Source: Akkermansia muciniphila (lineage in GTDB: Bacteria > Verrucomicrobiota > Verrucomicrobiia > Opitutales > Opitutaceae). From it: 64,000 nt of DNA. The translations under genes were made by a program, and so were the position numbers. Positions within the stretch are counted from its first letter, which is position 1. Each line of letters opens with the position of its first letter. Shown piece after piece: positions 1-64,000 of this stretch. The stretch is taken from the NCBI GenBank assembly GCA_945888375.1, contig CAMCZZ010000001.1:124001-188000 (forward strand), written 5' to 3'. The notes below the pieces were generated by a model. That model had not been told where the DNA came from. It was given only the letters and a program-made list of their open reading frames with translations, and ran no database searches.

Positions 1-1208
1 GCGGCGGCCGCGCGGGCCTTTTCGGCCTCCATGAAGGGGGTGAGGTAGGCGACGGCGCGCTTCATCACGCGGGCGCTTTTTACAACCTGGGGCAGGAACA
101 TTTTCCCAGCGCCGAAGAGGTCGCCGACCACGCGCATGCCGTCCATCAGCGGACCTTCGATGATATCGAGCGGGCGGGCATATTTTTGGCGGCATTCCTC
201 GGTGTCCTGTTCGACATAGGTGTCGATGCCCTTGACGAGTGAATGCGAAAGGCGGGCTTCGACGGTGTTGTTGCGCCAGGCGTCGACGGGAGCGGCGGCG
301 GTGACCGCACCGCCGGCCTTGGCGGCGTCGAGCTCGGCTTTGATGGCGTCGGCCTTGACGATCAGGCGCTCGGTCGCGTCGGGGCGGCGGTTAAGAATCA
401 CATCCTCCACGAGGTCGCGGAGGTCTGGCTCGATCGCCTCGTAGTTGCCGAGCATGCCGGCGTTCACGATGGCCATATCCATGCCGGCTCGGATCGCGTG
501 GTAGAGGAAAACGGTGTGGATGGCCTCGCGGACGGGGTTGTTGCCCCGGAAGCTAAAGGAGACGTTGGACAAGCCGCCGGAGACCTTGGCGTGGGGCAGG
601 GTGGCCTTGATCGCGCGGGTGGCCTCGATGAAATCGACCGCGTAGTTATTGTGCTCCTCGATACCGGTGGCGACGGTGAGGATATTGGGGTCGAAAATGA
701 TATCCTCGGGCGGGAAACCGGCGTTCACCAGCAGGTGGTAGGCGCGGGTGCAGATACGGATCTTTTCATCGCGGGTGGCGGCCTGGCCTTGTTCGTCAAA
801 GGCCATCACGACGGCGGCGGCGCCGTAGCGGCGGATGAGTTTGGCGCGGCGGAGGAACTCGTCCTCGCCGTCTTTTAGCGAGATGGAATTAACGATGCCC
901 TTGCCCTGAAGGCATTGCAGGCCGGCCTCGAGGACCGTCCATTTGGAAGAATCAATCATCACCGGCACGCGGGTGATGTCGGGCTCGGCGGCGATCAAGT
1001 TGAGAAGCTTGACTATGGTCGATTCGCCCTCGATCAGGGCCTCGTCCACGTTGATGTCGATGATGTTGGCGCCGTTCTCCACCTGTTGTTTGGCGATCGC
1101 CAGGCAGGCGTCCCAATCGCCGGCCTTCAGGGACTTGGCAAATTTGGGCGAACCAGTGATGTTGGTCCGTTCACCGACGACGAGGAAGCTGGAGGCGGAG
1201 GCAGTCAT
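1..1208 (-). CDS. metH: MetH C-terminal module (pterin-binding and cobalamin cap domains), partial
   Basis: Partial gene running off the left edge; about 402 codons are visible. It starts with ATG at 1208 and opens directly into the methyltetrahydrofolate (pterin)-binding domain, with a [14 protein letters not shown] motif at residues 9-22 and then a [13 protein letters not shown] motif. The far end reads [32 protein letters not shown], which in MetH is the start of the cobalamin-binding cap. The homocysteine domain normally fused in front is a separate gene that ends at 1263, 54 bases upstream. Known role of the family: B12-dependent methyl transfer from methyltetrahydrofolate to homocysteine in the cytoplasm. 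Whether the cobalamin Rossmann and activation domains follow cannot be seen. Identity is confident; the split is discussed under findings. Confidence 0.95.
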
Positions 1209-1262
1209 TTTTTAACCACGAAACAGAAGAATAGGCAGCAGGGCGGACCGGGATCGCACGGC

Positions 1263-2348
1263 TCAGGCGGTGAGGGGTTCGAGACCGCTCAGGCGGAGGA
1301 CGGCGGAGATGGCGGAGGGTTGGCGGGGTGGGAGATCGCGGACGGCTGCGGCGATGGCGCGGATATGCGGCGGAGTGGAACCGCAGCAACCGCCGACCAG
1401 GTTGACTAGGCCGGCCTTGGCGAATTCCTGCAGGACCCCGGCCATGTCTGCCGGGCTTTCGTCGTAGCCACCGAAGGCGTTGGGCAGGCCGGCATTGGGG
1501 TAGCAGGAGATGTAGCACTCGGCGATGCGGGCGAGCTCTTCGATGTAGGGGCGCATGGCGCGGCCGCCGAGGGCGCAGTTGATCCCAACGGAAAACGGCC
1601 GGGAGTGGCGGATGCTGTTGTAGAAAGCTTCGGTGGTCTGGCCGGAGAGAGTGCGACCGGAGGCGTCGGTGATTGTCACGCTCACCATCACGGGCAGGCG
1701 GACGGCGCGGCGCTCGAAAACCTCGTCGATGGCGAAGAGGGCGGCCTTGGCGTTGAGGGTATCGAAAATCGTCTCGACGAGGAGTATGTCGGCCCCGGCG
1801 TCGATGAGGGCCTCGATTTGCTGGGTGTAGGCGGCGACCACTTGGGCCCAGGTGACGGCGCGGTAGTCGGGGCGGTTGACATCCGGCGACATGGAGAGGG
1901 TGCGATTGAGCGGGCCGATGGCCCCGGCGACGAAGCGGCGGCGCGAGGGCTCGGCGCGCTCGGCGGCCTGGGCGGCGCGGCGGGCACAGGCGACAGCGGC
2001 GTGGTTAAGCTCAGTGACTATGTCCTCAAGGTGGTAGTCGGCCATGCCGATGGTCGTGGCGGAGAAGCTGTTGGTCTCCACGATGTCGGCGCCGGCGGCG
2101 AAGTAGGCGGCGTGGATCTCCTCGATCACCGAGGGCTTGGTGAGGCAAAGCAGGTCGTTGTTACCTTTGAGATCGTGCGGGAAATCCCGGAAGCGTTCGC
2201 CGCGAAAGTCCGCCTCCGCTAATCCATAGGTCTGCACCATCGATCCCATCGCCCCATCGAGCACGACGATGCGCTTGGCAAAAAGCTCGCGCAGGGCGGC
2301 GAAAGACGGGTGCTCGGCGAGCGGGGCGGCGGTGACAGAGGCGCACAT
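1263..2348 (-). CDS. metH: Homocysteine S-methyltransferase module of a split methionine synthase
   Basis: About 361 residues from the chosen ATG at 2348. The N-terminal barrel signature [10 protein letters not shown] lies at residues 28-37. The zinc-binding cysteines are in GINCALGG and in GGCCGSTPP near residue 320, as in the homocysteine domain of MetH and BHMT. Translation stops right after this domain, and the pterin/B12 module follows as its own gene 54 bases on. The two products probably act together as a two-subunit MetH. A longer start at 2414 would add 22 residues of unconvincing sequence. Neither start has a clear Shine-Dalgarno, so the start is uncertain. It is divergent from the cobalamin-controlled btu operon, which fits a B12-dependent enzyme. 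Confidence 0.9.
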
Positions 2349-2412
2349 AAAATTAGAGAAGGAGGCGAAAAGACGGTGGACGGAAGGCGATTCTCCCTCT
2401 GAGGTCAAAAAC

Positions 2413-2440
2413 ATATCTTTACATCTAAATACGTTGATAC
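2413..2440. promoter_or_regulatory. Inverted TATC/GATA element upstream of the metH pair
   Basis: An AT-rich stretch in GC-rich surroundings reads ATATC at 2413-2417 and GATAC at 2436-2440, forming an interrupted palindrome just upstream of the chosen start of the homocysteine module. It may be an operator or part of the promoter for the minus-strand metH genes. The symmetry is short, so this is a tentative call; no regulator gene is visible next to it. Confidence 0.25.
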
Positions 2441-2536
2441 GTTAACTGCCTTTCGGTGCTTACCCGTTAGACGCTGCCGGTTGATTTTTTGCCAAGTTAT
2501 CAAGGCAAACGGGACTCGCCGGGCGCGAGACGAACG

Positions 2537-2743
2537 GTGAGACTCGATTCGTTCGCGTTCTTTGCACGTTTCGGAAGTCGGGGAAGGCCGTGAGAATCGG
2601 CCACAGTTGCGCTGCGGTATCGTGTTACAAACTCCCACCTCGTCGGCGAACGGCGGGGGCAGGGCCAATCGGGTTTACGCCCGGTGAAGGCGGGAGCGAG
2701 GTCTGAAGCACGGAGTCCGAATATCCGTTCCGAATCGTCTCAC
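2537..2743 (+). ncRNA. Cobalamin (B12) riboswitch aptamer
   Basis: The conserved core is readable: GGGAA at 2581-2585, then a GGCC...GGCC hairpin carrying GTGAGAAT, then CGCTGCGGTA around 2610-2619. The B12-box-like GGAGTCCGAATATCCG lies at 2712-2727. The closing helix is strong: 2537-2551 pairs with 2731-2743 over 13 base pairs with a two-base bulge on the 5' side. It sits in the leader of the btuBFCD operon, with about 157 bases between aptamer and start codon. By family knowledge, adenosylcobalamin binding would repress the importer. No U-tract terminator is obvious in the expression platform, so control of translation initiation is likelier than attenuation. Confidence 0.9.
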
Positions 2744-2900
2744 AGGTTAGCCGCCAAACTTTTGCGGGCGGACAAACTAAAAATCTTCATCGCAAAAATG
2801 AAGCGTGAGAGCACGGCAGTCGTGACACGTGCGCCGGCCCCTTTTCGGGTGCTGCGCCGGGTTTGCGGTTCGTCTGCTCGCACCCCGACAGATCAACTGA

Positions 2901-4940
2901 ATGAACCAACATAATTCTCTCCGGCGCGCGCTTGCGCTCCGGCCCTACCCTATCGTCGCGGCATTCGCGCTGACGGGTTTGACCATCCGTGCGGAGGAGC
3001 CTCAGGCGCCCGTCCAGGAGCCGGTGGTCCAGCTTTCGCCGCTCGTCGTGACCGCGCGGCGCGTGCCCGAGGCCCCGCTCGACGTGCCCGCTTACACCCA
3101 GGTTATCACGCGGGAGCAGATCCGTGAAAGCGGCGCAGGCAGCCTCATCGACTTGCTAGCCGCCGAGGCCAATCTCGGCTTTACCTCCCTTTCCGGCAGC
3201 CCGGCCAACACCAAAGTCGCGCTGCGAGGCACTGGCAGCGGCGGCACCGGCCGCACGCTCGTGCTGATTGACGGAGTGCGCGCCAACCGCGCCGACATGG
3301 GCGACTTTAACTGGCTCCAGTTCAGTCTATATGAAGTGGAGTCGATCGAGATCGTGCAGGGCCCGCAGGGCGCCTTCTACGGCGACAACGCGGTTGGCGG
3401 CGTTATTAAGATTAATACCCTCTCCAAGCCTTCTGCCAGCGGCGGCTCCGCGCAGTTCGTTGCCGGCGGCGATAATACCGCGAAGCTCGGCGCGACTTAC
3501 ACCGAGCTCTTCGGCTCCACTTGGGCCGGCGCTTCGCTCGGCTATGAAAACTCCGGCGGTTGGCGGGAGCATTCCGGCTATGATAGCAAGTCCGGCTCGG
3601 TCGGCATCGGACATGACAACGGAAAAAACTCCGTAACGCGAGTTCGCGCCTCTTTCCTTGAAAATACCTTCGACCAGCCCGGCTATCTCACCTCCGCCCA
3701 GTTTCGCGACGACCCTCGCCAGCAGGGCACCAACGCCTCCAACGGCACGTCCGAATACCGCCGCGTCACCGCCAGCAACGAGTTTGGCGCTGAAAAGGAG
3801 ACCAAGCTGCTGACCGACGCCGGGATAAATCTGGTTGATGAATTTTATCTCGGTGGCTTCGGCACCGCCTTCGACCGCGATATCGAGAGCGTTTTTCTTT
3901 CGCCCAAAGTTCATCTCGAGCGCGGTGTTTTTAACCTGACGCCCGGCGTTGATTTCAGCCGCGACGGGCTGGAGGTGGTGGTGGACGGCTTCGCCGACAC
4001 CCGCGCGCGTCTCCTTCGCGAGGTCATCAGTCCCTACTTCGCCTGCGAGTGGGCGGCGACGGAGCAGGTGTCGGTCTCCGGCGCGGCAAGGCGCGAGTGG
4101 AACTCGATCCGCGCCCGCGAAGCGCTTTCCTCCGCCCGCGCCGACCGCACCGACTCCGGCGACGCCTGGCAGTTTGCGATCAACTACAAGCCGCGCCTGG
4201 AGCTGCGTTTTTTTGCCAAATATGACCGCACTTTCCGTTTCCCCGCGACGGACGAGATTTCCTATTATCAGGGCTTGTCTGGCGGTCCTTTTGCCAAGCC
4301 GGTCTTTTTTAACGCCGCTCTGCGACCGGAGCTAAGCGACAACTTTGAGGCCGGGGCCGACTACTGCGGCAAGGGCTGGGGCGGCGGCACCTCGGTCTAT
4401 CACCTTTCCACCAAGGACGAGATCTTTTACAACGCGTCGAGCAACCTGAACGAGAACCTCGCCCGCACCCGCCGCCTCGGCGCGCAGGCCAACCTCGGCT
4501 ATGACGCCGGCTTTGCCGCCTTGCGCACGCGGTTGGATTACGTTGACGCCGAGTTAACCGACGCCCCTGCCGGTAGCGGGCTCAACGAGGGCGGTTTGCG
4601 GATGACGCCCGGGTGGCGCTTCGCCACGACCGCCCTCGTTCGCCCAGTGAAACGCCTCGATTTGAACCTCACGCACCGTTTTATCGCGGGCAGCCTCGTT
4701 GACGACTCCTATGCCGCGGCTAAACCCGAAAAAACGGATGGTTACGGGCTGGTTGATGTGCGGGTAACTTTCCGGCCGGACGAGCACTGGCGCCTTTTCG
4801 CGGGAGTGAACAATCTTTTCGACCGGGACTACGTTTCCTACGCTACCATCGGCTACCTGCCGCCGACCTTCAGCCCCATCACCGCGATTTATCCCGGACA
4901 AGGGCGCTGGATTTATGCGGGCGCCGCGGTTCGTTTCTAA
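2901..4940 (+). CDS. btuB: TonB-dependent outer-membrane cobalamin receptor, BtuB-like
   Basis: 679 residues. Signal peptide about 1-31 (ends near IRAEE); a TonB box LSPLVVTARR at about 45-54; a plug domain with VALRGTGSGGTGRTLVLIDGVR and a VESIEIVQGPQGAFYGDNAVGG motif; then a beta barrel ending in the typical C-terminal aromatic (AAVRF). Substrate is inferred from context: a cobalamin riboswitch lies in the leader, and the next three genes encode a matching binding protein, permease and ATPase. The family moves cobalamin across the outer membrane using TonB/ExbBD energy. No ton/exb genes are in the window. A corrinoid other than B12 cannot be excluded. Confidence 0.9.
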   Translation: MNQHNSLRRALALRPYPIVAAFALTGLTIRAEEPQAPVQEPVVQLSPLVVTARRVPEAPLDVPAYTQVITREQIRESGAGSLIDLLAAEANLGFTSLSGSPANTKVALRGTGSGGTGRTLVLIDGVRANRADMGDFNWLQFSLYEVESIEIVQGPQGAFYGDNAVGGVIKINTLSKPSASGGSAQFVAGGDNTAKLGATYTELFGSTWAGASLGYENSGGWREHSGYDSKSGSVGIGHDNGKNSVTRVRASFLENTFDQPGYLTSAQFRDDPRQQGTNASNGTSEYRRVTASNEFGAEKETKLLTDAGINLVDEFYLGGFGTAFDRDIESVFLSPKVHLERGVFNLTPGVDFSRDGLEVVVDGFADTRARLLREVISPYFACEWAATEQVSVSGAARREWNSIRAREALSSARADRTDSGDAWQFAINYKPRLELRFFAKYDRTFRFPATDEISYYQGLSGGPFAKPVFFNAALRPELSDNFEAGADYCGKGWGGGTSVYHLSTKDEIFYNASSNLNENLARTRRLGAQANLGYDAGFAALRTRLDYVDAELTDAPAGSGLNEGGLRMTPGWRFATTALVRPVKRLDLNLTHRFIAGSLVDDSYAAAKPEKTDGYGLVDVRVTFRPDEHWRLFAGVNNLFDRDYVSYATIGYLPPTFSPITAIYPGQGRWIYAGAAVRF

Positions 4941-4952
4941 TCACGTCTCTTG

Positions 4953-5801
4953 ATGCCGCTCCGCCTCTTGCCGCTCCTCTTTTCTCTGTGCGTGCTGACC
5001 GGGTTCGCCGCGCCGGCGGTGCGCGTCGTATCACAGACGGTGGGTAGCGACGAGTTGCTGCTCGCGGTGGCTGCTCCGGAGCAGATCGCGGCGCTTTCAC
5101 ATCTAGCTTGCGATCCGGATTTTTCCGGGGTGGCCGGCGAGGCTGCGGGGCATGCCCGGATCACGCTTGGCGACGCCGAGACGATCCTGCGTTTCCGTCC
5201 CACCCACGCGATTTTTGCTGATTACAGCCGCGCTGAACTGGTTGGGCAGGTGCGGCGCGCGGGAGTGGAGGTCGTTGTGCTCGACCGCTACAAGACCCTC
5301 GCGGAGGCGCACGCCAATCTACGCCGCATCGCCGCGCTGCTCGGCCCTGCGGCGGAGGCGCGTGCGGAGAGGATTGTCCTGAGCGATGCCGCGCGAATCG
5401 CCGAGCTTCGCGCCAAGCTCCTAGGGGCGAAGCCGGTGCGCGTCATCGCGCCTTCCATCTACGGGGTCATCGCCGGCGCGGATACGACCTTTCAAGACCT
5501 TTGCGAGAACGCCGGGGCGGAGAACCTCGGCGCGACGTTCGGCGGCCTCCGCGGGCACGCCGCATTGCCAGACGAAAAGCTGATCACCTGGCCGGTGGAG
5601 TGCGTGGTGTTGTCCGGCCAAGACGCGGAGCAGGCACTCGCGCCTTACAAAAAGCGACCGCCCTACCAATTTCTGGCGGCGGTGCGCGAGGGGAGTGTCG
5701 CGGTGTTGCCTCCGTGGATGCTGGGTTGCGTGAGCCACCGCCGCGTCGACGCATACGAGGCGCTGGCGCGGGCGCTGCATCCGGAGATTTTCCAGCCATG
5801 A
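4953..5801 (+). CDS. btuF: Periplasmic cobalamin-binding protein, BtuF-like
   Basis: 282 residues from ATG 4953; an in-frame TTG one codon earlier is less likely. The N-terminal signal peptide (RLLPLLFSLCVLTGFAAPA) is followed by a type III substrate-binding fold. Visible family features are the early IAALSHLACDP segment, the VVVLDRYKTLAEAHANLRRIAALLG helix region, and a C-terminal HRRVDAYEALARALHPE helix. It begins 12 bases after btuB and overlaps btuC by four bases (ATGA), so it is co-translated with the importer. Role inferred from family and riboswitch context: it captures cobalamin in the periplasm and delivers it to BtuCD. Confidence 0.87.
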   Translation: MPLRLLPLLFSLCVLTGFAAPAVRVVSQTVGSDELLLAVAAPEQIAALSHLACDPDFSGVAGEAAGHARITLGDAETILRFRPTHAIFADYSRAELVGQVRRAGVEVVVLDRYKTLAEAHANLRRIAALLGPAAEARAERIVLSDAARIAELRAKLLGAKPVRVIAPSIYGVIAGADTTFQDLCENAGAENLGATFGGLRGHAALPDEKLITWPVECVVLSGQDAEQALAPYKKRPPYQFLAAVREGSVAVLPPWMLGCVSHRRVDAYEALARALHPEIFQP

Positions 5802-6772
5802 AAACCGCGCCCCAAGGCTTGGTGGTTGCGGGTTTTTCGCTGCTGCTTCTGCTGGCCGTCTTATCGCTTTCCTTCGGCGACGTGCGCCTTTCGCCCGGGC
5901 AGTTGATCGACGGCCTGCTGCATCGTGATGAGTTCGCCGCGACCATTCTCTGGCAAATCCGGCTCCCTCGACTTCTCGTGGCGGCGCTGGTGGGGGCGGC
6001 GCTCTCGGGCAGCGGGCTTGTGATGCAGGCGTATTTCCGGAACAGCCTCGCGAGCCCGGGACTGCTCGGCGTAAGTGCGGGCGGCGCGGCCGGTGCGGTG
6101 GTGGCCATCGCGCTTGGTCTGGCATCCTTCAGCCTGTTTGCCGTGCCGTTTTTCGCCACTGCGGGCGCCTTCGCGGCGACTCTGGTGGTCCTTCTGCTCG
6201 CGCGTCGCGGGGCGAGCACCGAGCGACTGCTGCTCGCCGGCGTGGCGCTCAATGCCCTGCTCGGTGCGGTCACGAGTTACGTCCTTTCCGCGCACACGCT
6301 TACCTACGAGCGCAACGCCCAGGTGCTTTTCTGGCTGCTCGGCGGATTGGAGGACCGTTCTTGGGAGCATGTATGGATGGCCGCGGCAGTGGTGCCGGGT
6401 GCATTACTGCTCCTGCCGCTGGGACGGCCGATGGATTTGCTTAGCCTAGGCGCGAAGGAGGCCCAGAGCCTCGGCGTGGACGTGTCTCGCCTGCGTCGCT
6501 GGTTGCTGGCGCTCTCCACGGTGCTCACCGCTCTCGCCACTGCCGTCGCGGGCATGGTGGGTTTTGTGGGGCTCATCGTGCCGCATATTCTGCGTCTGAT
6601 CGTCGGGCCGGAGCACCGGCGGCTCGTGCCGCTTTCGCTTATTGGCGGCGCGGTCTTCGTGGTTGGATGCGATCTCGCTGGTCGTGCCGCGGGAGGGCTG
6701 CGGCTTGGCATCGTTACCGCCCTGGTGGGCGGGCCGTTTTTTTTGTGGCAGCTGGGCAGGAGCGAGCGATGA
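5798..6772 (+). CDS. btuC: Cobalamin ABC transporter permease, BtuC/FecCD family
   Basis: 324 residues, hydrophobic throughout, consistent with the roughly ten-helix FecCD/BtuC fold. Family segments include LWQIRLPRLLVAALVGAALSGSG near residues 50-72, a FRNSLASPGLLGVSAGG loop, and VAGMVGFVGLIVPHILRLIVGPEHR near residue 250, the loop that couples to the ATPase. The start overlaps the btuF stop (ATGA) and the stop overlaps the btuD start (ATGA), so BtuF, BtuC and BtuD are translationally coupled. The product forms the inner-membrane channel of the vitamin B12 importer. Confidence 0.93.
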   Translation: MKTAPQGLVVAGFSLLLLLAVLSLSFGDVRLSPGQLIDGLLHRDEFAATILWQIRLPRLLVAALVGAALSGSGLVMQAYFRNSLASPGLLGVSAGGAAGAVVAIALGLASFSLFAVPFFATAGAFAATLVVLLLARRGASTERLLLAGVALNALLGAVTSYVLSAHTLTYERNAQVLFWLLGGLEDRSWEHVWMAAAVVPGALLLLPLGRPMDLLSLGAKEAQSLGVDVSRLRRWLLALSTVLTALATAVAGMVGFVGLIVPHILRLIVGPEHRRLVPLSLIGGAVFVVGCDLAGRAAGGLRLGIVTALVGGPFFLWQLGRSER

Positions 6773-7491
6773 AAACGGCCCTGCGTCTTGAAAACATTTC
6801 CGTGCCGGGCCGTTTGCACGCGCTCAGTCTGTCGGTGGACGCCGGCAAGGTGGTGGGGTTGATCGGTCCAAACGGCTCCGGGAAATCGACGTTGCTCTCG
6901 GTCGCGGCGGGGCTGCCGCCGGGTGCGGCGACGGGCAGGGTGAGCTGGGGCACCGAGCCCGTATCCACTATCGCGGTGCTGGAGCGGGCGCGTCGGGTGG
7001 CATGGGTGCCGCAAGAGGCGCGTTTCGAGTTCGGCTTCACCGTCCGCTCGGTTGTCGCGCAGGGTCGTTACGCGCACGGCGACGATGGCGCTGGAGTGGA
7101 CGAGGCGTTGGCCAGGTTTGACCTGCTTGCCGTCTCCGGGCGGCCGGTCGATCGACTTTCGGGGGGAGAGAGGCAGCGGGTTTTATTAGCCCGCGCGGTG
7201 GCTACAGCCGCCCCTTTGCAGCTTTGGGATGAACCGCTCGCGTCTCTAGATCCACGTCACGGGCTGGAGGTGTTGGCGCTGGCCCGCAGCCTGGCCCGGG
7301 CGGGTGGCACCGTGGTGTTTTCTTTGCACGATTTGCGTCTGGCGCAGGAATTGGATTTTTTAGTGCTGCTGGAGGGCGGTGGTTTACTAGCGGCGGGTGC
7401 TCCGGCCGAGGTATTGACCCCTGACCGAGTGCGCGCGGTTTTCGGGGTGGAGTCGCGTCTGCAGTCCGGCCTGTGTCTTTCGCTTCCTTGA
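6769..7491 (+). CDS. btuD: Cobalamin ABC transporter ATPase, BtuD-like
   Basis: 240 residues. Walker A GPNGSGKST at 33-41, Q-loop in VPQEARFEF near 80, ABC signature LSGGERQR at 130-137, Walker B ending in LQLWDEP at 150-156, and a switch histidine in FSLHD. The length is normal for BtuD/FepC-type ATPases. It is the last clear gene of the riboswitch-controlled operon and overlaps btuC by four bases. The predicted role is to drive cobalamin uptake with ATP at the inner face of the cytoplasmic membrane. Confidence 0.93.
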   Translation: MKTALRLENISVPGRLHALSLSVDAGKVVGLIGPNGSGKSTLLSVAAGLPPGAATGRVSWGTEPVSTIAVLERARRVAWVPQEARFEFGFTVRSVVAQGRYAHGDDGAGVDEALARFDLLAVSGRPVDRLSGGERQRVLLARAVATAAPLQLWDEPLASLDPRHGLEVLALARSLARAGGTVVFSLHDLRLAQELDFLVLLEGGGLLAAGAPAEVLTPDRVRAVFGVESRLQSGLCLSLP

Positions 7492-7495
7492 GGGT

Positions 7496-7573
7496 ATGTC
7501 CCGCCTGGGATGGATGGCGCTCGTGGCAGCGGTCCTGGTCAGCGCCCAGATTTTCGGTCAAACCCGCTGGTGA
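7496..7573 (+). CDS. Possible 25-residue hydrophobic peptide after btuD
   Basis: A short frame begins four bases after the btuD stop, preceded by GAGG. It encodes 25 residues beginning MSRLGWMALVAAVL and ending QTRW, which looks like a signal peptide or a single membrane helix. It could be a real small membrane protein of the btu operon, the stump of a decayed secreted gene, or chance. There is no conservation evidence available. Confidence 0.25.
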   Translation: MSRLGWMALVAAVLVSAQIFGQTRW

Positions 7574-7691
7574 GGAAATTGGCTTCTTTCGAGGTGGAGG
7601 TGGCATGAGTCCTGCAAGCCTCCGTCCGGCCAATCAGCCTCCTTCTCTCTTCTTGTGCCGCTCTCGCGTCGCTTCTATTCAACTGAGCACC

Positions 7692-8198
7692 ATGTTTACT
7701 CGCATCCCCTGCCGGTTCCGACTTGCTGTGTTCGCGCTGGTTTTTGCCTCCAATTGGCTTCCGGCGGCGTCAGTTAAAATTGTCCGCGTCTGGCCCGATT
7801 ATCGCGCGGCGGAATCTTTTGTGCGCATCGGAGAGTATTTTGGCCGCAAGGAGCATGCTCCCGAATTGGTCGTGCGTTCGCAGGAGGATTCGCGCGGCGG
7901 CTATTATTTTCTGACCCGATTCAAGACTGATCAAGCCCTCCCCGGGTCCATCCTCGCGTTGGAGTATGTATTGCCAGGAGACGAGGCGCCCCGGGTGCAG
8001 TTTTTCCCCCTAGATTTGCCCCGCGGCTCGCGTGTCGTGCTCGCCGGTCTCACCGGTCCCGACTGGCCCGGGGCGGCTATCGCTCCCTCCGCTTGGCGCC
8101 TGCGTTTGCTCGGTCCCGCCGGCGATGAGTTAGCGCGCCAGCAGAGTTTCTTGTGGTCGCTGCCGCCAGCGCCACCCGCCACGACCGCCGTGCATTAG
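7692..8198 (+). CDS. Secreted protein of unknown function
   Basis: 168 residues from ATG 7692, chosen because it places a standard signal peptide at the N-terminus (basic RIPCRFR, hydrophobic [13 protein letters not shown], then PAAS). An upstream in-frame ATG at 7605 has a better GGAGG but would bury that signal. The mature part contains [36 protein letters not shown] and reads like a beta-sandwich domain with basic and aromatic residues. No family was recognised. It lies 32 bases before the ATP-grasp gene, so it may be co-transcribed with that cluster. Confidence 0.65.
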
Positions 8199-8230
8199 CC
8201 TGGGGGCGGTCCCCCTTCGCCTGCTTTACC

Positions 8231-9718
8231 ATGTCCGATCTTTTCGCCGCCTACGAAATTGAGAAATTTTATGATGAGATGTTCGCCGCTCCGGGGCGTC
8301 CGCATCCTCATTACCAGCGGCTCTACGATCGCTTCGGGCAGATGGACGGCATCAGCGACCTGCTCGAGCGCCAGCGCACCGCCGACCAGACCTTCGTCAA
8401 TCGCGGCGTCACCTTCACCGTCTATTCGGATAACAAGGGCACTGAGAAGATTTTCCCCTTCGACCTGATCCCCCGCATCATCCCCGCCCACGAATGGGCG
8501 CACCTCGAGGCCGGCCTGCGCCAGCGCATGGAGGCGCTCAACCTCTTCCTCGCCGACATCTACGGCCCCCAGCGCATCCTCAGGGAAGGCGTCGTCCCCC
8601 GTGAGATGGTGCTGACCTCGAAAAACTTCCGGCCCGAACTGGTCGGCGTGCCCATCGCCCGCGACCTTTACGTCCACATCAACGGCACCGATCTCGTGCG
8701 TGACCAACACGGCACCTATCGCGTGCTGGAGGACAATCTTCGCACTCCCTCGGGTGTCTCCTACGTGCTCGAGGATCGTCAGGTGATGAAACGGGTTTTC
8801 CCGAATCTTTTGCGCGACTACCGGGTGCGTCCGGTCGAGACCTACACCAGCGACCTGCTGGCGCTGCTGCTCCACCTAGCCCCTGCGCACGTGCCCGAGC
8901 CGACCGTCGTGCTGCTCACGCCCGGTGTCTACAACAGCGCCTACTTTGAGCACAGCTTCCTCGCCCGCCAGATGGGTATAGAGATCGTCGAGGGCTCCGA
9001 CCTCGTGGTGGAAAACGACCGCGTCTTCATGCGCCGCACGGACGGTCTCGCGCCCGTCCACGTCATCTACCGCCGCATCGACGACGATTTCCTAGACCCG
9101 ACCGTCTTCAATCCTAAGTCGCTCCTCGGCGTGCCCGGGCTCTTCGAAGCCTACCGCAAGGGCAATGTCGCCCTCTGCAATCCCATCGGCACCGGCGTGG
9201 CCGACGACAAGGCAATGTATCATTACGTGCCCCGGATGATCAAATTCTACCTCGGTCAGGACGCCATCCTGCCGAACGTGGACACCTTCCTTTCCGGCGA
9301 GGCGAAGGACCTCGAATACATCCTCGCGAACCTGGAAAAACTGGTCGTGAAATCGGTCAACGAAGCCGGCGGCTACGGCATGCTGGTCGGCCCCCACAGC
9401 CCCCGCGCTCAGATCGAGGAGTTTCGCGGCAAGATCATTGCCGACCCGCGCAACTTCATCGCCCAGCCCACGCTCGGGCTCTCCCGCTGCCCCGCCGTGT
9501 GCGGCGACACCATCGAGGGCCGCCACATCGACCTGCGCCCCTACATCCTGAACGGCCCCACCATCAAGATCATGCCCGGTGGCCTCACTCGCGTCGCCCT
9601 GCGCAAGGGCAGCCTGGTGGTCAACAGCTCCCAGGGCGGCGGCTCGAAGGACACCTGGGTCCTCGCCGCCGACCACGAGGCGGTCACGCCGGCGGTGCCG
9701 GAGAAAATCATCGTGTGA
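8231..9718 (+). CDS. Circularly permuted ATP-grasp protein (DUF404/DUF407 type)
   Basis: 495 residues. Recognised by the family's sequence course: [22 protein letters not shown] near the start, [25 protein letters not shown], the [19 protein letters not shown] segment, and the C-terminal [11 protein letters not shown] ... [29 protein letters not shown]. Proteins of this family are usually encoded beside an alpha-E protein, as here, and are thought to form amide bonds, possibly on peptides; the substrate is unknown. The start at 8231 was chosen because conserved sequence begins there. An inserted four-helix-bundle gene separates it from its usual partner. Confidence 0.93.
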
Positions 9719-9738
9719 CCGCGCAACGCGCTCACACG

Positions 9739-10204
9739 AAATGACCAATGACCCAGCCGGCTACGATCAACTATGACTTGTTTGAGCGCACCGCTCTGTT
9801 TGGGAAAAACGTGATCGAGTGCTGTCTCGCCCTTCCCGCTACGCTGATCACGTCCCCGCTCATCACCCAATTCGTCAAATCCGGCTGCAGCTTGGGCGCG
9901 AATTACGGTGAAGCCGATGAAGCTGAATCAAAACCGGATTTCCGCCATAAGATCGCTCTTTGTCGCAAGGAAGCCAAAGAGACCATGCACTGGTGCCGCA
10001 TGCTGGCCAAGGTGTCCGGCAAGCAGACTGAGAAACTGCGCGAACTCTGGAAGGAAGCCCACGAGCTTCACCTCATTTTCTGCAAGATCATCCGCACCAC
10101 CGACGCAAACCTGCGTCGTGAACGAACCGTCAAGAAAACCTCTACCGCCAAACTCTAACCCCCCGCGCCTGCATTGGTCATTGGACATTGAACCTTGGTC
10201 ATTT
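9739..10204. mobile_element. Four-helix-bundle cassette bounded by inverted TGACCAATGACC repeats
   Basis: The left end at 9739-9753 reads AAATGACCAATGACC. The right end at 10173-10204 reads, on the opposite strand, AAATGACCAAGG followed by AATGTCCAATGACCAAT. These inverted copies bracket the four-helix-bundle gene, whose start codon lies inside the left repeat. The unit is wedged between two genes that normally adjoin, the ATP-grasp and alpha-E genes. This looks like an inserted cassette; no transposase is present. Confidence 0.55.
9748..10158 (+). CDS. Four-helix bundle protein (23S rRNA IVS-encoded type)
   Basis: 136 residues, all-helical in appearance. It matches the four-helix bundle/S23 family by the course LFERTALFGKNVIECC, then SGCSLGANYGEADEAESKPDFRHKIALCRKEAKET, then a final helix pair with EAHELHLIFCKIIRTT. 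Members are found inside 23S rRNA intervening sequences and as free-standing genes, and resemble the Avd protein of diversity-generating retroelements; their function is not settled. No reverse transcriptase or template repeat is nearby. The start ATG 9748 is inside the left flanking repeat; an overlapping ATG at 9741 is in another frame. The basic tail (RRERTVKKTSTAKL) would suit nucleic-acid binding. Confidence 0.9.
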   Translation: MTQPATINYDLFERTALFGKNVIECCLALPATLITSPLITQFVKSGCSLGANYGEADEAESKPDFRHKIALCRKEAKETMHWCRMLAKVSGKQTEKLRELWKEAHELHLIFCKIIRTTDANLRRERTVKKTSTAKL

Positions 10205-10219
10205 GCGCGCAGCCGCACC

Positions 10220-11212
10220 ATGCTCTCCCGCGTTGCCAACCTCATCTACTGGATCGCCCGCTATCTCGAACGCGCCGAAAACACCGCGCGCATCGTCGAG
10301 GTAAACGCCCAGCTCGTGCTGGACCTCCAGTCCCGCCAGGACGCCGACGATCCCCGCGCCTGGGAGCCCCTCGTGTTCGTGACTGGCTCCGACGAGCAGT
10401 TTCATGCGCTCTACGGCGGGAAGATCACCGAGCGCGCCGTCATCGAGTTCATGCTCTTCGACAAGCGCAACCCGTCCTCCGTGCTCTCCTGCGTCGGCTT
10501 CGCCCGCGAGAACGCCCGCTGCATCCGCGACCAGCTCTCCACCGAGTTGTGGGAGACCATCAACACCTTTTTCCTGCGGCTGAAGGACGACGATTTCACC
10601 CGCTACGCCCAGCTCGGCTCGACCGACTACCTCGCCTGGATCAAGGCCCAGACCCAGCTATTCCACGGCGTCGCCGAGGCCATGCTGCCCCGCGATGACG
10701 GCTGGTGGTTCTACAGCCTCGGCCGCCACCTCGAGCGCGCGGACAACACCTCCCGCATCCTCGACATCAAGTATTTCATGATCCTGCCCAGTGTGCAGGC
10801 CGTCGGCTCCGCCCTGGACATGGTGCAGTGGGCCTCCGTGCTCCGCTCCTGCTCCGCCTTCGAGGCCTTCCGCCGCTCCCGCCGCGGCGACCTCGACCTC
10901 GTCCGCGTCGTGGATTATCTGGTTCGTGACGAGTCTTTTCCCCGTAGTATCCTCTATTCAGTCGCCGAGGCAGAGCAGTGCCTGGTCCGGATCGGGGCCG
11001 GCGACGGCGAGGCCCCTGTCGCTGCCGTTCACGACCTCGTCCGCTCGCTGCGCGAGGATCTGGAGAACGCCGACACCAAGTCCGTCATCGCCGCCGGGCT
11101 CCACGAGTATCTCGACGGCCTCCAGCTTCGCCTGGAAAAGATCCACAACGCTATCCAGGCGGCCTACATCCATCACGGCCGCCCCTCGTTTCAGCTCCAG
11201 GGGCAGGTCTGA
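10220..11212 (+). CDS. Alpha-E domain protein (DUF403), partner of the ATP-grasp protein
   Basis: 330 residues, helical. It opens with the hallmark MLSRVANLIYWIARYLERAENTARIVEVN, and repeats a similar motif at GWWFYSLGRHLERADNTSRILDIKYF, as alpha-E proteins do. The family is nearly always encoded with a circularly permuted ATP-grasp protein and often with a transglutaminase-like protease; the latter is absent here. Its biochemical role is unknown but is presumed to belong to a peptide-modifying or amide-forming system. The start at 10220 is placed where the conserved region begins. It is separated from the ATP-grasp gene only by the four-helix-bundle cassette. Confidence 0.95.
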   Translation: MLSRVANLIYWIARYLERAENTARIVEVNAQLVLDLQSRQDADDPRAWEPLVFVTGSDEQFHALYGGKITERAVIEFMLFDKRNPSSVLSCVGFARENARCIRDQLSTELWETINTFFLRLKDDDFTRYAQLGSTDYLAWIKAQTQLFHGVAEAMLPRDDGWWFYSLGRHLERADNTSRILDIKYFMILPSVQAVGSALDMVQWASVLRSCSAFEAFRRSRRGDLDLVRVVDYLVRDESFPRSILYSVAEAEQCLVRIGAGDGEAPVAAVHDLVRSLREDLENADTKSVIAAGLHEYLDGLQLRLEKIHNAIQAAYIHHGRPSFQLQGQV

Positions 11213-11273
11213 TTTTGCCGATTCGCGGCGATTGCCGTCGCCATTATCCCCGGATTCAGGAATCCTCTTCTCC

Positions 11274-11732
11274 ATGTCATTGCGCTCCCTTTTCGCCTTT
11301 CTCGTGCTCGCGAGCACGGTTGTTTTCAACGCCTCCGCCGTCCATTCCGGCTCGTCCGCGCCTACTCCCGCCGCGCCCAGCGACGAGCGCTTCAGCGCCG
11401 GTCTCGGCACCTTTCCCTCCGGCACGCCCCTGTCCCTCATCCCAGTCTACCAGCTTGAGGTTACCGCCGCCAACGCCGACTTCGCGGTCAAGGCCCTCAA
11501 TACCGAGATCGAGCGCCTCTACACCCACGCCAAGACCCTCGACTCCGGCGCCGCCCGCCGCGCCTTCGAGAGCCGCATCTATTTTTTCGATAAACGTCTC
11601 CGCCCCTTGGCCAATTCCTTCGACCCCTCCGTCTGGGAGGCCCTCCGCGCCGACGTCCGGGCCGAGTGGGTTTCCATCTTATCCAGCCTGACCTCGGCGG
11701 TGGCCGTAGCCTCCTCTACGGTCGAGGGCTGA
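11274..11732 (+). CDS. Small secreted protein of unknown function
   Basis: 152 residues. A signal peptide (SLRSLFAFLVLASTVVFNASA) is followed by an Ala/Pro/Ser-rich linker. After that comes a helical region (ADFAVKALNTEIERLYTHAKTLDSGAARRAFESRIYFFDKRLRPL) and a final amphipathic helix. No family was recognised. It starts 61 bases after the alpha-E gene on the same strand, so it may share that transcript. Confidence 0.7.
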   Translation: MSLRSLFAFLVLASTVVFNASAVHSGSSAPTPAAPSDERFSAGLGTFPSGTPLSLIPVYQLEVTAANADFAVKALNTEIERLYTHAKTLDSGAARRAFESRIYFFDKRLRPLANSFDPSVWEALRADVRAEWVSILSSLTSAVAVASSTVEG

Positions 11733-12019
11733 TCTAGGATGCCGCTGATTGCGGTGACCCTGCTTGAGATGCTGCGGAGCATTTTAATGTTGGGGAGTAT
11801 TTTTTCTGGGGGTGTAACGCGTTTCTCCCCAACGCTTTTTGTTTAGGTAATACTTCCAGCCTGGCGTCTTGAGGGCTAGTCGCTCCACCTCGGCCAAGTC
11901 GAGTTGCCCTCCGTTTCTCCGCGGCCATCCGCGCCACCCGCGGTGGAGCAACTGCCTGGCCTATATTCAGAACCCACCGCGAGATTGCTCCCTTTCGCCG
12001 TGCGGCCACGGTTCCCACC

Positions 12020-12985
12020 ATGACCGCCTGGCACCCTTGGCAACCCGTCCCGCCGCTCCCGCGCCCCGTCCCCGCTGCCGTCCTCGGCGAGCTCCTCGAC
12101 GGCGGCCAAGCTTTTCGCTGGCACGCCCTCCCCGACGGCACCTTTGAGGGCGTCTGGTCCGATCACCACGTCCGAGTTCGCCCCGCGTCCGCCGCACTCG
12201 GCGCCTTGGAATTCTCCGCGCCCGCGTCGGCCGATCCCGCCGCCACCGCCGACGCCCTGCGGACCTACCTTGCCGGCCCGACCGCCGACCCGGACGCTCT
12301 GCCCTGGCGCAGCGATCCGCATCTCGCCACCTGTCTCGCCGCCTTCCCCGGTCTCTCCATCCTGCGGCAACCGTTCGGCGAGACCCTCCTCGGCTTCGTG
12401 TGCAGCGCCACCAAAAAGATCGTCCAGATCAAACAAATGCTGGCCCTGCTCGCCACCCGCCACGGCCAGCCGCTGCACGCTTCCGTCACCGACTACGCCG
12501 GCTCCGACCTACGGCATTCGGATTGTCAGACCAGCGCCTCAAACGCGCTAGACGTCATTCGGATTTCCCACCGCCTTCCCTCTTGGCCAGAGCTCGCCGC
12601 CGTATCCGTCGATCAACTTCGGGCCTGCGCCCTCGGTTTCCGTGCCCGCCATGTCGCCGGCATCGCCGCCCGCCTCGCCGCCGATCCCGGCTGGCTGGAG
12701 GCCACCGCGCACGCCCCCTACGCCGAGGCCAAGGCCCGCCTGCTCACCCTGCCCGGGGTGGGGGAGAAGGTCGCCGATTGCGTTCTCCTCTTCGGCGCCG
12801 GACGCCTCGAGGCCTTCCCGGTCGATACTTGGATACTGAAGGCCATGGCCCGCCGCTACGGCCTCGACGGCTGGAAACCCGCCCAAATTGCCCACTTCGG
12901 CCGCGTCCACTTCGGCCCCCAGGCCGGCCTCGCCCAGCAAGTCCTTTTCGCCCACGAACGCGCCGCCGCCCGCTCAGGGAGGTAG
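12020..12985 (+). CDS. ogg: 8-oxoguanine DNA glycosylase, OGG1 type
   Basis: 321 residues. The N-terminal OGG-like domain has the GGQAFRW motif near residue 28. The helix-hairpin-helix GPD region LPGVGEKVADCVLL carries the expected catalytic lysine at K250, and FPVDTWILKAM carries the catalytic aspartate at D269, matching human K249/D268 in order and spacing. It also has a preceding GFRARHVAGIAARL segment. The family excises 8-oxoguanine opposite cytosine and has lyase activity through the lysine. OGG1-type enzymes are less common in bacteria than MutM. The gene stands alone, with no operon partner apparent. Confidence 0.92.
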   Translation: MTAWHPWQPVPPLPRPVPAAVLGELLDGGQAFRWHALPDGTFEGVWSDHHVRVRPASAALGALEFSAPASADPAATADALRTYLAGPTADPDALPWRSDPHLATCLAAFPGLSILRQPFGETLLGFVCSATKKIVQIKQMLALLATRHGQPLHASVTDYAGSDLRHSDCQTSASNALDVIRISHRLPSWPELAAVSVDQLRACALGFRARHVAGIAARLAADPGWLEATAHAPYAEAKARLLTLPGVGEKVADCVLLFGAGRLEAFPVDTWILKAMARRYGLDGWKPAQIAHFGRVHFGPQAGLAQQVLFAHERAAARSGR

Positions 12986-13081
12986 GGAGGGAACGCCGTT
13001 CTGGTTGATGCCGGTCTGCGTAATGGATTTGTCCCTACCGCCCGCCGTTCCGCCTCCGAGCCGATACCTGCCGGATACTTG

Positions 13082-13199
13082 CCCACGGAACACACGGAAG
13101 ACACGGAAACCTAACCCCGAGGATCGAGACAGATCACGAATTCAACTATCCGGTGATTCGTCGTCCTTCAGTTTCCGTGCCTTCCGTGTGTTGCGTGGG
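13082..13199. repeat. Intergenic inverted repeat with ACACGGAA arms
   Basis: The 451 bases between the glycosylase and TIGR02597 genes contain an inverted repeat. The left arm at 13082-13110 contains CCCACGGAACACACGG and the right arm at 13171-13199 contains CCGTGTGTTGCGTGGG. Arms of 29 bases match with about two mismatches, around a 60-base centre. A transcript would form a long hairpin. Related CACGGAT sequence recurs at 17542-17767 and 27719-27754. No gene was seen in the rest of this gap. Confidence 0.65.
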
Positions 13200-13436
13200 T
13201 CTATTCGTCCGGTCCTTTTCCCCTGAGTCCCCCGCCGCAGTCGCCGTCCGGAACTGTTTTCCCGCCCTGCTCCCACGGATTTTCTTCCGTAGGCCGCCCG
13301 TAAGCCTCTCGCCCAAGTTCTTGGCATTTAGATGGCTAGACTGGCGTCCTGCGCGGCCACTTCATTTTGAAGCGATTTCTCCCAAAACCCGACTTGACGT
13401 TGGCGAAAACAGAACACAGGTTCGTGGATAGCCCCA

Positions 13437-14477
13437 ATGAGTATGACCCAAAAATTATCCAAGCGCGGCGCTTTCCTCGCCGCATCTCTTGTTCTCGGAG
13501 CCGCCCTTGGCGTTTCCTCGCTGTCCGCCCAGACCGTCTCGACCGCCCCGGTCGGAGCTGTCACCAAGACCATTAACGTCGGGCTGAACTCTGTCGGTAT
13601 CACCCTTTTGAATCCCGACCTCGTGGTTGCCAACGCTTCCGCAAATACCGCCACCACCATCACTCTCTCGGGCGTGACTAACGCGGGTGCTCTTCTCACC
13701 GCTGGTCTGCCTTATTATGTTGAGGCCGTCGGCGGCACTCTCGAAGGCGAGCGCTTCGATGTCGACACCGCGGCGACGATCGCAGCTGCCAATGGCAGCG
13801 TAACTCTGGCCACCAGCGCCAACAACACCTTTGCTTTAGCAACAGGCAACGCAGTTGGGACACAGTTTGCTTTACGCAAGCATGTGAATCTCGCCCAAGT
13901 TCAATCCTTTTTTACTACTCCTTTGGTTGGCAGCAACACCGCTGGTTCAGCAGACCAAATTTGGCTTCTTAACTCTGCTGGAACTGCGTTTGCCCAATAT
14001 TACCTTAGGGCTGATTTGACTTCTTGGCGTCTAACCACTGGTGCAACAAATGTTGCTAATTCAGTTACCATTCCTCCTGGAACTGGTATTATCGTGCAAA
14101 AACGCGTTGCAGCTGCCACCTTGGTTTCCACTGGAGGTGTTCGTGTTAATGATTTCTCCATGCCGCTTAATGTAGGGTTATCTTTCCGCGCTCCTGCCTA
14201 TCCAATTAATTTCACTCCCTCCTCGTTGGGCGGGACTGCAGTTAATGGTTGGACCGGTAACAACACATCAGGATCAGCTGATCAATTGCGCGTTTTGAAT
14301 GCTGGTGGATCTGCCTTCAACGCATATTACTTGCGTGCAGATGGTTCTAGCTGGCGCTTGACAACTGGTGCAACAAATGTTGCCTCCTCTGAGCTGTTTA
14401 CTTTTGATTCAGGTTTTATGGTTTCACGTAAAACCGCTGATACAAACTACATCTTAACTTCACCAATCGCCCTCTAA
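13437..14477 (+). CDS. TIGR02597-like secreted protein
   Basis: 346 residues. Signal peptide about 1-32 (AASLVLGAALGVSSLSAQ). The protein holds two copies of one motif: SADQIWLLNSAGTAFAQYYLRADLTSWRLTTGATNVAN and later SADQLRVLNAGGSAFNAYYLRADGSSWRLTTGATNVAS. Both this repeat and the location before a PEP-CTERM gene fit the verrucomicrobial TIGR02597 family, whose function is unknown. The first third is GC-rich like the genome; from about 13810 the gene uses many A/T-ending codons. A second in-frame ATG at 13443 is also possible. Export to the periplasm or cell surface is inferred from the signal peptide. Confidence 0.85.
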   Translation: MSMTQKLSKRGAFLAASLVLGAALGVSSLSAQTVSTAPVGAVTKTINVGLNSVGITLLNPDLVVANASANTATTITLSGVTNAGALLTAGLPYYVEAVGGTLEGERFDVDTAATIAAANGSVTLATSANNTFALATGNAVGTQFALRKHVNLAQVQSFFTTPLVGSNTAGSADQIWLLNSAGTAFAQYYLRADLTSWRLTTGATNVANSVTIPPGTGIIVQKRVAAATLVSTGGVRVNDFSMPLNVGLSFRAPAYPINFTPSSLGGTAVNGWTGNNTSGSADQLRVLNAGGSAFNAYYLRADGSSWRLTTGATNVASSELFTFDSGFMVSRKTADTNYILTSPIAL

Positions 14478-14489
14478 TTTTTACTACCC

Positions 14490-15104
14490 ATGAAACACAA
14501 ACTACTACTCCTTGCTATCTCATTATCCGCAGTTGCAGGCATCAATGCCGGCAGCGTTGCTCTTAACGATGACTCGTTCACCTTTCAGCTCAATGGGTCA
14601 ACTGTAGCGAACGGTCTTTACGAAGTTCGTTGGGGTTCTTTCTCCTCAGGCGTATTTTCTGCCTTCTACGGTAACGACGATACCGTTAACAACGGTGCTT
14701 ACATTGACACTGGTTCTACTCCAGGAACGGTGGAGTTGATTGCTGCTCTTACTGCGGGTGATAATTCTGTTACTGGCCCCGCCAACACCAGACTCTATCT
14801 CTCCCTCACCACGCTTGCCGATGATACCAACTTTTCTGCAGCTACTAATCAAAACTCCATTGTTTTGAGTGATCCTTCTTGGGTTGCTGGAACCTTCACT
14901 TTGCTTGGGCCCGATCTTCAGTATAATTTCACTGCTAACACATCGGTCTCTCTGCTCACTGGTCAAAACCCAGCTACTTCCTTTGCCTTTAACGGCGGAA
15001 ACGAGATTATCAACATCGTTGCCGTTCCTGAGCCCTCCACCTTCGCCGCCTTGGCTGGTGTCTCGGTTCTCGGTCTCGCCGCTCTGCGTCGTCGCCGCGC
15101 CTAA
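14490..15104 (+). CDS. PEP-CTERM sorting-domain protein
   Basis: 204 residues. An N-terminal signal peptide (KLLLLAISLSAVAGINAG) and a C-terminal VPEPSTFAALAGVSVLGLAALRRRRA, which is a classic PEP-CTERM signal: PEP motif, hydrophobic helix, arginine cluster. Such proteins are processed by exosortase and exported to the envelope or exopolysaccharide matrix. The central domain is low in charge and rich in Ser, Thr and Asn. It follows the TIGR02597 gene by 12 bases and shares its lower GC content, so the two are probably one transcript ending at the terminator at 15127-15155. No exosortase gene is in the window. Confidence 0.95.
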   Translation: MKHKLLLLAISLSAVAGINAGSVALNDDSFTFQLNGSTVANGLYEVRWGSFSSGVFSAFYGNDDTVNNGAYIDTGSTPGTVELIAALTAGDNSVTGPANTRLYLSLTTLADDTNFSAATNQNSIVLSDPSWVAGTFTLLGPDLQYNFTANTSVSLLTGQNPATSFAFNGGNEIINIVAVPEPSTFAALAGVSVLGLAALRRRRA

Positions 15105-15126
15105 GGTTTAACGGCTTTTCCTTCTA

Positions 15127-15155
15127 GCCCGCCCGATTTTCGGGCGGGCTTTTTT
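15127..15155 (+). terminator. Rho-independent terminator after the PEP-CTERM gene
   Basis: A perfect GCCCGCCCGA/TCGGGCGGGC stem with a short TTT-type loop is followed by six T residues. It lies 22 bases after the PEP-CTERM stop codon and would end the TIGR02597/PEP-CTERM transcript. Confidence 0.9.
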
Positions 15156-15170
15156 GTGCAATTTTAGTTT

Positions 15171-16835
15171 TTGTCGAAAAACGTGAACGACTCGTCTTCT
15201 CGCAAGTCTGAACCGGCAAAACCCAAGTCGGCCGGTTCCTGGTTCGATCATTTTTCAAGCCGTGTCGCACCCTGGCGCGGCGTAGCAACAAGCGAAGGGC
15301 GAAAACTGCGCATTTATTGGGGCCCTTTATTGTGCTGGCTTGTCCTAGGTGCCGCAGGCTTCTGGTTGTTGTTGGCAGCTTACATCTGCCATTTTATGAA
15401 AAATGAACGCGCCTTTAATGAGGTGCGATACAGTCAGGTTTTACAAATGCCGTGGCGTTGGGAGGAGTTTAAACGCAGCAAGGCAGAATACTGGGTTCGG
15501 CAGGGGCTTGAACTATACCGGGTTGGCCAATTTCGGGAAGCCTACGACCTCCTCCGTGCCGGCGTGCCCGAAGTGCCTGGGCAGACCGAAGCCCGTCTCG
15601 CCTTGGCTCGTATTTACCTGATGGCTGGGCGAAAGGATTTTACGCGCGACCTCCTGATTGAGGGCCTCGCCCATAACGCCGATCAATTTGATTACGTGCG
15701 TTCGGTCCTCGGGTTCCTCTTTTCCCAACAGGCGGACGAAGTCGTGGCCACCTTGATGGCTAAACTAATCGAGACCCACCCGCCCGATTCCAAATTGGGT
15801 CAATTGGCCCGCAGCGCCCAAGCCATCGCCTTTTTTAATCGCGATCATTACGCTGAAGCCGAGCAAACGCTAAAAGAGGGAGGGCTGCTCAACAACCCGC
15901 AAAGCCGCCTTCTTCTGGCCCGTATTGCCTGGGATAAGGGGCTGCATGAAACCGCCCTGCTCAAGCTTCGAGAGCTCCATCGCGATTACCCGGCTGACGA
16001 CGAAATTTATAGTAACTTGGTCGCCCATCTTCGCCAAACCGATAATGTTGCGGAGATTCGACGGGTTAGTGTGGATCGCCAGATCAAGTTTCCCGACCGG
16101 TCGGAAGCTTATCTCGAGTTTTTGAACATCTCCCAAGACCCCGCCGAACACGCTCGTCGTGCCGAGGCGGAACGGGATTATCTGACCCATTTCTCCAACC
16201 AGCCGGAGGCCTTGGGCAAATTATCAGATTATTCCGCTAAAAATGCACGGGTGGCTTTGGCTGAAGCTATCCTCATGCAGTGTCGTGGCTTGAGCAAAGG
16301 TTTACAAGGTGCTGCCTCGGCGGTGATCGCGGCCAATCTGGAAGCGGGTCAGCATTCGCAGGCGCTCGCTAGGATCGACACCCTCGGCGCGGAGGATCTG
16401 GGCTGGAGCGAGCCTCAGCGCGTTGTTCTGGCCGGATATCGCATGGTTGCCCTCTTTGGGCTCGGCAAGGAGGTCGAGGCTGAGCCCGAGCTAGGTCGTC
16501 TTTTGGAGTCGCGTTATCTCTCTGCCCAACTCGCCACTGGCTTGGCCTTGCGTTTGCAGCGCATGGGGCAGTCGGAGTCTGTGCTCAAGCTGCTCCGCCA
16601 TGCTGTCGAGGCAGATGTGCTCCACCAGCCCGCCTTGGTGGCTTTGTTGCGGGCGGAGCAGCCCGTGCGCGACCTCGCCGAGCTGCGGCCCCTGGTGGAG
16701 CGTCTGCCGACCCTGCGCAAGCCGCCCGCCGATCTGCTCGCCCAGCTCCGCGCCACCTTTGAGTCGGATCGTTACTTGTATCTCCCCAAACGCGCCGAGT
16801 TGGTCGCCAAACTGGCCCCGCGCGGCGGTCAATAA
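15171..16835 (+). CDS. Membrane-anchored TPR-like protein
   Basis: About 554 residues if the TTG at 15171 is used; a GTG at 15183 is the alternative, and no ATG suits. One membrane helix near residues 48-75 (GPLLCWLVLGAAGFWLLLAAYICHFM) is followed by a long helical domain with tetratricopeptide-like repeats. Examples are LELYRVGQFREAYDLLRAGVPEVPGQTEARLALARIYLMAGR and FNRDHYAEAEQTLKEGGLLNNPQSRLLLARIAW. The repeats would face the periplasm or cytoplasm depending on topology. No specific partner is evident; it begins 16 bases after the terminator of the PEP-CTERM unit. Such proteins are generally scaffolds. Confidence 0.7.
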   Translation: MSKNVNDSSSRKSEPAKPKSAGSWFDHFSSRVAPWRGVATSEGRKLRIYWGPLLCWLVLGAAGFWLLLAAYICHFMKNERAFNEVRYSQVLQMPWRWEEFKRSKAEYWVRQGLELYRVGQFREAYDLLRAGVPEVPGQTEARLALARIYLMAGRKDFTRDLLIEGLAHNADQFDYVRSVLGFLFSQQADEVVATLMAKLIETHPPDSKLGQLARSAQAIAFFNRDHYAEAEQTLKEGGLLNNPQSRLLLARIAWDKGLHETALLKLRELHRDYPADDEIYSNLVAHLRQTDNVAEIRRVSVDRQIKFPDRSEAYLEFLNISQDPAEHARRAEAERDYLTHFSNQPEALGKLSDYSAKNARVALAEAILMQCRGLSKGLQGAASAVIAANLEAGQHSQALARIDTLGAEDLGWSEPQRVVLAGYRMVALFGLGKEVEAEPELGRLLESRYLSAQLATGLALRLQRMGQSESVLKLLRHAVEADVLHQPALVALLRAEQPVRDLAELRPLVERLPTLRKPPADLLAQLRATFESDRYLYLPKRAELVAKLAPRGGQ

Positions 16836-17024
16836 GCGCCTTTTTCGATTCGGGGTCTGTCCTTCGCATCCGTCGCGCTAAAAAAACCGAACCGATGTCG
16901 AACGACCGCCGGTAGAACTAACCATTAGCAAAAATGAAGAGGGCTAGTGGCGAATTCACCTTACCGTAGCCTGCGGCGTAATCCCGTATTGAACTTGCCC
17001 CGAACTTCTTATGGGTTTTCTCAC

Positions 17025-17468
17025 ATGAAACGTTTTTCTGACTCGGCTCGGTCTCTCCTCGTTATTCTCCTGGGTCTCGCGAGCGCAAGTATCCCGGCGT
17101 CGGAACCGCGCGCGGCCGCCCCGTCTCACTCCCACGCGGCGTCTTCCCCCGCGACGCGGGACTTGCTGATCCAGGCGATCGGCGAGCGGCGCGTGCTCAC
17201 CTTCGTCTACCGAGGGCACGCGCGCACGGTTGAGCCCCATGCCTGTGGCGTTACGGCGAAGGGCGAGGCGGTCCTGCACGGCTACCAGACCGCCGGCGGC
17301 AGCGCCTCGCGTCCGCCTCCGGGCTGGCGGACGTTTGCGATCGGGGAAATCCGCGACGTCGCGCTGGGCGCCGAAACCTTTCCCGGCGCGCGCGATGGCT
17401 ATTCTGCGAATGAGCTGCGCCTAGACCCACTCTGGGCCGAGCTGCCGGCGGCCGAAACCGGGGATTGA
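17025..17468 (+). CDS. Putative secreted protein with a WYL-like domain
   Basis: 147 residues from ATG 17025. The N-terminus looks like a signal peptide (SARSLLVILLGLASASIPASEP). The rest resembles a WYL domain: LIQAIGERRVLTFVYRGHARTVEPHACGVTAKGEAVLHGYQ, then GWRTFAIGEIRDVALG. WYL domains are normally cytoplasmic ligand sensors attached to a helix-turn-helix; here there is neither DNA-binding domain nor room for one. An in-frame start further upstream would hide the signal peptide. Function unknown; the family assignment is a motif-level judgement. Confidence 0.6.
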   Translation: MKRFSDSARSLLVILLGLASASIPASEPRAAAPSHSHAASSPATRDLLIQAIGERRVLTFVYRGHARTVEPHACGVTAKGEAVLHGYQTAGGSASRPPPGWRTFAIGEIRDVALGAETFPGARDGYSANELRLDPLWAELPAAETGD

Positions 17469-17541
17469 GGCCGTCCCGCGTAGTGCGTCCAGCGTGTCAC
17501 GATATTTCCGATACGAGCGGCCGCTTGATCCCGAAGACGTG

Positions 17542-17767
17542 GTTGAAACCCACGGATTTCGCGGAAGGTCACGGATGGCGGAAATGAAGACAGGGAATGG
17601 GGCGGCAACCCTGAGGGCCGTGCCGCAGAGGGCAACGCCGGCCCAGCTCCCTTTCTCGTCTCACTCGTAGAGCTAAGGAGATGGGCCGAGATCTTAACCA
17701 GACAGCGCCTAACTCGCCTGTGTCTTTATCCGTGTGGATCTGAGCTATCCGTGGCTGGTTTGAACTG
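17542..17767. repeat. Intergenic inverted repeat with CACGGAT arms
   Basis: In the 347 bases between the WYL-like gene and tRNA-Gly, a left arm at 17542-17577 (GTTGAAACCCACGGAT, then CACGGAT) is loosely inverted against 17729-17767 (ATCCGTGTGG, then ATCCGTGGCTGGTTTGAA). The arms match imperfectly, with gaps. The element resembles those at 13082 and 27719. No gene was seen in this gap. Confidence 0.5.
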
Positions 17768-17815
17768 TAGTTTTCCACAGGTAAATCTTGCCGTGACACC
17801 TTCTGAGGCCCCGGG

Positions 17816-17889
17816 TGGTGCGGCTGGAGAGAATCGAACTCTCGAGACCACTTTGGAAGAGTGGAGTTTTACCACTAAACTACAGCCGC
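17816..17889 (-). tRNA. tRNA-Gly (anticodon UCC)
   Basis: A complete cloverleaf on the minus strand. The acceptor stem is GCGGCTG (17889 inward) with CAGCCGC, the anticodon arm is CCACT-CTTCCAA-AGTGG with anticodon TCC, the T-loop is TTCGATT, the discriminator is A, and CCA is encoded at 17816-17818. It reads GGA codons. It stands alone between intergenic repeat DNA and the PilC-like gene. Confidence 0.97.
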
Positions 17890-18079
17890 GTTGACCACGG
17901 GGAGACCATCCATGAGCCAGCGGGGCGGGTCAAGCTCGTCGGCGTGGGCTGCCGGGTTTCGCCTTGGCCGCGCCGGACCTTATCGCAGCGGGGGCTGGCT
18001 GGGTAAAGAATAGGTGGCTGCCCCGGGTTGCGGTTGAAACGGATTGCGGAGCCGCCGCCCCAAACCCAGTTTAGTGTGC

Positions 18080-19279
18080 ATGGCTTTCATTTCCACGCGT
18101 AGCGCAGGCGGTCAGGCTTCGAATTTTCGTCAAGCGGGTGGCGAGGGGGCGGCTAGCGGGCGCAAACTTAGTCTTGCGGCATCGCAAGCCCTTGCGCGTC
18201 AGAAAACTAACGAGAAAAAGGCCAAGAACTACAAGCTGCCTCTGGGCGAGCTCGCTCTTTTTACCCAGCAGTTGGCCTCCTTGCTAAGCGCAGGGCTGCC
18301 ATTGGTGCAGTGCTTGGAGGCCTTGCAGGATCAGACGGAAGATCCGGTCTTTCGGATCATTATCCGCGATGTCCGGATTGAAATTTCCCAGGGCAGCTCT
18401 TTTTCGAATGCCGTAAAAATTTACCCCAAGGCATTTAATTCACTGTTTATCTCCATGGTGGAGGCAGGTGAAGCCTCGGGTGCTCTGGCCGAGATTTTGA
18501 CCAAGGTAGCGGGTTATTTTGAGGCCAGTGTGAAGCTCTCCAAGAAGGTGAAATCGGCGATGACCTACCCGATAGCGGTGATCGGACTGGCTTTCGCCCT
18601 CGTCAACGTGCTCCTGATTTTCGTGATTCCGGTGTTTGCGTCGATGTTTGCAGACTTCGGGTCCAAGCTGCCTGCCCCCACTCAGATGCTCATCGATTTG
18701 AGTGATTTCCTGAAGCACAACTTTTTCTACCTCGCCGCCGGCGGCTACGGGGCTTTTTGGCTGCTTGGCAAGTTTATCGCCACCCCCCGGGGGCGCCGCA
18801 TCAAGGACGAGCTCTTGGTTAAAGCTCCGATCTTTGGCAGCCTCATCCACAAGATATCCCTATCGCGGTTTTGCCGCACCTACGCCACCCTTATCCGGTC
18901 TGGCGTGCCCATCCTGCGCACGCTGGAGATCGTCTCGGCCGCGTCAAACAAGGTGCAAGTTGAGGACGCCTGCCTGGAAATCGCCAAGCATGTCAGCCAG
19001 GGTGGCCAGGTCTCGGAAATTCTCGCTGCGAACAATTACTTCCCGCCGATGATGAAGCACATGGTGAAAGCGGGCGAAGCCACGGGCAACGTGGACGGCA
19101 TGATGAACAAGATCGCCGATTTCTACGACACCGAGTCGGAGGCCACGGTCGCCTCGCTGACCTCCTTGATCGAGCCTTTGCTGATTGTTTTTCTGGGCGT
19201 GGTGGTGGGTGGCATCGTCATGGCGATGTTCCTGCCTATTTTCCAGCTGGGCGCCGTCGCTGGCGGCATGCAAAAATAA
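18080..19279 (+). CDS. pilC: Type IV pilus/type II secretion inner-membrane protein, PilC/GspF family
   Basis: 399 residues. Two GspF domains are visible. The first begins at LGELALFTQQLASLLSAGLPLVQCLEALQDQ, the second at LSRFCRTYATLIRSGVPILRTLEIVSAAS. Each is followed by the characteristic glycine/glutamate segment (MVEAGEASGALAEIL and MVKAGEATGNVDGMM), and hydrophobic helices lie near 195-220, about 245 and at the C-terminus (LLIVFLGVVVGGIVMAMFLPIF). The unusual Ser/Gly/Lys-rich first 55 residues are not part of the domain. The family forms the inner-membrane platform of the pilus motor. The partner ATPase is not adjacent; a regulator gene follows, and two pilins lie 7 kb downstream. Confidence 0.95.
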   Translation: MAFISTRSAGGQASNFRQAGGEGAASGRKLSLAASQALARQKTNEKKAKNYKLPLGELALFTQQLASLLSAGLPLVQCLEALQDQTEDPVFRIIIRDVRIEISQGSSFSNAVKIYPKAFNSLFISMVEAGEASGALAEILTKVAGYFEASVKLSKKVKSAMTYPIAVIGLAFALVNVLLIFVIPVFASMFADFGSKLPAPTQMLIDLSDFLKHNFFYLAAGGYGAFWLLGKFIATPRGRRIKDELLVKAPIFGSLIHKISLSRFCRTYATLIRSGVPILRTLEIVSAASNKVQVEDACLEIAKHVSQGGQVSEILAANNYFPPMMKHMVKAGEATGNVDGMMNKIADFYDTESEATVASLTSLIEPLLIVFLGVVVGGIVMAMFLPIFQLGAVAGGMQK

Positions 19280-19416
19280 GATTTAGTCAAAGAGTGCTTC
19301 GGTTTTTATGTAGTTACTTTGGCTGATTTTAAATAAGTGGAATAGCCCTGCTGGCTGTCTTGCGCTTTTGGTGACACGGCCGTCTGTTTTTCGGTGTTAC
19401 CTCTTTCCCTGCTGCC

Positions 19417-20679
19417 ATGCCCTCCGTTCTCATCGTAGACGATTTACTTTCCATTCACGAAATGTTGGAGGCGGTGATCCAGCCCACGGGTTACAGCACC
19501 GCCTTTGCCACGGACGGAGAGCAAGCCCTGGCGCGCTACAAGGCGGAAAAGTATGATCTCGTTCTGGCGGATATCGATATGAAGCCGATGGATGGCATCA
19601 CTTTACTGCGCCAGCTCAAGCTCTTCGATCCCACGGCGGCGGTGATTATCATGACCGCTTACGCATCGACTGAAAGTGCGGTTCAGGCGCTTAAATTCGG
19701 GGCCTTTGACTATTTGCAGAAGCCTTTTCGGGTCGATGAGCTCATCGCGACGCTCAAACGGGCCTTCGAATACCGCACCTTCAATGCCACTGCGGCGGCG
19801 CTCCCGGAAGGGGGGCTCGCTACCGGCGGTGGGCCCGACATCGAGGCTCGCTTGGTCGGGGTGAGTGCTCCGCACAAGAAACTCCTCGCGCAGATAAAAA
19901 AACTCGCCGCCGTGCGCACCCCGGTGCTTCTCCAAGGTGAGCCCGGGATCGGTAAGACAGCTATTGCGGAAATCCTTCACACCAGCGCCTCGGGTGGCGA
20001 TTTACCGCTGGTGCGGGTGGATTGCTCGCGCAGCGCGGAGCCCGCTTTTCGCACGAATCTGTTCGGAGAAAATGATGAAGGCGGGGCGTGTGTCATGCAG
20101 GCCCGAGGCGGCACGCTGCTTCTGCAAAATCTGGAGAAGCTCGATACCGGGATGCAGCATGATCTCGTCACCATTTTGCGCTCTCACATCCATAGTTTAA
20201 GGCTGATTTGCACCAGCGCGGCGGACCTCGAGCGGTTGACCGAGGAGGGGCATTTTAATGACGAGTTGTTTTATCGCGTAGCGTCCCTGCCTTTGCAGAT
20301 CCCGCCACTGAGGGAACGACCGGAGGACGTGCCATATCTGGTGCAGTTTTTTGCGGCCCAGGCGGCCAACCCCGGGTTTGATGCTAAATTGATCGAGTTC
20401 TCGCCCGAGGCGCTCGCCATGCTCAAGGCATATTCTTGGCCTGGTAATATTACCGATCTTGGCCAGGTGATTTTGAAGCTCACCGGCGCCAGCGAGGTGC
20501 CGCTGATCGGGGTTGATCAACTCCCTATGCGGCTCAGGGACCTCGGGGGGTGGCCTACGTTGTCCCAATTTCTCTCTTTGCAGGAAAAGCATTACGTTGA
20601 ACAGGTTTTGCATGCTTGCCGCGGCGATAGGGAGCAGGCCGCGAGGGTGCTGGGAGTGGAGCTTTCTCGGTTGGTCTAG
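19417..20679 (+). CDS. NtrC-family response regulator with a degenerate AAA+ domain
   Basis: 420 residues. The receiver domain is intact: D8, D9, phospho-acceptor D52 in LVLADIDM, T in MTAYAS, K in LQKPF. The AAA+ domain keeps a Walker A (GEPGIGKT) and the PLRERPEDV region. The GAFTGA loop that contacts sigma-54 is missing (FGENDEGGACVMQARGG follows directly), and Walker B reads GGTLLLQNLEKL, with Q and N in place of the acidic pair. A Fis-like helix ends abruptly at ARVLGVELSRLV. It therefore probably cannot activate sigma-54 promoters; it may regulate by DNA binding or protein contact. The position 137 bases after pilC suggests pilus control. Confidence 0.87.
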   Translation: MPSVLIVDDLLSIHEMLEAVIQPTGYSTAFATDGEQALARYKAEKYDLVLADIDMKPMDGITLLRQLKLFDPTAAVIIMTAYASTESAVQALKFGAFDYLQKPFRVDELIATLKRAFEYRTFNATAAALPEGGLATGGGPDIEARLVGVSAPHKKLLAQIKKLAAVRTPVLLQGEPGIGKTAIAEILHTSASGGDLPLVRVDCSRSAEPAFRTNLFGENDEGGACVMQARGGTLLLQNLEKLDTGMQHDLVTILRSHIHSLRLICTSAADLERLTEEGHFNDELFYRVASLPLQIPPLRERPEDVPYLVQFFAAQAANPGFDAKLIEFSPEALAMLKAYSWPGNITDLGQVILKLTGASEVPLIGVDQLPMRLRDLGGWPTLSQFLSLQEKHYVEQVLHACRGDREQAARVLGVELSRLV

Positions 20680-20830
20680 TTGTGCTTGGTTCCTTATCCG
20701 CTCAGCCGTAATCATTTCGTTGCCCGAGTCGCGTCGAGGCGACTGGGCGGCTTCTTTCGGTGGGGCTCCTAGCTCGAAAGCCCCTCCGGATATTGTTCGC
20801 CCTAGGGGCTCCACCTCCGCCTAGGGCTCC

Positions 20831-20916
20831 GGGCAGCGCCCTCTCTGCTTCGCTCCGTCCTGCGCCCGGTCCGCACCGAAATCTGCCCGCCCCTCGCCCC
20901 GCTGCTCTGCAGTTCC
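20831..20916 (+). repeat. Dispersed intergenic repeat, copy 1
   Basis: About 86 bases containing GCGCCCTC, then GCTTCGCTCC, then ATCTGCCCGCC, then GCCCCGCTGCTC in the same order as the reverse complement of 27622-27697. It lies in the 412-base gap between the regulator and carB, where no gene, terminator or pyrimidine-type leader was otherwise seen. Confidence 0.6.
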
Positions 20917-21091
20917 ACTGCACGATCCCGGCTCAGCCGCCTAACCCCGTGGCGAAACCCGCCGGGCCGGCCTGGCCTGGTGCGAGGTGGAGTGCGTTAG
21001 CTGACGGCAAACTCGTTACGTTGCCGGGATTCCCTGCCTTTCCGCTTGCCCGACTTTCCACTGGGTTCAACCCTCCGCCACTTCTACGTCC

Positions 21092-24000
21092 ATGCCCAAG
21101 CGCACCGATCTCAAGTCCATCCTTATCATTGGCGCCGGTCCTATCGTGATCGGCCAGGCCTGCGAGTTCGATTACTCGGGCACCCAGGCATGTAAAGCCC
21201 TGCGAGAAGAGGGTTACCGGATTATTTTGGTCAACTCGAACCCGGCTACGATCATGACCGATCCGGAGTTTGCAGACGCCACCTACATCGAGCCACTCAC
21301 GGTTGAGTTCGTGGAAAAAATCATCGCCGCCGAGCGCCCCGACGCCCTGCTGCCTACGCTAGGCGGGCAGACTGCGCTCAACCTCTCGATGCAGCTGCAC
21401 GAGAAGGGCATCCTGGCTAAGTATAACGTTGAGATGATCGGCGCCAAACCCGCCGCCATCAATAAAGGCGAGGACCGTGAACTGTTTAAGCAGTGCATGT
21501 TGAAGATCGGTCTCGACGTCGCCCGCTCCCGCACCGTCAAAACTCTCGATGAGGCCCGCGCCGCCGCCGAGGCCCTCGGCGCCTACCCGCTCATCATCCG
21601 CCCGTCTTTCACCCTCGGCGGCTCCGGCGGCGGCATCGCCTACAACAAGGAAGAGTTCGAGCGCATCTGCGCCAACGGCCTCGATCTCTCCCCTGTTCAT
21701 GAGGTGCTCGTCGAGGAGTGCCTGCTCGGCTGGAAGGAATACGAGATGGAGGTGATGCGCGACCACAAGGACCAGTGCGTGGTGATCTGCTCGATCGAGA
21801 ACTTTGATCCCATGGGCGTGCACACGGGCGACTCCATCACGGTGGCCCCGGCGATGACGCTGACCGATAAAGAGTTTCAGGTCATGCGTGACGCCTCCTT
21901 CGCCGTTATTCGCGAGATCGGGGTCGAGACCGGTGGATCCAACATCCAGTTCTCCATCGACCCGAAGACCGGCCGCCAAGTGGTGATCGAGATGAATCCC
22001 CGCGTGTCGCGTTCCTCTGCGCTCGCTTCCAAAGCCACCGGGTTCCCCATCGCCAAGATCGCCGCCAAACTCGCCGTCGGCTACACCCTCGACGAGCTGC
22101 GCAACGACATCACGCGCCTCACCCCGGCCAGTTTCGAGCCCACCATCGATTACGTCGTCACCAAGATCCCGCGCTTTACTTTCGAGAAGTTCCCCGGTGC
22201 CGACGCCACTCTCACATCCGCGATGAAGTCGGTCGGCGAAGCCATGGCCATCGGCCGCACCTTCAAGGAGTCTTTCCAGAAGGCTCTGCGCTCTCTCGAA
22301 GTTGGCGCCTTCGGCTTCGGCGGCGGCAAGCTCGGCGGCAACGACCTGCCCGACGACCAGGTGATCCGACGCAAGCTCGCCACCCCGAACAACGAGCGCG
22401 TTTTCTATCTCCGCTACGCCTTCATGGCCGGCTACACCGTCGAGCAGATTTTCGACCTTTCCAAGATCGACCCTTGGTTCCTCACCCAGCTTCAGGAGAT
22501 CTATCAACTCGAGGTCGAGTTAAAGCGCTACAATCTAAAGGGTGTTCCGCTGCCGCTCCTCCGCCGCGCCAAGCAGGCCGGTTTCTCCGACGCCCAGCTC
22601 GCGATCTTCCTCAAGGCCGATGATCTTTTCGCCGTCCGGGCCGCCCGCAAGGAGCGCGGCCTCGGCACGACCTACCGTCTGGTGGACACCTGCGCGGCCG
22701 AGTTTGAGGCCTTCACACCGTATTACTATTCCAGCTACGGCGACGAGAACGAGGTCATGCCGCCCAAGGGCAAAAAGAAGATCATGATCCTCGGCGGTGG
22801 CCCCAACCGCATCGGCCAGGGTATCGAGTTCGACTATTGCTGCGTGCACGCCTCCTTCGCCCTGCGCGAGGCCGGCTTCGAGACCGTGATGGTCAACAGC
22901 AACCCCGAGACCGTCTCGACCGACTACGACACCTCCGACCGCCTCTACTTCGAGCCGCTCACCCTCGAGGACGTGCTGGAGATCTACGAGCAGGAGCAGT
23001 GCTCGGGCGTGATCGTGCAGTTTGGCGGCCAGACCCCGCTGAATCTCGCAACCGCTCTGAAAAAGGCCGGCGTCAATGTCATCGGCACCAGCCCCGAGTC
23101 CATCGAGGCCGCCGAGGACCGGAAGCTTTTCTCCGCCATCCTCACCGAGACGCGGCTAAAGTCGCCCGATCACCGCACCGCGATGAACGAGCCCGATGCG
23201 CTCGCCGCCGCCCACGCGCTGGGTTTCCCGGTGCTGCTGCGTCCCAGTTTCGTGCTCGGTGGCCGCGGCATGTTCATCGTTTACAGTGAGGACGAGTTCA
23301 AAGCCGTCGTCCGCCAGGCCTTCGACGTGATGCCGGACAAGCCCGTGTTGATCGACAAATTCCTAGAAGATGCGATCGAGCTCGACGTCGACTGCATCAG
23401 CGACGGCACCACCACCGTGATCGGGGGGATGCTGGAGCACATCGAGTTCGCCGGCGTCCACTCCGGTGACGCCGCCATGGTCATGCCGCCTCACACCCTC
23501 GGCAAGGCTATGCTCGACGAGGTCCGCCGCGCCACCCACGACCTCGCCCGGGCGCTCAAGGTCGTCGGCCTGATGAACGTTCAATACGCCATCAAGGACG
23601 GCCAGCTCTACGTCCTGGAGGTCAATCCGCGTGCCTCCCGCACCGTGCCCTTCGTCGCGAAGGCCATCGGAGCGCCCCTCGCCAAGCTCGCGGCCCGCGT
23701 CATGACCGGCTCGAAGCTGGCCGACCTCGGTTTTACACGCGAGCAGACCCCGAAGCACTGGTGCGTAAAGGAGGCGGTGTTTCCCTTCGCCCGCTTCCCC
23801 GGCGCCACCATCGTGCTCTCGCCCGAGATGCGCTCCACCGGAGAAGTCATGGGCCTCGATGCTGATCTCGGCGTGGCTTTCGCCAAGGCTCAGGCCGCGG
23901 CCAAGCCCGGCCTGCCCGTCGCGGGTAATGTTTTCCTCTCGGTCAAAGACGCCGACAAGCCCCTCGTCGTTGACACGGCGCGGCAGTTGGTCGCCCTCGG

Positions 24001-24331
24001 CTTCAGTGTTTTCTCCACCGGCGGCACGGCCAAGGTTTTGGCTGAAAACGGGGTGCCTGTCACCCGTCTGGCCAAGATCGACGAAGGCCGGCCCGATCCG
24101 GTTGACATGATCAAGAACGGCCAGATCCAACTCGTCATCAACACCCCTGCCGGCCAGATCCCGCGGCAGGACGAAAACAAGATCCGCGCCGCCGCCTACG
24201 CCCACAGCGTGTGTATCATGACCACCTTGACCGGCGCCAGAGCCGCCCTCCAAGGCATCAAGGCGCTCAAGCAGCAGCAAATCGGCGTGAAGCCCATCCA
24301 GGCCTACAAGGGCAACGTGACCGAGGTGTGA
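21092..24331 (+). CDS. carB: Carbamoyl-phosphate synthase, large subunit
   Basis: 1079 residues, the usual full length. Both halves of the duplicated enzyme are present: [28 protein letters not shown] at the start and [28 protein letters not shown] at about residue 566. Each is followed by an ATP-grasp domain with [17 protein letters not shown] and [17 protein letters not shown]. The C-terminal allosteric MGS-like domain begins near [33 protein letters not shown]. The enzyme makes carbamoyl phosphate for arginine and pyrimidines with CarA. carA is not adjacent, so the subunits are encoded apart. No frameshift was seen. Confidence 0.99.
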
Positions 24332-24338
24332 CGTGGCC

Positions 24339-25232
24339 ATGCCCGTCGTCGACGCGCATATCCACGCCTATCCCCCGGAGGTTTTCGCCGATCCCGTGCG
24401 CTGGGGGGCGGAGCGCGGGGAGGCGTGGTGGACGCGCTGTGTGGCTCCCCCGGGGAAGCGTTCGTTGCAAGGCTGGGCCACGATTGACCAGCTCTTGCGC
24501 GATATGGACGCCGCCGGCGTCGAGCAGGTTGTCATGTTGGGCTGGTATTGGGAGCGGCAGGCCACCTGTGATTGGCAAAATAGCTGTTATGGCGATTGGC
24601 ACCGGGCGCACCCCGACCGCATCCAGGCCTTTGCCAGCGTCAATCCGGCCGCCGGGGTGACGGCGCGCGAGGCCTTGGAGCGCGCGCTGGATGGGGGACT
24701 CTGCGGGATCGGTGAGCTTTTGCCGCAAGTGCAGGGTGGCCGTCTGGATGACGACGACTGGGGCCGGGTGTTTGCCCTCGCCGCGGCGCGGGGTGTCCCG
24801 GTCAACCTCCACGTTACCGACCCGCTCTCGTGCCGGCCGGATTCGGGGATGGTGGCCACGCCGCTGGATACTTATCTGCAAATGATCGGAGCGCATCCGG
24901 GCACCACCTTCATTCTCGCGCATTGGGGGGGCGGGCTCCCGTTCTACGAACTCAATCCGAAGTTAAAGCCCCTGTTTCAAAACGTCTATTACGACACAGC
25001 GGCCACGCCTCTGCTTTATGATCCGAGTGTGTTCCGGCGGGTGGCCGACATCATCGGTCCGGAGCGGATCCTTTGGGGCACGGATTACCCGCTCTTGACC
25101 CATCCCCGCCTGACTCGGGAGCCTACTTTCCGGCACGACCTGGATGACGTGCGCGGACCCTTAGCTGCGCTTGGCCCCGCCGAGCTCGAGTTGATCCTTG
25201 GCGGCAACCTGCTGCGTTTGCTCCGGAGGTGA
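24339..25232 (+). CDS. Amidohydrolase-family metal-dependent hydrolase (TIM barrel)
   Basis: 297 residues from ATG 24339 (a GTG two codons earlier is possible). The metal-binding HxH is in VVDAHIHAYPPE at the N-terminus, a lysine-free beta-strand IGELLPQVQGG lies mid-protein, then FILAHWGGGLPFYEL and the C-terminal RILWGTDYPLLTHPRL with the metal-ligand aspartate. These match the amidohydrolase-2 (PF04909) group, which includes decarboxylases and lactonases. The substrate cannot be told. It begins 7 bases after the carB stop and may be co-transcribed with carB and nadD. Confidence 0.9.
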   Translation: MPVVDAHIHAYPPEVFADPVRWGAERGEAWWTRCVAPPGKRSLQGWATIDQLLRDMDAAGVEQVVMLGWYWERQATCDWQNSCYGDWHRAHPDRIQAFASVNPAAGVTAREALERALDGGLCGIGELLPQVQGGRLDDDDWGRVFALAAARGVPVNLHVTDPLSCRPDSGMVATPLDTYLQMIGAHPGTTFILAHWGGGLPFYELNPKLKPLFQNVYYDTAATPLLYDPSVFRRVADIIGPERILWGTDYPLLTHPRLTREPTFRHDLDDVRGPLAALGPAELELILGGNLLRLLRR

Positions 25233-25303
25233 GGAGGCGCCGGGCAGGGGCCCGTTCGAAAGCGGGGCTTGTCGCGCCGTCATTCGACGGGCACTTGGGA
25301 GGC

Positions 25304-25900
25304 ATGCGAATCGGCATTCTGGGGGGGAGTTTTGATCCGGTGCATCGCGGCCACCTCGGGATAGCGGGGGCGGTGGCGGATGCATTGGGGCTGGAGCGCG
25401 TGCTTTTTTTGCCCGCCGCCCAAGCGCCTCTGCGGGATGCGGCGGTGCACGCGAGCGGGTCGCAACGAGCGGAGATGTTGCGCCTGGCCCTGGACGAGAC
25501 CGGCGACCGGCGCTTTGACGTGAGTGAGCTGGAGCTGGGGCGCGGCGGCCTCAGCTACGCGGTGGACACTTTGCGCACTCTGCATGCGGAGAGACCGGCG
25601 GATGATTTTTTTTGGATCTTGGGCGAGGATCAATGGGTCAGGCTCGGTCACTGGCGTGAACCGGCCGAACTGGCCCGGTTAGCCGAATGGGCGGTTTATC
25701 CCCGGCCGGGTTATGGCCCGCTTGCGGCGGGGACCGCTTTGGCGGGGTTTCGCGTGCACCGGGTCGTTTCCGCCGGGGCCTGGGACATCAGCTCCAGCTT
25801 GGTGCGGACGCGGCTCGGCCAGGGCGAGGACGTATCTGCCTGGGTGCCGGACAAGGTGATTGAATACATCCGCAAAAGCGGACTCTATCTCTCTCATTAA
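25304..25900 (+). CDS. nadD: Nicotinate-nucleotide adenylyltransferase
   Basis: 198 residues from ATG 25304. Nucleotidyltransferase motif GGSFDPVHRGH at residues 7-17 (HxGH), VLFLPAAQAPLR for substrate contact, ILGEDQWVRLGHWREPAELAR, and the C-terminal ISSSLVRTRL (the ISSTxxR element). NadD adenylates nicotinate mononucleotide in NAD synthesis. It is directly followed by rsfS with a 4-base gap, the order common in many bacteria. Confidence 0.95.
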   Translation: MRIGILGGSFDPVHRGHLGIAGAVADALGLERVLFLPAAQAPLRDAAVHASGSQRAEMLRLALDETGDRRFDVSELELGRGGLSYAVDTLRTLHAERPADDFFWILGEDQWVRLGHWREPAELARLAEWAVYPRPGYGPLAAGTALAGFRVHRVVSAGAWDISSSLVRTRLGQGEDVSAWVPDKVIEYIRKSGLYLSH

Positions 25901-25904
25901 ACCC

Positions 25905-26486
25905 ATGGCCACCGTATCCGACGCTCAGACTTCTTCGATTCTTCGCGCGCTTGTAGCCGCCTTGGAGGATAAAAAGGCGGAGCAACTCAAGGTCATGAAC
26001 GTGGGCGGGCTTTCCGACATCACGGATTTTCTCGTCCTCGCCACCGGCAACAGCGAGCCACACCTGCGCGCGCTGCGTATCGAGGCGGAAAAGATTTTCG
26101 ACGCTGCCAAGCTGCCCATCGCCGGCACGGAGCAGGGTGGCTACGGCAGTGGCTGGACGGTCATGGACGCCTACCAAATCATGGTCCACTTCTTCACCGC
26201 CGAGCAGCGGGTAAACTATGCCTTGGACAAACTTTGGAAGGATGCAGTGGAAATTGATTTGAAGACGATGGCCGCCAAAGTGGCTGCTCCGGCTAAACCC
26301 AAGGTTGCCAAAGCGCCCAAGGCCAAGGCGCCCAAGACCGCGGCCAAGGCCAAGACGGTCAAGTCATCGCCTAAACCCCGTGCGACTGTTAAAAAGTCAA
26401 CCGCTCCCAAATCTGCCGCCAAAAAACCTGCCGCCAAGGCCAAGCCCGCGGCGGCTAAAGCGGTTAAAAAAAGCACGCAAAAATAA
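25905..26486 (+). CDS. rsfS: Ribosomal silencing factor RsfS with a Lys/Ala/Pro-rich tail
   Basis: 193 residues. The first ~120 form the RsfS domain: LVAALEDKKAEQLKVMNVGGLSDITDFLVLATGNSEPHLRALRI and GSGWTVMDAYQIMVHFFTAEQRVNYALDKLW. RsfS binds ribosomal protein L14 and blocks subunit joining in starvation. The remaining ~70 residues are almost only K, A, P, S and T in a histone-H1/AlgP-like repeat (KAPKAKAPKTAAKAKTVKS), ending KKSTQK. Standard RsfS is about 105-130 residues, so the tail is an addition; it would bind nucleic acid, possibly rRNA. It is in frame with no sign of sequencing error. Confidence 0.95.
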   Translation: MATVSDAQTSSILRALVAALEDKKAEQLKVMNVGGLSDITDFLVLATGNSEPHLRALRIEAEKIFDAAKLPIAGTEQGGYGSGWTVMDAYQIMVHFFTAEQRVNYALDKLWKDAVEIDLKTMAAKVAAPAKPKVAKAPKAKAPKTAAKAKTVKSSPKPRATVKKSTAPKSAAKKPAAKAKPAAAKAVKKSTQK

Positions 26487-26651
26487 AACCTTCGCGCCTG
26501 CCCAACTCGCCCCCGATACTAGGCCCGTCGCTAGACTGTTACACTCAGCCGGGCGGCTTTTAGCTTGTTAAACTCCGGTCCACTTGTTGTCATATGGTTG
26601 CAGTTTTTAGTAATAACATCGTAAATAGCACATAATAAACATCTAACTCCT

Positions 26652-27005
26652 ATGAATAATCGCAAAAACCAAGCCTTCACCCTCGTCGAAATCATGATTG
26701 TAGTCGTGATCATCGGACTTTTGGCCGCCATGGCCATTCCCGCCTTCCAAAAGGTTCGCTCTAATTCTCAAAACAAAGCGGTTACCAATAACTTGCGCCA
26801 GCTTTCCGCCGCTGCCGACCAGTATTACCTCGAGAGTGGTAACACCACGGTCAATTCCTCTGACCTCGTGGGCACCAACACCACCCAATACGTGAAGGTG
26901 ATCAAGACGGTTGCGAACGAGACCTATACCTCCGCGCTGACCCAGGGCAATGCCTTGACGGCCTCTGGTGTATCTGGCCAACGCACCGTTACTTATTCCA
27001 ACTAA
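26652..27005 (+). CDS. Type IV pilin-like protein, copy 1
   Basis: 117 residues. A short basic leader, then the class III signal FTLVEIMIVVVIIGLLAAMAIPAF with Glu at position 5 of the mature protein. The residue before the cleavage point is alanine (NQA|FTLVE), whereas prepilin peptidases prefer glycine. The mature part is short (109 residues) with KVRSNSQNKAVTNNLRQLSAAADQYYLESG and an Asn/Thr-rich C-terminal half, typical of small major pilins of this lineage. A near-identical copy follows at 27161. Confidence 0.93.
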   Translation: MNNRKNQAFTLVEIMIVVVIIGLLAAMAIPAFQKVRSNSQNKAVTNNLRQLSAAADQYYLESGNTTVNSSDLVGTNTTQYVKVIKTVANETYTSALTQGNALTASGVSGQRTVTYSN

Positions 27006-27160
27006 TGAGGCGGATGCCGGATTACTTGGTCCGGTTTTCTCTCGGTTGGTTTTAAGGTATTTTCTCTACATGAAACTGACTTGAGTTTATCCTCAATGAG
27101 CCCATTCTTCTCTTTTGCTGCTCTAGGCACTAAAGTCACATAAAAAATAATACAATAAAT

Positions 27161-27514
27161 ATGAAAAATCTTAACAACAAGGGCTTTACGCTCGTTGAAA
27201 TCATGATCGTAGTTGTCATCATCGGCCTTCTGGCCGCTATGGCGATTCCCGCGTTCCAAAAGGTTCGCTCTAACTCCCAAGACAAAGCCGTCACGAATAA
27301 CCTGCGTCAGCTCTCTTCTGCTGCCGACCAGTATTACCTCGAGACCGGTAACACCACCGTTAACTCCTCTGACCTCGTGGGCACCAACACGACCCAATAC
27401 GTCAAGGTTGTTCAAACCGTGGCTAACGAGACCTACACCGCCGTCCTTACCCAAGGCAATGCCCTCACGGCTTCCGGTGTTTCCCGTCAGCGCACCATCA
27501 CCTACTCCAACTAA
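27161..27514 (+). CDS. Type IV pilin-like protein, copy 2
   Basis: 117 residues, almost identical to the pilin at 26652 over the mature region; differences include SQDKAV for SQNKAV and KVVQTV for KVIKTV. Here the leader ends in the normal glycine (NNKG|FTLVEI). The 155-base gap between the two genes shows no similarity to the region upstream of copy 1, so each may have its own promoter. A strong terminator follows at 27540-27568. Expected role: structural pilin assembled by a PilB/PilC-type motor. Confidence 0.95.
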   Translation: MKNLNNKGFTLVEIMIVVVIIGLLAAMAIPAFQKVRSNSQDKAVTNNLRQLSSAADQYYLETGNTTVNSSDLVGTNTTQYVKVVQTVANETYTAVLTQGNALTASGVSRQRTITYSN

Positions 27515-27539
27515 GTTTTGGTTAGGCTTTAGCTTTAGG

Positions 27540-27568
27540 CCGCCAGTCGTTCGGACTGGCGGTTTTTT
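27540..27568 (+). terminator. Rho-independent terminator after the pilin pair
   Basis: The stem CCGCCAGTC/GACTGGCGG with a three-base loop (GTT) is followed by six T residues, 26 bases downstream of the second pilin stop. Confidence 0.9.
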
Positions 27569-27621
27569 GCGTCCAGCGCCGGGCGGCGGGAGCGATTTTC
27601 CAGGCTAAACCAACATTCGTT

Positions 27622-27697
27622 TGGATGGCGGAGCAGCGGGGCTTGGTGGCGGGCAGATTGCGGCGCGGAAGGGAGCGAAGCGAAGAGGGCGCAGCCC
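27622..27697 (-). repeat. Dispersed intergenic repeat, copy 2
   Basis: Read on the minus strand it runs GGGCTGCGCCCTC, GCTTCGCTCC, GCAATCTGCCCGCC, GCCCCGCTGCTCC, the same blocks and order as 20831-20916. It occupies part of the 333-base gap between the pilins and the membrane protein gene, which holds no gene that I can support. Confidence 0.6.
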
Positions 27698-27718
27698 GGT
27701 ATATTCGCGGCATCCGGG

Positions 27719-27754
27719 TTGAATCCGTGTTTATGTGTGTTCAACCGCGGTTCA
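27719..27754 (+). repeat. AATCCGTGTTTATGTGTGTTCA-type intergenic repeat
   Basis: This stretch contains AATCCGTGTTTATGTGTG followed by TTCAACCGCGGTTC. It resembles the right arms of the CACGGAT inverted repeats at 13082 and 17542; here no left arm was seen, so it may be a degenerate half. Confidence 0.4.
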
Positions 27755-27847
27755 TTCATTCCCTTAATTGGTAATATCTAAAACCCAAGGGTAGCCGGTA
27801 TAGGGGAGGATTTAATTTTGCACTTCTGTTGATGGGGGCGGGTCTTC

Positions 27848-29737
27848 ATGCAAGAGCGGTCTTTTATGCGCTCCTTTCCCTTTCACGATCGCCGCCTATG
27901 GTTACTGGCTGCGTCTTGCCTCCTAGTGCTGGTTTTGGGGCGGTGGGCGCTTCCGGTTGATTGGGCTTTGCGGGCGGTCATTGAAGGCGGCTATTGGTTC
28001 ACTTTTTTTACTTTTGGCTTATGGGTTTGGGTGGCTTGGGAGTGGGTGGCCGAGGCCGGCCCGAGGTTTAGCCTGCGGCGGGGGCTGCCTTTGGCGCCGA
28101 TGGCTTTAGTGTTTTGCGTAGGGATGGTGTGGCAGGCTCAGGAAACCCATGGGTTTAAGATTTTGGCGGATGAATCCCTGCTTTTGGGCACTTCGCAGGG
28201 TTTGCACATGGATCGTCAAGTTGGCTATCCCGTGCGGGCCACGGATGTGCAGGGGCCGTTTCAAATTCTTCAGGCGGTGCTCGATAAACGCCCGTTTTTC
28301 TACCCCTTCCTTGTCTCGCTGGTTCACGATTTAACGGGTTACAGATCAACTAACCCCTTTTGGTTAAATACCTTACTTGGTTTTGTTTTCCTGGGCGCGC
28401 TCTATGCAGTGGGCATCAAGGCTGGAGGGAGCAAGGCGGGCGGGGTATTGCTGGTTTTGCTGGCGGGCGGTTTACCTTTGCTGGCCCAGCAGGCTACGGG
28501 CGGGGGCTTCGAATTATTGAATCTGACTTTGGCCACCGCTTGGTGGTGGTTGGTCATAAGATACTTGGAACGTCCGGATGACCGTAGTCAGGACGCCTTG
28601 GTTTTGACTTCGGTGCTACTGGCCTCGACTCGTTATGAATCGGTCTTATTTCTGGTGCCGACGGCCTTGGTGGTGGGTTTGGCTTGGTGGCGGCAGGGGC
28701 GGGTGCTCTTTCGTTGGCCGACGTGGGTGGCGCCGTTTCTACTTTTGCCGATGTTTTGGCTGAATCGGGCTTTTTCGGCCAATAACAGCCTTTGGGAGAT
28801 GCAGAGCTTGGGGGCGGATACGCCCTTTGCTTTAAAATACTTTGCTCCGAATTTAGGACACGCCTTGGCCTATTTTTTTAGTTTTGACGGCTATCAACCA
28901 AATTCCCCGTTTCTTGCCTTTTTGGGGCTCTTCGCCCTGCTGGGTTTTGTGCTTTGGGGTCAACGGGTTCTGCGTGCCGGTCGTTCTGCGGACGGGACCG
29001 AGCTAGGGCTGGTAATCGGGGCCTTGGCTCCCATGGCGGTGACTGGATTGATGATGGTGTATTTCTGGGGGCAGTTTGACCATGTGGTGATTCATCGCCT
29101 GAGTTTGCCCACCCAGTTGCTTATGCTGGTGTCAATTGCGGCGGTGGCTGGTCGAGTGCTAAAGTTGCCGTCGAGCGGGTGGAACTGGTTGCTTGCTTCC
29201 GCGGTTATCTCAATGGCCTGCTGGAGTTTGCCGGTTATGGCCAAGAACGCCTACGGACGTGATTATTCGCCGGGGGTGGCGATGGCTTGGCGCCGCGAAT
29301 TTTTGGCCCAGCGCCCGGAGCGTGATTTTCTTATGCTCGATCGGGATTCGACTTTTTGGATTACCGAGCGAGTGGCGGCCACTCCAGTCCAGCAAGCGGT
29401 GGAGCGAAAGACCGGGCTGATTTTTCATCTGCGAAATCACAGTTTTTCGTCGATGTATGTGTTTCAGACTTTCGATGTGAACCCGGAAACCGGGGCGCTT
29501 AAAATCCTGCCGGAAGATGATTTGGGGCCGGATTTTGAGTTGGAGCCCCTGGCCGAAAAAAGAGTGCATACTCTTCGCCTGGAGCGTTTTAGCCGGGTAG
29601 TCTCTATTCGGGAAGGCGCCGCGGTCGTCAGGCGGCAGGATTTTATTCAACCGGTGTCCCAAGGCATCATGAAGCCGGGTGAACAAGAGGCGGCCAAGCG
29701 CGCTTACCTCGATCGTTGGGTCAAGGAATTGCCGTGA
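27848..29737 (+). CDS. Multi-pass membrane protein, GT-C glycosyltransferase-like, first of a paralog pair
   Basis: 629 residues with about ten or more hydrophobic segments and a soluble C-terminal part. After the first helices comes KILADESLLLGTSQGLHMDRQVG, where an Asp/Glu in the first periplasmic loop fits GT-C enzymes such as the PMT/ArnT type. LDKRPFFYPFLVSLVHDLTGYRSTNPFWLN follows. The next gene is a diverged paralog sharing these motifs. The first ATG (27848) is used; another at residue 7 is possible. Predicted to transfer a sugar from a lipid carrier on the periplasmic face. The substrate is unknown. Confidence 0.7.
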   Translation: MQERSFMRSFPFHDRRLWLLAASCLLVLVLGRWALPVDWALRAVIEGGYWFTFFTFGLWVWVAWEWVAEAGPRFSLRRGLPLAPMALVFCVGMVWQAQETHGFKILADESLLLGTSQGLHMDRQVGYPVRATDVQGPFQILQAVLDKRPFFYPFLVSLVHDLTGYRSTNPFWLNTLLGFVFLGALYAVGIKAGGSKAGGVLLVLLAGGLPLLAQQATGGGFELLNLTLATAWWWLVIRYLERPDDRSQDALVLTSVLLASTRYESVLFLVPTALVVGLAWWRQGRVLFRWPTWVAPFLLLPMFWLNRAFSANNSLWEMQSLGADTPFALKYFAPNLGHALAYFFSFDGYQPNSPFLAFLGLFALLGFVLWGQRVLRAGRSADGTELGLVIGALAPMAVTGLMMVYFWGQFDHVVIHRLSLPTQLLMLVSIAAVAGRVLKLPSSGWNWLLASAVISMACWSLPVMAKNAYGRDYSPGVAMAWRREFLAQRPERDFLMLDRDSTFWITERVAATPVQQAVERKTGLIFHLRNHSFSSMYVFQTFDVNPETGALKILPEDDLGPDFELEPLAEKRVHTLRLERFSRVVSIREGAAVVRRQDFIQPVSQGIMKPGEQEAAKRAYLDRWVKELP

Positions 29738-31569
29738 GTGGAGAAAGGCAGACGGCTTCAGGCGGTGGTGGGGGGCGAGAGCTTGGGCGGGATCGTGAAG
29801 CGGTCGCGCGGCTGGTGCTTTTTTCGTTGATTGGCGTTCTGGCTATCTTAATCGGATTTAAGATTTTAAGTGCTAAAACCGCCGGCGAATTGATCAAGGC
29901 GTGGGGTTACTATGTGATTGCCGGGACGTTTGGCTGGTGGGTGGTCGTGGGCGTAAAATCCATCGCCTGCTCGGGCTGGCGTCCGGGCTTTGGCAAACCG
30001 TCGGAGGGCTGGCAGATGGCGGGGCTGATTTTAGCCCTGACGGGGGTTGCGGTGATTACCACGCCCTACGCTTACAAAATTCTTTTTGATGAGGCGGTGA
30101 TTCAATCGACCGCTTGGAACATGCACATGGAGCGTGAGATTGGTGCCCTTGGCCGGGCCTATGAGGTGGAGGGTTTACTGCGTTCCTTGCAGACCTACCT
30201 GGATAAGCGGCCCTATTTTTTCCCGTTTCTGGTTTCGCTGGTGCATGATGTGACTGGTTACCGGGCGTTGAACGCCCATCTGCTTAACACCGCCTTGATG
30301 CCGGTGTGCCTGGGGTTGATGTATGTTTTGGGTCGGCGTCTGGCGGGGCACCGGGCTGGTTTGGTCGCCTTGGCTTCGCTGGGCGGGTTTTCGCTTTTGG
30401 CGGTGAATGCCACCGGGGCGGGGCTGGAGATGCTGAACCTCGTTATGATCCTGATGGCGATGTGGGCCGCCGCCCGCTATCTGGAGGCGCCTGATGATCG
30501 GCGGCTGGGGTTTTTCCTGCTGACGGTGATCTTGCTGGCGGGGACTCGTTATGAATCGAGTTTATATGTGGTTTGCGGGGCGGGGGTGGTGGTGGCTGGC
30601 TGGTGGCGGGAACGGCGGATACGGCTGCCGTTGGTGGCGATTGTCGCTCCGCTCCTGCTTGTCCCCTGTGCATTGCATAATACCTATCTTTCTGGCACGC
30701 CTGTGCTTTGGGAGCTGCGAGATGGTTATGAGGTGCGTTTTTCCTATGATTACCTGGTCGCCAATCTGGCTTTTGCCCGGGAGTATTTTTTCAACCTCGG
30801 GCCTGGTATTGCCAATTCCATCTGGCTGACGGTGGCGGGGGGCGGGTCGGTCCTGGCTTTGCTCGGGCGGGCGGTGAGTCGGCGGCGTGAGCGGCTTGCG
30901 TTTTCCGGCACCCGTCTGGCGATTTTCTTAATCGGACTAGGGGTTTTGGGTAATCTGGCTCTATTAATGGCTTACTACTGGGGGGATCTGAGCGATCCGG
31001 TGGTTTCCAGGTTGAGTCTGCCTTTCCAGGCCTTGCTGGCGCTCGCGATCGCCGCGGCCCTGGGCATGGTCCCGGTGGCTTGGCAAACCCGGGCGGCCAG
31101 CGGGGCCTTGGCGGCGGCGCTGGCGTGTTATTTGGCGTTCGGTCTGCCGGTGAATTGGCGGCTCACTGCGCTCAACACCACGGAGACCGCGCAGCGTTGG
31201 GAAGAGCGGGTGGTGGCGGCGCGAGGGCCGGCCACGCGTCTGGTGCTGACGGATAAGAGCCCGCTCTCTTGGTTTGTGCGCGGGGTGGGATCGACCACCA
31301 TCGAGCGAGGGCTTCTGCGCAAAGACGCGCTGGCCTTTCATCTGCGGCATCACAGCTACGAGGAGATTCTGGTCACGCAGACCTTGGTGCCGACCTCGGC
31401 CGACGGAGATTTGCGGGTCGCGCGGGCGGATGTGTTGCCCCCGGAGTTTGTGCTGGAGCCTATTGCGGAGCGGCGGATCGGCTCGCGTTTGCAACGCATC
31501 TCGCTCTTGCGTGAGATCAAGGTCGACGTCCCCGCGGCTCTCGCGGTTTCCTCTGTCCCCGCGCTATGA
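29734..31569 (+). CDS. Multi-pass membrane protein, GT-C glycosyltransferase-like, second of a paralog pair
   Basis: 611 residues from GTG 29734, which overlaps the previous stop (GTGA). It shares with its neighbour a first-loop acidic motif (KILFDEAVIQSTAWNMHMEREIG), the LDKRPYFFPFLVSLVHDVTGYRALNAHLLN block, and a C-terminal LAFHLRHHSYEEILVTQTL equivalent. Overall identity is clearly partial, so the duplication is old. The stop overlaps the next gene's ATG (ATGA), so these genes are translated as one unit. The function is presumably in assembling surface glycans; the substrate is unknown. Confidence 0.7.
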   Translation: MSGERQTASGGGGGRELGRDREAVARLVLFSLIGVLAILIGFKILSAKTAGELIKAWGYYVIAGTFGWWVVVGVKSIACSGWRPGFGKPSEGWQMAGLILALTGVAVITTPYAYKILFDEAVIQSTAWNMHMEREIGALGRAYEVEGLLRSLQTYLDKRPYFFPFLVSLVHDVTGYRALNAHLLNTALMPVCLGLMYVLGRRLAGHRAGLVALASLGGFSLLAVNATGAGLEMLNLVMILMAMWAAARYLEAPDDRRLGFFLLTVILLAGTRYESSLYVVCGAGVVVAGWWRERRIRLPLVAIVAPLLLVPCALHNTYLSGTPVLWELRDGYEVRFSYDYLVANLAFAREYFFNLGPGIANSIWLTVAGGGSVLALLGRAVSRRRERLAFSGTRLAIFLIGLGVLGNLALLMAYYWGDLSDPVVSRLSLPFQALLALAIAAALGMVPVAWQTRAASGALAAALACYLAFGLPVNWRLTALNTTETAQRWEERVVAARGPATRLVLTDKSPLSWFVRGVGSTTIERGLLRKDALAFHLRHHSYEEILVTQTLVPTSADGDLRVARADVLPPEFVLEPIAERRIGSRLQRISLLREIKVDVPAALAVSSVPAL

Positions 31570-33059
31570 CCGAGCCTGATTTGCCACCCGCCCCGCCCGC
31601 CCCGGCTTCGGACGCTTTGCGTGAGCACTTCGATTTTGTGGCCGGCCATGATGGCGTCGCGCGGCGCGCCCAGCGCGGCTTCCATGCTCAGGTATGCGCG
31701 CATCTGCGCCACCAGATACCCGAGGGTGAGAGCGTCCTGGAAGTGGGTTGCGGGGCGGGGGATCTGCTTGCGGCGCTGCGGCCCTCGCGGGGTCTGGGGC
31801 TGGATTTCAGCCCACAGATGATTGCCAAGGCGGCGGAGCGTCATGCGGGCCGGCGGGAGTTGGAGTTCCGCGTCGCGCGGGCCGGGGATTTTTTAGGCGG
31901 TGAGGTTTTTGACCACATCGTGCTGGATTACCTCACCGGTTATCTGGCGGACATTCAGGGGGTCTTCGAGCGCTTGCACCGCTGCGCCCATGCCCGCACC
32001 CGGCTGCACCTCACCTCGCTCAACACCCTTTGGCAGCCGGTTCTGCGTCTGGCGGTCCGCACGGGGCGGGTCATGCCCCAGCCGGCCAGCGCCTGGCTGG
32101 CGGATGGGGACTTGGTCAACCTGCTGGAGCTGGCCGGCTGGGAGGTGGTGCGTTTCGAGCGGCAACAATTACTGCCTTGGAACATCCCCGGGCTCGCGCC
32201 GTTTTTGAATCGTTTTGCGGTGCGGCTGCCCTTGCTGCGGCATCTCGGCATCACCTTGTGCCTCACCGCCCGGCCACGGAGGTCTCCGGCGCCGCCGGCC
32301 GGTCTGACCTGTTCCGTGATCGTGCCGGCGCGAAACGAGGCGGGTAACATCCGTCCGGCCCTGGAGCGTATCCCCGTGCTCGGGGCGGGCACGGAGGTGA
32401 TCTTCGTTGAAGGCAACAGCAAGGACGACACCTGGGAGACCATCCAGCGCGAGGTGGCGGCCTATGCGGGGCCATTGAAGATCCGCGTGCTCAAGCAGCC
32501 CGGCAAAGGCAAGTGGGACGCGGTGTTCACCGGGTTCGCGGCCGCCACGGGCGACGTTCTGGTGATCCAGGACGCGGATCTGACTGCGCCGCCCGAGGAT
32601 CTACCCCGCTTTTTCGCCGCCCTGGAGTCGGGCGCGGCCGAGTTCGCCAACGGCAGCCGGCTGGTTTACCCGATGGAGAGCGAGGCGATGCGTTTCTTGA
32701 ATCTGCTGGGCAACAAATTCTTTGCCGTGGCGCTTTCCTTCGTCCTGGGCCAGCCGGTCAAGGACAGCTTGTGCGGCACCAAAATGTTGCTCCGTTCCGA
32801 CTACGTGCGGGTGCTGCGCCGCATCCAGCCTTTCGGCGCTTTTGATCCCTTTGGCGACTTCAACCTGCTTTTTGGAGCGGCCCTGCTCGGTTTGAAGATC
32901 CGGGACGTGCCGGTGCGCTACAAGGATCGCACCTATGGCGAGACCAACATCTCCCGTTTCCGCCACGGCTGGATATTGCTGCGGATGACGTGGTTCGGCG
33001 TGCGCAAGCTGCGTTGCTTTCCCCAGCCCGGCCGGGTCGCCAAGGGGGTGGGGGAATGA
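31566..33059 (+). CDS. Fusion of a SAM methyltransferase and a family-2 glycosyltransferase
   Basis: 497 residues. The N-terminal half (about 20-235) is a class I methyltransferase with SVLEVGCGAGDLLAALRPSRGLGLDFS (motif I) and FDHIVLDYLTGYL. The C-terminal half (about 248-497) is a GT2 domain: CSVIVPARNEAGNIRPALERI, then DVLVIQDADLTAPPEDLPRF with the DxD, then ANGSRLVYPME and KDSLCGTKMLLRSDY. No membrane helices are evident, so it acts at the cytoplasmic face. It overlaps the genes on both sides by ATGA. The two activities probably act on one lipid-linked glycan, but this is inference. Confidence 0.9.
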   Translation: MTEPDLPPAPPAPASDALREHFDFVAGHDGVARRAQRGFHAQVCAHLRHQIPEGESVLEVGCGAGDLLAALRPSRGLGLDFSPQMIAKAAERHAGRRELEFRVARAGDFLGGEVFDHIVLDYLTGYLADIQGVFERLHRCAHARTRLHLTSLNTLWQPVLRLAVRTGRVMPQPASAWLADGDLVNLLELAGWEVVRFERQQLLPWNIPGLAPFLNRFAVRLPLLRHLGITLCLTARPRRSPAPPAGLTCSVIVPARNEAGNIRPALERIPVLGAGTEVIFVEGNSKDDTWETIQREVAAYAGPLKIRVLKQPGKGKWDAVFTGFAAATGDVLVIQDADLTAPPEDLPRFFAALESGAAEFANGSRLVYPMESEAMRFLNLLGNKFFAVALSFVLGQPVKDSLCGTKMLLRSDYVRVLRRIQPFGAFDPFGDFNLLFGAALLGLKIRDVPVRYKDRTYGETNISRFRHGWILLRMTWFGVRKLRCFPQPGRVAKGVGE

Positions 33060-34330
33060 ATGCGGCAGCGAAGCAGCCTGCCTGGCTCTGGCCGACGGCG
33101 AGCGCGGGGCTGGTGCTCGCCCTGCTCTGCGCCTGCGTGTTGCACGAGCCGCTTTGGCTGGGTCTGGGGGTGTTTCACCTCAAGCCCTACTTCGCCGACT
33201 GGTTTGCGGTGCTGGCGGCGAGCGATGCGCGGGCGGCGGGGGCGGACCCGTATGCGGTCCCCAATTTTTTCGACCCCTTCGGCCGGCCGCACATTTATGG
33301 CCCTTGGTGGCTCGAGCTCTCTGCGCTGGGGCTCACGCGCGCGCACAATTTTGCCTCGGGCCTGACGTTGTCCCTCGCCGCCCTGCTAGCCGGGGCGTGG
33401 CTGCTCCGGCCCCGGGGGCCGGGGGCGGCGCTGGTGGCGGCGGCGGTGCTCGCTACCCCGGGGTTTCTTCTCGCTTATGAGCGGGCCAACAACGACCTCG
33501 CGATCGTGCTGCTGCTGGCCCTGGCGGGCTGGGCGGCCGGAAGGGGTAGCCGGGCGGGCCGTATCCTCGCCCTAGCGGGGTTGCTCTTTGCCGCCGGCCT
33601 CAAAATCTACCCGGTGGCAGCGGCGGGTTTGTTGCTCGCTGGTCGTCCGGCGGGTCGCGGGCGGGATGCCTGTTGGCTGGGGTTGGCGGCGATTGGGTTC
33701 GGCGCCATCGCGTGGTTATATGCGCCCGAGTTTCAGCGGGCAGTGGGGCTGGTGCCCCGCCTGGACATCGCGCAGGCCTACGGTCTGCCCGTCATCCCAT
33801 ATCTCTGGGATAATCCGGGTATGTTGCGTGGTTGGCTGGTGGCCGGGCTGCTCCCGGGGCTGGGTTTTTGGGCGTGGCGCGCCTGGCGGGGCCGGCGAGT
33901 GCCGGCGGGCGGAGCGGAGCCGATGGCGGAGGGCTGGTTGCTGGCCGGCGCCGGGGTGTGGTTCCTCTGTTATGCGGTGAATACAAATTTTGGCTACCGC
34001 AGCGTCCTCCTGCTCTTGCCGGCGGCGGCTTGGCTGCGGTGGGCGCAGGGTCCGGCGGGGCCGGGCCGGACGCAGGCGCGGTGGGCGTTGGGCGGCTTGC
34101 TCGTCACCCTCTGGCTGGCGGTTTTTCATCCCGCGATGATGGTGATTTCGAGTCTCGCCACTCTCCGGGTCTGCGCCTGGACCCTGGGCTTGGAAAACGG
34201 CTTGGTGCTGGGCTTAACCCTTTATCTTGCGTGGGAGGTCGCGCGCTGGTTGCAGGCGCGTTGGCAGGCTTACGGCGTGCCTGCTTCCGGATCTAGCGCG
34301 GTGGTCAACTCGGCGGCGTTCACCTCGTAG
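33056..34330 (+). CDS. Multi-pass membrane protein, GT87-like glycosyltransferase
   Basis: 424 residues from ATG 33056, overlapping the preceding stop. At least nine hydrophobic helices. After the first helix comes YFADWFAVLAASDARAAGADPYAVPNFFDPFGRPHIYGPWWLEL, whose DPY and YGP motifs with an early acidic residue are typical of GT87-type mannosyltransferases. LAYERANNDLAIVLLL lies in the middle. Its last 61 bases overlap the convergent gene on the other strand. Predicted periplasmic transfer of a sugar from a polyprenyl-phosphate donor; the donor is not known. Confidence 0.75.
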   Translation: MNAAAKQPAWLWPTASAGLVLALLCACVLHEPLWLGLGVFHLKPYFADWFAVLAASDARAAGADPYAVPNFFDPFGRPHIYGPWWLELSALGLTRAHNFASGLTLSLAALLAGAWLLRPRGPGAALVAAAVLATPGFLLAYERANNDLAIVLLLALAGWAAGRGSRAGRILALAGLLFAAGLKIYPVAAAGLLLAGRPAGRGRDACWLGLAAIGFGAIAWLYAPEFQRAVGLVPRLDIAQAYGLPVIPYLWDNPGMLRGWLVAGLLPGLGFWAWRAWRGRRVPAGGAEPMAEGWLLAGAGVWFLCYAVNTNFGYRSVLLLLPAAAWLRWAQGPAGPGRTQARWALGGLLVTLWLAVFHPAMMVISSLATLRVCAWTLGLENGLVLGLTLYLAWEVARWLQARWQAYGVPASGSSAVVNSAAFTS

Positions 34331-36291
34331 ATGAACCAAGTGTGAGCCACCTGGGCATCGGCCGGGCGGGCGCGCAAGAAGTGCAAAAGGCGCCCGAAGC
34401 GCAGTTGATCAAAGTCGGTAAACAATTCGGCCAGCGCGCTGGTGGAAAGGGCTTCGCCATCCGGGCCGGTGGCGGCTCCGGCGCGGTTGGAGCCGGTAAG
34501 CCAGGCCCTCAGTTTTTGGTAACGCGCTTCGTAGGCGGGGCTCCAGGGGCCGCGCACCCGGCTGTAAACGCGCTGCCAGGGGGTCGCGCCGATGGCGTAG
34601 CGGCCGGGCCGGAGCGCGGCGGGTTGAACCGGCCGGCCGGCTCCCGGCGGGGCGGGTTCGGCGATGCGCTGGGCTTGGATATCGTAGGCCGTGGGGTCGT
34701 CAGTGCCGAAGTAGGCGAGCAGGAGGGGGGCCCGCGAGGGGTTTGCCCGCAGCCAGTCGGCGAGGGCGGGGAGGTTTTGGCCCCAGTCAAGCGAGCTATC
34801 GACGAGGTAGCGGTGTCCGCCCTCGGGGCCCCCGGCCAGCCGGTTGAAGTAGGCCAGATAATGGGGACGGATCGCGAGCGACGAAACGAGATGGAAACCG
34901 AGCAGGGTAAAGACCAGCCCGAGACGGAGTCTTCTCCCGGTCTGGCCGGCCGGGGCGCAGGTGGCACCTGCAAGGATGGCGCCGAGGGCGTAGCAGGGCA
35001 GCAGGTGGCGGTGACCGATGTTCAGGCCTGAGGCGATGGCGAAGCCGGCGTAAACGCCCAACCCGATCGCGAGCGGCAGGCAGCGGTAGAGGTGACGCCG
35101 TCCACGTGTGCGGCGCAGGGCGGTGAGTAGCCCGGCGCCAGCTATCAGATGGAGCGCGAGTTCGGCGGGGGTGCTTTTTAAAAGATAGGCTACCGGAAAA
35201 AAAGCGGGCCAGCCGTCGCCGCGCCAGTCGCCCGCGAAATAGGCGAAGCGAAAGCGGCTGTGGCGTTCCACAAACGCGAGTCCGTAAAGCCAGGCTTCGG
35301 GCAGGACGCGTTGGGCGGTGGCGAGGCGCACGAAGTTTTGCACCACGCCGGGCCGGAGATCCGCGGTGTGGCCGGGGAGGAGGCTGCCGTCGGCCATGAG
35401 GTGCTCGATGCCGCGCGGCGTGCTCATCAGCACGTCGTCCCAAGGTTTGATAAAGCGGGCGGCAGGGTCGGCATCGCGGGGGGCGGCGGAGTAGCGGAAG
35501 CCGTAGGCGGCCCAGACCAAGGCCCAGGCGAGCAGGGCGGCGGCGAGGCTGCCGGCGAGGAGGGCGGGCAGGCGGCGGGCGCCGCGCAGGCGCCGGCCGT
35601 AAACCGGTAAAACGGCGGGGTGAAGCAGGCGGGAGGCGAGTAGGACAGACGCGATCAGCGGCAAGAGCACCGCCGAGTATTTGGCAAGGGCTAGGCCGGC
35701 GGCGGCGATCCCGGCGGCGGCGATGCGCGCGGTGCTCACGCGGTGGCAAAGGCGCCAATATGCGAGCAGGGCCGCGGTGTAGCCGAGGGCGCCGGCGGTG
35801 TCGGACGTCGCGAGGCCAGCGTGGGCCAGCAGGGTGGGGCTGAGGGCGGCGAGCAGTCCGGAAGCAAGGCCGCCGGCGGTGCCAAAGAGCGACCAGGACC
35901 AAAGTGTGATCACCAGCACTAGGGCGCCGCCCAGCACCGCGATCATAATGCGGGCGCGGGCGAGGACGGCCGCGGGGTCGTTGCCCAGACGATGCAGGAT
36001 TTGATCCCCGAGGGACCACACATCGGCTTCAAGGTAGGCCGGTTGGCGGGCCGGCGGTGGATGAAAAGCCGAGTCGGCGATCAGGGGCAGGGCCAACCAC
36101 GATTGGGGAAGCAGGCCGTTTTCCGGTTGGAGGCGGAAATCGTGTTCCCGCCAGTAGGCGACGCCGGCGGCGACGTGGGCGGGCTCGTCAAAAGCACAGG
36201 AGAAATGCCGGGAAACCGAGGCCGCCAGCCATAGGTGAAGGGTGGCGAGGAGGAGCGCCGCGAGGAGGCGAAAAGGGCGGGGCTTGGGCAT
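34270..36291 (-). CDS. Multi-pass membrane protein, GT-C (PMT/ArnT-like) glycosyltransferase
   Basis: 673 residues from ATG 36291. The start was chosen at MPKPRPFRLLAALLLATLHL, where the first helix begins; an upstream extension is proline-rich and unlikely. FSCAFDEPAHVAAGVAYWREHDFRLQPENG carries the acidic pair of the first periplasmic loop as in PMT_2/ArnT proteins. The soluble C-terminal region ends in a TWFIYEVNAAELTTALD strand. It points against the upstream locus and its 3' end overlaps the 33056 gene by 61 bases. It is predicted to glycosylate lipid or protein in the periplasm. Confidence 0.75.
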   Translation of the reverse strand: MPKPRPFRLLAALLLATLHLWLAASVSRHFSCAFDEPAHVAAGVAYWREHDFRLQPENGLLPQSWLALPLIADSAFHPPPARQPAYLEADVWSLGDQILHRLGNDPAAVLARARIMIAVLGGALVLVITLWSWSLFGTAGGLASGLLAALSPTLLAHAGLATSDTAGALGYTAALLAYWRLCHRVSTARIAAAGIAAAGLALAKYSAVLLPLIASVLLASRLLHPAVLPVYGRRLRGARRLPALLAGSLAAALLAWALVWAAYGFRYSAAPRDADPAARFIKPWDDVLMSTPRGIEHLMADGSLLPGHTADLRPGVVQNFVRLATAQRVLPEAWLYGLAFVERHSRFRFAYFAGDWRGDGWPAFFPVAYLLKSTPAELALHLIAGAGLLTALRRTRGRRHLYRCLPLAIGLGVYAGFAIASGLNIGHRHLLPCYALGAILAGATCAPAGQTGRRLRLGLVFTLLGFHLVSSLAIRPHYLAYFNRLAGGPEGGHRYLVDSSLDWGQNLPALADWLRANPSRAPLLLAYFGTDDPTAYDIQAQRIAEPAPPGAGRPVQPAALRPGRYAIGATPWQRVYSRVRGPWSPAYEARYQKLRAWLTGSNRAGAATGPDGEALSTSALAELFTDFDQLRFGRLLHFLRARPADAQVAHTWFIYEVNAAELTTALDPEAGTP

Positions 36292-36454
36292 GGGCGGAGG
36301 TGGCGGGCGAACCTGCTCCGGATTGTGTCCATGGCGAGTTGCCCTTCGCCAGTCTTGAATCAAGCACGCGCAGGGACGGACCGGCTTTCAGGGGCGAAGT
36401 GGTTTCGACGTCGACGCCCGCTGGCCGGCGCGGCTTGGTGGAGGAGCCAAAACC

Positions 36455-37204
36455 ATGAATGCCGCCGAGTATGCCAATTTAGAACGCATCGAGGCCGCGC
36501 ATTGGTATTACTCCGGCAAACGGGAGCTGGTCGCGCGTTGGATCGCGCGGGCGCGGCCGGCGCGGGCGGGCCGGGTCGACCGGCTGCTGGACTGCGGGGC
36601 GGGCACGGGTTTGTTCGCGCAGGAAATGGCCAGGCTTTTCGACACCTGGGTGCTCGACGATCACGAGGAGTCGCTGCGTTTGCTGCGGGCTAAATTTTCC
36701 TCCGACCGGGTGCTCAGTCTGGCGGGTGACCGCGTGCCGCTGGCGGACGCCTCCCTCGAAGTGGTGACGGCGCTGGACGTGCTCGAGCACACGGCGGACG
36801 ACGCGGCGGTGGCGCGGGGCTTTCATCGCCTGCTGGTGCCGGGCGGGTTGGCGGTGGTCACGGTGCCGGCGAGCATGGCGCTGTGGAGCGATTGGGACGT
36901 GGGGCTGCATCATTTCCGGCGCTACCACCGCGCCCAGTTGCGCGCGCTTTTCCCGCCCGAGCAGTGGGAAATTATTTACCTCAACTACACCAATGTGCCG
37001 GCCTATCCGGCGGTGTGGCTGTTGCGGCGCTGGCGGAGTTGGTTCCCGGCAGCGGCGACTGCGCCGGGCGCGGAGCGGGCGGAGGACCGGATCCCGGCAC
37101 CGTGGTTGAACGGGTGGCTGCGGCGGATTTTCGTCGCGATGGCCTTCTGGCCGGTGCCCTTTCCCTTTGGCGTCAGTCTGCTGCTGGTCGCGCGCCGGCG
37201 GTGA
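36455..37204 (+). CDS. Class I SAM-dependent methyltransferase
   Basis: 249 residues. N-terminal HWYYSGKRELVARWIARARP, motif I LLDCGAGTGLFAQEMARLF, acidic loop LDDHEESL, motif DASLEVVTALDVLEHTADDAAVARGFHRLLVPGGLAVVTVP, and a C-terminal amphipathic hydrophobic region. This matches the Methyltransf_11/25 type seen in polysaccharide loci, where the target is a sugar or polyprenyl-linked intermediate. The 3' end overlaps the convergent gene at 37173 by 32 bases. Confidence 0.9.
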   Translation: MNAAEYANLERIEAAHWYYSGKRELVARWIARARPARAGRVDRLLDCGAGTGLFAQEMARLFDTWVLDDHEESLRLLRAKFSSDRVLSLAGDRVPLADASLEVVTALDVLEHTADDAAVARGFHRLLVPGGLAVVTVPASMALWSDWDVGLHHFRRYHRAQLRALFPPEQWEIIYLNYTNVPAYPAVWLLRRWRSWFPAAATAPGAERAEDRIPAPWLNGWLRRIFVAMAFWPVPFPFGVSLLLVARRR

Positions 37205-39311
37205 CCGGGATCAGGTTGGGCCGGAGTCGGGCGAGTTCACGTTCCTCGGCGTCGAGCAGGACTAGTCGGGCGGAGGGTGGCAAATGGGCGGCTTTGAGGG
37301 TGGGCAGGGGGAAGAAATGTTTTTCCAGTCCGCGGGTTCCGGAGGGGAGGGGAGGGTCGCCCAGATGGAGTTGAAAGGTCGGCGAGCCGGGGGTGATCAA
37401 CAGGGCCGAGCGGGGGGGGCGGGGCAGTGGATCGGTGACGCTCAGGAGGCCGCCGGGCGCGGCGGCGAAGGTATCCACAAAATCAAGTTTACGGCCGGGG
37501 TGGCCCCAGAGGTCGTAACCGTCGATCCGGGCGAGCGGGACGAAACGGGCGAGCAGGTGGTCGTGGAGGAGTCCGGCGGGTCGGAAGCCGTGCTCCAGCA
37601 GGAAGCGGAGGAGGTCGCGTTGCAGCACGACGAGGGCGGTCGGGTCGGCGTCGAGCCGGAGGGCGATTTCTGCTTGGCGGGCTTCACTCAGAAGGCTGAA
37701 CCAGTGTGTCGCGTTAAACTGGGTCGGGGTGGGCTTTTCGCTCCAGATATTCAGGCTTAACATGCCGGGCAGGCTGAACACGGTGCCCGCGTGCAGGTGC
37801 AGGTTGCGGGTTACGATGCGGAAAGTAGCGGTGCTATCCGGCGGGGGCCGAACCCAGCGGGCTCCGGGCAGATCGAGGGGGGCGCTATCCTTCAGGCAAA
37901 GAAATCCGTAGCGCAGGCACACGCCGAGCGCGATGGCGGCGCCGAGACCGGCGATCGCCGTTGTGATGCGCGGCAACATCAGGCCGTTACGTGCGAGATG
38001 GTGGGCGGCCTGAAACCAGCCGTAGACACAGAGTGGCACCACCCAGAAAGTGCCCCATCCCACCTGGGATCCGGCGACCGGAAAGGCTTGGAGGGTTTGC
38101 CAGATAAAAACCCACGCGATCCAGCGGGCTCGGCGGGCGGCGGGTTTCTCTTCTTCGCCCAGCGGAGCGACGAGCAACCACGCGAGGGCGGGCCCAAAGT
38201 AATAGGCAAAGCGGTCGAGCGGAGTCTGGTTGAGCGAGGTGGCGCATTGGGCAAACAAAGCGGCTCCGGCAGCCAGTTTGGCCAGGGCGAGAAGCCGGCG
38301 GGAAAAATCACCGCCTGCGTTCCGGCTCAGCCAGGCGGCACCGAGTAGCGAGACGGGGCTGAGCAGGACGGCGGCGAGCGGAAAATCAGGCGGGAAGGTG
38401 TAAACCCCGGGATGGCGCAGTGGGCCCAGAAGCAGGCCCTCGAGCAAATCCCCGGCTTGGGTGCCGAGCAGAAGCATGACCGCGAGCACGGCGATGCCCA
38501 AAGAGAGGCTGGTCGCGAGGGCCCTTAGCCAGTCGCGTCGGTCAAAAAAAGGCCGGCGATCCTGCCCGCGTTCGAGGAGCAGCGCCAGCCCGCTACAGGT
38601 GAAGACCAGGGCACTTTGCTGGATTTGGATTTTATCCAGATGTTCGCGCATGAGCAAAAGCGGCGCGGCGAGCAGAACGACCGCGACCGTGCCGGGGGCG
38701 AGCCTGCGGAGGACCGGGGCGCCCCGTGAATCTAGCCACAGCCAGCTGGCGCCGGCAGCGAAAAGAAAGGCCCCTACGTTGATTTTGACCAGGCACACGA
38801 CCGTGGCGAAAAGGGCGGTCACCCAGCCGAGGTGTCGCTCGCGACCCGTTCCGATCATGCCCGCCCCCGCCGTGCCGGCGAGCGCTACCAGAAGAGTGAT
38901 CAGCGCCCCGGGGTGAAAGGGCTCGTTGATGTTATTGAGAAGGGTGAGGAAGGTCAGCACTCCGGCGATCAATCCGGCGACGAGCCTTTGGGTAAGACTT
39001 TGTGCGACGAGACCCGCGAGAGTGGAGGCCCCCAGCCAATACCCCAAGTTTAGTAAACGGGCGGTATCGGTGTCAAAGACCAGACCGGTCGCGGCATGGA
39101 GGGCGCGATAGAACAGGAAAAACAGGGGGCCATATTGGCTGTAGACCCCGGTGTAGAGCGGGTTGCCTTCGCAGAAGCCCCGGACCGACCAGAGCACGTA
39201 GCCCTCGTCGTCGTAGGCCATGAAACGGGTGAATAACAGCAGGGCGCCGGTGACCGCGAGGCAGGCCACCAGCAGCGTCCAGGCGAGCCCCTGGGCGACC
39301 CGTGGTTTCAT
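37173..39311 (-). CDS. Large multi-pass membrane protein of the envelope locus
   Basis: 712 residues, about eleven hydrophobic segments, then a soluble C-terminal domain of about 230 residues. The first loop has FMAYDDEGYVLWSVRGFCEGNPLYTGVYSQYGPLFFLFYRALH, whose DDEGY and YGP motifs point to the GT-C fold (as in PMT-like enzymes). An eight-G run (37412-37419) lies inside the coding sequence. It starts overlapping the next upstream gene's stop by four bases (ATGA at 39308), so it is co-translated with the GT2 gene. The function is presumably glycosyl transfer; the substrate is unknown. Confidence 0.75.
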   Translation of the reverse strand: MKPRVAQGLAWTLLVACLAVTGALLLFTRFMAYDDEGYVLWSVRGFCEGNPLYTGVYSQYGPLFFLFYRALHAATGLVFDTDTARLLNLGYWLGASTLAGLVAQSLTQRLVAGLIAGVLTFLTLLNNINEPFHPGALITLLVALAGTAGAGMIGTGRERHLGWVTALFATVVCLVKINVGAFLFAAGASWLWLDSRGAPVLRRLAPGTVAVVLLAAPLLLMREHLDKIQIQQSALVFTCSGLALLLERGQDRRPFFDRRDWLRALATSLSLGIAVLAVMLLLGTQAGDLLEGLLLGPLRHPGVYTFPPDFPLAAVLLSPVSLLGAAWLSRNAGGDFSRRLLALAKLAAGAALFAQCATSLNQTPLDRFAYYFGPALAWLLVAPLGEEEKPAARRARWIAWVFIWQTLQAFPVAGSQVGWGTFWVVPLCVYGWFQAAHHLARNGLMLPRITTAIAGLGAAIALGVCLRYGFLCLKDSAPLDLPGARWVRPPPDSTATFRIVTRNLHLHAGTVFSLPGMLSLNIWSEKPTPTQFNATHWFSLLSEARQAEIALRLDADPTALVVLQRDLLRFLLEHGFRPAGLLHDHLLARFVPLARIDGYDLWGHPGRKLDFVDTFAAAPGGLLSVTDPLPRPPRSALLITPGSPTFQLHLGDPPLPSGTRGLEKHFFPLPTLKAAHLPPSARLVLLDAEERELARLRPNLIPVTAGARPAAD

Positions 39312-40246
39312 GGCTGGGCCGGTGGATTGTCCTGGCGAACGACGTAGATCGGCCGGCGTTTCACTTCGTCGTAAATGCGGCCGAGGTATTCGCCGAGCAC
39401 GCCGATGCCGATCAGCTGCACCCCGCCCAGAAAAAGCACCAGCATGACTAGGGTGGTGAAGCCGGTGAACGCGATCTCCACTCCCAGCAGGCGGCGGAAG
39501 GCAAAAAAAGCCGCCACCGCGAAGCCGCTGCCGGCGATGACTAGCCCGGAGTAAGTCACGAGGCGGAGCGGCAGGTAGGAAAAGCTAAAGACCCCATCTA
39601 GTGCATATCGAAAAAGCCGGCGCAGGGTCTGGGCCGGCGTGCCGGCGGCGCGTTCCTGGCGTTCATAGGGCACCTCGGCCCGGTTGAAGCCCAGCCAGGC
39701 GCGCAGACCGGGGAAAAAACGGTGGCGCTCCTCGAGGGCGTTCAAAGCGGCCACGGCCCGCGCGGACAAGAGGCCGAAGGTGCCGGTGTTGGCCTCGATC
39801 GGAAAGTCGCTGACCCGGCCGAACCAACGGTGGAAAAGTTCGAACCCCACGCGGCGCAGACCGCCCTCGGACCGGGCGGTGCGCACCGCCAGCACCACGT
39901 CCGCGCCTCCCCGCCACGCGGCCACCAGGTCGGGGATGAGTTCCGGGGGGTCTTGGAGATCGGCGTCCATCGTGATGACCGCATCCGCGTGGGCGGCGTG
40001 GGCCAGACCGGCGGTAAGCGCGGGTTGGTGGCCAAAATTACGCGAAAGGCGCAGCAGGCGGAAGCGAGGGTCGCGGGTGGCCGCGGTGATGAGTGCGACC
40101 GACCCATCGCGGGAACCGTCATCCACGAAAAGCACTTCGCAGGCCAGGCCGGGGAGGGCGGCGAAGATCCCCTCTAGCCGGCGCAGCAGCTCCGGGAGCA
40201 CGGGCTCTTCGTTAAAAACTGGTATGACGATGGCGAGCAGAGGCAT
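39308..40246 (-). CDS. Family-2 glycosyltransferase with C-terminal membrane helices (GtrB/DPM1/ArnC-like)
   Basis: 312 residues from ATG 40246. The catalytic domain has LAIVIPVFNEEPVLPELLRRLE, CEVLFVDDGSRDGS, LSRNFGHQPALTAGL and ITMDADLQDPPELIPDL (DxD). The last third has two membrane helices (YSGLVIAGSGFAVAAFFAF and TTLVMLVLFLGGVQLIGIGVLGEYLG), then RIYDEVKRRPIYVVR. This is the layout of polyprenyl-phosphate sugar synthases such as GtrB and ArnC, which load a sugar on undecaprenyl phosphate. It could supply donors to the neighbouring GT-C proteins. Confidence 0.95.
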   Translation of the reverse strand: MPLLAIVIPVFNEEPVLPELLRRLEGIFAALPGLACEVLFVDDGSRDGSVALITAATRDPRFRLLRLSRNFGHQPALTAGLAHAAHADAVITMDADLQDPPELIPDLVAAWRGGADVVLAVRTARSEGGLRRVGFELFHRWFGRVSDFPIEANTGTFGLLSARAVAALNALEERHRFFPGLRAWLGFNRAEVPYERQERAAGTPAQTLRRLFRYALDGVFSFSYLPLRLVTYSGLVIAGSGFAVAAFFAFRRLLGVEIAFTGFTTLVMLVLFLGGVQLIGIGVLGEYLGRIYDEVKRRPIYVVRQDNPPAQP

Positions 40247-40312
40247 GGACTGGTTCCAAGTAAGGCCGGCGAGCACCTCCCGGCGAGCGTGGAAGCGGGC
40301 CGGACGAAGGAC

Positions 40313-41005
40313 TTAGCGGAAAAGGTTGTATTTTATGATCGCATACAAGGCGCGAAACCCGTCGCGCCAGCCGATTTTTTTACCCTCTTTGTAGGTGCGG
40401 CCATAGTAGCTGATGCCGACCTCGTAGATCACGATATCGGGGATCTTCGCGAGTTTGGCGGTGATCTCGGGCTCGAAGCCGAAGCGGTTCTCTTCAATCA
40501 CGATCTGGGAAACCACCGAGCGTTTCATGGCCTTGTAGCAGGTCTCCATGTCGGTAAGGTTGAGGTTGGTGAACATATTGGAGAGCAGGGTCAGAAACTG
40601 GTTGCCGACGAAGTGCCAGAAATAGACCACGCGATGAGGGCCGGCGCCCATGAAGCGGGAGCCGAAAACCACGTCGGCCTTTCCGGACTCGATGGGGGCG
40701 AGCAGCCGGGAGTAGTCCTGCGGGTCGTATTCCAGGTCGGCGTCCTGGATCACGACGACGTCGCCGGTGGCGGCGGCGAAGCCGGTGCGGAGCGCGGCGC
40801 CTTTGCCCTGGTTTACTTCGTGAAAGAGGATGCGGTCCACCAGCGGTGCGATCTCGGCGCGGAGCAGTTCGCGGGTGCCGTCGCGCGAGCAGTCATCGAC
40901 AATAATGATCTCGCGGTCATCCGGCCGGGCGGCGCGCACGGCCTCCACGAGGCGGCGGATGGTGCGGAGCTCGTTGTAGCAGGGGATGACAATGGAGAGC
41001 TTCAT
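40313..41005 (-). CDS. Family-2 glycosyltransferase (polyprenyl-phosphate mannosyltransferase-like, no membrane helices)
   Basis: 230 residues. [68 protein letters not shown] with the DxD motif, and [18 protein letters not shown]. These are hallmark sequences of DPM1-type soluble GT2 enzymes. It shares a strand with the adjacent sugar genes and precedes the GtrB-like gene by 66 bases. Probably makes a polyprenyl-phosphate-linked sugar at the inner membrane face. Confidence 0.95.
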
Positions 41006-41068
41006 ACGATGCGCAGCGTTGGGACGGTGGGTGGCGGGGGGGCCGGCGGGAAGTCGAATGTGCGGCGC

Positions 41069-41947
41069 CTAGTCGGCGAGAAGTCGCAGATAGTCCGCGT
41101 AGCGGGATTTGCCGTGGAAGGCGGCGGCGGCCGCGACTTCGGCTCGGTTTATCCAGCCCTGGCGGAAGGCGATTTCCTCGAGGCAGGCGATTTTTAGCCC
41201 TTGGCGCTGTTCAATCACGGCCACGAATTGGGTGGCGTCGGCGAGGGCGTCGGGCGTGCCGGTATCCAACCAGGCGGTGCCGCGGCCGAATTTCTCCACC
41301 CGCAGGGCGCCGCGTTCGAGGTAGAGCCGGTTCAGATCGGTGATTTCCAGTTCCCCGCGGTTGGAGGGGCTCAGTGAACGGGCGAGCGCGGGGGCATGTT
41401 TGTCGTAAAAATAGAGTCCGGGCACGGCATAGTTGGATTTTGGCCTGGCGGGTTTTTCCTCCAACGAAACCACCTGGCCGGCGTCGTCGAACTCGACGAC
41501 ACCGTAGGCGTGTGGTTCGGCGACGTGGCAGGCAAAGACAGTCGCCCCGTGCGGGTGGGCGGAGGCCTCCCGCAGCGTGGCGCGCAGGTCGTGGCCGTAG
41601 AAAAGATTATCGCCCAGAATGAGGGCGGAGGATTCTTGGCCGGTTAGGAAACCGGTTTCGCCGGCGATGGTCAGGGCCTGGGCGAGGCCAGCGGGCGAAG
41701 GCTGGACGGCATAGCTGAGGTGCAGGCCGAAGCGCGTGCCGTCGCCGAGCAGGCGTTGGAAGAGCGGCAGGTCGTGCGGGGTGGAGATGACGAGAATCTC
41801 GCGCAGTCCGGCCATCATCAGGACGGAAAGCGGGTAGTAGATCATCGGCTTGTCGTAGACCGGCATCAGTTGCTTGGAGACGGCGAGGGTAAGGGGGTAG
41901 AGCCGGGTGCCGGAGCCGCCGGCGAGCAGAATGCCTTTGCGTTGCAT
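41069..41947 (-). CDS. rmlA: Glucose-1-phosphate thymidylyltransferase
   Basis: 292 residues from ATG 41947. Signature [43 protein letters not shown] at 4-46, then [15 protein letters not shown], and [19 protein letters not shown]. Length and motifs match RmlA, which makes dTDP-glucose. It is 14 bases downstream of rmlB, forming an rmlBA pair. rmlC and rmlD are not in the window. Confidence 0.98.
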
Positions 41948-41961
41948 GTTAGGAGAAATGG

Positions 41962-43029
41962 TCAGGGGCCGCGGCCGAGGCGTTCGCGGGCGTAGCGGTG
42001 GGTGGTGATGGCGTCGCACCAGGGACGGTTGGCAAGATACCAGGCGACGGTCCCGGTGAGGCCGGTCTCGAAGGTGTGGCGCGGGCTCCAGCCCAGGTCT
42101 TCCCGCAGGCGGGCGGAAGCGAGGGCGTAGCGGCGGTCGTGGCCGGGGCGGTCGGCTACGTGGGTGATCTGGTCGGCGAAGGGCCGGCCATCGGCGCGGG
42201 GGGCTTGCCGGTCGAGCTCGGCGCAGAGGGCTTGGACGAGGTCGAGGTTCGTGCGTTCGGATTGACCGCCCAGATTGTAAACCGAGCCGGGGGTGGCTCG
42301 CGCGAGGATGGTCAGGAGCGCCTCGACGTTGTCGGCGACGTGCAGCCAGTCGCGAATCTGCCGGCCGTCGCCGTAGAGCGGCAGGGGTTTGTCCTCGAGG
42401 GCATTTAGCAAAATCAGCGGGATCAGCTTTTCGGGGAATTGGCGCGGGCCGTAATTGTTGGGGCAGCGGGCGGTCAGCACAGGCAGTCCGTGGGTCTGGA
42501 AGGCGGCGCGCACGAGCAGGTCGGAGGCGGCCTTCGAAGCGGCGTAGGGGGAATTCGCGGCGAGGGGGCTGTTTTCGGTGAACGGCGCGGCTGTGGGGTC
42601 AAGGGACCCGTAAACTTCGTCGGTGGAGACGTGCAGGAAGCGGAAAGCGGCGTGGTGTTGCCCGGCCTGGCGGGCCCAGTGGGCGCGAGCGGCTTCCAGA
42701 AGCTGGTGCGTGCCGAGGATGTTGGTCTGGATAAAGACGGTGGGGGCGTCGATGGAGCGGTCGACGTGGGTCTCGGCGGCGAAGTGGACCACGGCGTCAA
42801 AAGCGTGCTCGGCGAAAAGCCGGTCGAGCAGGGGGCGATCGAGGACATTGCCCTGCACGAACTGGTAACGCGGGTCCGGGGGCGGGCCGGCCGGAGGCGC
42901 GGGGTCGGCGGCGTAGGTCAGCGCGTCGAGGTTGACCAACTGTTGAAGGGGTGGCGCAGGGTCGCTGAGAAGTCGGCGGATAAAGTGGCCCCCGATAAAC
43001 CCGCAACCGCCGGTGACGAGGAGCTTCAT
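41962..43029 (-). CDS. rmlB: dTDP-glucose 4,6-dehydratase
   Basis: 355 residues from ATG 43029. The NAD-binding [16 protein letters not shown] lies at 6-21. [37 protein letters not shown] with the catalytic acid pair, and [16 protein letters not shown] (YxxxK) follow; then [16 protein letters not shown] and [19 protein letters not shown]. The start follows from the first residues of the Rossmann fold; an upstream extension is unconvincing. It makes dTDP-4-keto-6-deoxyglucose, the precursor of rhamnose and other deoxysugars. Confidence 0.98.
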
Positions 43030-43235
43030 CGTGGCGGGATTGGCCGGTGGAGGGCGGCGCGCGGGCATGGCTGGTCTGCGGCCCTCGTGCCGTGGGGGGC
43101 GCGGGCGATGACAGACGGTGACGCCGGTTTTGGGATCATCCGGGTGCAAGGGTGGGGAAGGGGGGGCTGCGGGTTCAAACCAAACCTTCCAGCGCGGGGC
43201 TTGACCGGGGTCAGCGGCGGGCGGCAACGTCGGGC

Positions 43236-43964
43236 ATGGCAACCAGTGAAATCCCGACGGAAGGCGATGTGGCGCGACATCGCCGGCGCCGTCTGCGGAT
43301 TTTTCTGGCGGGCGGTTTTTTCTTGGTGGTCCTGGCCGTTTGGGCGGCGATGCAGCCGCCGGAGACTTGGTGGCGGGTGCAGGAGACTGCCGGCCGGACC
43401 ATGGCAGCGGTGCGCGCGCTGGGGGCGGGGTGGTTTTTTGCGGCTTTTGCGTTGCTGCCCGCGGTGGGTTTCCCGGTTTCCGTCTTTGTGCTCGCGGCCG
43501 GGCCGCTTTTTGCCCCGGTCATCGGGCTGCCCGCGGTGCTGGCCTTGGCGGCAGCGAGCATGGCTACCAGCATGTCGATTTCCTACGGGTTGTCCCGTTA
43601 CCTCCTCAGGCCCTGGGTGGCGCGTTTGCTCGCCTACTTGGGCTATGCGATACCGGTCGTGCCCCCTGGCAAGCGGCGGATATTTGTCTTTCTGGTCCGG
43701 GTGACACCGGGGCCGCCCTATGTTTTTCAGAGTTTCCTGCTGGGACTGGCCGGGGTGCCTTTCCGCATTTACCTCCTGATATCTTGGCTGACCGCCACCG
43801 CGAATGTCGTGCTGCTGATCGTCTGCGGGGATGCTTTGATGAAGGGGCGGGGCGAGGTGGCGCTGGCGGCAGTGGCCGGAGTGGTGGCTGTCGTGGTGGT
43901 GATCCGGGCGGTGCGCCGTCGGATGGCGGCGCAAGCGGCTGCGAACGGCGAGGGAGGCCGGTGA
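43236..43964 (+). CDS. VTT/DedA-family membrane protein
   Basis: 242 residues from ATG 43236. A short basic cytoplasmic N-terminus is followed by about five to six helices. The VTT core is LLPAVGFPVSVFVLAAGPLFAPVIGLPAVLALAAASMATSMSISYGLSRYLLR, then FVFLVRVTPGPPYVFQSFLLGLAGVPFRIYLLISW with the conserved R..P segment. Family members are linked to lipid flipping and membrane homeostasis. It overlaps xseA by one base (TGATG) and is divergent from rmlBA. Confidence 0.88.
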   Translation: MATSEIPTEGDVARHRRRRLRIFLAGGFFLVVLAVWAAMQPPETWWRVQETAGRTMAAVRALGAGWFFAAFALLPAVGFPVSVFVLAAGPLFAPVIGLPAVLALAAASMATSMSISYGLSRYLLRPWVARLLAYLGYAIPVVPPGKRRIFVFLVRVTPGPPYVFQSFLLGLAGVPFRIYLLISWLTATANVVLLIVCGDALMKGRGEVALAAVAGVVAVVVVIRAVRRRMAAQAAANGEGGR

Positions 43965-45258
43965 TGGCCGGGCTGGAAATCGACCTTGGCCCCGGGGGGG
44001 GGACGCGGGCGGAAAGTGTCACGGAATTCACTCGGCGGGTGAAGGCGGTGCTGGAGACCGGGATCAAGCCCGGCTGGGTGCGGGGCGAGGTGACCAACCT
44101 CAGGCTGCAGGCCAGCGGGCACGTTTATTTCTCGCTCAAGGACGCCGGGGCCCAGGTGCGGGCGGTCATGTTTCGCGGTGATGCCGGGCGGCAGGATACC
44201 AAGCTGCGCGAGGGCGGGCAGGTGGTGGTTTTTGGCGAGGCCTCGGTTTACGAGGCGCGGGGGGAATACCAACTCATCGTGCGGGTGGTGGTGGAGGACG
44301 GGGTGGGGCGGCTCAGGCGTGAATTTGAGGCGCTCAAGGCGCGCTTGGCCGCCGAGGGGCTCTTTGACAAAGCGCGCAAGCGAGTCCTGCCGAGGCTGCC
44401 TCGCGCGGTGGGTTTCGTGACCTCGCCGACGGGCGCGGCGGTGCAGGATTTTTGCCGTATTCTGGTCCGGCGCGGCTGGCGCGGCCGCGTGGTCGTATTG
44501 CCGGCCAAGGTGCAGGGCGAGGGCGCGGCGGCGGAGGTGGCGGCGATGATCGCGCTGGGCAACGACCCGGTGGCGCTGGGGTTGGAGCTCGACCTGCTGG
44601 TGGTGGGCCGCGGTGGCGGTTCGCTGGAGGACTTGTGGGCGTTTAACGAGGAAACGCTGGCGCGGGCGGTGGCGGGTTCTCGGCTGCCGGTCATCTCGGC
44701 GGTCGGGCACGAGATTGATTTTACCTTGAGCGACTTTTCGGCGGACGCCCGCGCAGAGACGCCGAGCGCGGCGGCGGAGTTGATCTCGAGTGGTTTTGTG
44801 GCTGAGTTGAAGCGTCTGGAGCGCCTCGCGGAAAATCTGGATGCCGGTGCGGCGGATGGTCTGGCGGCGGGGCGGGAGCGGTGGGCGGGTTTGGCGGACC
44901 GTTTGAGGCTCCTCTCGCCGGCGGCGCAAGTAGAGCGCGGCGGACTCCGGCTGGACGATCTCGCCAACCGGCTGGAGGCGGCGCTGGCGAGGGCGGCGCA
45001 GACGCGGCGGCACCAACTCGCGCTGGTCGCGGGGCGGCTGGCGGCGGTGAGTCCGGCGCGGCGGGTGGAGACGGAATCACAGCGCCTGCTCGGACTTTGG
45101 AAAAGGCTCCAGGCGGCGAGTCCGGCGTCGGTGCTGAATCGTGGATTTGTGATTTTGCGCGACGCGGAAGGACGGCCGTTGGGGCGGGCAGCGGAGCTGG
45201 CGTCCGGGGCGCGGGTGCGGGCCCAGTTTGTCGACGGCGAGGCCGGGTTGCGGGTCGA

Positions 45259-45262
<4 letters not shown>
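43964..45262 (+). CDS. xseA: Exodeoxyribonuclease VII, large subunit
   Basis: 432 residues from ATG 43964, which overlaps the previous stop. The N-terminal OB fold has [35 protein letters not shown]. The catalytic region has [40 protein letters not shown] and [30 protein letters not shown]; then a coiled-coil C-terminus with [12 protein letters not shown]. Length is normal. A run of nine G (43994-44002) occurs in codons 11-13. The small subunit xseB is not seen nearby. The family degrades single-stranded DNA in both directions. Confidence 0.98.
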
Positions 45263-47478
<2,216 letters not shown>

Positions 47479-47516
47479 GGGCAGGTTGTGATGGCCGCAA
47501 GAAGCCCGTGAAGGGG

Positions 47517-47555
47517 CAAAAGAAAACCCGCCGGGCGATATTCTCGCCGGGCGGG
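47517..47555 (-). terminator. Rho-independent terminator after the HtrA protease gene
   Basis: On the minus strand a twelve-base stem (CCCGCCCGGCGA against TCGCCCGGCGGG, one mismatch) with a five-base loop is followed by TTTTCTTTT. It starts 24 bases beyond the protease stop codon and lies before the DUF255 gene. Confidence 0.85.
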
Positions 47556-47578
47556 CCGAAGCGCAGAGCGGGCTTGGT

Positions 47579-48994
47579 TTACTTTACGTTGATCGCGATC
47601 GGGGTAAAAAGCCCGCGCAGGTAAACGATGAGCAGGTTGCGGCCGGGTTTGAGCAGGCGCTGGGCCGATTCGAGGTCGGCGACGGGCTCGCGGTTGACCT
47701 CGACCACGACCATGCCCGGGGCGAGGCGCTCGGCGAACGGGGAGTTCTCGGCGACCTCGGTGATGACGATGCCCTCGAGATCCTTGGCCGCGCCGAGCTG
47801 CCGGCGGTCGTCGTCGTTGAGGGTCTTGGCGGTGACGCCAGGGAGGAACTCGGTGGCGGACTGGGCGGCGGAGAGGGCGCCGAGCTTGGCCTTGATGGTC
47901 TTTTCCTTGCCGTCGCGGAGGACGCGCAGCTCGACTTCGGAGCCGGGGGCGCGGGCGGCCACGCGGTTGCGCAGGTCTTGGGGTGTGCCGACTGCGTGGC
48001 CCTCGATGGCGATGACGACGTCGCTGCGTTCTAGGCCGGCTTTGGCGGCGGGGCTATCCTTGGGCAAATTGGTAATGATCACTCCGCGTTGCTCTTTCTT
48101 CAGGCCGAGGGCCTCGGCGACGTCGGGTTTGAGCTCATCGATACTTACCCCGAGATACCCGCGTTGCACGGTCCCGGTCTCCACCAGGCTGGTGAGGATA
48201 GTGGAGGCCTGGTTGACGGGGATGGCGAAGCCGATGCCGATGTTTCCCGAGCCGCCGCGGCCGGAGAGGATGGCGGTGTTGATGCCGACAAGGCGGCCCT
48301 GGGCGTCCACGAGGGCGCCGCCGGAGTTGCCTTGGTTAATGGCGGCATCGGTCTGGATGAAATTCTCGTAGCCGCCGCGGTCGGCCAGCAGGCCGAGATT
48401 ATCGCGGCCGGTGGCGGAGATGATGCCCATGGTGACGGTCTGGCCGACGCCGAGGGGATTGCCGACGGCGAACACCAGATCGCCCACGCGGAGGTTATCG
48501 CTGTCAGCGAGGGTGGCGACGGGCAGATCCTCGGCCTCGATCTTGATCACGGCGACATCGGTTTTGGGGTCGGCGCCGATCAGTTTGGCGGTGAATTCGC
48601 GGCCGTCGGTGAGGGAGACCTTCAGCTCATCCGCCTCTTCGACGACATGGTGATTGGTGAGGATGTAGCCGTTTTGGGACACCACCACGCCGGAGCCTAG
48701 GCCTTCCTGGCGGGACTCGCGCTCGGGGAGTTGGCCGTAGAGCTGGCGGAAAAATTCAGGGACTTGGATGCGTTCGCGGACGATCTTGCTCGAATAGACG
48801 GACACGACGGCCTTCTGGACCGGTTGAATGACGTCGGCGTAGGACGAGGCCCGGCCGGCGCCGGCGGTGTTGAGCAGGGCGGAGCCATCCACCTTCAGGT
48901 CTAGTTTAGGTTTGGCGTCCTCCGCGCGGCAGGAGGGGAACAGGGCCAAGCCGAGGAGGGCGAGACCAGTGGAAGCCAGAAGACGAGATTTCAT
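47579..48994 (-). CDS. HtrA/DegP-type periplasmic serine protease
   Basis: 471 residues from ATG 48994, chosen because the signal peptide begins there ([18 protein letters not shown]); an upstream ATG at 49021 is less apt. The cysteine after the hydrophobic stretch could be a lipobox (LFPSC), so lipidation is possible. The trypsin-like domain has [23 protein letters not shown] (His), [16 protein letters not shown] (Asp) and [13 protein letters not shown] (Ser). Two PDZ domains follow: one around [28 protein letters not shown], the other near [19 protein letters not shown]. The enzyme degrades or refolds damaged envelope proteins. A terminator follows. Confidence 0.97.
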
Positions 48995-49117
48995 GGTGTT
49001 GAAAAAGAGACGGGATCTCATGGACCGGACTAGCCGGGGTAAGGTTCCCGGCCTTTGCGCCCTTTCAAAACAGGGGGGGCGCGCTCTCCCCGGGTGGCGT
49101 GGCGGAGCCTAAAGAAA

Positions 49118-50065
49118 TCAGAACCCTTTGACCTTGAACAAGCTGGTGACGGACTCGTTGTTGTTGATGCGGATGATGGCTTGGGCGAGAAGATCGGCTA
49201 CGCTGAGGACTTTGATGGGGAGGTCGCGGGGCTCGACGGGGATCGAGTTGGTGGTGATGAGCTCGTCGATCTGGCCGGTGCGGAGGCGTTCGTAGGCCAT
49301 GGGGGAGAGCAGGGCGTGGGACACGGCGGCGCGCACGGAGCGGGCGCCGTTTTCGCGCAGGAGTTTGGCGGCGTTCACGAGGGTGCCGGCGGTCTCGGTG
49401 ATATCGTCCACGATCAGCACGTCTTTGCCGACAACATCGCCCACGATGTTCACGGACTCAACGGTGGTGGCGGAGGTGCGTTTTTTCCAGACCATGCCCA
49501 GGCCGGTGCCGAGGGCGCCGGCGTAGGCGGCGGCCATCTTCATGCCGCCAACGTCGGGCGAGCAGACGACAAGATTTTCGCCGCGGTGGCTTTCGAGGTA
49601 TTTGAAGATGACGGGGGAGGCGAAGAGGTGGTCTACGGGGATATTAAAGAAGCCTTGGATCTGCTGGGAGTGCAGGTCCATGGTCAGCACGCGGTGGGCT
49701 CCGGCGGCGGAGAGAAGATCGGCGACGAGTTTGGCCGTGATGGGCACGCGGGGCTGGTCTTTGCGATCCTGGCGGGCGTAGCCGTAGAAGGGGATGACGG
49801 CGGTGATGCGCTGGGCCGACGCGCGCTTGGCGGCGTCGATCATGATCAGCAATTCCATCAGGTGGTGATTGGTGGGTGTGCAGGTGGACTGCACGAGGTA
49901 GATATCCTGCCCGCGGATATTTTCTTCGATACGGACAAAGGACTCGCCGTCGGGGAAGCTGGTAACGGTGGCCTGGCCGAGGGGGATGCCCACGTGGCGG
50001 CAGATTTCTTCGGCGAGGGGACGGTTGGAGTTGCCGGAGAAGATTTTCAAGCTGGGGGCGCTCAT
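49118..50065 (-). CDS. prs: Ribose-phosphate pyrophosphokinase (PRPP synthetase)
   Basis: 315 residues, full length. LKIFSGNSNRPLAEEICRHVGIPLG, TSFPDGESFVRIEENIRGQDIYLVQSTC, VIPFYGYARQDRKDQPRVPITAKLVADLL, and the PRPP-binding loop VLIVDDITETAGTLVNAAKLL. It makes PRPP from ribose-5-phosphate and ATP for nucleotide, histidine and NAD synthesis; nadD is elsewhere in this window. The gene stands alone on its strand, divergent from the nucleoside phosphorylase. Confidence 0.99.
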   Translation of the reverse strand: MSAPSLKIFSGNSNRPLAEEICRHVGIPLGQATVTSFPDGESFVRIEENIRGQDIYLVQSTCTPTNHHLMELLIMIDAAKRASAQRITAVIPFYGYARQDRKDQPRVPITAKLVADLLSAAGAHRVLTMDLHSQQIQGFFNIPVDHLFASPVIFKYLESHRGENLVVCSPDVGGMKMAAAYAGALGTGLGMVWKKRTSATTVESVNIVGDVVGKDVLIVDDITETAGTLVNAAKLLRENGARSVRAAVSHALLSPMAYERLRTGQIDELITTNSIPVEPRDLPIKVLSVADLLAQAIIRINNNESVTSLFKVKGF

Positions 50066-50196
50066 CGTGGTGGTAGGTTGGGTGGCGAGTGAAACAGAAG
50101 TGTGACGGCTTCGCCTAACGCGGGGAAAGGTAATTTTATAAAAGCCTTGGTCCGCGGCGGGCTTGCGACGGGGGGCGGGTGGCCCAAGATGGAGGT

Positions 50197-51528
50197 ATGG
50201 ACGACGTTACCCTGACCCCGCCCCGGATCATCGCCTGTAAACGGGATGGTGGCGTGTTGGGGCGGGAGGCGATCGGGGCCTTTGTGCGCGGGGCGACGGA
50301 CGGTTCCTGGGCGGATTATCAGCTCTCGGCGCTCCTCATGGCGATTTATCTCCGAGGCATGGACGCGGTGGAGACGGCGATCTTGACCCAGGCGATGATG
50401 CATTCGGGGGTGGTGGCGGATCTTTCGGCGGTCCCCGGGCGCAAGGTGGACAAGCACTCGACCGGCGGGGTGGGCGACAAGGTTTCCCTGCCGCTTGCCG
50501 CGATGGTGGCGGCATGTGGAGTGCCGGTGCCGATGATCTCGGGGCGCGGGCTGGGCCACACCGGCGGCACGCTGGATAAATTGGAAAGCATCCCGGGTTT
50601 TCGCGTGGGGTTGAGCCTCGACGAATATCGGGCGCAAGTCGCCCGGATCGGATGCGCGCTTATCGGGCAGACCCGGGACCTGGCGCCGGCGGATAAAAAA
50701 CTCTACGCCCTGCGGGACGTCACAGCGACGGTCGAGTGCCTGCCGCTCATCTGCGCCTCCATCATGTCCAAAAAAATGGCCGAGGGCATCGATGCGCTGG
50801 TGCTCGATGTGAAGTTCGGGCGCGGCGCTTTCATGAAGACCTTGCCCGAGGCGCGGGCGTTGGCGGAGGCGATGTGCGCCATCGGCACGGCGCTGGGCCG
50901 GCCCACCCGCGCGCTGCTTACCCGCATGGACCAACCGCTGGGAAGGGCGGTGGGCAACGCTGTGGAAGTAGCCGAGAGCATTGCCTGCCTGCGAGGCGAG
51001 ACGGAGGGTATGGAAGATTTGCTGGAACTCACCTACTCACTGGGGGCGGAGATGTTGTTGCTGGCGGGGGTCGAGGCCGATGCGACGGCGGCGCGAGCTC
51101 GGCTGGCCCGAGCGGTGGCGAGCGGGGCGGCTTTGGCGAAATTCCGTGAGATCGTGGCCGCGCAGGGCGGCGATCCCGGGGTGTGCGATGAGCCGGTAGC
51201 GGTGTTGCCGGCGGCGCGATTCACGGGAGAGGTGCGGGCGGCGCGGGCGGGTTGGGTGGTCGGCGTCGATGCGATGGCGGTGGCCCTGGCGGCGTTGCGA
51301 CTGGGGGCGGGGCGCACGCGGGCGGAGCACGCGGTGGACCACGCAGTGGGCTTTACCCGGTTGGTCAAGGTCGGCTCGCGGGTGGGTCCGGGGGATCTGC
51401 TCGGCATCGTCCACGCCAACGACGAGGCCCGGCTGGCCGAGGCGCGCGTAGCTCTGGCGGGTGCGGTGGAGCTCGGGGACGAGGCTCTTCCCGCGACCGC
51501 GCTTATCGTGGCGCGGGTGGGGGGGTAG
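50197..51528 (+). CDS. deoA: Pyrimidine-nucleoside/thymidine phosphorylase
   Basis: 443 residues from ATG 50197; a GGAGG lies just before it with only one base of spacing, so a GTG at 50179 remains possible. Phosphorylase signature GRKVDKHSTGGVGDKVSLPLAAMVAACGVPVPMISGRGLGHTGGTLDKLESIPGF, then ALRDVTATVECLPLICASIMSKKMAEGIDALVLDVKFGRGAFM. The C-terminal domain is the normal one. The family cleaves thymidine or uridine with phosphate. Which nucleosides are used cannot be told (deoA versus pdp). Confidence 0.95.
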   Translation: MDDVTLTPPRIIACKRDGGVLGREAIGAFVRGATDGSWADYQLSALLMAIYLRGMDAVETAILTQAMMHSGVVADLSAVPGRKVDKHSTGGVGDKVSLPLAAMVAACGVPVPMISGRGLGHTGGTLDKLESIPGFRVGLSLDEYRAQVARIGCALIGQTRDLAPADKKLYALRDVTATVECLPLICASIMSKKMAEGIDALVLDVKFGRGAFMKTLPEARALAEAMCAIGTALGRPTRALLTRMDQPLGRAVGNAVEVAESIACLRGETEGMEDLLELTYSLGAEMLLLAGVEADATAARARLARAVASGAALAKFREIVAAQGGDPGVCDEPVAVLPAARFTGEVRAARAGWVVGVDAMAVALAALRLGAGRTRAEHAVDHAVGFTRLVKVGSRVGPGDLLGIVHANDEARLAEARVALAGAVELGDEALPATALIVARVGG

Positions 51529-51552
51529 GCGAGAGCGGGCCTGGGCCGGGGT

Positions 51553-53439
51553 TTAGCCGGCGTGGCGTTCGGCGGCGTCGAGGGCCTCGGTGGCGGCTTC
51601 CCACTTGGCGGTGGCGTCGCTCACTTGCTCGGTGATGGTGCTCAGCTCGATATTCAAGCGGTGGAACCGGCTTTTGTCCGCGTAGGTGGCGGGGTCTTCG
51701 AGGGCGGCGGTGATTTCGTTCTGCTTGGCCTCGAGTTCGGCCACCTTTTTTTCCAATTGGCCGACTTCCTCGCGCATTTTGCGGAGCTGGTTCGGGGTGA
51801 GTTTCGGGCCGGTGGCGGGCGGGGCGGAAACGGGGGCCGGGGCGGTTTTCTTGGCGGCGCCTTTGTGGGCTTCGGGGCGGGCGTCGGTGAAGCCGGCGGT
51901 GAGGGCGGCGCGGGCGTTGGTGGCCTTGGACTTCTCTAGGTAGTAGTCGTAGTTGCCGGCGTAGGAGGTCAGGCGGCCGCTGTGCACGTGGAGCACGGTC
52001 TCGGCAAGCGAGCGGATGAAATGCACATCGTGGGAGATGAAAATCAGGGTGCCGGTGTAGCCTTTGAGCGCGTTTACCATCGCGTCGATGGAGCCGATGT
52101 CCAAGTGGGTGGTCGGCTCGTCCATGAGGAGGAGATTCGGCGGATCGACGAGCAGGCGGGCGAGGTTGAGCCGGGATTTTTCGCCGCCGGAGAGCACACC
52201 GACTTTTTTATGCACGTCGTCCTTGCGGAAGAGGAAGCTGCCGAGGATGGCGCGGGCCTGTTGTTCGGTGAGCTGGTTCTCGTTGGTGCGCAGCTCCATC
52301 ATCATTTCGAACACGCTGGCGTCCTCGCGCAGGGTGTCGGTGCGTTGCTGGGCGAAGTAGCCGGCGGTGACGTTGCTGCCCAGCTCGCGCAGGCCGCCCT
52401 GGATGGCGAGGTTGCCGGCGAGGATCTTCAGGAGGGTGGACTTGCCGGCGCCGTTGGGGCCGACGAGCACGATGCGCTGGCCGCGTTCGGCGGTGAAATT
52501 GAGGTCGGTGTAGACGACTTTCTCCCCGTAGGCTTGGCGGACGTTTTTCAGCTCGATGACCTTCAGGCCGGAGCGGATGGGCTGGGGGAACTTGAAGTTG
52601 ATGCGTTTCAGCTCCTCGCTGGGTTCCTCGACGGCGGCTTCTTTCAGGCGTTCGATTTGTTTCTCCTTCGACTTAGCGCGGGAGGCCATGGAGGCCTTGG
52701 CGCCGAAGCGGTCGACGAAGACTTGGAGGTGGGCGATCTCGCGCTGCTGGTTTTTAAACTGCGCCATCTGCTGTTCCTTGCGGGCTTCCTTTTCTTTCAG
52801 GAAGTCATCGTAGTTGCCGTGGTAATAATGGAGCGTGCCGGCGCGCAGCTCGAGCATCCCAGTGCAGAGGGCGTTGAGGAAGGCGCGGTCGTGGGAGATG
52901 ACGACGAGACCGCCGGGGTAGCGGCTGAGGTATTCCTGGAACCAGAGCAGGGCTTCTAGATCGAGATGGTTGGTAGGCTCGTCGAGGAGGAGAAGGGCGG
53001 GCTCGGCCACGAGGAGGCGGGCGAGGTGGGCGCGCATGATCCAACCGCCGGAGAAGGACTTGGCGGGTTTATGGGCGTCGCCTTCCTTAAAGCCCAGGCC
53101 GGCGAGGATGGTGTGGGCGCGGGGTTCGAGGGTGTAGTCGATGTCGTAGTTGTCCTCGGTGGGTTCAAGGGCCTTGCCGGAGGTGGCGATGGTGAGGATG
53201 GTTTCGTCGCCGACGGGGGCTGACTCCTGGGGCAGGTAGCCGAAATCGGCGCCGCGTTCCCACTCGATGATGCCGGTGTCCGGGCGTTCTTCGCCGAGGA
53301 TAAGCCCGAAAAGGGTGGATTTGCCGGCGCCGTTGGGCCCGACAAGGCCGAGGCGGTCGGTGCGCGCCACGAAGAGAGACACGTCGGAAAACAGTTCGCG
53401 GGTGCCGTAGGACTTGGAGACGTCGGAGATAGTAAGCAT
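51553..53439 (-). CDS. ABC-F family ATP-binding protein
   Basis: 628 residues. Two ATPase domains: first Walker A GPNGAGKSTLF near 36-46 with signature SFSGGW and LLLDEPTNHLDL; second VGPNGAGKSTLLKIL with VLSGGEKSRLNLARL and LLLMDEPTTHLDI. The linker between them (KNQQREIAHLQVFVDRFGAKASMASRAKSKEKQIERLK) is the basic P-site tRNA interaction motif type. The C-terminus is a coiled coil (LRKMREEVGQLEKKVAELEAKQNEI) after an Ala/Pro-rich spacer. There are no membrane helices, so it is a translation factor rather than a transporter (EttA/Uup/YbiT group). It is the 3'-most gene of the minus-strand stretch here. Confidence 0.97.
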   Translation of the reverse strand: MLTISDVSKSYGTRELFSDVSLFVARTDRLGLVGPNGAGKSTLFGLILGEERPDTGIIEWERGADFGYLPQESAPVGDETILTIATSGKALEPTEDNYDIDYTLEPRAHTILAGLGFKEGDAHKPAKSFSGGWIMRAHLARLLVAEPALLLLDEPTNHLDLEALLWFQEYLSRYPGGLVVISHDRAFLNALCTGMLELRAGTLHYYHGNYDDFLKEKEARKEQQMAQFKNQQREIAHLQVFVDRFGAKASMASRAKSKEKQIERLKEAAVEEPSEELKRINFKFPQPIRSGLKVIELKNVRQAYGEKVVYTDLNFTAERGQRIVLVGPNGAGKSTLLKILAGNLAIQGGLRELGSNVTAGYFAQQRTDTLREDASVFEMMMELRTNENQLTEQQARAILGSFLFRKDDVHKKVGVLSGGEKSRLNLARLLVDPPNLLLMDEPTTHLDIGSIDAMVNALKGYTGTLIFISHDVHFIRSLAETVLHVHSGRLTSYAGNYDYYLEKSKATNARAALTAGFTDARPEAHKGAAKKTAPAPVSAPPATGPKLTPNQLRKMREEVGQLEKKVAELEAKQNEITAALEDPATYADKSRFHRLNIELSTITEQVSDATAKWEAATEALDAAERHAG

Positions 53440-53487
53440 GGCGCAGGGAGCGGGGAGCTAGGAGGGACGAGTGGGCGCAGGGCAACA

Positions 53488-53519
53488 AAAAGCCCCGCTG
53501 GAGTGAAAACGGAGGGGCG
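53488..53519 (-). terminator. Hairpin plus U-tract in the leader of the ABC-F gene (possible attenuator)
   Basis: On the minus strand a GCCCC/GGGGC stem, extended by a few further pairs around a mismatch, is followed by TTTTTGTTG. It lies 48 bases upstream of the ABC-F start, where no minus-strand gene ends. Family knowledge: ABC-F genes are often controlled by leader attenuation. The hairpin is short, and the assignment is tentative. Confidence 0.35.
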
Positions 53520-53609
53520 TGGGTGACAGTTTTGCGCGGAACGAGGCTTTTGGATGGCTTTGCCCGCCTGCGTCGGCTCACTCCGGAACTTTACCTTTCT
53601 CCTCCCACC

Positions 53610-54671
53610 ATGGCCCATAAAGTCAAAGCCGCCAAGCGGCAGACCCTGCTCACCGAGAACATCAACGCCAAGCTCGCCGCCAAAAAAGGCCCGATCTCGC
53701 AGTTTCTCGCCCACCACTATCGCCATTTCAATTCCGCCGCGTTGATCGACTCGGCCAAGGGTTACGAGGCCCACTTGAAGGCCGGCGGCAAGATGCTCGT
53801 CACCCTCGCCGGGGCCATGTCCACGGCCGAGCTCGGCCTCTCCCTCGCCGAGATGATCCGTCAGGACAAGGTCCACGCCATCGTCTGCACCGGTGCGAAC
53901 CTTGAGGAGGACATCTTCAACCTCGTCGCCCACGATTATTACGAGCGTGTGCCCCACTATCGCGACCTCACCTCCGCCGACGAGCAGGCCCTGCTCGACC
54001 GCCACATGAACCGCGTGACGGATACCTGTATCCCCGAGGGGGAGGCCATGCGCCGCATCGAGGCCGCCGTCGCTCAGGAGTGGATCGCCGCGGACAAGGC
54101 CGGCACCCCGTTTTTCCCGCACGAGTTTATGTATAAGGTGCTTCGCACCGGAAAGCTGAAGGCGAGCTACATGATCGACCCGAAGAATTCCTGGATGCTG
54201 GCCGCCTGCGAGAAGAACCTCCCCATCGTCGTCCCCGGCTGGGAGGACTCCACGCTGGGTAACATGTATGCCGGGCGCGTGATCACCGGCGAGATCAAGA
54301 ACGTCCACACCGTTCGCACCGGCATCGAATACATGACCTGGCTGGCCGACTGGTATACCAAGACCGCGAAAACGCTCAAAAACGGCGAGGGCTCGATCGG
54401 CTTTTTCCAAATCGGCGGCGGTATCGCCGGTGATTTCCCGATCTGCGTGGTGCCCATGCTGCACCAAGATCTCGACCGCCCTGAAGTGCCGCTCTGGGGC
54501 TATTTCTCCCAGATCAGCGACTCCACCACCAGCTACGGCAGCTATTCCGGGGCGGTGCCGAACGAGAAAATCACCTGGGGCAAGCTGGGCCAAAAGACCC
54601 CCAAGTTTATCGTCGAGAGCGACGCCACCATCGTGGCGCCCTTGATCTTCGCCTGGGTTTTAGGCCAGTAA
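53610..54671 (+). CDS. Deoxyhypusine synthase-like protein
   Basis: 353 residues from ATG 53610. GPISQFLAHHYRHFNSAALIDSAKGYEAHLKAGGKMLVTLAGAMSTAELGLSLAEMI, then HAIVCTGANLEEDIFNLVAHDYYERVPHYRDL, then NVHTVRTGIEYMTWLADWY, and the C-terminal AVPNEKITWGKLGQ whose WGK lysine matches the active-site lysine. These match the deoxyhypusine synthase family, which uses spermidine and NAD. Bacteria have no eIF5A, so the bacterial homologs more likely make a polyamine (homospermidine-type) or modify another target. No other polyamine gene is adjacent. Confidence 0.95.
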   Translation: MAHKVKAAKRQTLLTENINAKLAAKKGPISQFLAHHYRHFNSAALIDSAKGYEAHLKAGGKMLVTLAGAMSTAELGLSLAEMIRQDKVHAIVCTGANLEEDIFNLVAHDYYERVPHYRDLTSADEQALLDRHMNRVTDTCIPEGEAMRRIEAAVAQEWIAADKAGTPFFPHEFMYKVLRTGKLKASYMIDPKNSWMLAACEKNLPIVVPGWEDSTLGNMYAGRVITGEIKNVHTVRTGIEYMTWLADWYTKTAKTLKNGEGSIGFFQIGGGIAGDFPICVVPMLHQDLDRPEVPLWGYFSQISDSTTSYGSYSGAVPNEKITWGKLGQKTPKFIVESDATIVAPLIFAWVLGQ

Positions 54672-54699
54672 GCCTGGGCAACGGGCGCGGCGGCCTGGC

Positions 54700-55239
54700 T
54701 TACCAGGCCAGCCGCGACCAGAGCAGTCGAAAGCTGCCGGCGTAGTCCTGCGGCTGGTCCCGCACGGCAGCGTCGATTTCCGCACGGGTGCGCCAAGCCC
54801 CGTCCATGATCTCCGCCGGGTGCAGCACAAAGGGACCATCGTGCCGAACTCGGTAGACCCAGACAAATTCCTGGCCCGTCTCCCGGCAGGGTTCGAGGCG
54901 TAGCCAGGGCTCGAGCTGGTGCGGCCCCTCGAGCTTCGCTCCGATCTCCTCGGCCAGCTCGCGCACTGCCGCCGCCGCATAGTCCTCGCCAGCATCGACA
55001 TGGCCCGAACAAGAAGCGCACCAGCGGCCGGGGGCGGAGTCCTTGAGCAGCGAACGCCTTTGCAGAAAAACCCGGCCCTCCGCGTCCAGGCAGAGCACGT
55101 GAACGGCGCGGTGCCGGAGTTTTTGGGCATGCACGTCGGCGCGGCGGGCCCGGCCGACCACCCGGTCATGCTCGTCCACCACGTCGAATAACTCATCCGC
55201 GCTTTGCGCCGCCCCGCCGTCCTTTACATTGCCATCCAT
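54700..55239 (-). CDS. Nudix hydrolase, YfcD-like
   Basis: 179 residues. The Nudix box GHVDAGEDYAAAAVRELAEEIG matches GX5EX7REUXEEXGU fully. The preceding DELFDVVDEHDRVVGRARRADVHAQKLRHRAVHVLCLDAEGRVFLQRRS is the YfcD/IPP-isomerase-like start. The substrate is unknown; a nucleotide sugar or prenyl diphosphate is possible. Divergent from the next gene with a 38-base gap. Confidence 0.95.
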   Translation of the reverse strand: MDGNVKDGGAAQSADELFDVVDEHDRVVGRARRADVHAQKLRHRAVHVLCLDAEGRVFLQRRSLLKDSAPGRWCASCSGHVDAGEDYAAAAVRELAEEIGAKLEGPHQLEPWLRLEPCRETGQEFVWVYRVRHDGPFVLHPAEIMDGAWRTRAEIDAAVRDQPQDYAGSFRLLWSRLAW

Positions 55240-55277
55240 GTGTGCCCCTTTCGTGGGCCTTTCACCGCCCGCACGCC

Positions 55278-55748
55278 ATGCCGAAAATTGAAGTCAACCA
55301 AGTCGCCGAAATCCTCAAACGCAACGACGTCGACCCCGCCTTGCTCCGCCAGATCGTCGAGGAGATGAACCAAGCGGTCGAGCCCGAGGTCGACGAAGAG
55401 AAGCCGCCGGCAGTCAAAAAGCAGTTCTCCATCCTCATCTCCGACCCAGACGGCAAGCTGCCCGCCGGGGAGTTCACCGGCTGGGTGCTGCAAATCCCCG
55501 AGGACGCGTCCGTGACCAGCGCCCCCGAGCGCATCCACAAGGCCGCCTACGAATTTAACACCACCAAAAAGGGCCGTCTCATGCCGGCCAAGACCATGGC
55601 CGATGCGATCGAAAACGTCACGGCCAAGCACTTCAAGGAGCAGCAGGTCTGGATCAAAACCAAGGCGCCGGTCTTCATGATGACCACCAACAACGAGATA
55701 CCCTCGGAAAAGACCGACCGTTCCACCCGCCGCGGGCGGGTGGAGTAG
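55278..55748 (+). CDS. Conserved-looking protein of unknown function
   Basis: 156 residues from ATG 55278. The N-terminus is a helical hairpin (IEVNQVAEILKRNDVDPALLRQIVEEMNQAVEPE), and the rest is a compact alpha/beta domain: KQFSILISDPDGKLPAGEFTGWVLQIPEDASVTSAPERIHKAAYEFNTTKKGRLMPAKTMADAIENVTAKHFKEQ. It ends in a basic STRRGRVE tail. Soluble, no signal peptide. I do not recognise the family; the balanced composition and codon use suggest a real gene. Confidence 0.8.
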   Translation: MPKIEVNQVAEILKRNDVDPALLRQIVEEMNQAVEPEVDEEKPPAVKKQFSILISDPDGKLPAGEFTGWVLQIPEDASVTSAPERIHKAAYEFNTTKKGRLMPAKTMADAIENVTAKHFKEQQVWIKTKAPVFMMTTNNEIPSEKTDRSTRRGRVE

Positions 55749-55960
55749 GCGGTGGCGGCCTCCGCGGCTTTTGTTTTTACCCGCGTCCCGCCTCGCATCT
55801 AGCGTCACCTCACCATGGAGTGCAGCCTTTCCCCAGTGCCGGATCGCCGTCGCCTCCGGAGCGCCGCGCGGGACGCCCAGCGCGGCACCCGGGACGGATG
55901 TCCCCCCCGGATCGCCGGACCTATCCTCTTCCGCTTTTTCTCCGCTGACTAATTTCCCCC

Positions 55961-56584
55961 ATGTCCACCCCGACCGCGCGCAAGTTTATCCTCGGCCTCG
56001 ATCTGGACGGCGTCGTGGTCGATTTCTACCGCGCGCTCAAACCCGTCGCCGCGACCTGGCTCGGCAAACGGCCGGAGGACCTGACCGATGATTTTCGTTA
56101 CGGCCTCAAGGAGTGGGGCCTGCTCGACAAGGTTTCTGGCGCCGGTGGCTACGATCTCACTTACCCGTTGCTCCACAAGCATGCGGTCAACCAGCACGGC
56201 ATCTTCAAGAACGCCGATCCCATCGCCCTCGCCCCCTTCACCTTGCGCCGGCTCTCCCGGCTCGGCGTGCACATCCGCATCATCACCCACCGGCTCTACG
56301 TCGGCGGCCTGCATGGGGAATCCGTTACCCAGACGGCGGAGTGGCTGGAGAAACACGACGTGCCCTACCGCGACCTCTGCTTCGTCGAGGACAAGCTCTC
56401 CATCAACGCCGACCTCTACATCGACGACTCGCCGAAGAACATCGAGGCCTACCGTGCCGAGGGCCGGCCCTGCATTATCTTCGACAACCCGACCAACCGC
56501 CACCTCGGCGACGAGCTGCGCGCCCGCGACTGGGACGAGGTCTATCAACTGGTGGCTGCCGCGCACGGACGCCCCCGGGGCTGA
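55961..56584 (+). CDS. HAD-superfamily 5'-nucleotidase-like protein
   Basis: 207 residues. HAD motif I LGLDLDGVVVDFYRAL (residues 12-27), a motif II-like IRIITHRLYVGGLHG, and motif III/IV KLSINADLYIDDSPKNIEAYR. The layout resembles the NT5C 5'(3')-deoxyribonucleotidases. Predicted cytoplasmic phosphatase of nucleotides or similar metabolites; the true substrate is not shown. It sits 212 bases after the unknown gene at 55278 and precedes a small membrane protein. Confidence 0.87.
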   Translation: MSTPTARKFILGLDLDGVVVDFYRALKPVAATWLGKRPEDLTDDFRYGLKEWGLLDKVSGAGGYDLTYPLLHKHAVNQHGIFKNADPIALAPFTLRRLSRLGVHIRIITHRLYVGGLHGESVTQTAEWLEKHDVPYRDLCFVEDKLSINADLYIDDSPKNIEAYRAEGRPCIIFDNPTNRHLGDELRARDWDEVYQLVAAAHGRPRG

Positions 56585-56613
56585 ATTTGCGGCCCGTCTG
56601 ATCACCTCCGCTG

Positions 56614-56991
56614 ATGGACAACGCGCCCGCCGCCGCCTTTCTCGCGCCGGTCTTCGTGGTCTATGAGATTGCCCAGTTGGTTTACGCCGAGCGGTTGCTC
56701 GGCGTGAAGCGACTCCAGGCCGGGGTTGACCCGCGCGGGCTGGGGCCACCGGAGCCTGTCGCCCTGCTTTGGGTGGTCCTCATTTGCGCGCAAAATGCCT
56801 GGTTGCTCTGGCTGCTGGGCGAGGGGCCGACGCGCCTGCATGCCGCCTGCCTCTTATTGGTTTCACTCTGCGGCTTCGCCCTGCGCGGCAGCTGTGCGCT
56901 GCGCTGGGTGCTCGTGGTGCTGACCATCGAGGGAGCGCTCAGACTGGGCTTGATGGTATCGCTGTTCGGCGCGGCCTGGCGCAGTTTGTAG
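56614..56991 (+). CDS. Small membrane protein of unknown function
   Basis: 125 residues with three or four hydrophobic segments: AAAFLAPVFVVYEIAQLVYA, EPVALLWVVLICAQNAWLLWLLG, LHAACLLLVSLCGFALRG and RWVLVVLTIEGALRLGLMVSLFG. No motif was recognised. It is 29 bases after the HAD gene and 22 bases before the amidase gene, so all three may form an operon. Confidence 0.75.
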   Translation: MDNAPAAAFLAPVFVVYEIAQLVYAERLLGVKRLQAGVDPRGLGPPEPVALLWVVLICAQNAWLLWLLGEGPTRLHAACLLLVSLCGFALRGSCALRWVLVVLTIEGALRLGLMVSLFGAAWRSL

Positions 56992-57013
56992 CAAGGCGGG
57001 GAGGCGTAAAAGC

Positions 57014-57511
57014 ATGCCGTTCCCCGAGTTTAACGCACCGTCGCCCAACTACGCTACCTTGCCGTTGCACGAGCGCAGAGGCGTATGTTTCCACCACACC
57101 GAAATGCCGTTTGCGGAGACGCTGGCGTTTATGGCGCGGCCGGAAAGCCGGGTGAGCTACCATGTGGTGATCGCGCCGGACGGGGCGCGGGCGCGTTTGG
57201 TGGCGGACGAGCACCTGGCGTGGCACGCGGGGGTATCGGTTTTTCACGGACGGGAAGGCTGCAACGCCTTCCTCCTCGGGGTGAGTTTCGCCGGCGACAC
57301 GCGAATGGCCCCGCTCACGGAGGCGCAGTTGGCCTCGGCGCTCGAGTGGCTGGCTCCGCGCTGGGTTAAGTCAGGCTGGTCGCTTGATTGGATAACCGAC
57401 CATCGCCAGGTCGCTCCTGGCCGAAAGAAAGACCTCGCGCCAGCCGAGTGGTCGCGGCTGCAGTCGGCCATCGCGCGACGTTTTGGATATTATGCCCGCG
57501 ATCCGCGTTGA
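57014..57511 (+). CDS. N-acetylmuramoyl-L-alanine amidase (AmpD/PGRP type)
   Basis: 165 residues. GVCFHHTEMPFAETLAFMARPESRVSYHVVIAPDG holds the first zinc histidine and the substrate strand; WHAGVSVFHGREGCNAFLLGVSFAG follows, and ITDHRQVAPGRKKDLAP carries the second histidine and the acid. There is no signal peptide, so a cytoplasmic AmpD-like recycling enzyme is more likely than a secreted AmiD-like one. Family role: removes the peptide from (anhydro)muramic acid. Confidence 0.92.
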   Translation: MPFPEFNAPSPNYATLPLHERRGVCFHHTEMPFAETLAFMARPESRVSYHVVIAPDGARARLVADEHLAWHAGVSVFHGREGCNAFLLGVSFAGDTRMAPLTEAQLASALEWLAPRWVKSGWSLDWITDHRQVAPGRKKDLAPAEWSRLQSAIARRFGYYARDPR

Positions 57512-57685
57512 GCCCAGCTGTGAAAATCTGGCCCGTAGTTACTAATACGGATTTATATATAGGATATAAACCTATCTCTTTAAGGTTCACATGTTTTGGA
57601 CTGAATTTACACTTACAGTCCTGAGTCGTGTGCTCTAGATCACTTAAGTCTAGCCCCGACTTTTCCTATAACCCCCCCCTAAAAT

Positions 57686-58441
57686 ATGAAAACTAGCCTT
57701 GCCCGAAATCCTGCCACCCGCAGCGGCTTCACCCTGATCGAAATGATTGGCGTGCTGGCCATCATCGGTGTTCTCGCCGCCGTCGTGGCTCCTCGCGTGA
57801 TTGAGACCATCCGCGACGCGAAGGTCACCTCCGCGATCTCTTCTGCCACCTCCGCCAAGTCCGCCGCTTTAAATTATTATCAACGTTACGACGCTTTCCT
57901 CACCAACACCGAGGCTCAGGCTGCCACCGTCCCCGCTTCTGTCGTCCTGCCCGCAGGCGTCGGCAGTAACTATCGTAATTTCGGCGACGTGCTTCAGTAT
58001 CAGGAAGGTTTTGTCGAGCAGGTGAAGCTCCCCATCGGTCGCACCAAGACCGATGGCGCTGCCTCCAATCAAACCTGGATGATCGGTTGCGTAAGCCTTG
58101 CGGCTGATGGCACCGGGACGCTGACCACCTCGCCAGGCTCTCAGACTCTAGCCGGTTATGGCAGCGCCGGCAAATTGTTCAAATCCGCCAACAAGGGCAC
58201 GATGGTGCTCTATTATTATGTCCCTGCCCTCACCCTGCAGCAAGCGGCCTCGCTCGCGACCAAGGTAAACGGGCCCTTCCCCAATACCGTCTCCGGTGAC
58301 CAGGCTATTGTTAATCTTACGCTTGATGGAACGATGTCCGGTCCCTCGGAAACCTGGTATCAGGGTGCCAATGTTTTCTTTAAGGCCAGCGTCGAGTTCC
58401 CCGGCTATTACGACGCCTTCATGTATATTTCTCACATCTGA
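57686..58441 (+). CDS. Prepilin-like protein, first gene of a T2SS/pilus-type operon
   Basis: 251 residues. The leader ends ATRSG|FTLIEMIGVLAIIGVLAAVVAPRVIETIRDAKV, with Gly before the cut and Glu at mature position 5. The mature part is larger than a GspG pseudopilin and rich in Ala, Gly and Thr. The 5' leader holds a run of eight C (57672-57679) six bases before the ATG in an otherwise AT-rich leader, so expression could vary by slippage. It heads the set of motor genes that follow by 36 bases. Confidence 0.9.
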   Translation: MKTSLARNPATRSGFTLIEMIGVLAIIGVLAAVVAPRVIETIRDAKVTSAISSATSAKSAALNYYQRYDAFLTNTEAQAATVPASVVLPAGVGSNYRNFGDVLQYQEGFVEQVKLPIGRTKTDGAASNQTWMIGCVSLAADGTGTLTTSPGSQTLAGYGSAGKLFKSANKGTMVLYYYVPALTLQQAASLATKVNGPFPNTVSGDQAIVNLTLDGTMSGPSETWYQGANVFFKASVEFPGYYDAFMYISHI

Positions 58442-58477
58442 AAGTGAATTATCCTGCGGACTTTTCCGTTTCTCTCA

Positions 58478-60199
58478 GTGGATGAATTGGTGCGCCAGTC
58501 CCCCGCCTCTCTGGGCGACTGGCTTCTCGCCCAGAAACTAGTCACTTCTGCGCAGTTACAATTGGCGGAACGAGAGGCCTCGCGACAGAATCTGCCCCTC
58601 GTCGAGGTGATGGCGCGACTCGGCCTGGCCACTGATGCCGAGCTCGCGAGTTATCGTGCACACCGTGGCTCGGTCAGGACGGCGATCGAGTTTTTGGGCG
58701 GAGGACAGCAGCAGGAACTCGGTTTGCGCCGCCTCGCGCTTCCGGACGATCTCCGCACCTTATTTCCTGAAAAGCTTTGCACGCTGCACGACGTTATCCC
58801 GGTCGCGCGTAAAGAGGGCGTGCTTTGGGTTGCAATGGCCAACCCTTTCGATCTGCCCACGCTTCGCAAGCTGGAGCAGATCGCGGGGATGACGGTCGAG
58901 CCCCTGCCCGGCGCGGTATCCGACCTGCGCCTTGCCATTAGCCGCAACTACTCCAGCCGTGATGAACTTCACACTGCGGTGGGAGAGTTTCTTCGAATGG
59001 ATCAAGCCCTGCTCCACCGGCAGGCACAGGACGACCCCCCGATGATCCGGCTGGCGCAACAGCTTCTGCTGCACGCCGCTGTGCGCGAGGCCAGCGACGT
59101 TCATATACACCCCGAGCAGCGTTTTCTGCGGGTCCGACTGAGGGTGGACGGGATGCTTGAGGAGGGTTTGCTTTTGCCCGCAGGTATCCGCGTCGCCCTC
59201 ACCGCCCGTTTCAAGATCCTTGCTGGCATGGATGTGGCCGAGGACCGTCTGCCCCAGGATGGACGCATCGAATTTGAGGTTGGCGGCCAAAGTATCGACG
59301 TTCGCGTTTCCACCCTGCCTTCCTGTCACGGAGAAAGTCTGGTGATGCGTTTGCTGGACCGATCGCGCGTTCGCCTGGACTTGAATTACCTCGGTTTTTC
59401 TGGCCAGCACCAGGTTGAGCTTTCCTCGGTCATCGCAAGGCCCCACGGCGTTTTTCTGGTAACCGGTCCGACCGGCTCGGGTAAAACCACCACGCTCTAC
59501 ACGCTCCTTGGCATGATCGATGCCGAGGCGCGCAGCGTATTCACACTGGAGGACCCGATTGAATACCGGCTGCCGCTAGTGCGGCAGACTCAGGTGCGCG
59601 AGGATATCGGCCTGACCTTCTCCGCCGGGCTCCGCACTCTGCTGCGGCAGGATCCCGATGTCATCCTGGTGGGTGAGACGCGCGATCGTGAGACGGCCGA
59701 GCTGATGATCCGGGCCGCGCTTACCGGCCATCTCGTGCTTTCCACCCTGCACACCAACGATGCGCTTGGTGCCGTGCCCCGCCTTGCTGATCTGGGCGTG
59801 CCCCACTACTTGCTCGCCGGCTGCCTGCTTGGCGTCAGCGCCCAGCGTCTCGTCCGCCGTCTGTGCTCTGTATGCCGCGAACCCTACGCCCCTGATCCGA
59901 CGCATTGGCGCGCGGTGGCTGGTGAAGAAATCCCGCCCGCCCGTTTGTTCCGGCCGGCCGGGTGTCCGGCCTGCGCCCAGGCCGGTTATCGCGGACGACT
60001 CAGCATTACGGAAATCCTTCTGGTCGACACCGCTTTTAGTGCGCTCGTCGAGCGCCAGGCTTCTCGGTCCGAAATGAAGGCGCTGATACGTTCACGCGGG
60101 GTGCCGCTTATGCGGGACGACGGTCTGGCCAAGGCCTGCGAGGGCCTGACTACTCCGGAGGAAATCTCCCGGGTGACATCGCTCTCGTTGGAGGACTGA
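58478..60199 (+). CDS. gspE: Type II secretion/type IV pilus assembly ATPase, GspE/PilB family
   Basis: 573 residues from GTG 58478. An N-terminal T2SSE_N-like region (LGDWLLAQKLVTSAQLQLAEREASRQNLPLVEVMARLGLATDAELASY) precedes the ATPase. Walker A is VTGPTGSGKTTTLYTLL near residue 328, the Asp box is EDPIEYRLPLVRQTQV, and Walker B is DPDVILVGETRDRETAELM followed by a His box TGHLVLSTLHTNDALGAVPRL. A tetracysteine zinc motif (CSVCREPY ... CPACAQAGY) lies near the C-terminus. It drives assembly of the pseudopilus at the cytoplasmic membrane, together with GspF five bases downstream. Confidence 0.97.
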   Translation: MDELVRQSPASLGDWLLAQKLVTSAQLQLAEREASRQNLPLVEVMARLGLATDAELASYRAHRGSVRTAIEFLGGGQQQELGLRRLALPDDLRTLFPEKLCTLHDVIPVARKEGVLWVAMANPFDLPTLRKLEQIAGMTVEPLPGAVSDLRLAISRNYSSRDELHTAVGEFLRMDQALLHRQAQDDPPMIRLAQQLLLHAAVREASDVHIHPEQRFLRVRLRVDGMLEEGLLLPAGIRVALTARFKILAGMDVAEDRLPQDGRIEFEVGGQSIDVRVSTLPSCHGESLVMRLLDRSRVRLDLNYLGFSGQHQVELSSVIARPHGVFLVTGPTGSGKTTTLYTLLGMIDAEARSVFTLEDPIEYRLPLVRQTQVREDIGLTFSAGLRTLLRQDPDVILVGETRDRETAELMIRAALTGHLVLSTLHTNDALGAVPRLADLGVPHYLLAGCLLGVSAQRLVRRLCSVCREPYAPDPTHWRAVAGEEIPPARLFRPAGCPACAQAGYRGRLSITEILLVDTAFSALVERQASRSEMKALIRSRGVPLMRDDGLAKACEGLTTPEEISRVTSLSLED

Positions 60200-60204
60200 G
60201 CCCA

Positions 60205-61422
60205 ATGCCTCTTTTTCGCTACGTCGCCGCAACCGCTTCCGGAAACAAGGAATCAGGCACGGTCTTTGCAGAGTCGGAAAGCCGTCTTGAGGAAATCCTT
60301 TCCAGTCGTAGTCTTGAGCTGGTGCGGGCCATACCGAAGAACAGCGGGGTCGCGGCCTCCCCCCGCCGTCTCGGTTCGGCTGCCAAGCTTCCGCCCGCGG
60401 AGCTGGCCAATTTTTTCTTTCGCCTCGGCATTCAGCTTCGCGCCGGCGTCAACCTGCTCGACGCGCTCGCCGAGGTGGATGAGCAGGCGGATAGCAAGAC
60501 GTCCGAGATTTGTGCCGCGCTCGCCGAAACCGTGCGGGGTGGCGCACCGCTGAGCGAGGGAATGGCGGCGTTCCCCCGGGTGTTCCCCGGGCATATCCGG
60601 ATGGTGGTCCGGGTGGGCGAACGCAGCGGCCGCATGGCCGAGAATTGCATCGAGCTCCGCAGCTACATCGAGTGGATGGAGAAAAACTGGAAGGATTTCC
60701 GCCAAGCGATGATTTACCCTGCCACGCTGGCCTGTGCGCTCGTAGCCTTTGTCTTTATCGCGCTGCGGTTCATCTTTCCCGTGATCGTAAATCTCCTGCG
60801 CGAACTGGAGGTGCCGCTGCCGTTCATAACCCGGTTGCTTATTGTCGCCAGCGACTTTGTCGTCGCGCAATGGCATGTGATCCTCGCCGCCGCGGTTTTG
60901 GCCCCGGTTGCGTTTCGCTTGTTGCGTAAACACTCCACGGCCTTCGCCACCTGGACGGATGGCCTTATTTTTCGCATACCCTGGCTTGGCGAAGTCGTGC
61001 GGGCCGTCTGTGTCGCCCGTTTTTTGCGCAATTTCGTGCTCATGCTCCAGGCCGGGGTGATTATTACCGAGTCCCTTGATGCGGGGGCAGATGTCGTGGG
61101 CAACCGTGTTCTCGAGGGCGGCATACGCCGCATCGGCCGCTCTGTCGCCAACGGCTCGAAGATGCACGAGTCGATGCGTTTTGAGCCGGACTTTCCCGGC
61201 ATCGTGCGCCAGATGGTGGCCGTCGGTGAGCAAACCGGTTCGCTCGACACCTGTTTGCGCGAGGTTGTCTCTTACTACGACGACGTCATCCCGCGTCGCA
61301 TCAAGACTTTCTTCAGTGTGCTGGAGCCGGTCCTCATCGTCTCCGGTCTCGTGATCGCGGCGGCGATCGCGGCCGCGGTTTTTCTCCCCCTTGTCAGCCT
61401 GATCAATGTCAAAGCCTATTGA
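60205..61422 (+). CDS. gspF: Type II secretion/type IV pilus inner-membrane platform, GspF/PilC family
   Basis: 405 residues. MPLFRYVAATASGNKESGTVFAESESRLEEILSSRSLEL is the usual GspF start. LANFFFRLGIQLRAGVNLLDALAEVDEQA and VARFLRNFVLMLQAGVIITESLDAGAD mark the two GspF domains, with membrane helices between and at the C-terminus (VLIVSGLVIAAAIAAAVFLPLVSLINV). Its end overlaps the next prepilin gene by 17 bases. It is a second GspF/PilC homolog, distinct from the one at 18080. Confidence 0.95.
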   Translation: MPLFRYVAATASGNKESGTVFAESESRLEEILSSRSLELVRAIPKNSGVAASPRRLGSAAKLPPAELANFFFRLGIQLRAGVNLLDALAEVDEQADSKTSEICAALAETVRGGAPLSEGMAAFPRVFPGHIRMVVRVGERSGRMAENCIELRSYIEWMEKNWKDFRQAMIYPATLACALVAFVFIALRFIFPVIVNLLRELEVPLPFITRLLIVASDFVVAQWHVILAAAVLAPVAFRLLRKHSTAFATWTDGLIFRIPWLGEVVRAVCVARFLRNFVLMLQAGVIITESLDAGADVVGNRVLEGGIRRIGRSVANGSKMHESMRFEPDFPGIVRQMVAVGEQTGSLDTCLREVVSYYDDVIPRRIKTFFSVLEPVLIVSGLVIAAAIAAAVFLPLVSLINVKAY

Positions 61423-62608
61423 GCCCCCGGCCCGCCTTTCACGCGGTTTCACCACGCTCGAGTTACTCGGCGTGCTGATGGTGATTGCGATTCTCGCGGC
61501 GGCCGTCGCGCCGAACGTGATCGGGCTCCTCAAGTCGCAAAAAATCCGGAGCGAGCAGGAAGCGGTTCAGGCTACTGGCTCGGCTCTGCGCACGGGCATC
61601 ATCCGGTCCCAGCGGCTTCCCTTGGATGACACGATCGCGGCGCCGACTGATCCCCAGGCCGACTGGGCCGAGTTGGCCGAGCTCGGCGGCGGGGGCGGCC
61701 GGCAGGGTATCTTGCGTCAAGTGGTGGACAACGACGGCAAGCTGGTCAGCGCGCGACGGCTTTTTCTTGCCCGACCCCGCCACGGCTGGCGTGGAGCCAC
61801 CTTCAACGAAATCACCGGTGACGGCACTCAGGCCGGTTGGCTGCCTGGCGGGCAGACCGGTCTTCGGCTCATTCTCCTCGGGACAGGTGATCGTCTTCTC
61901 CCTTTGCCGGAAACGCTTTCCGATGCCGCCTTCGACTGGCTTTGGGATGAATTCACCCCCGCTGCCGCCAGCGACGCGGTGTCGGCTAAGTTAGGGGATC
62001 ACGGGTTCGACCCAAAATGGAGCGGGCGGCGTTCGTTCGACCTCGCCATCGCCCGTATCGACCTGCGCGACCTCGTGGTGCCTGTCACGCTCGAGGCGCG
62101 CCGTCGGCTGACGCTTGAGTCGCCGCCACTGGAACTTGATTTTGCGGGGCCTCCGGGTGGCCCGCCCTCCTTTACCCTGACAATTCGCGGGGCTAGCGGC
62201 GTCAGCTTTTCCTACAAGACCCTGGGCGACACAGCCAGTGGTTTCAAACTCCAGCTCCAACTCGTCCACCCAGGTGAGCTCGATCGGGTCGTGTCGGAGG
62301 ATCTGTCGAAAATTCCTCCGGACCAAAAAAAAGTGGTGATCACGGCCGTGGCCTCCTCGGGCGCCGCCGCCTCGCACGAGCTCCCGGTGCCCTCCCTGGA
62401 GCGTCCGGTTTATGAGCTGGCGGCCAGCGTCGGCAGCAGCACTCCGTATTCACTGCAAAACGAGCAGACCGATCTGCTGCTTATGCGCGGACAGGAAGTC
62501 GGCCTCCGCAGTCATTCCGTCGATGGTGGTCAATTGGTCCGAACTTTTGTTGTGGAGCTGCCTTTTCGGCATTTTTACTTCAACGGCACAAGCTGGAGCC
62601 AGCGCTGA
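61406..62608 (+). CDS. Prepilin-like protein with large mature domain
   Basis: 400 residues. Leader ...ARLSRG|FTTLELLGVLMVIAILAAAVAPNVIGLLKSQ fits a class III signal with Glu at mature position 5. The mature domain is unusually large and includes a beta-rich C-terminal half (LTIRGASGVSFSYKTLGDTASGFKLQLQLVHPGE). It might be a minor pseudopilin or a tip protein carrying a binding domain. Overlaps gspF by 17 bases and precedes the 62612 gene by 3 bases, so it is part of the operon. Confidence 0.87.
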   Translation: MSKPIEPPARLSRGFTTLELLGVLMVIAILAAAVAPNVIGLLKSQKIRSEQEAVQATGSALRTGIIRSQRLPLDDTIAAPTDPQADWAELAELGGGGGRQGILRQVVDNDGKLVSARRLFLARPRHGWRGATFNEITGDGTQAGWLPGGQTGLRLILLGTGDRLLPLPETLSDAAFDWLWDEFTPAAASDAVSAKLGDHGFDPKWSGRRSFDLAIARIDLRDLVVPVTLEARRRLTLESPPLELDFAGPPGGPPSFTLTIRGASGVSFSYKTLGDTASGFKLQLQLVHPGELDRVVSEDLSKIPPDQKKVVITAVASSGAAASHELPVPSLERPVYELAASVGSSTPYSLQNEQTDLLLMRGQEVGLRSHSVDGGQLVRTFVVELPFRHFYFNGTSWSQR

Positions 62609-62611
62609 GTC

Positions 62612-63931
62612 ATGTCCCACTACCTCCTTATCTGGGACCACCCCGTTCTAGGGTTATGGCGAAAAGACCGTGGTGGCGCGCAGCTGGTGGCCGAAGCGCA
62701 GGCCGAAACCGTCGAGGAGGTGATTGGCTTTATCGAGCACGCGCCGATCGCAGGCCTCGTCCTCACGCTCCGGGTCGCGGTGGATGCGACCTGGGTGGAG
62801 CAGCATCTGGAGCGGTTGCCGCCCGCGCGCGGCAAGCTCCTCGACGACCTCGTGCGGCGGCGGTTGGAGAAACGCGGCGGACCGGAAGCGGCCGACCACC
62901 ATTGGGCCTTGCGTCGCATGCCTGCGGACTATGGTCCGCCGACGCTCCGGCTCGTGGTGAGTTTACCGCCCGCCTTGAACACCGCGCTGGCCCGTTTTTG
63001 CGACCGGCATGGCGTCGCCCTGCTTGGCGTGCATAGCCTGGCGCTCGCGATTGGTATGGCGGTCCGGCCGGAGAACAAAGGTTTACGTGCTCTGCGTTTC
63101 GGCCTGGCCACGCACGTCGCCGCTTACGCCTCCGATGGTGCCCACCTCTACTCTATCCGCGCACCGGGGGAGGCTCCCGTTCCCGATGCCCTCGCTCGGG
63201 TGGCGAGGCGCCTGGCGCTTTTTGTGGATCAAGAGATCCACGAAAAAGGCGGTCAATTCTCCACGGCAACCGAGCTTGGCCCAAGTGAGGAAATCTCGGT
63301 TGACGAACTCTGGGCGGCCCTAGCCCGCGGCCCTGATTTGCTCCCCCGTCGTGTGCACCGGGCGCGTATTTTCTTTCGCGCCCGTCTTTTTGCGCTGGCG
63401 CTTGCCTTGCTGGCATTGGTTCCTGCGCTGGATTTTTTGAGTCGAGGTCTCTCCCGCCGCGCCGCTGCGGAGCTGGCCAGAGTCAGCGCTGAGGCCGAGA
63501 CGGTCGAGTCGGTGGTGCGGGCCCGCAAAGCCGAAACGGCACTCGCACTTCTGCGACGTCAGGGTGTGGTTGTCGATTTCGCCTCCGGCCGGGCGGCCGA
63601 TTTGGAAGCGCCCGCCGCGGACTCCCCCTTGCTGGTCGCCACCCATTTTGTTGCTTCCGTCGTTCCCGATACTCTTGAGTTGGATCGTATCAGCCTGCGT
63701 CTGGACCCGGCCGACCGCGCCATTCGCATCGTGCTCGCCGGCCGGCCATTAAAGCTGGAGACCAACGTGGATACCCAGCTGGACCTTTATTTGCGTGAGC
63801 TGGCTTACGCCTCGTTCAAGACCGTTGACGTCAAGCGTGAGATGCTGCGCGGCCGAGCCGGACGCTTTTCGGCGGCTGAATCCGCATCCCGGCAGTTTCA
63901 GATCGATTTAAAGTTAAAGGACCCGAAGTGA
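62612..63931 (+). CDS. PilM/PilN-like (GspL-type) assembly protein
   Basis: 439 residues. The first ~250 form a soluble domain placed where an actin-like PilM/GspL part would be (WALRRMPADYGPPTLRLVVSLPPALNTALARFCDRHGVALLGVHSLALAIG). One membrane helix follows near 255 (ARIFFRARLFALALALLALVPALDFLS), then a coiled-coil and PilN-like periplasmic part (AAAELARVSAEAETVESVVRARKAETALALL). This is the GspL arrangement; the actin motifs are weak, so the call is moderate. It anchors the secretion or pilus machine at the inner membrane. The next gene overlaps its stop by four bases. Confidence 0.6.
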   Translation: MSHYLLIWDHPVLGLWRKDRGGAQLVAEAQAETVEEVIGFIEHAPIAGLVLTLRVAVDATWVEQHLERLPPARGKLLDDLVRRRLEKRGGPEAADHHWALRRMPADYGPPTLRLVVSLPPALNTALARFCDRHGVALLGVHSLALAIGMAVRPENKGLRALRFGLATHVAAYASDGAHLYSIRAPGEAPVPDALARVARRLALFVDQEIHEKGGQFSTATELGPSEEISVDELWAALARGPDLLPRRVHRARIFFRARLFALALALLALVPALDFLSRGLSRRAAAELARVSAEAETVESVVRARKAETALALLRRQGVVVDFASGRAADLEAPAADSPLLVATHFVASVVPDTLELDRISLRLDPADRAIRIVLAGRPLKLETNVDTQLDLYLRELAYASFKTVDVKREMLRGRAGRFSAAESASRQFQIDLKLKDPK

Positions 63932-64000
63932 GACCGCGCCTGATTAGTTTTCTACGGTTCTTTTCCTCCTGGGGCGTGATCGCCTTGCTGGCGGCGTTCT
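63928..64000 (+). CDS. PilO/GspM-like membrane protein, 5' end only
   Basis: Partial, 24 codons visible from GTG 63928, which overlaps the preceding stop. The translated N-terminus is MRPRLISFLRFFSSWGVIALLAAF, a short basic segment followed by a membrane helix. Gene order (after a PilM/PilN-like gene) suggests PilO or GspM, but the window ends before any domain can be seen. Confidence 0.45.
   Translation, partial: MRPRLISFLRFFSSWGVIALLAAF

Follow-up and report, generated by a model that had tools for sequence, protein, structure and literature searches.

The question raised by positions 9739 to 10204 of the window, by which we mean the whole 64-kb stretch of DNA analyzed here, is what kind of unit a small four-helix-bundle (FHB) gene forms with the short repeats at its two ends, lying as it does between two genes that are usually adjacent elsewhere. 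The FHB gene (9748-10158, + strand) encodes a protein of 136 aa that matches PF05635 (E 3.8e-10) and TIGR02436 (E 1.2e-15), and Pfam identifies its neighbors as a circularly permuted ATP-grasp gene (CP_ATPgrasp, 8231-9718, + strand) upstream and an Alpha-E gene (10220-11212, + strand) downstream, so that all three genes are on the same strand. Two arrays built from a single 7-bp unit, AATGNCC, frame the FHB gene in inverted orientation to each other. The left array, AAATGACCAATGACC, lies at 9739-9753 on the + strand with its AATGACC units at 9740-9753, and it is complementary to the right array, CATTGGTCATTGGACATTGAACCTTGGTCATTT, at 10172-10204 on the - strand, in which Tandem Repeats Finder detects 4.6 copies with a period of 7 (10172-10203). 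The two arrays form inverted pairs of 14 nt (9740-9753 with 10176-10189, 93% identity), 11 nt (9740-9750 with 10172-10182, 100%) and 10 nt (9739-9748 with 10195-10204, 100%). The FHB start codon at 9748 falls within the second left heptad, and 15 nt separate the end of the right array from the Alpha-E start codon. The first-pass annotation of this DNA had described the gene as bracketed by inverted repeats (9740-9753 and 10172-10203 in our analysis), inserted in the ATP-grasp/Alpha-E pair, started from within the repeat and accompanied by no transposase, and all of this holds: among the eight neighboring ORFs tested between 4950 and 15101, Pfam finds no transposase family and no reverse transcriptase family, and three of these ORFs have no Pfam match.

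The FHB protein is modeled by AlphaFold as a confident helical bundle (mean pLDDT 94.2). In structure it comes closest to 2RLD, a protein of the S23 family (E 1.7e-4) that sequence search finds too (2.2e-11), and to XCC0516, 2GSC (5.3e-3). These are followed by Avd (4DWL) and chains of diversity-generating retroelement (DGR) ribonucleoproteins, with TM-scores of about 0.6-0.8 and weak E-values of 0.28-0.44; in a profile search the Avd model gave no match for the window protein. An Rfam scan of the window reveals no rRNA and yields only one tRNA and one cobalamin riboswitch, the latter at 2557-2746, upstream of a Peripla_BP_2/FecCD/ABC gene set at 4950-7491. The best explanation, to which we give a probability of roughly 0.6, is that window 9739-10204 is a minimal mobile cassette like the intervening sequences (IVS) of 23S rRNA, belonging to a widespread class and living in operon transcripts; in this reading the class consists of one Avd/S23p-like FHB gene between inverted arrays of a degenerate, lineage-specific 7-bp unit. 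This explanation builds on the arrangement itself, its aggregate generality, polymorphism at orthologous sites, a remnant, gene-free array pairs and near-identical copies in two genomes.

Chains of two AATGNCC units (at most one mismatch in 14) occur in the 64-kb window only at these two arrays, and 20 shuffles of it gave six in total. Across the genome (3.22 Mb, 39 contigs), a three-unit pattern of 18 bases with at most three mismatches has 35 matches, compared with 2 when the pattern is reversed as a control; besides single arrays, the 35 include inverted pairs without a gene on contigs C4 and C11. The genome encodes two PF05635 genes, and the second, located between PAPS_reduct and GTP_EFTU genes (Pfam) at a site that we take to be cysD/cysN-like, has inverted repeats of another unit, CTTCGAC/TTTAGAC, at both ends. 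The idea that the same flanking repeat would surround other FHB genes therefore needs to be divided, since the 7-nt period and the inverted layout recur and the heptad sequence differs.

How general this frame is was determined from the flanks of 110 FHB loci, namely the 30 best-scoring loci of the window family (the GTDB family of the window genome, in which 164 of 200 genomes have PF05635 matches) and the best 80 among the loci listed by a scan of GTDB genomes. Selection was by protein score and took no account of repeats, and the loci represent about 16 phylum-level groups by record title; 103 of them, from about 15 groups, were usable after six short or frame-broken loci and one containing N were dropped. 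Identity at a lag of 7 nt reaches 0.404 in the left and 0.376 in the right flanks and peaks again at lags 14 and 21; the value for 196 distant windows is 0.252. The mean inverted arm score is 35.3 for a locus's own arms, 15.2 for arms of other loci and 19.1 in direct orientation; the own arm outscores every one of 40 arms from other loci in 61 of the 103 cases and at least 38 of the 40 in 84. In direct orientation 13 of 103 loci exceed the 99th percentile of the cross scores, against 61 when inverted. The control gene Alpha-E shows no inverted signal (14.8 vs 14.4, n=28), and its lag-7 identity is slightly raised (0.309) because its left flank is the same site. Under a strict threshold, which 0.87% of 691 control windows pass, at least one arm qualifies in 34 of 73 loci worldwide, in 10 of 51 from the window family and in 15 of 27 from cyanobacteria; both arms qualify in 15, 0 and 9 of these, respectively, a yield that is limited by the degeneracy of the heptad units. 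In the order of the cyanobacterium Gloeocapsopsis, the gene is present in 73 of 100 genomes, and heptads are visible by eye in many of 30 loci. A conserved-peptide scan of 2.9 million viral contigs found 48 FHB loci; in 47 of them (one was dropped; same query) lag-7 identity is 0.377 versus 0.256 at five other lags. One query found no match among 50,697 phage records, and with so few viral matches phages do not look like a main carrier. At six hand-picked FHB sites (the window, L001, L075, L086, L089 and L099) the downstream gene, identified by Pfam, is co-directional, and none of 131 FHB loci contains either of two conserved 23S motifs. The same frame with another heptad around FHB relatives in many bacterial groups makes the locus look like a minimal mobile cassette.

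Two other observations concern related genes. On plasmids 1 and 2 of Calothrix brevissima NIES-22, S23 genes (L361 and L362, both with 61.5% query match) share one gene order, each with a gene of the phage integrase family next to it. Genes of the GxxExxY type (PD-(D/E)XK superfamily), with matches in 102 of 120 family genomes and five in G000, are also found within inverted repeats (L226 in G005, L228 in G003, and L240-L269). Their own arms score 38.1 versus 19.6 across loci and rank first in 13 of 29; their repeat unit is 8-9 nt by eye, and strict detection gives period 8 in six, period 9 in seven and period 7 in none of 29.

The arms of the window cassette pair imperfectly in the predicted RNA fold, and the stability of the fold over the whole cassette is ordinary (z -1.24). 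Outside a 14-nt seed, the arms of 44 loci match at 0.362 in register and at 0.349-0.377 when shifted by 7 or 14 nt, and those of 58 loci at 0.408 and 0.376-0.421, respectively, compared with 0.25-0.27 at shifts of 4. This equal fit at 7- and 14-nt shifts rules out a strict stem as the sole explanation and indicates that the arms behave as motif arrays.

The sequence of the heptad changes with lineage and even between copies within one genome, and by eye one site followed across genera has related heptads with both arms changing together. At one shared site, for example, the unit is TTGAAAG in three loci (L088, L096, L181), TTGAGAG in L195 and TCGAGAG in L079. Heptad similarity correlates with protein similarity worldwide (Mantel r 0.15, 60 of 73 loci, 0 of 2000 permutations), in the window family (r 0.656, 42 of 51 loci, 0 of 2000) and in cyanobacteria (r 0.292, 22 of 27 loci, 1 of 2000), a correlation that is no proof of recognition, because joint inheritance gives it too. 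One region of G005 contains neighboring arrays that belong to different heptad families (L290, L302).

Cassettes have been gained or lost at orthologous sites. At the ATP-grasp/Alpha-E site, we compared 30 Alpha-E loci, the best among those of 57 genomes, and 28 of them were readable by eye (L045 and L060 were left out): eight have the FHB gene with arrays, seven within the genus and one in another genus, one has a shortened, internally deleted remnant, two have gene-free array pairs and 17 have neither. Relatives with an empty site, which the first-pass annotation had called for, are therefore at hand, and its view of gene and arrays as one unit is supported by their joint presence or absence in most readable genomes, with the two arrays-only sites and the remnant as exceptions. 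In the congeners G008, G009 and G010 the site is free of both insert and heptads, so gene and arrays go together there. Between dapB and ruvA (DapB and RuvA identified by Pfam), a gene-free array pair is present in G000, G006, G007, G012 and G013, ambiguous in G001, and absent from G002, G004, G010, G011 and G014; G003, G005, G008 and G009 were unreadable and left out of this comparison. At the cysD/cysN-like site, inspection by eye reveals the FHB cassette in G000 and G006 and gene-free pairs in several genomes, with a short spacer in a few, and G003 and G005 hold a GxxExxY gene with its own inverted repeats.

The insert-free sites also bear on the idea that heptad runs are simple repeats, arising by polymerase slippage or kept for G-quadruplex formation, in which FHB genes happen to settle. 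Rehm et al. (2015, PMC4692102) describe the G-rich heptamers of Xanthomonas and Nostoc as simple repeats generally without a link to mobile elements. We consider this origin very improbable for the present cassettes, in view of the lack of heptads at the empty sites of G008, G009 and G010, of end arrays that are inverted and more alike than those of other loci, and of a unit, AATGNCC, that has no G-runs of the quadruplex kind.

At the window site, dN/dS of the FHB gene is 0.07-0.17 in 14 of 15 pairs, the fifteenth (G000-G036) having saturated dS; G005 is excluded from these pairs, and dS is high in most of them. Judged from these ratios, the gene is under purifying selection, and the copy in G036, with an in-frame stop after the first ATG, may be impaired. 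Related cassettes at the same sites across genera, as seen by eye, argue for long residence. Neither a target duplication, another point raised by the first-pass annotation, nor a terminal repeat outside the heptads is visible by eye at the window site or those of the congeners. The proposal of a self-contained mobile unit is thus favored by polymorphism of the sites and weakened by purifying selection and by the fact that the clearest multi-copy cases lie inside elements with conventional terminal inverted repeats (TIRs).

These multi-copy cases come from G271 and G289, two genomes of a cyanobacterial order, where conventional elements of two different TIR families carry the FHB-heptad core and the TIRs of the mobile copies lie outside the heptads. 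In G271, a 576-bp unit occurs in two places with 99.8% identity and an 18-bp perfect TIR; the target duplication is 10 bp at L355 and matches at 8 of 10 positions at L356. In G289, 11 copies were aligned, with the TIR TAACTGAYGTTACGCA; the longest pairwise alignments mostly have 95-99% identity, and pairs with L348 as well as L344-L360 often have 85-90%. By eye, NTAA, in which the first base alone varies, is duplicated in six of seven G289 copies (not in L346), and copies L343 and L349 differ on the 5' side. Such copies could mean that the FHB gene and its heptads are in general the cargo of non-autonomous transposons (MITEs), with subterminal heptads and with a host insertion-sequence transposase moving them, and the shorter G289 copies (175-436 bp) agree with it, for they have no intact FHB gene and keep their TIRs; L391 and L384 retain heptads at each end, and L397 and L398 at one. 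As an account of the window cassette we find this quite unlikely: here and in the congeners there is no terminal repeat outside the heptads and no target duplication visible by eye, and the same core within two unrelated TIR families suggests that the core is the older unit.

A hairpin, TCGTGTGACCGCG / CGCGCTCACACGA, at 9711-9739 (+ strand) of the window spans the ATP-grasp stop codon and abuts the left array, and similar hairpins are found at several filled sites. With a score of at least 8, a hairpin lies beside 9 of 67 arrays and 0 of 66 controls, and in several cases it is an inverted copy of the 3' end of the upstream gene (L001 at 1395-1439; sites L202 and L204). No such hairpin was seen at the insert-free G011 and G014 sites. 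The array-adjacent hairpin is not a general feature of the cassette.

Arrays without a gene bear on a different explanation, in which the FHB protein is a sequence-specific post-transcriptional regulator, the heptads at its own gene serve autoregulation and other copies before start codons form a regulon. Of 54 AATGNCC arrays sampled at listed positions in G000, G005, G009 and G010, none of them next to a window-type FHB gene, 29 have an ORF (100 aa or longer) whose ATG lies within 60 nt on one side; on the other side the count is 3, and after a shift of 100 nt it is 7. This asymmetry speaks for a regulator; purifying selection on the FHB gene fits as well, and for TAACTGA heptamers located just before start codons a post-transcriptional regulator has been proposed (MacGregor 2015, PMC4679880). 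G-rich heptamers near start codons are described for Xanthomonas and Nostoc too (PMC4692102). The number of AATGNCC matches (at most two mismatches) in 15 congeners, however, ranges from 8 in G014 to 632 in G012 (0-2 when the pattern is reversed as a control); what is inserted at the three sites (ATP-grasp/Alpha-E, dapB/ruvA and cysD/cysN-like) varies from one congener to another; and G001 (38 matches) and G011 (13) have arrays without any PF05635 match, which also counts against the cassette reading. A regulatory role of this kind is unlikely in our view. In G012 and G013 (369 matches) the AATGNCC expansion is large, with the two strands about equal.

For the cassette that we favor, a working mechanism can be outlined. 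The FHB protein would recognize its own heptads as repeated binding sites, and the paired arms would let the insert be tolerated within the host operon, perhaps by being cut from the mRNA in the way that RNase III cuts the 23S rRNA IVS. For its spread the cassette, in which no known catalytic domain is encoded, would depend on machinery borrowed from elsewhere, and orphan heptad arrays would represent either remains of such cassettes or their by-products.

Several known systems share parts of this organization. Our cassette resembles RAYT/REPIN systems and MITEs in having one gene within inverted repeats and, elsewhere in intergenic DNA, scattered repeats that lack the gene and occur singly or in pairs. 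It differs from them in that the framed gene (PF05635) has no transposase domain and is not a Y1 tyrosine transposase, and in that each repeat is made up of an array of 7-bp units, with a unit sequence that varies by lineage. The TIRs and target duplications expected of a MITE or an IS-mobilized element are found in the G271 and G289 relatives, whereas neither is found by eye at the window site. With Avd of DGRs the window protein shares a related fold (4DWL and DGR ribonucleoprotein chains, with weak E-values), and the resemblance of PF05635 to Avd has already been published (PMC10053308); unlike DGR Avd, the window gene has no reverse transcriptase family among the eight neighboring ORFs and no match to the Avd model.

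Heptameric intergenic repeats have been described as TAACTGA in Beggiatoaceae, cyanobacteria and Bacteroidetes (PMC4679880), as GGGAATC and GGGGA(C/T)T in Xanthomonas and Nostoc (PMC4692102), and as the heptanucleotide elements GGGACCG and MTYCTGA in Geobacter (PMC2700814). The window arrays resemble these as tandem 7-bp units that are intergenic and near start or stop codons, and differ from the published ones in forming the ends of a gene cassette. Cyanobacterial STRR are further heptameric intergenic repeats. For Xanthomonas and Nostoc a strand rule is described, with G-rich repeats on the coding strand after stop codons and on the other strand before start codons (PMC4692102); the strand bias of the FHB arms (of 103 loci, 80 have G>C in the left arm and 84 have C>G in the right arm) fits this rule in most cases, whereas the window unit AATGNCC, being C-rich on the left, is an exception and contradicts it. 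The terms S23 and (four) helix bundle have no matches in the main texts of PMC4679880, PMC4692102 and PMC2700814, and among the open-license PMC matches listed no paper ties FHB/PF05635 genes in general to heptads, although such a report may be in print elsewhere.

The closest comparison is with the 23S rRNA IVS, a kinship that the first-pass annotation had suspected and that the account of Coxiella burnetii in PMC4990558 bears out with the same protein family, heptamers and paired ends. According to that account, tandem heptamers, GACAGAT, precede the start of the S23p ORF, the ends of the IVS form a 28-bp stem at which RNase III cuts, and mobility of the IVS is already one of the hypotheses proposed (PMC4990558). 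The window cassette agrees with this IVS in its S23p/PF05635 ORF, its heptamers, its paired ends and its sporadic distribution; its arms are terminal inverted repeats that can pair in RNA, imperfectly and without being register-specific across loci. It differs in lying between two protein genes instead of in a 23S rRNA gene and in its heptad, AATGNCC instead of GACAGAT, and excision by RNase III would apply here by analogy. By the same analogy the window cassette can be read as the same kind of element as the 23S rRNA IVS, living in an operon. Both the 23S IVS and bacterial heptamers have long been described, and the cited papers agree on no origin or mode of spread for them. The 7-nt period and inverted layout beside PF05635 genes, present in three samples when each is taken in aggregate and absent in control windows, tie the two together, and the observation is part of something larger than had been supposed at first. 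The cassette class may account for the orphan 7-letter repeats reported in bacteria. The PF05635 link names a testable protein and predicts binding of cognate heptads and RNase III-dependent transcript ends at the arms, and the cassette reading predicts gain and loss at the named orthologous sites. More tentatively, it is possible that FHB proteins form a very large family of heptad readers, in which the 7-nt word of a lineage would mark both cassette ends and targets before start codons, and that a single system, spreading without a transposase of its own, would include as its branches the 23S IVS, the heptamers of Beggiatoa, Xanthomonas, Nostoc and Geobacter, and perhaps also Avd.
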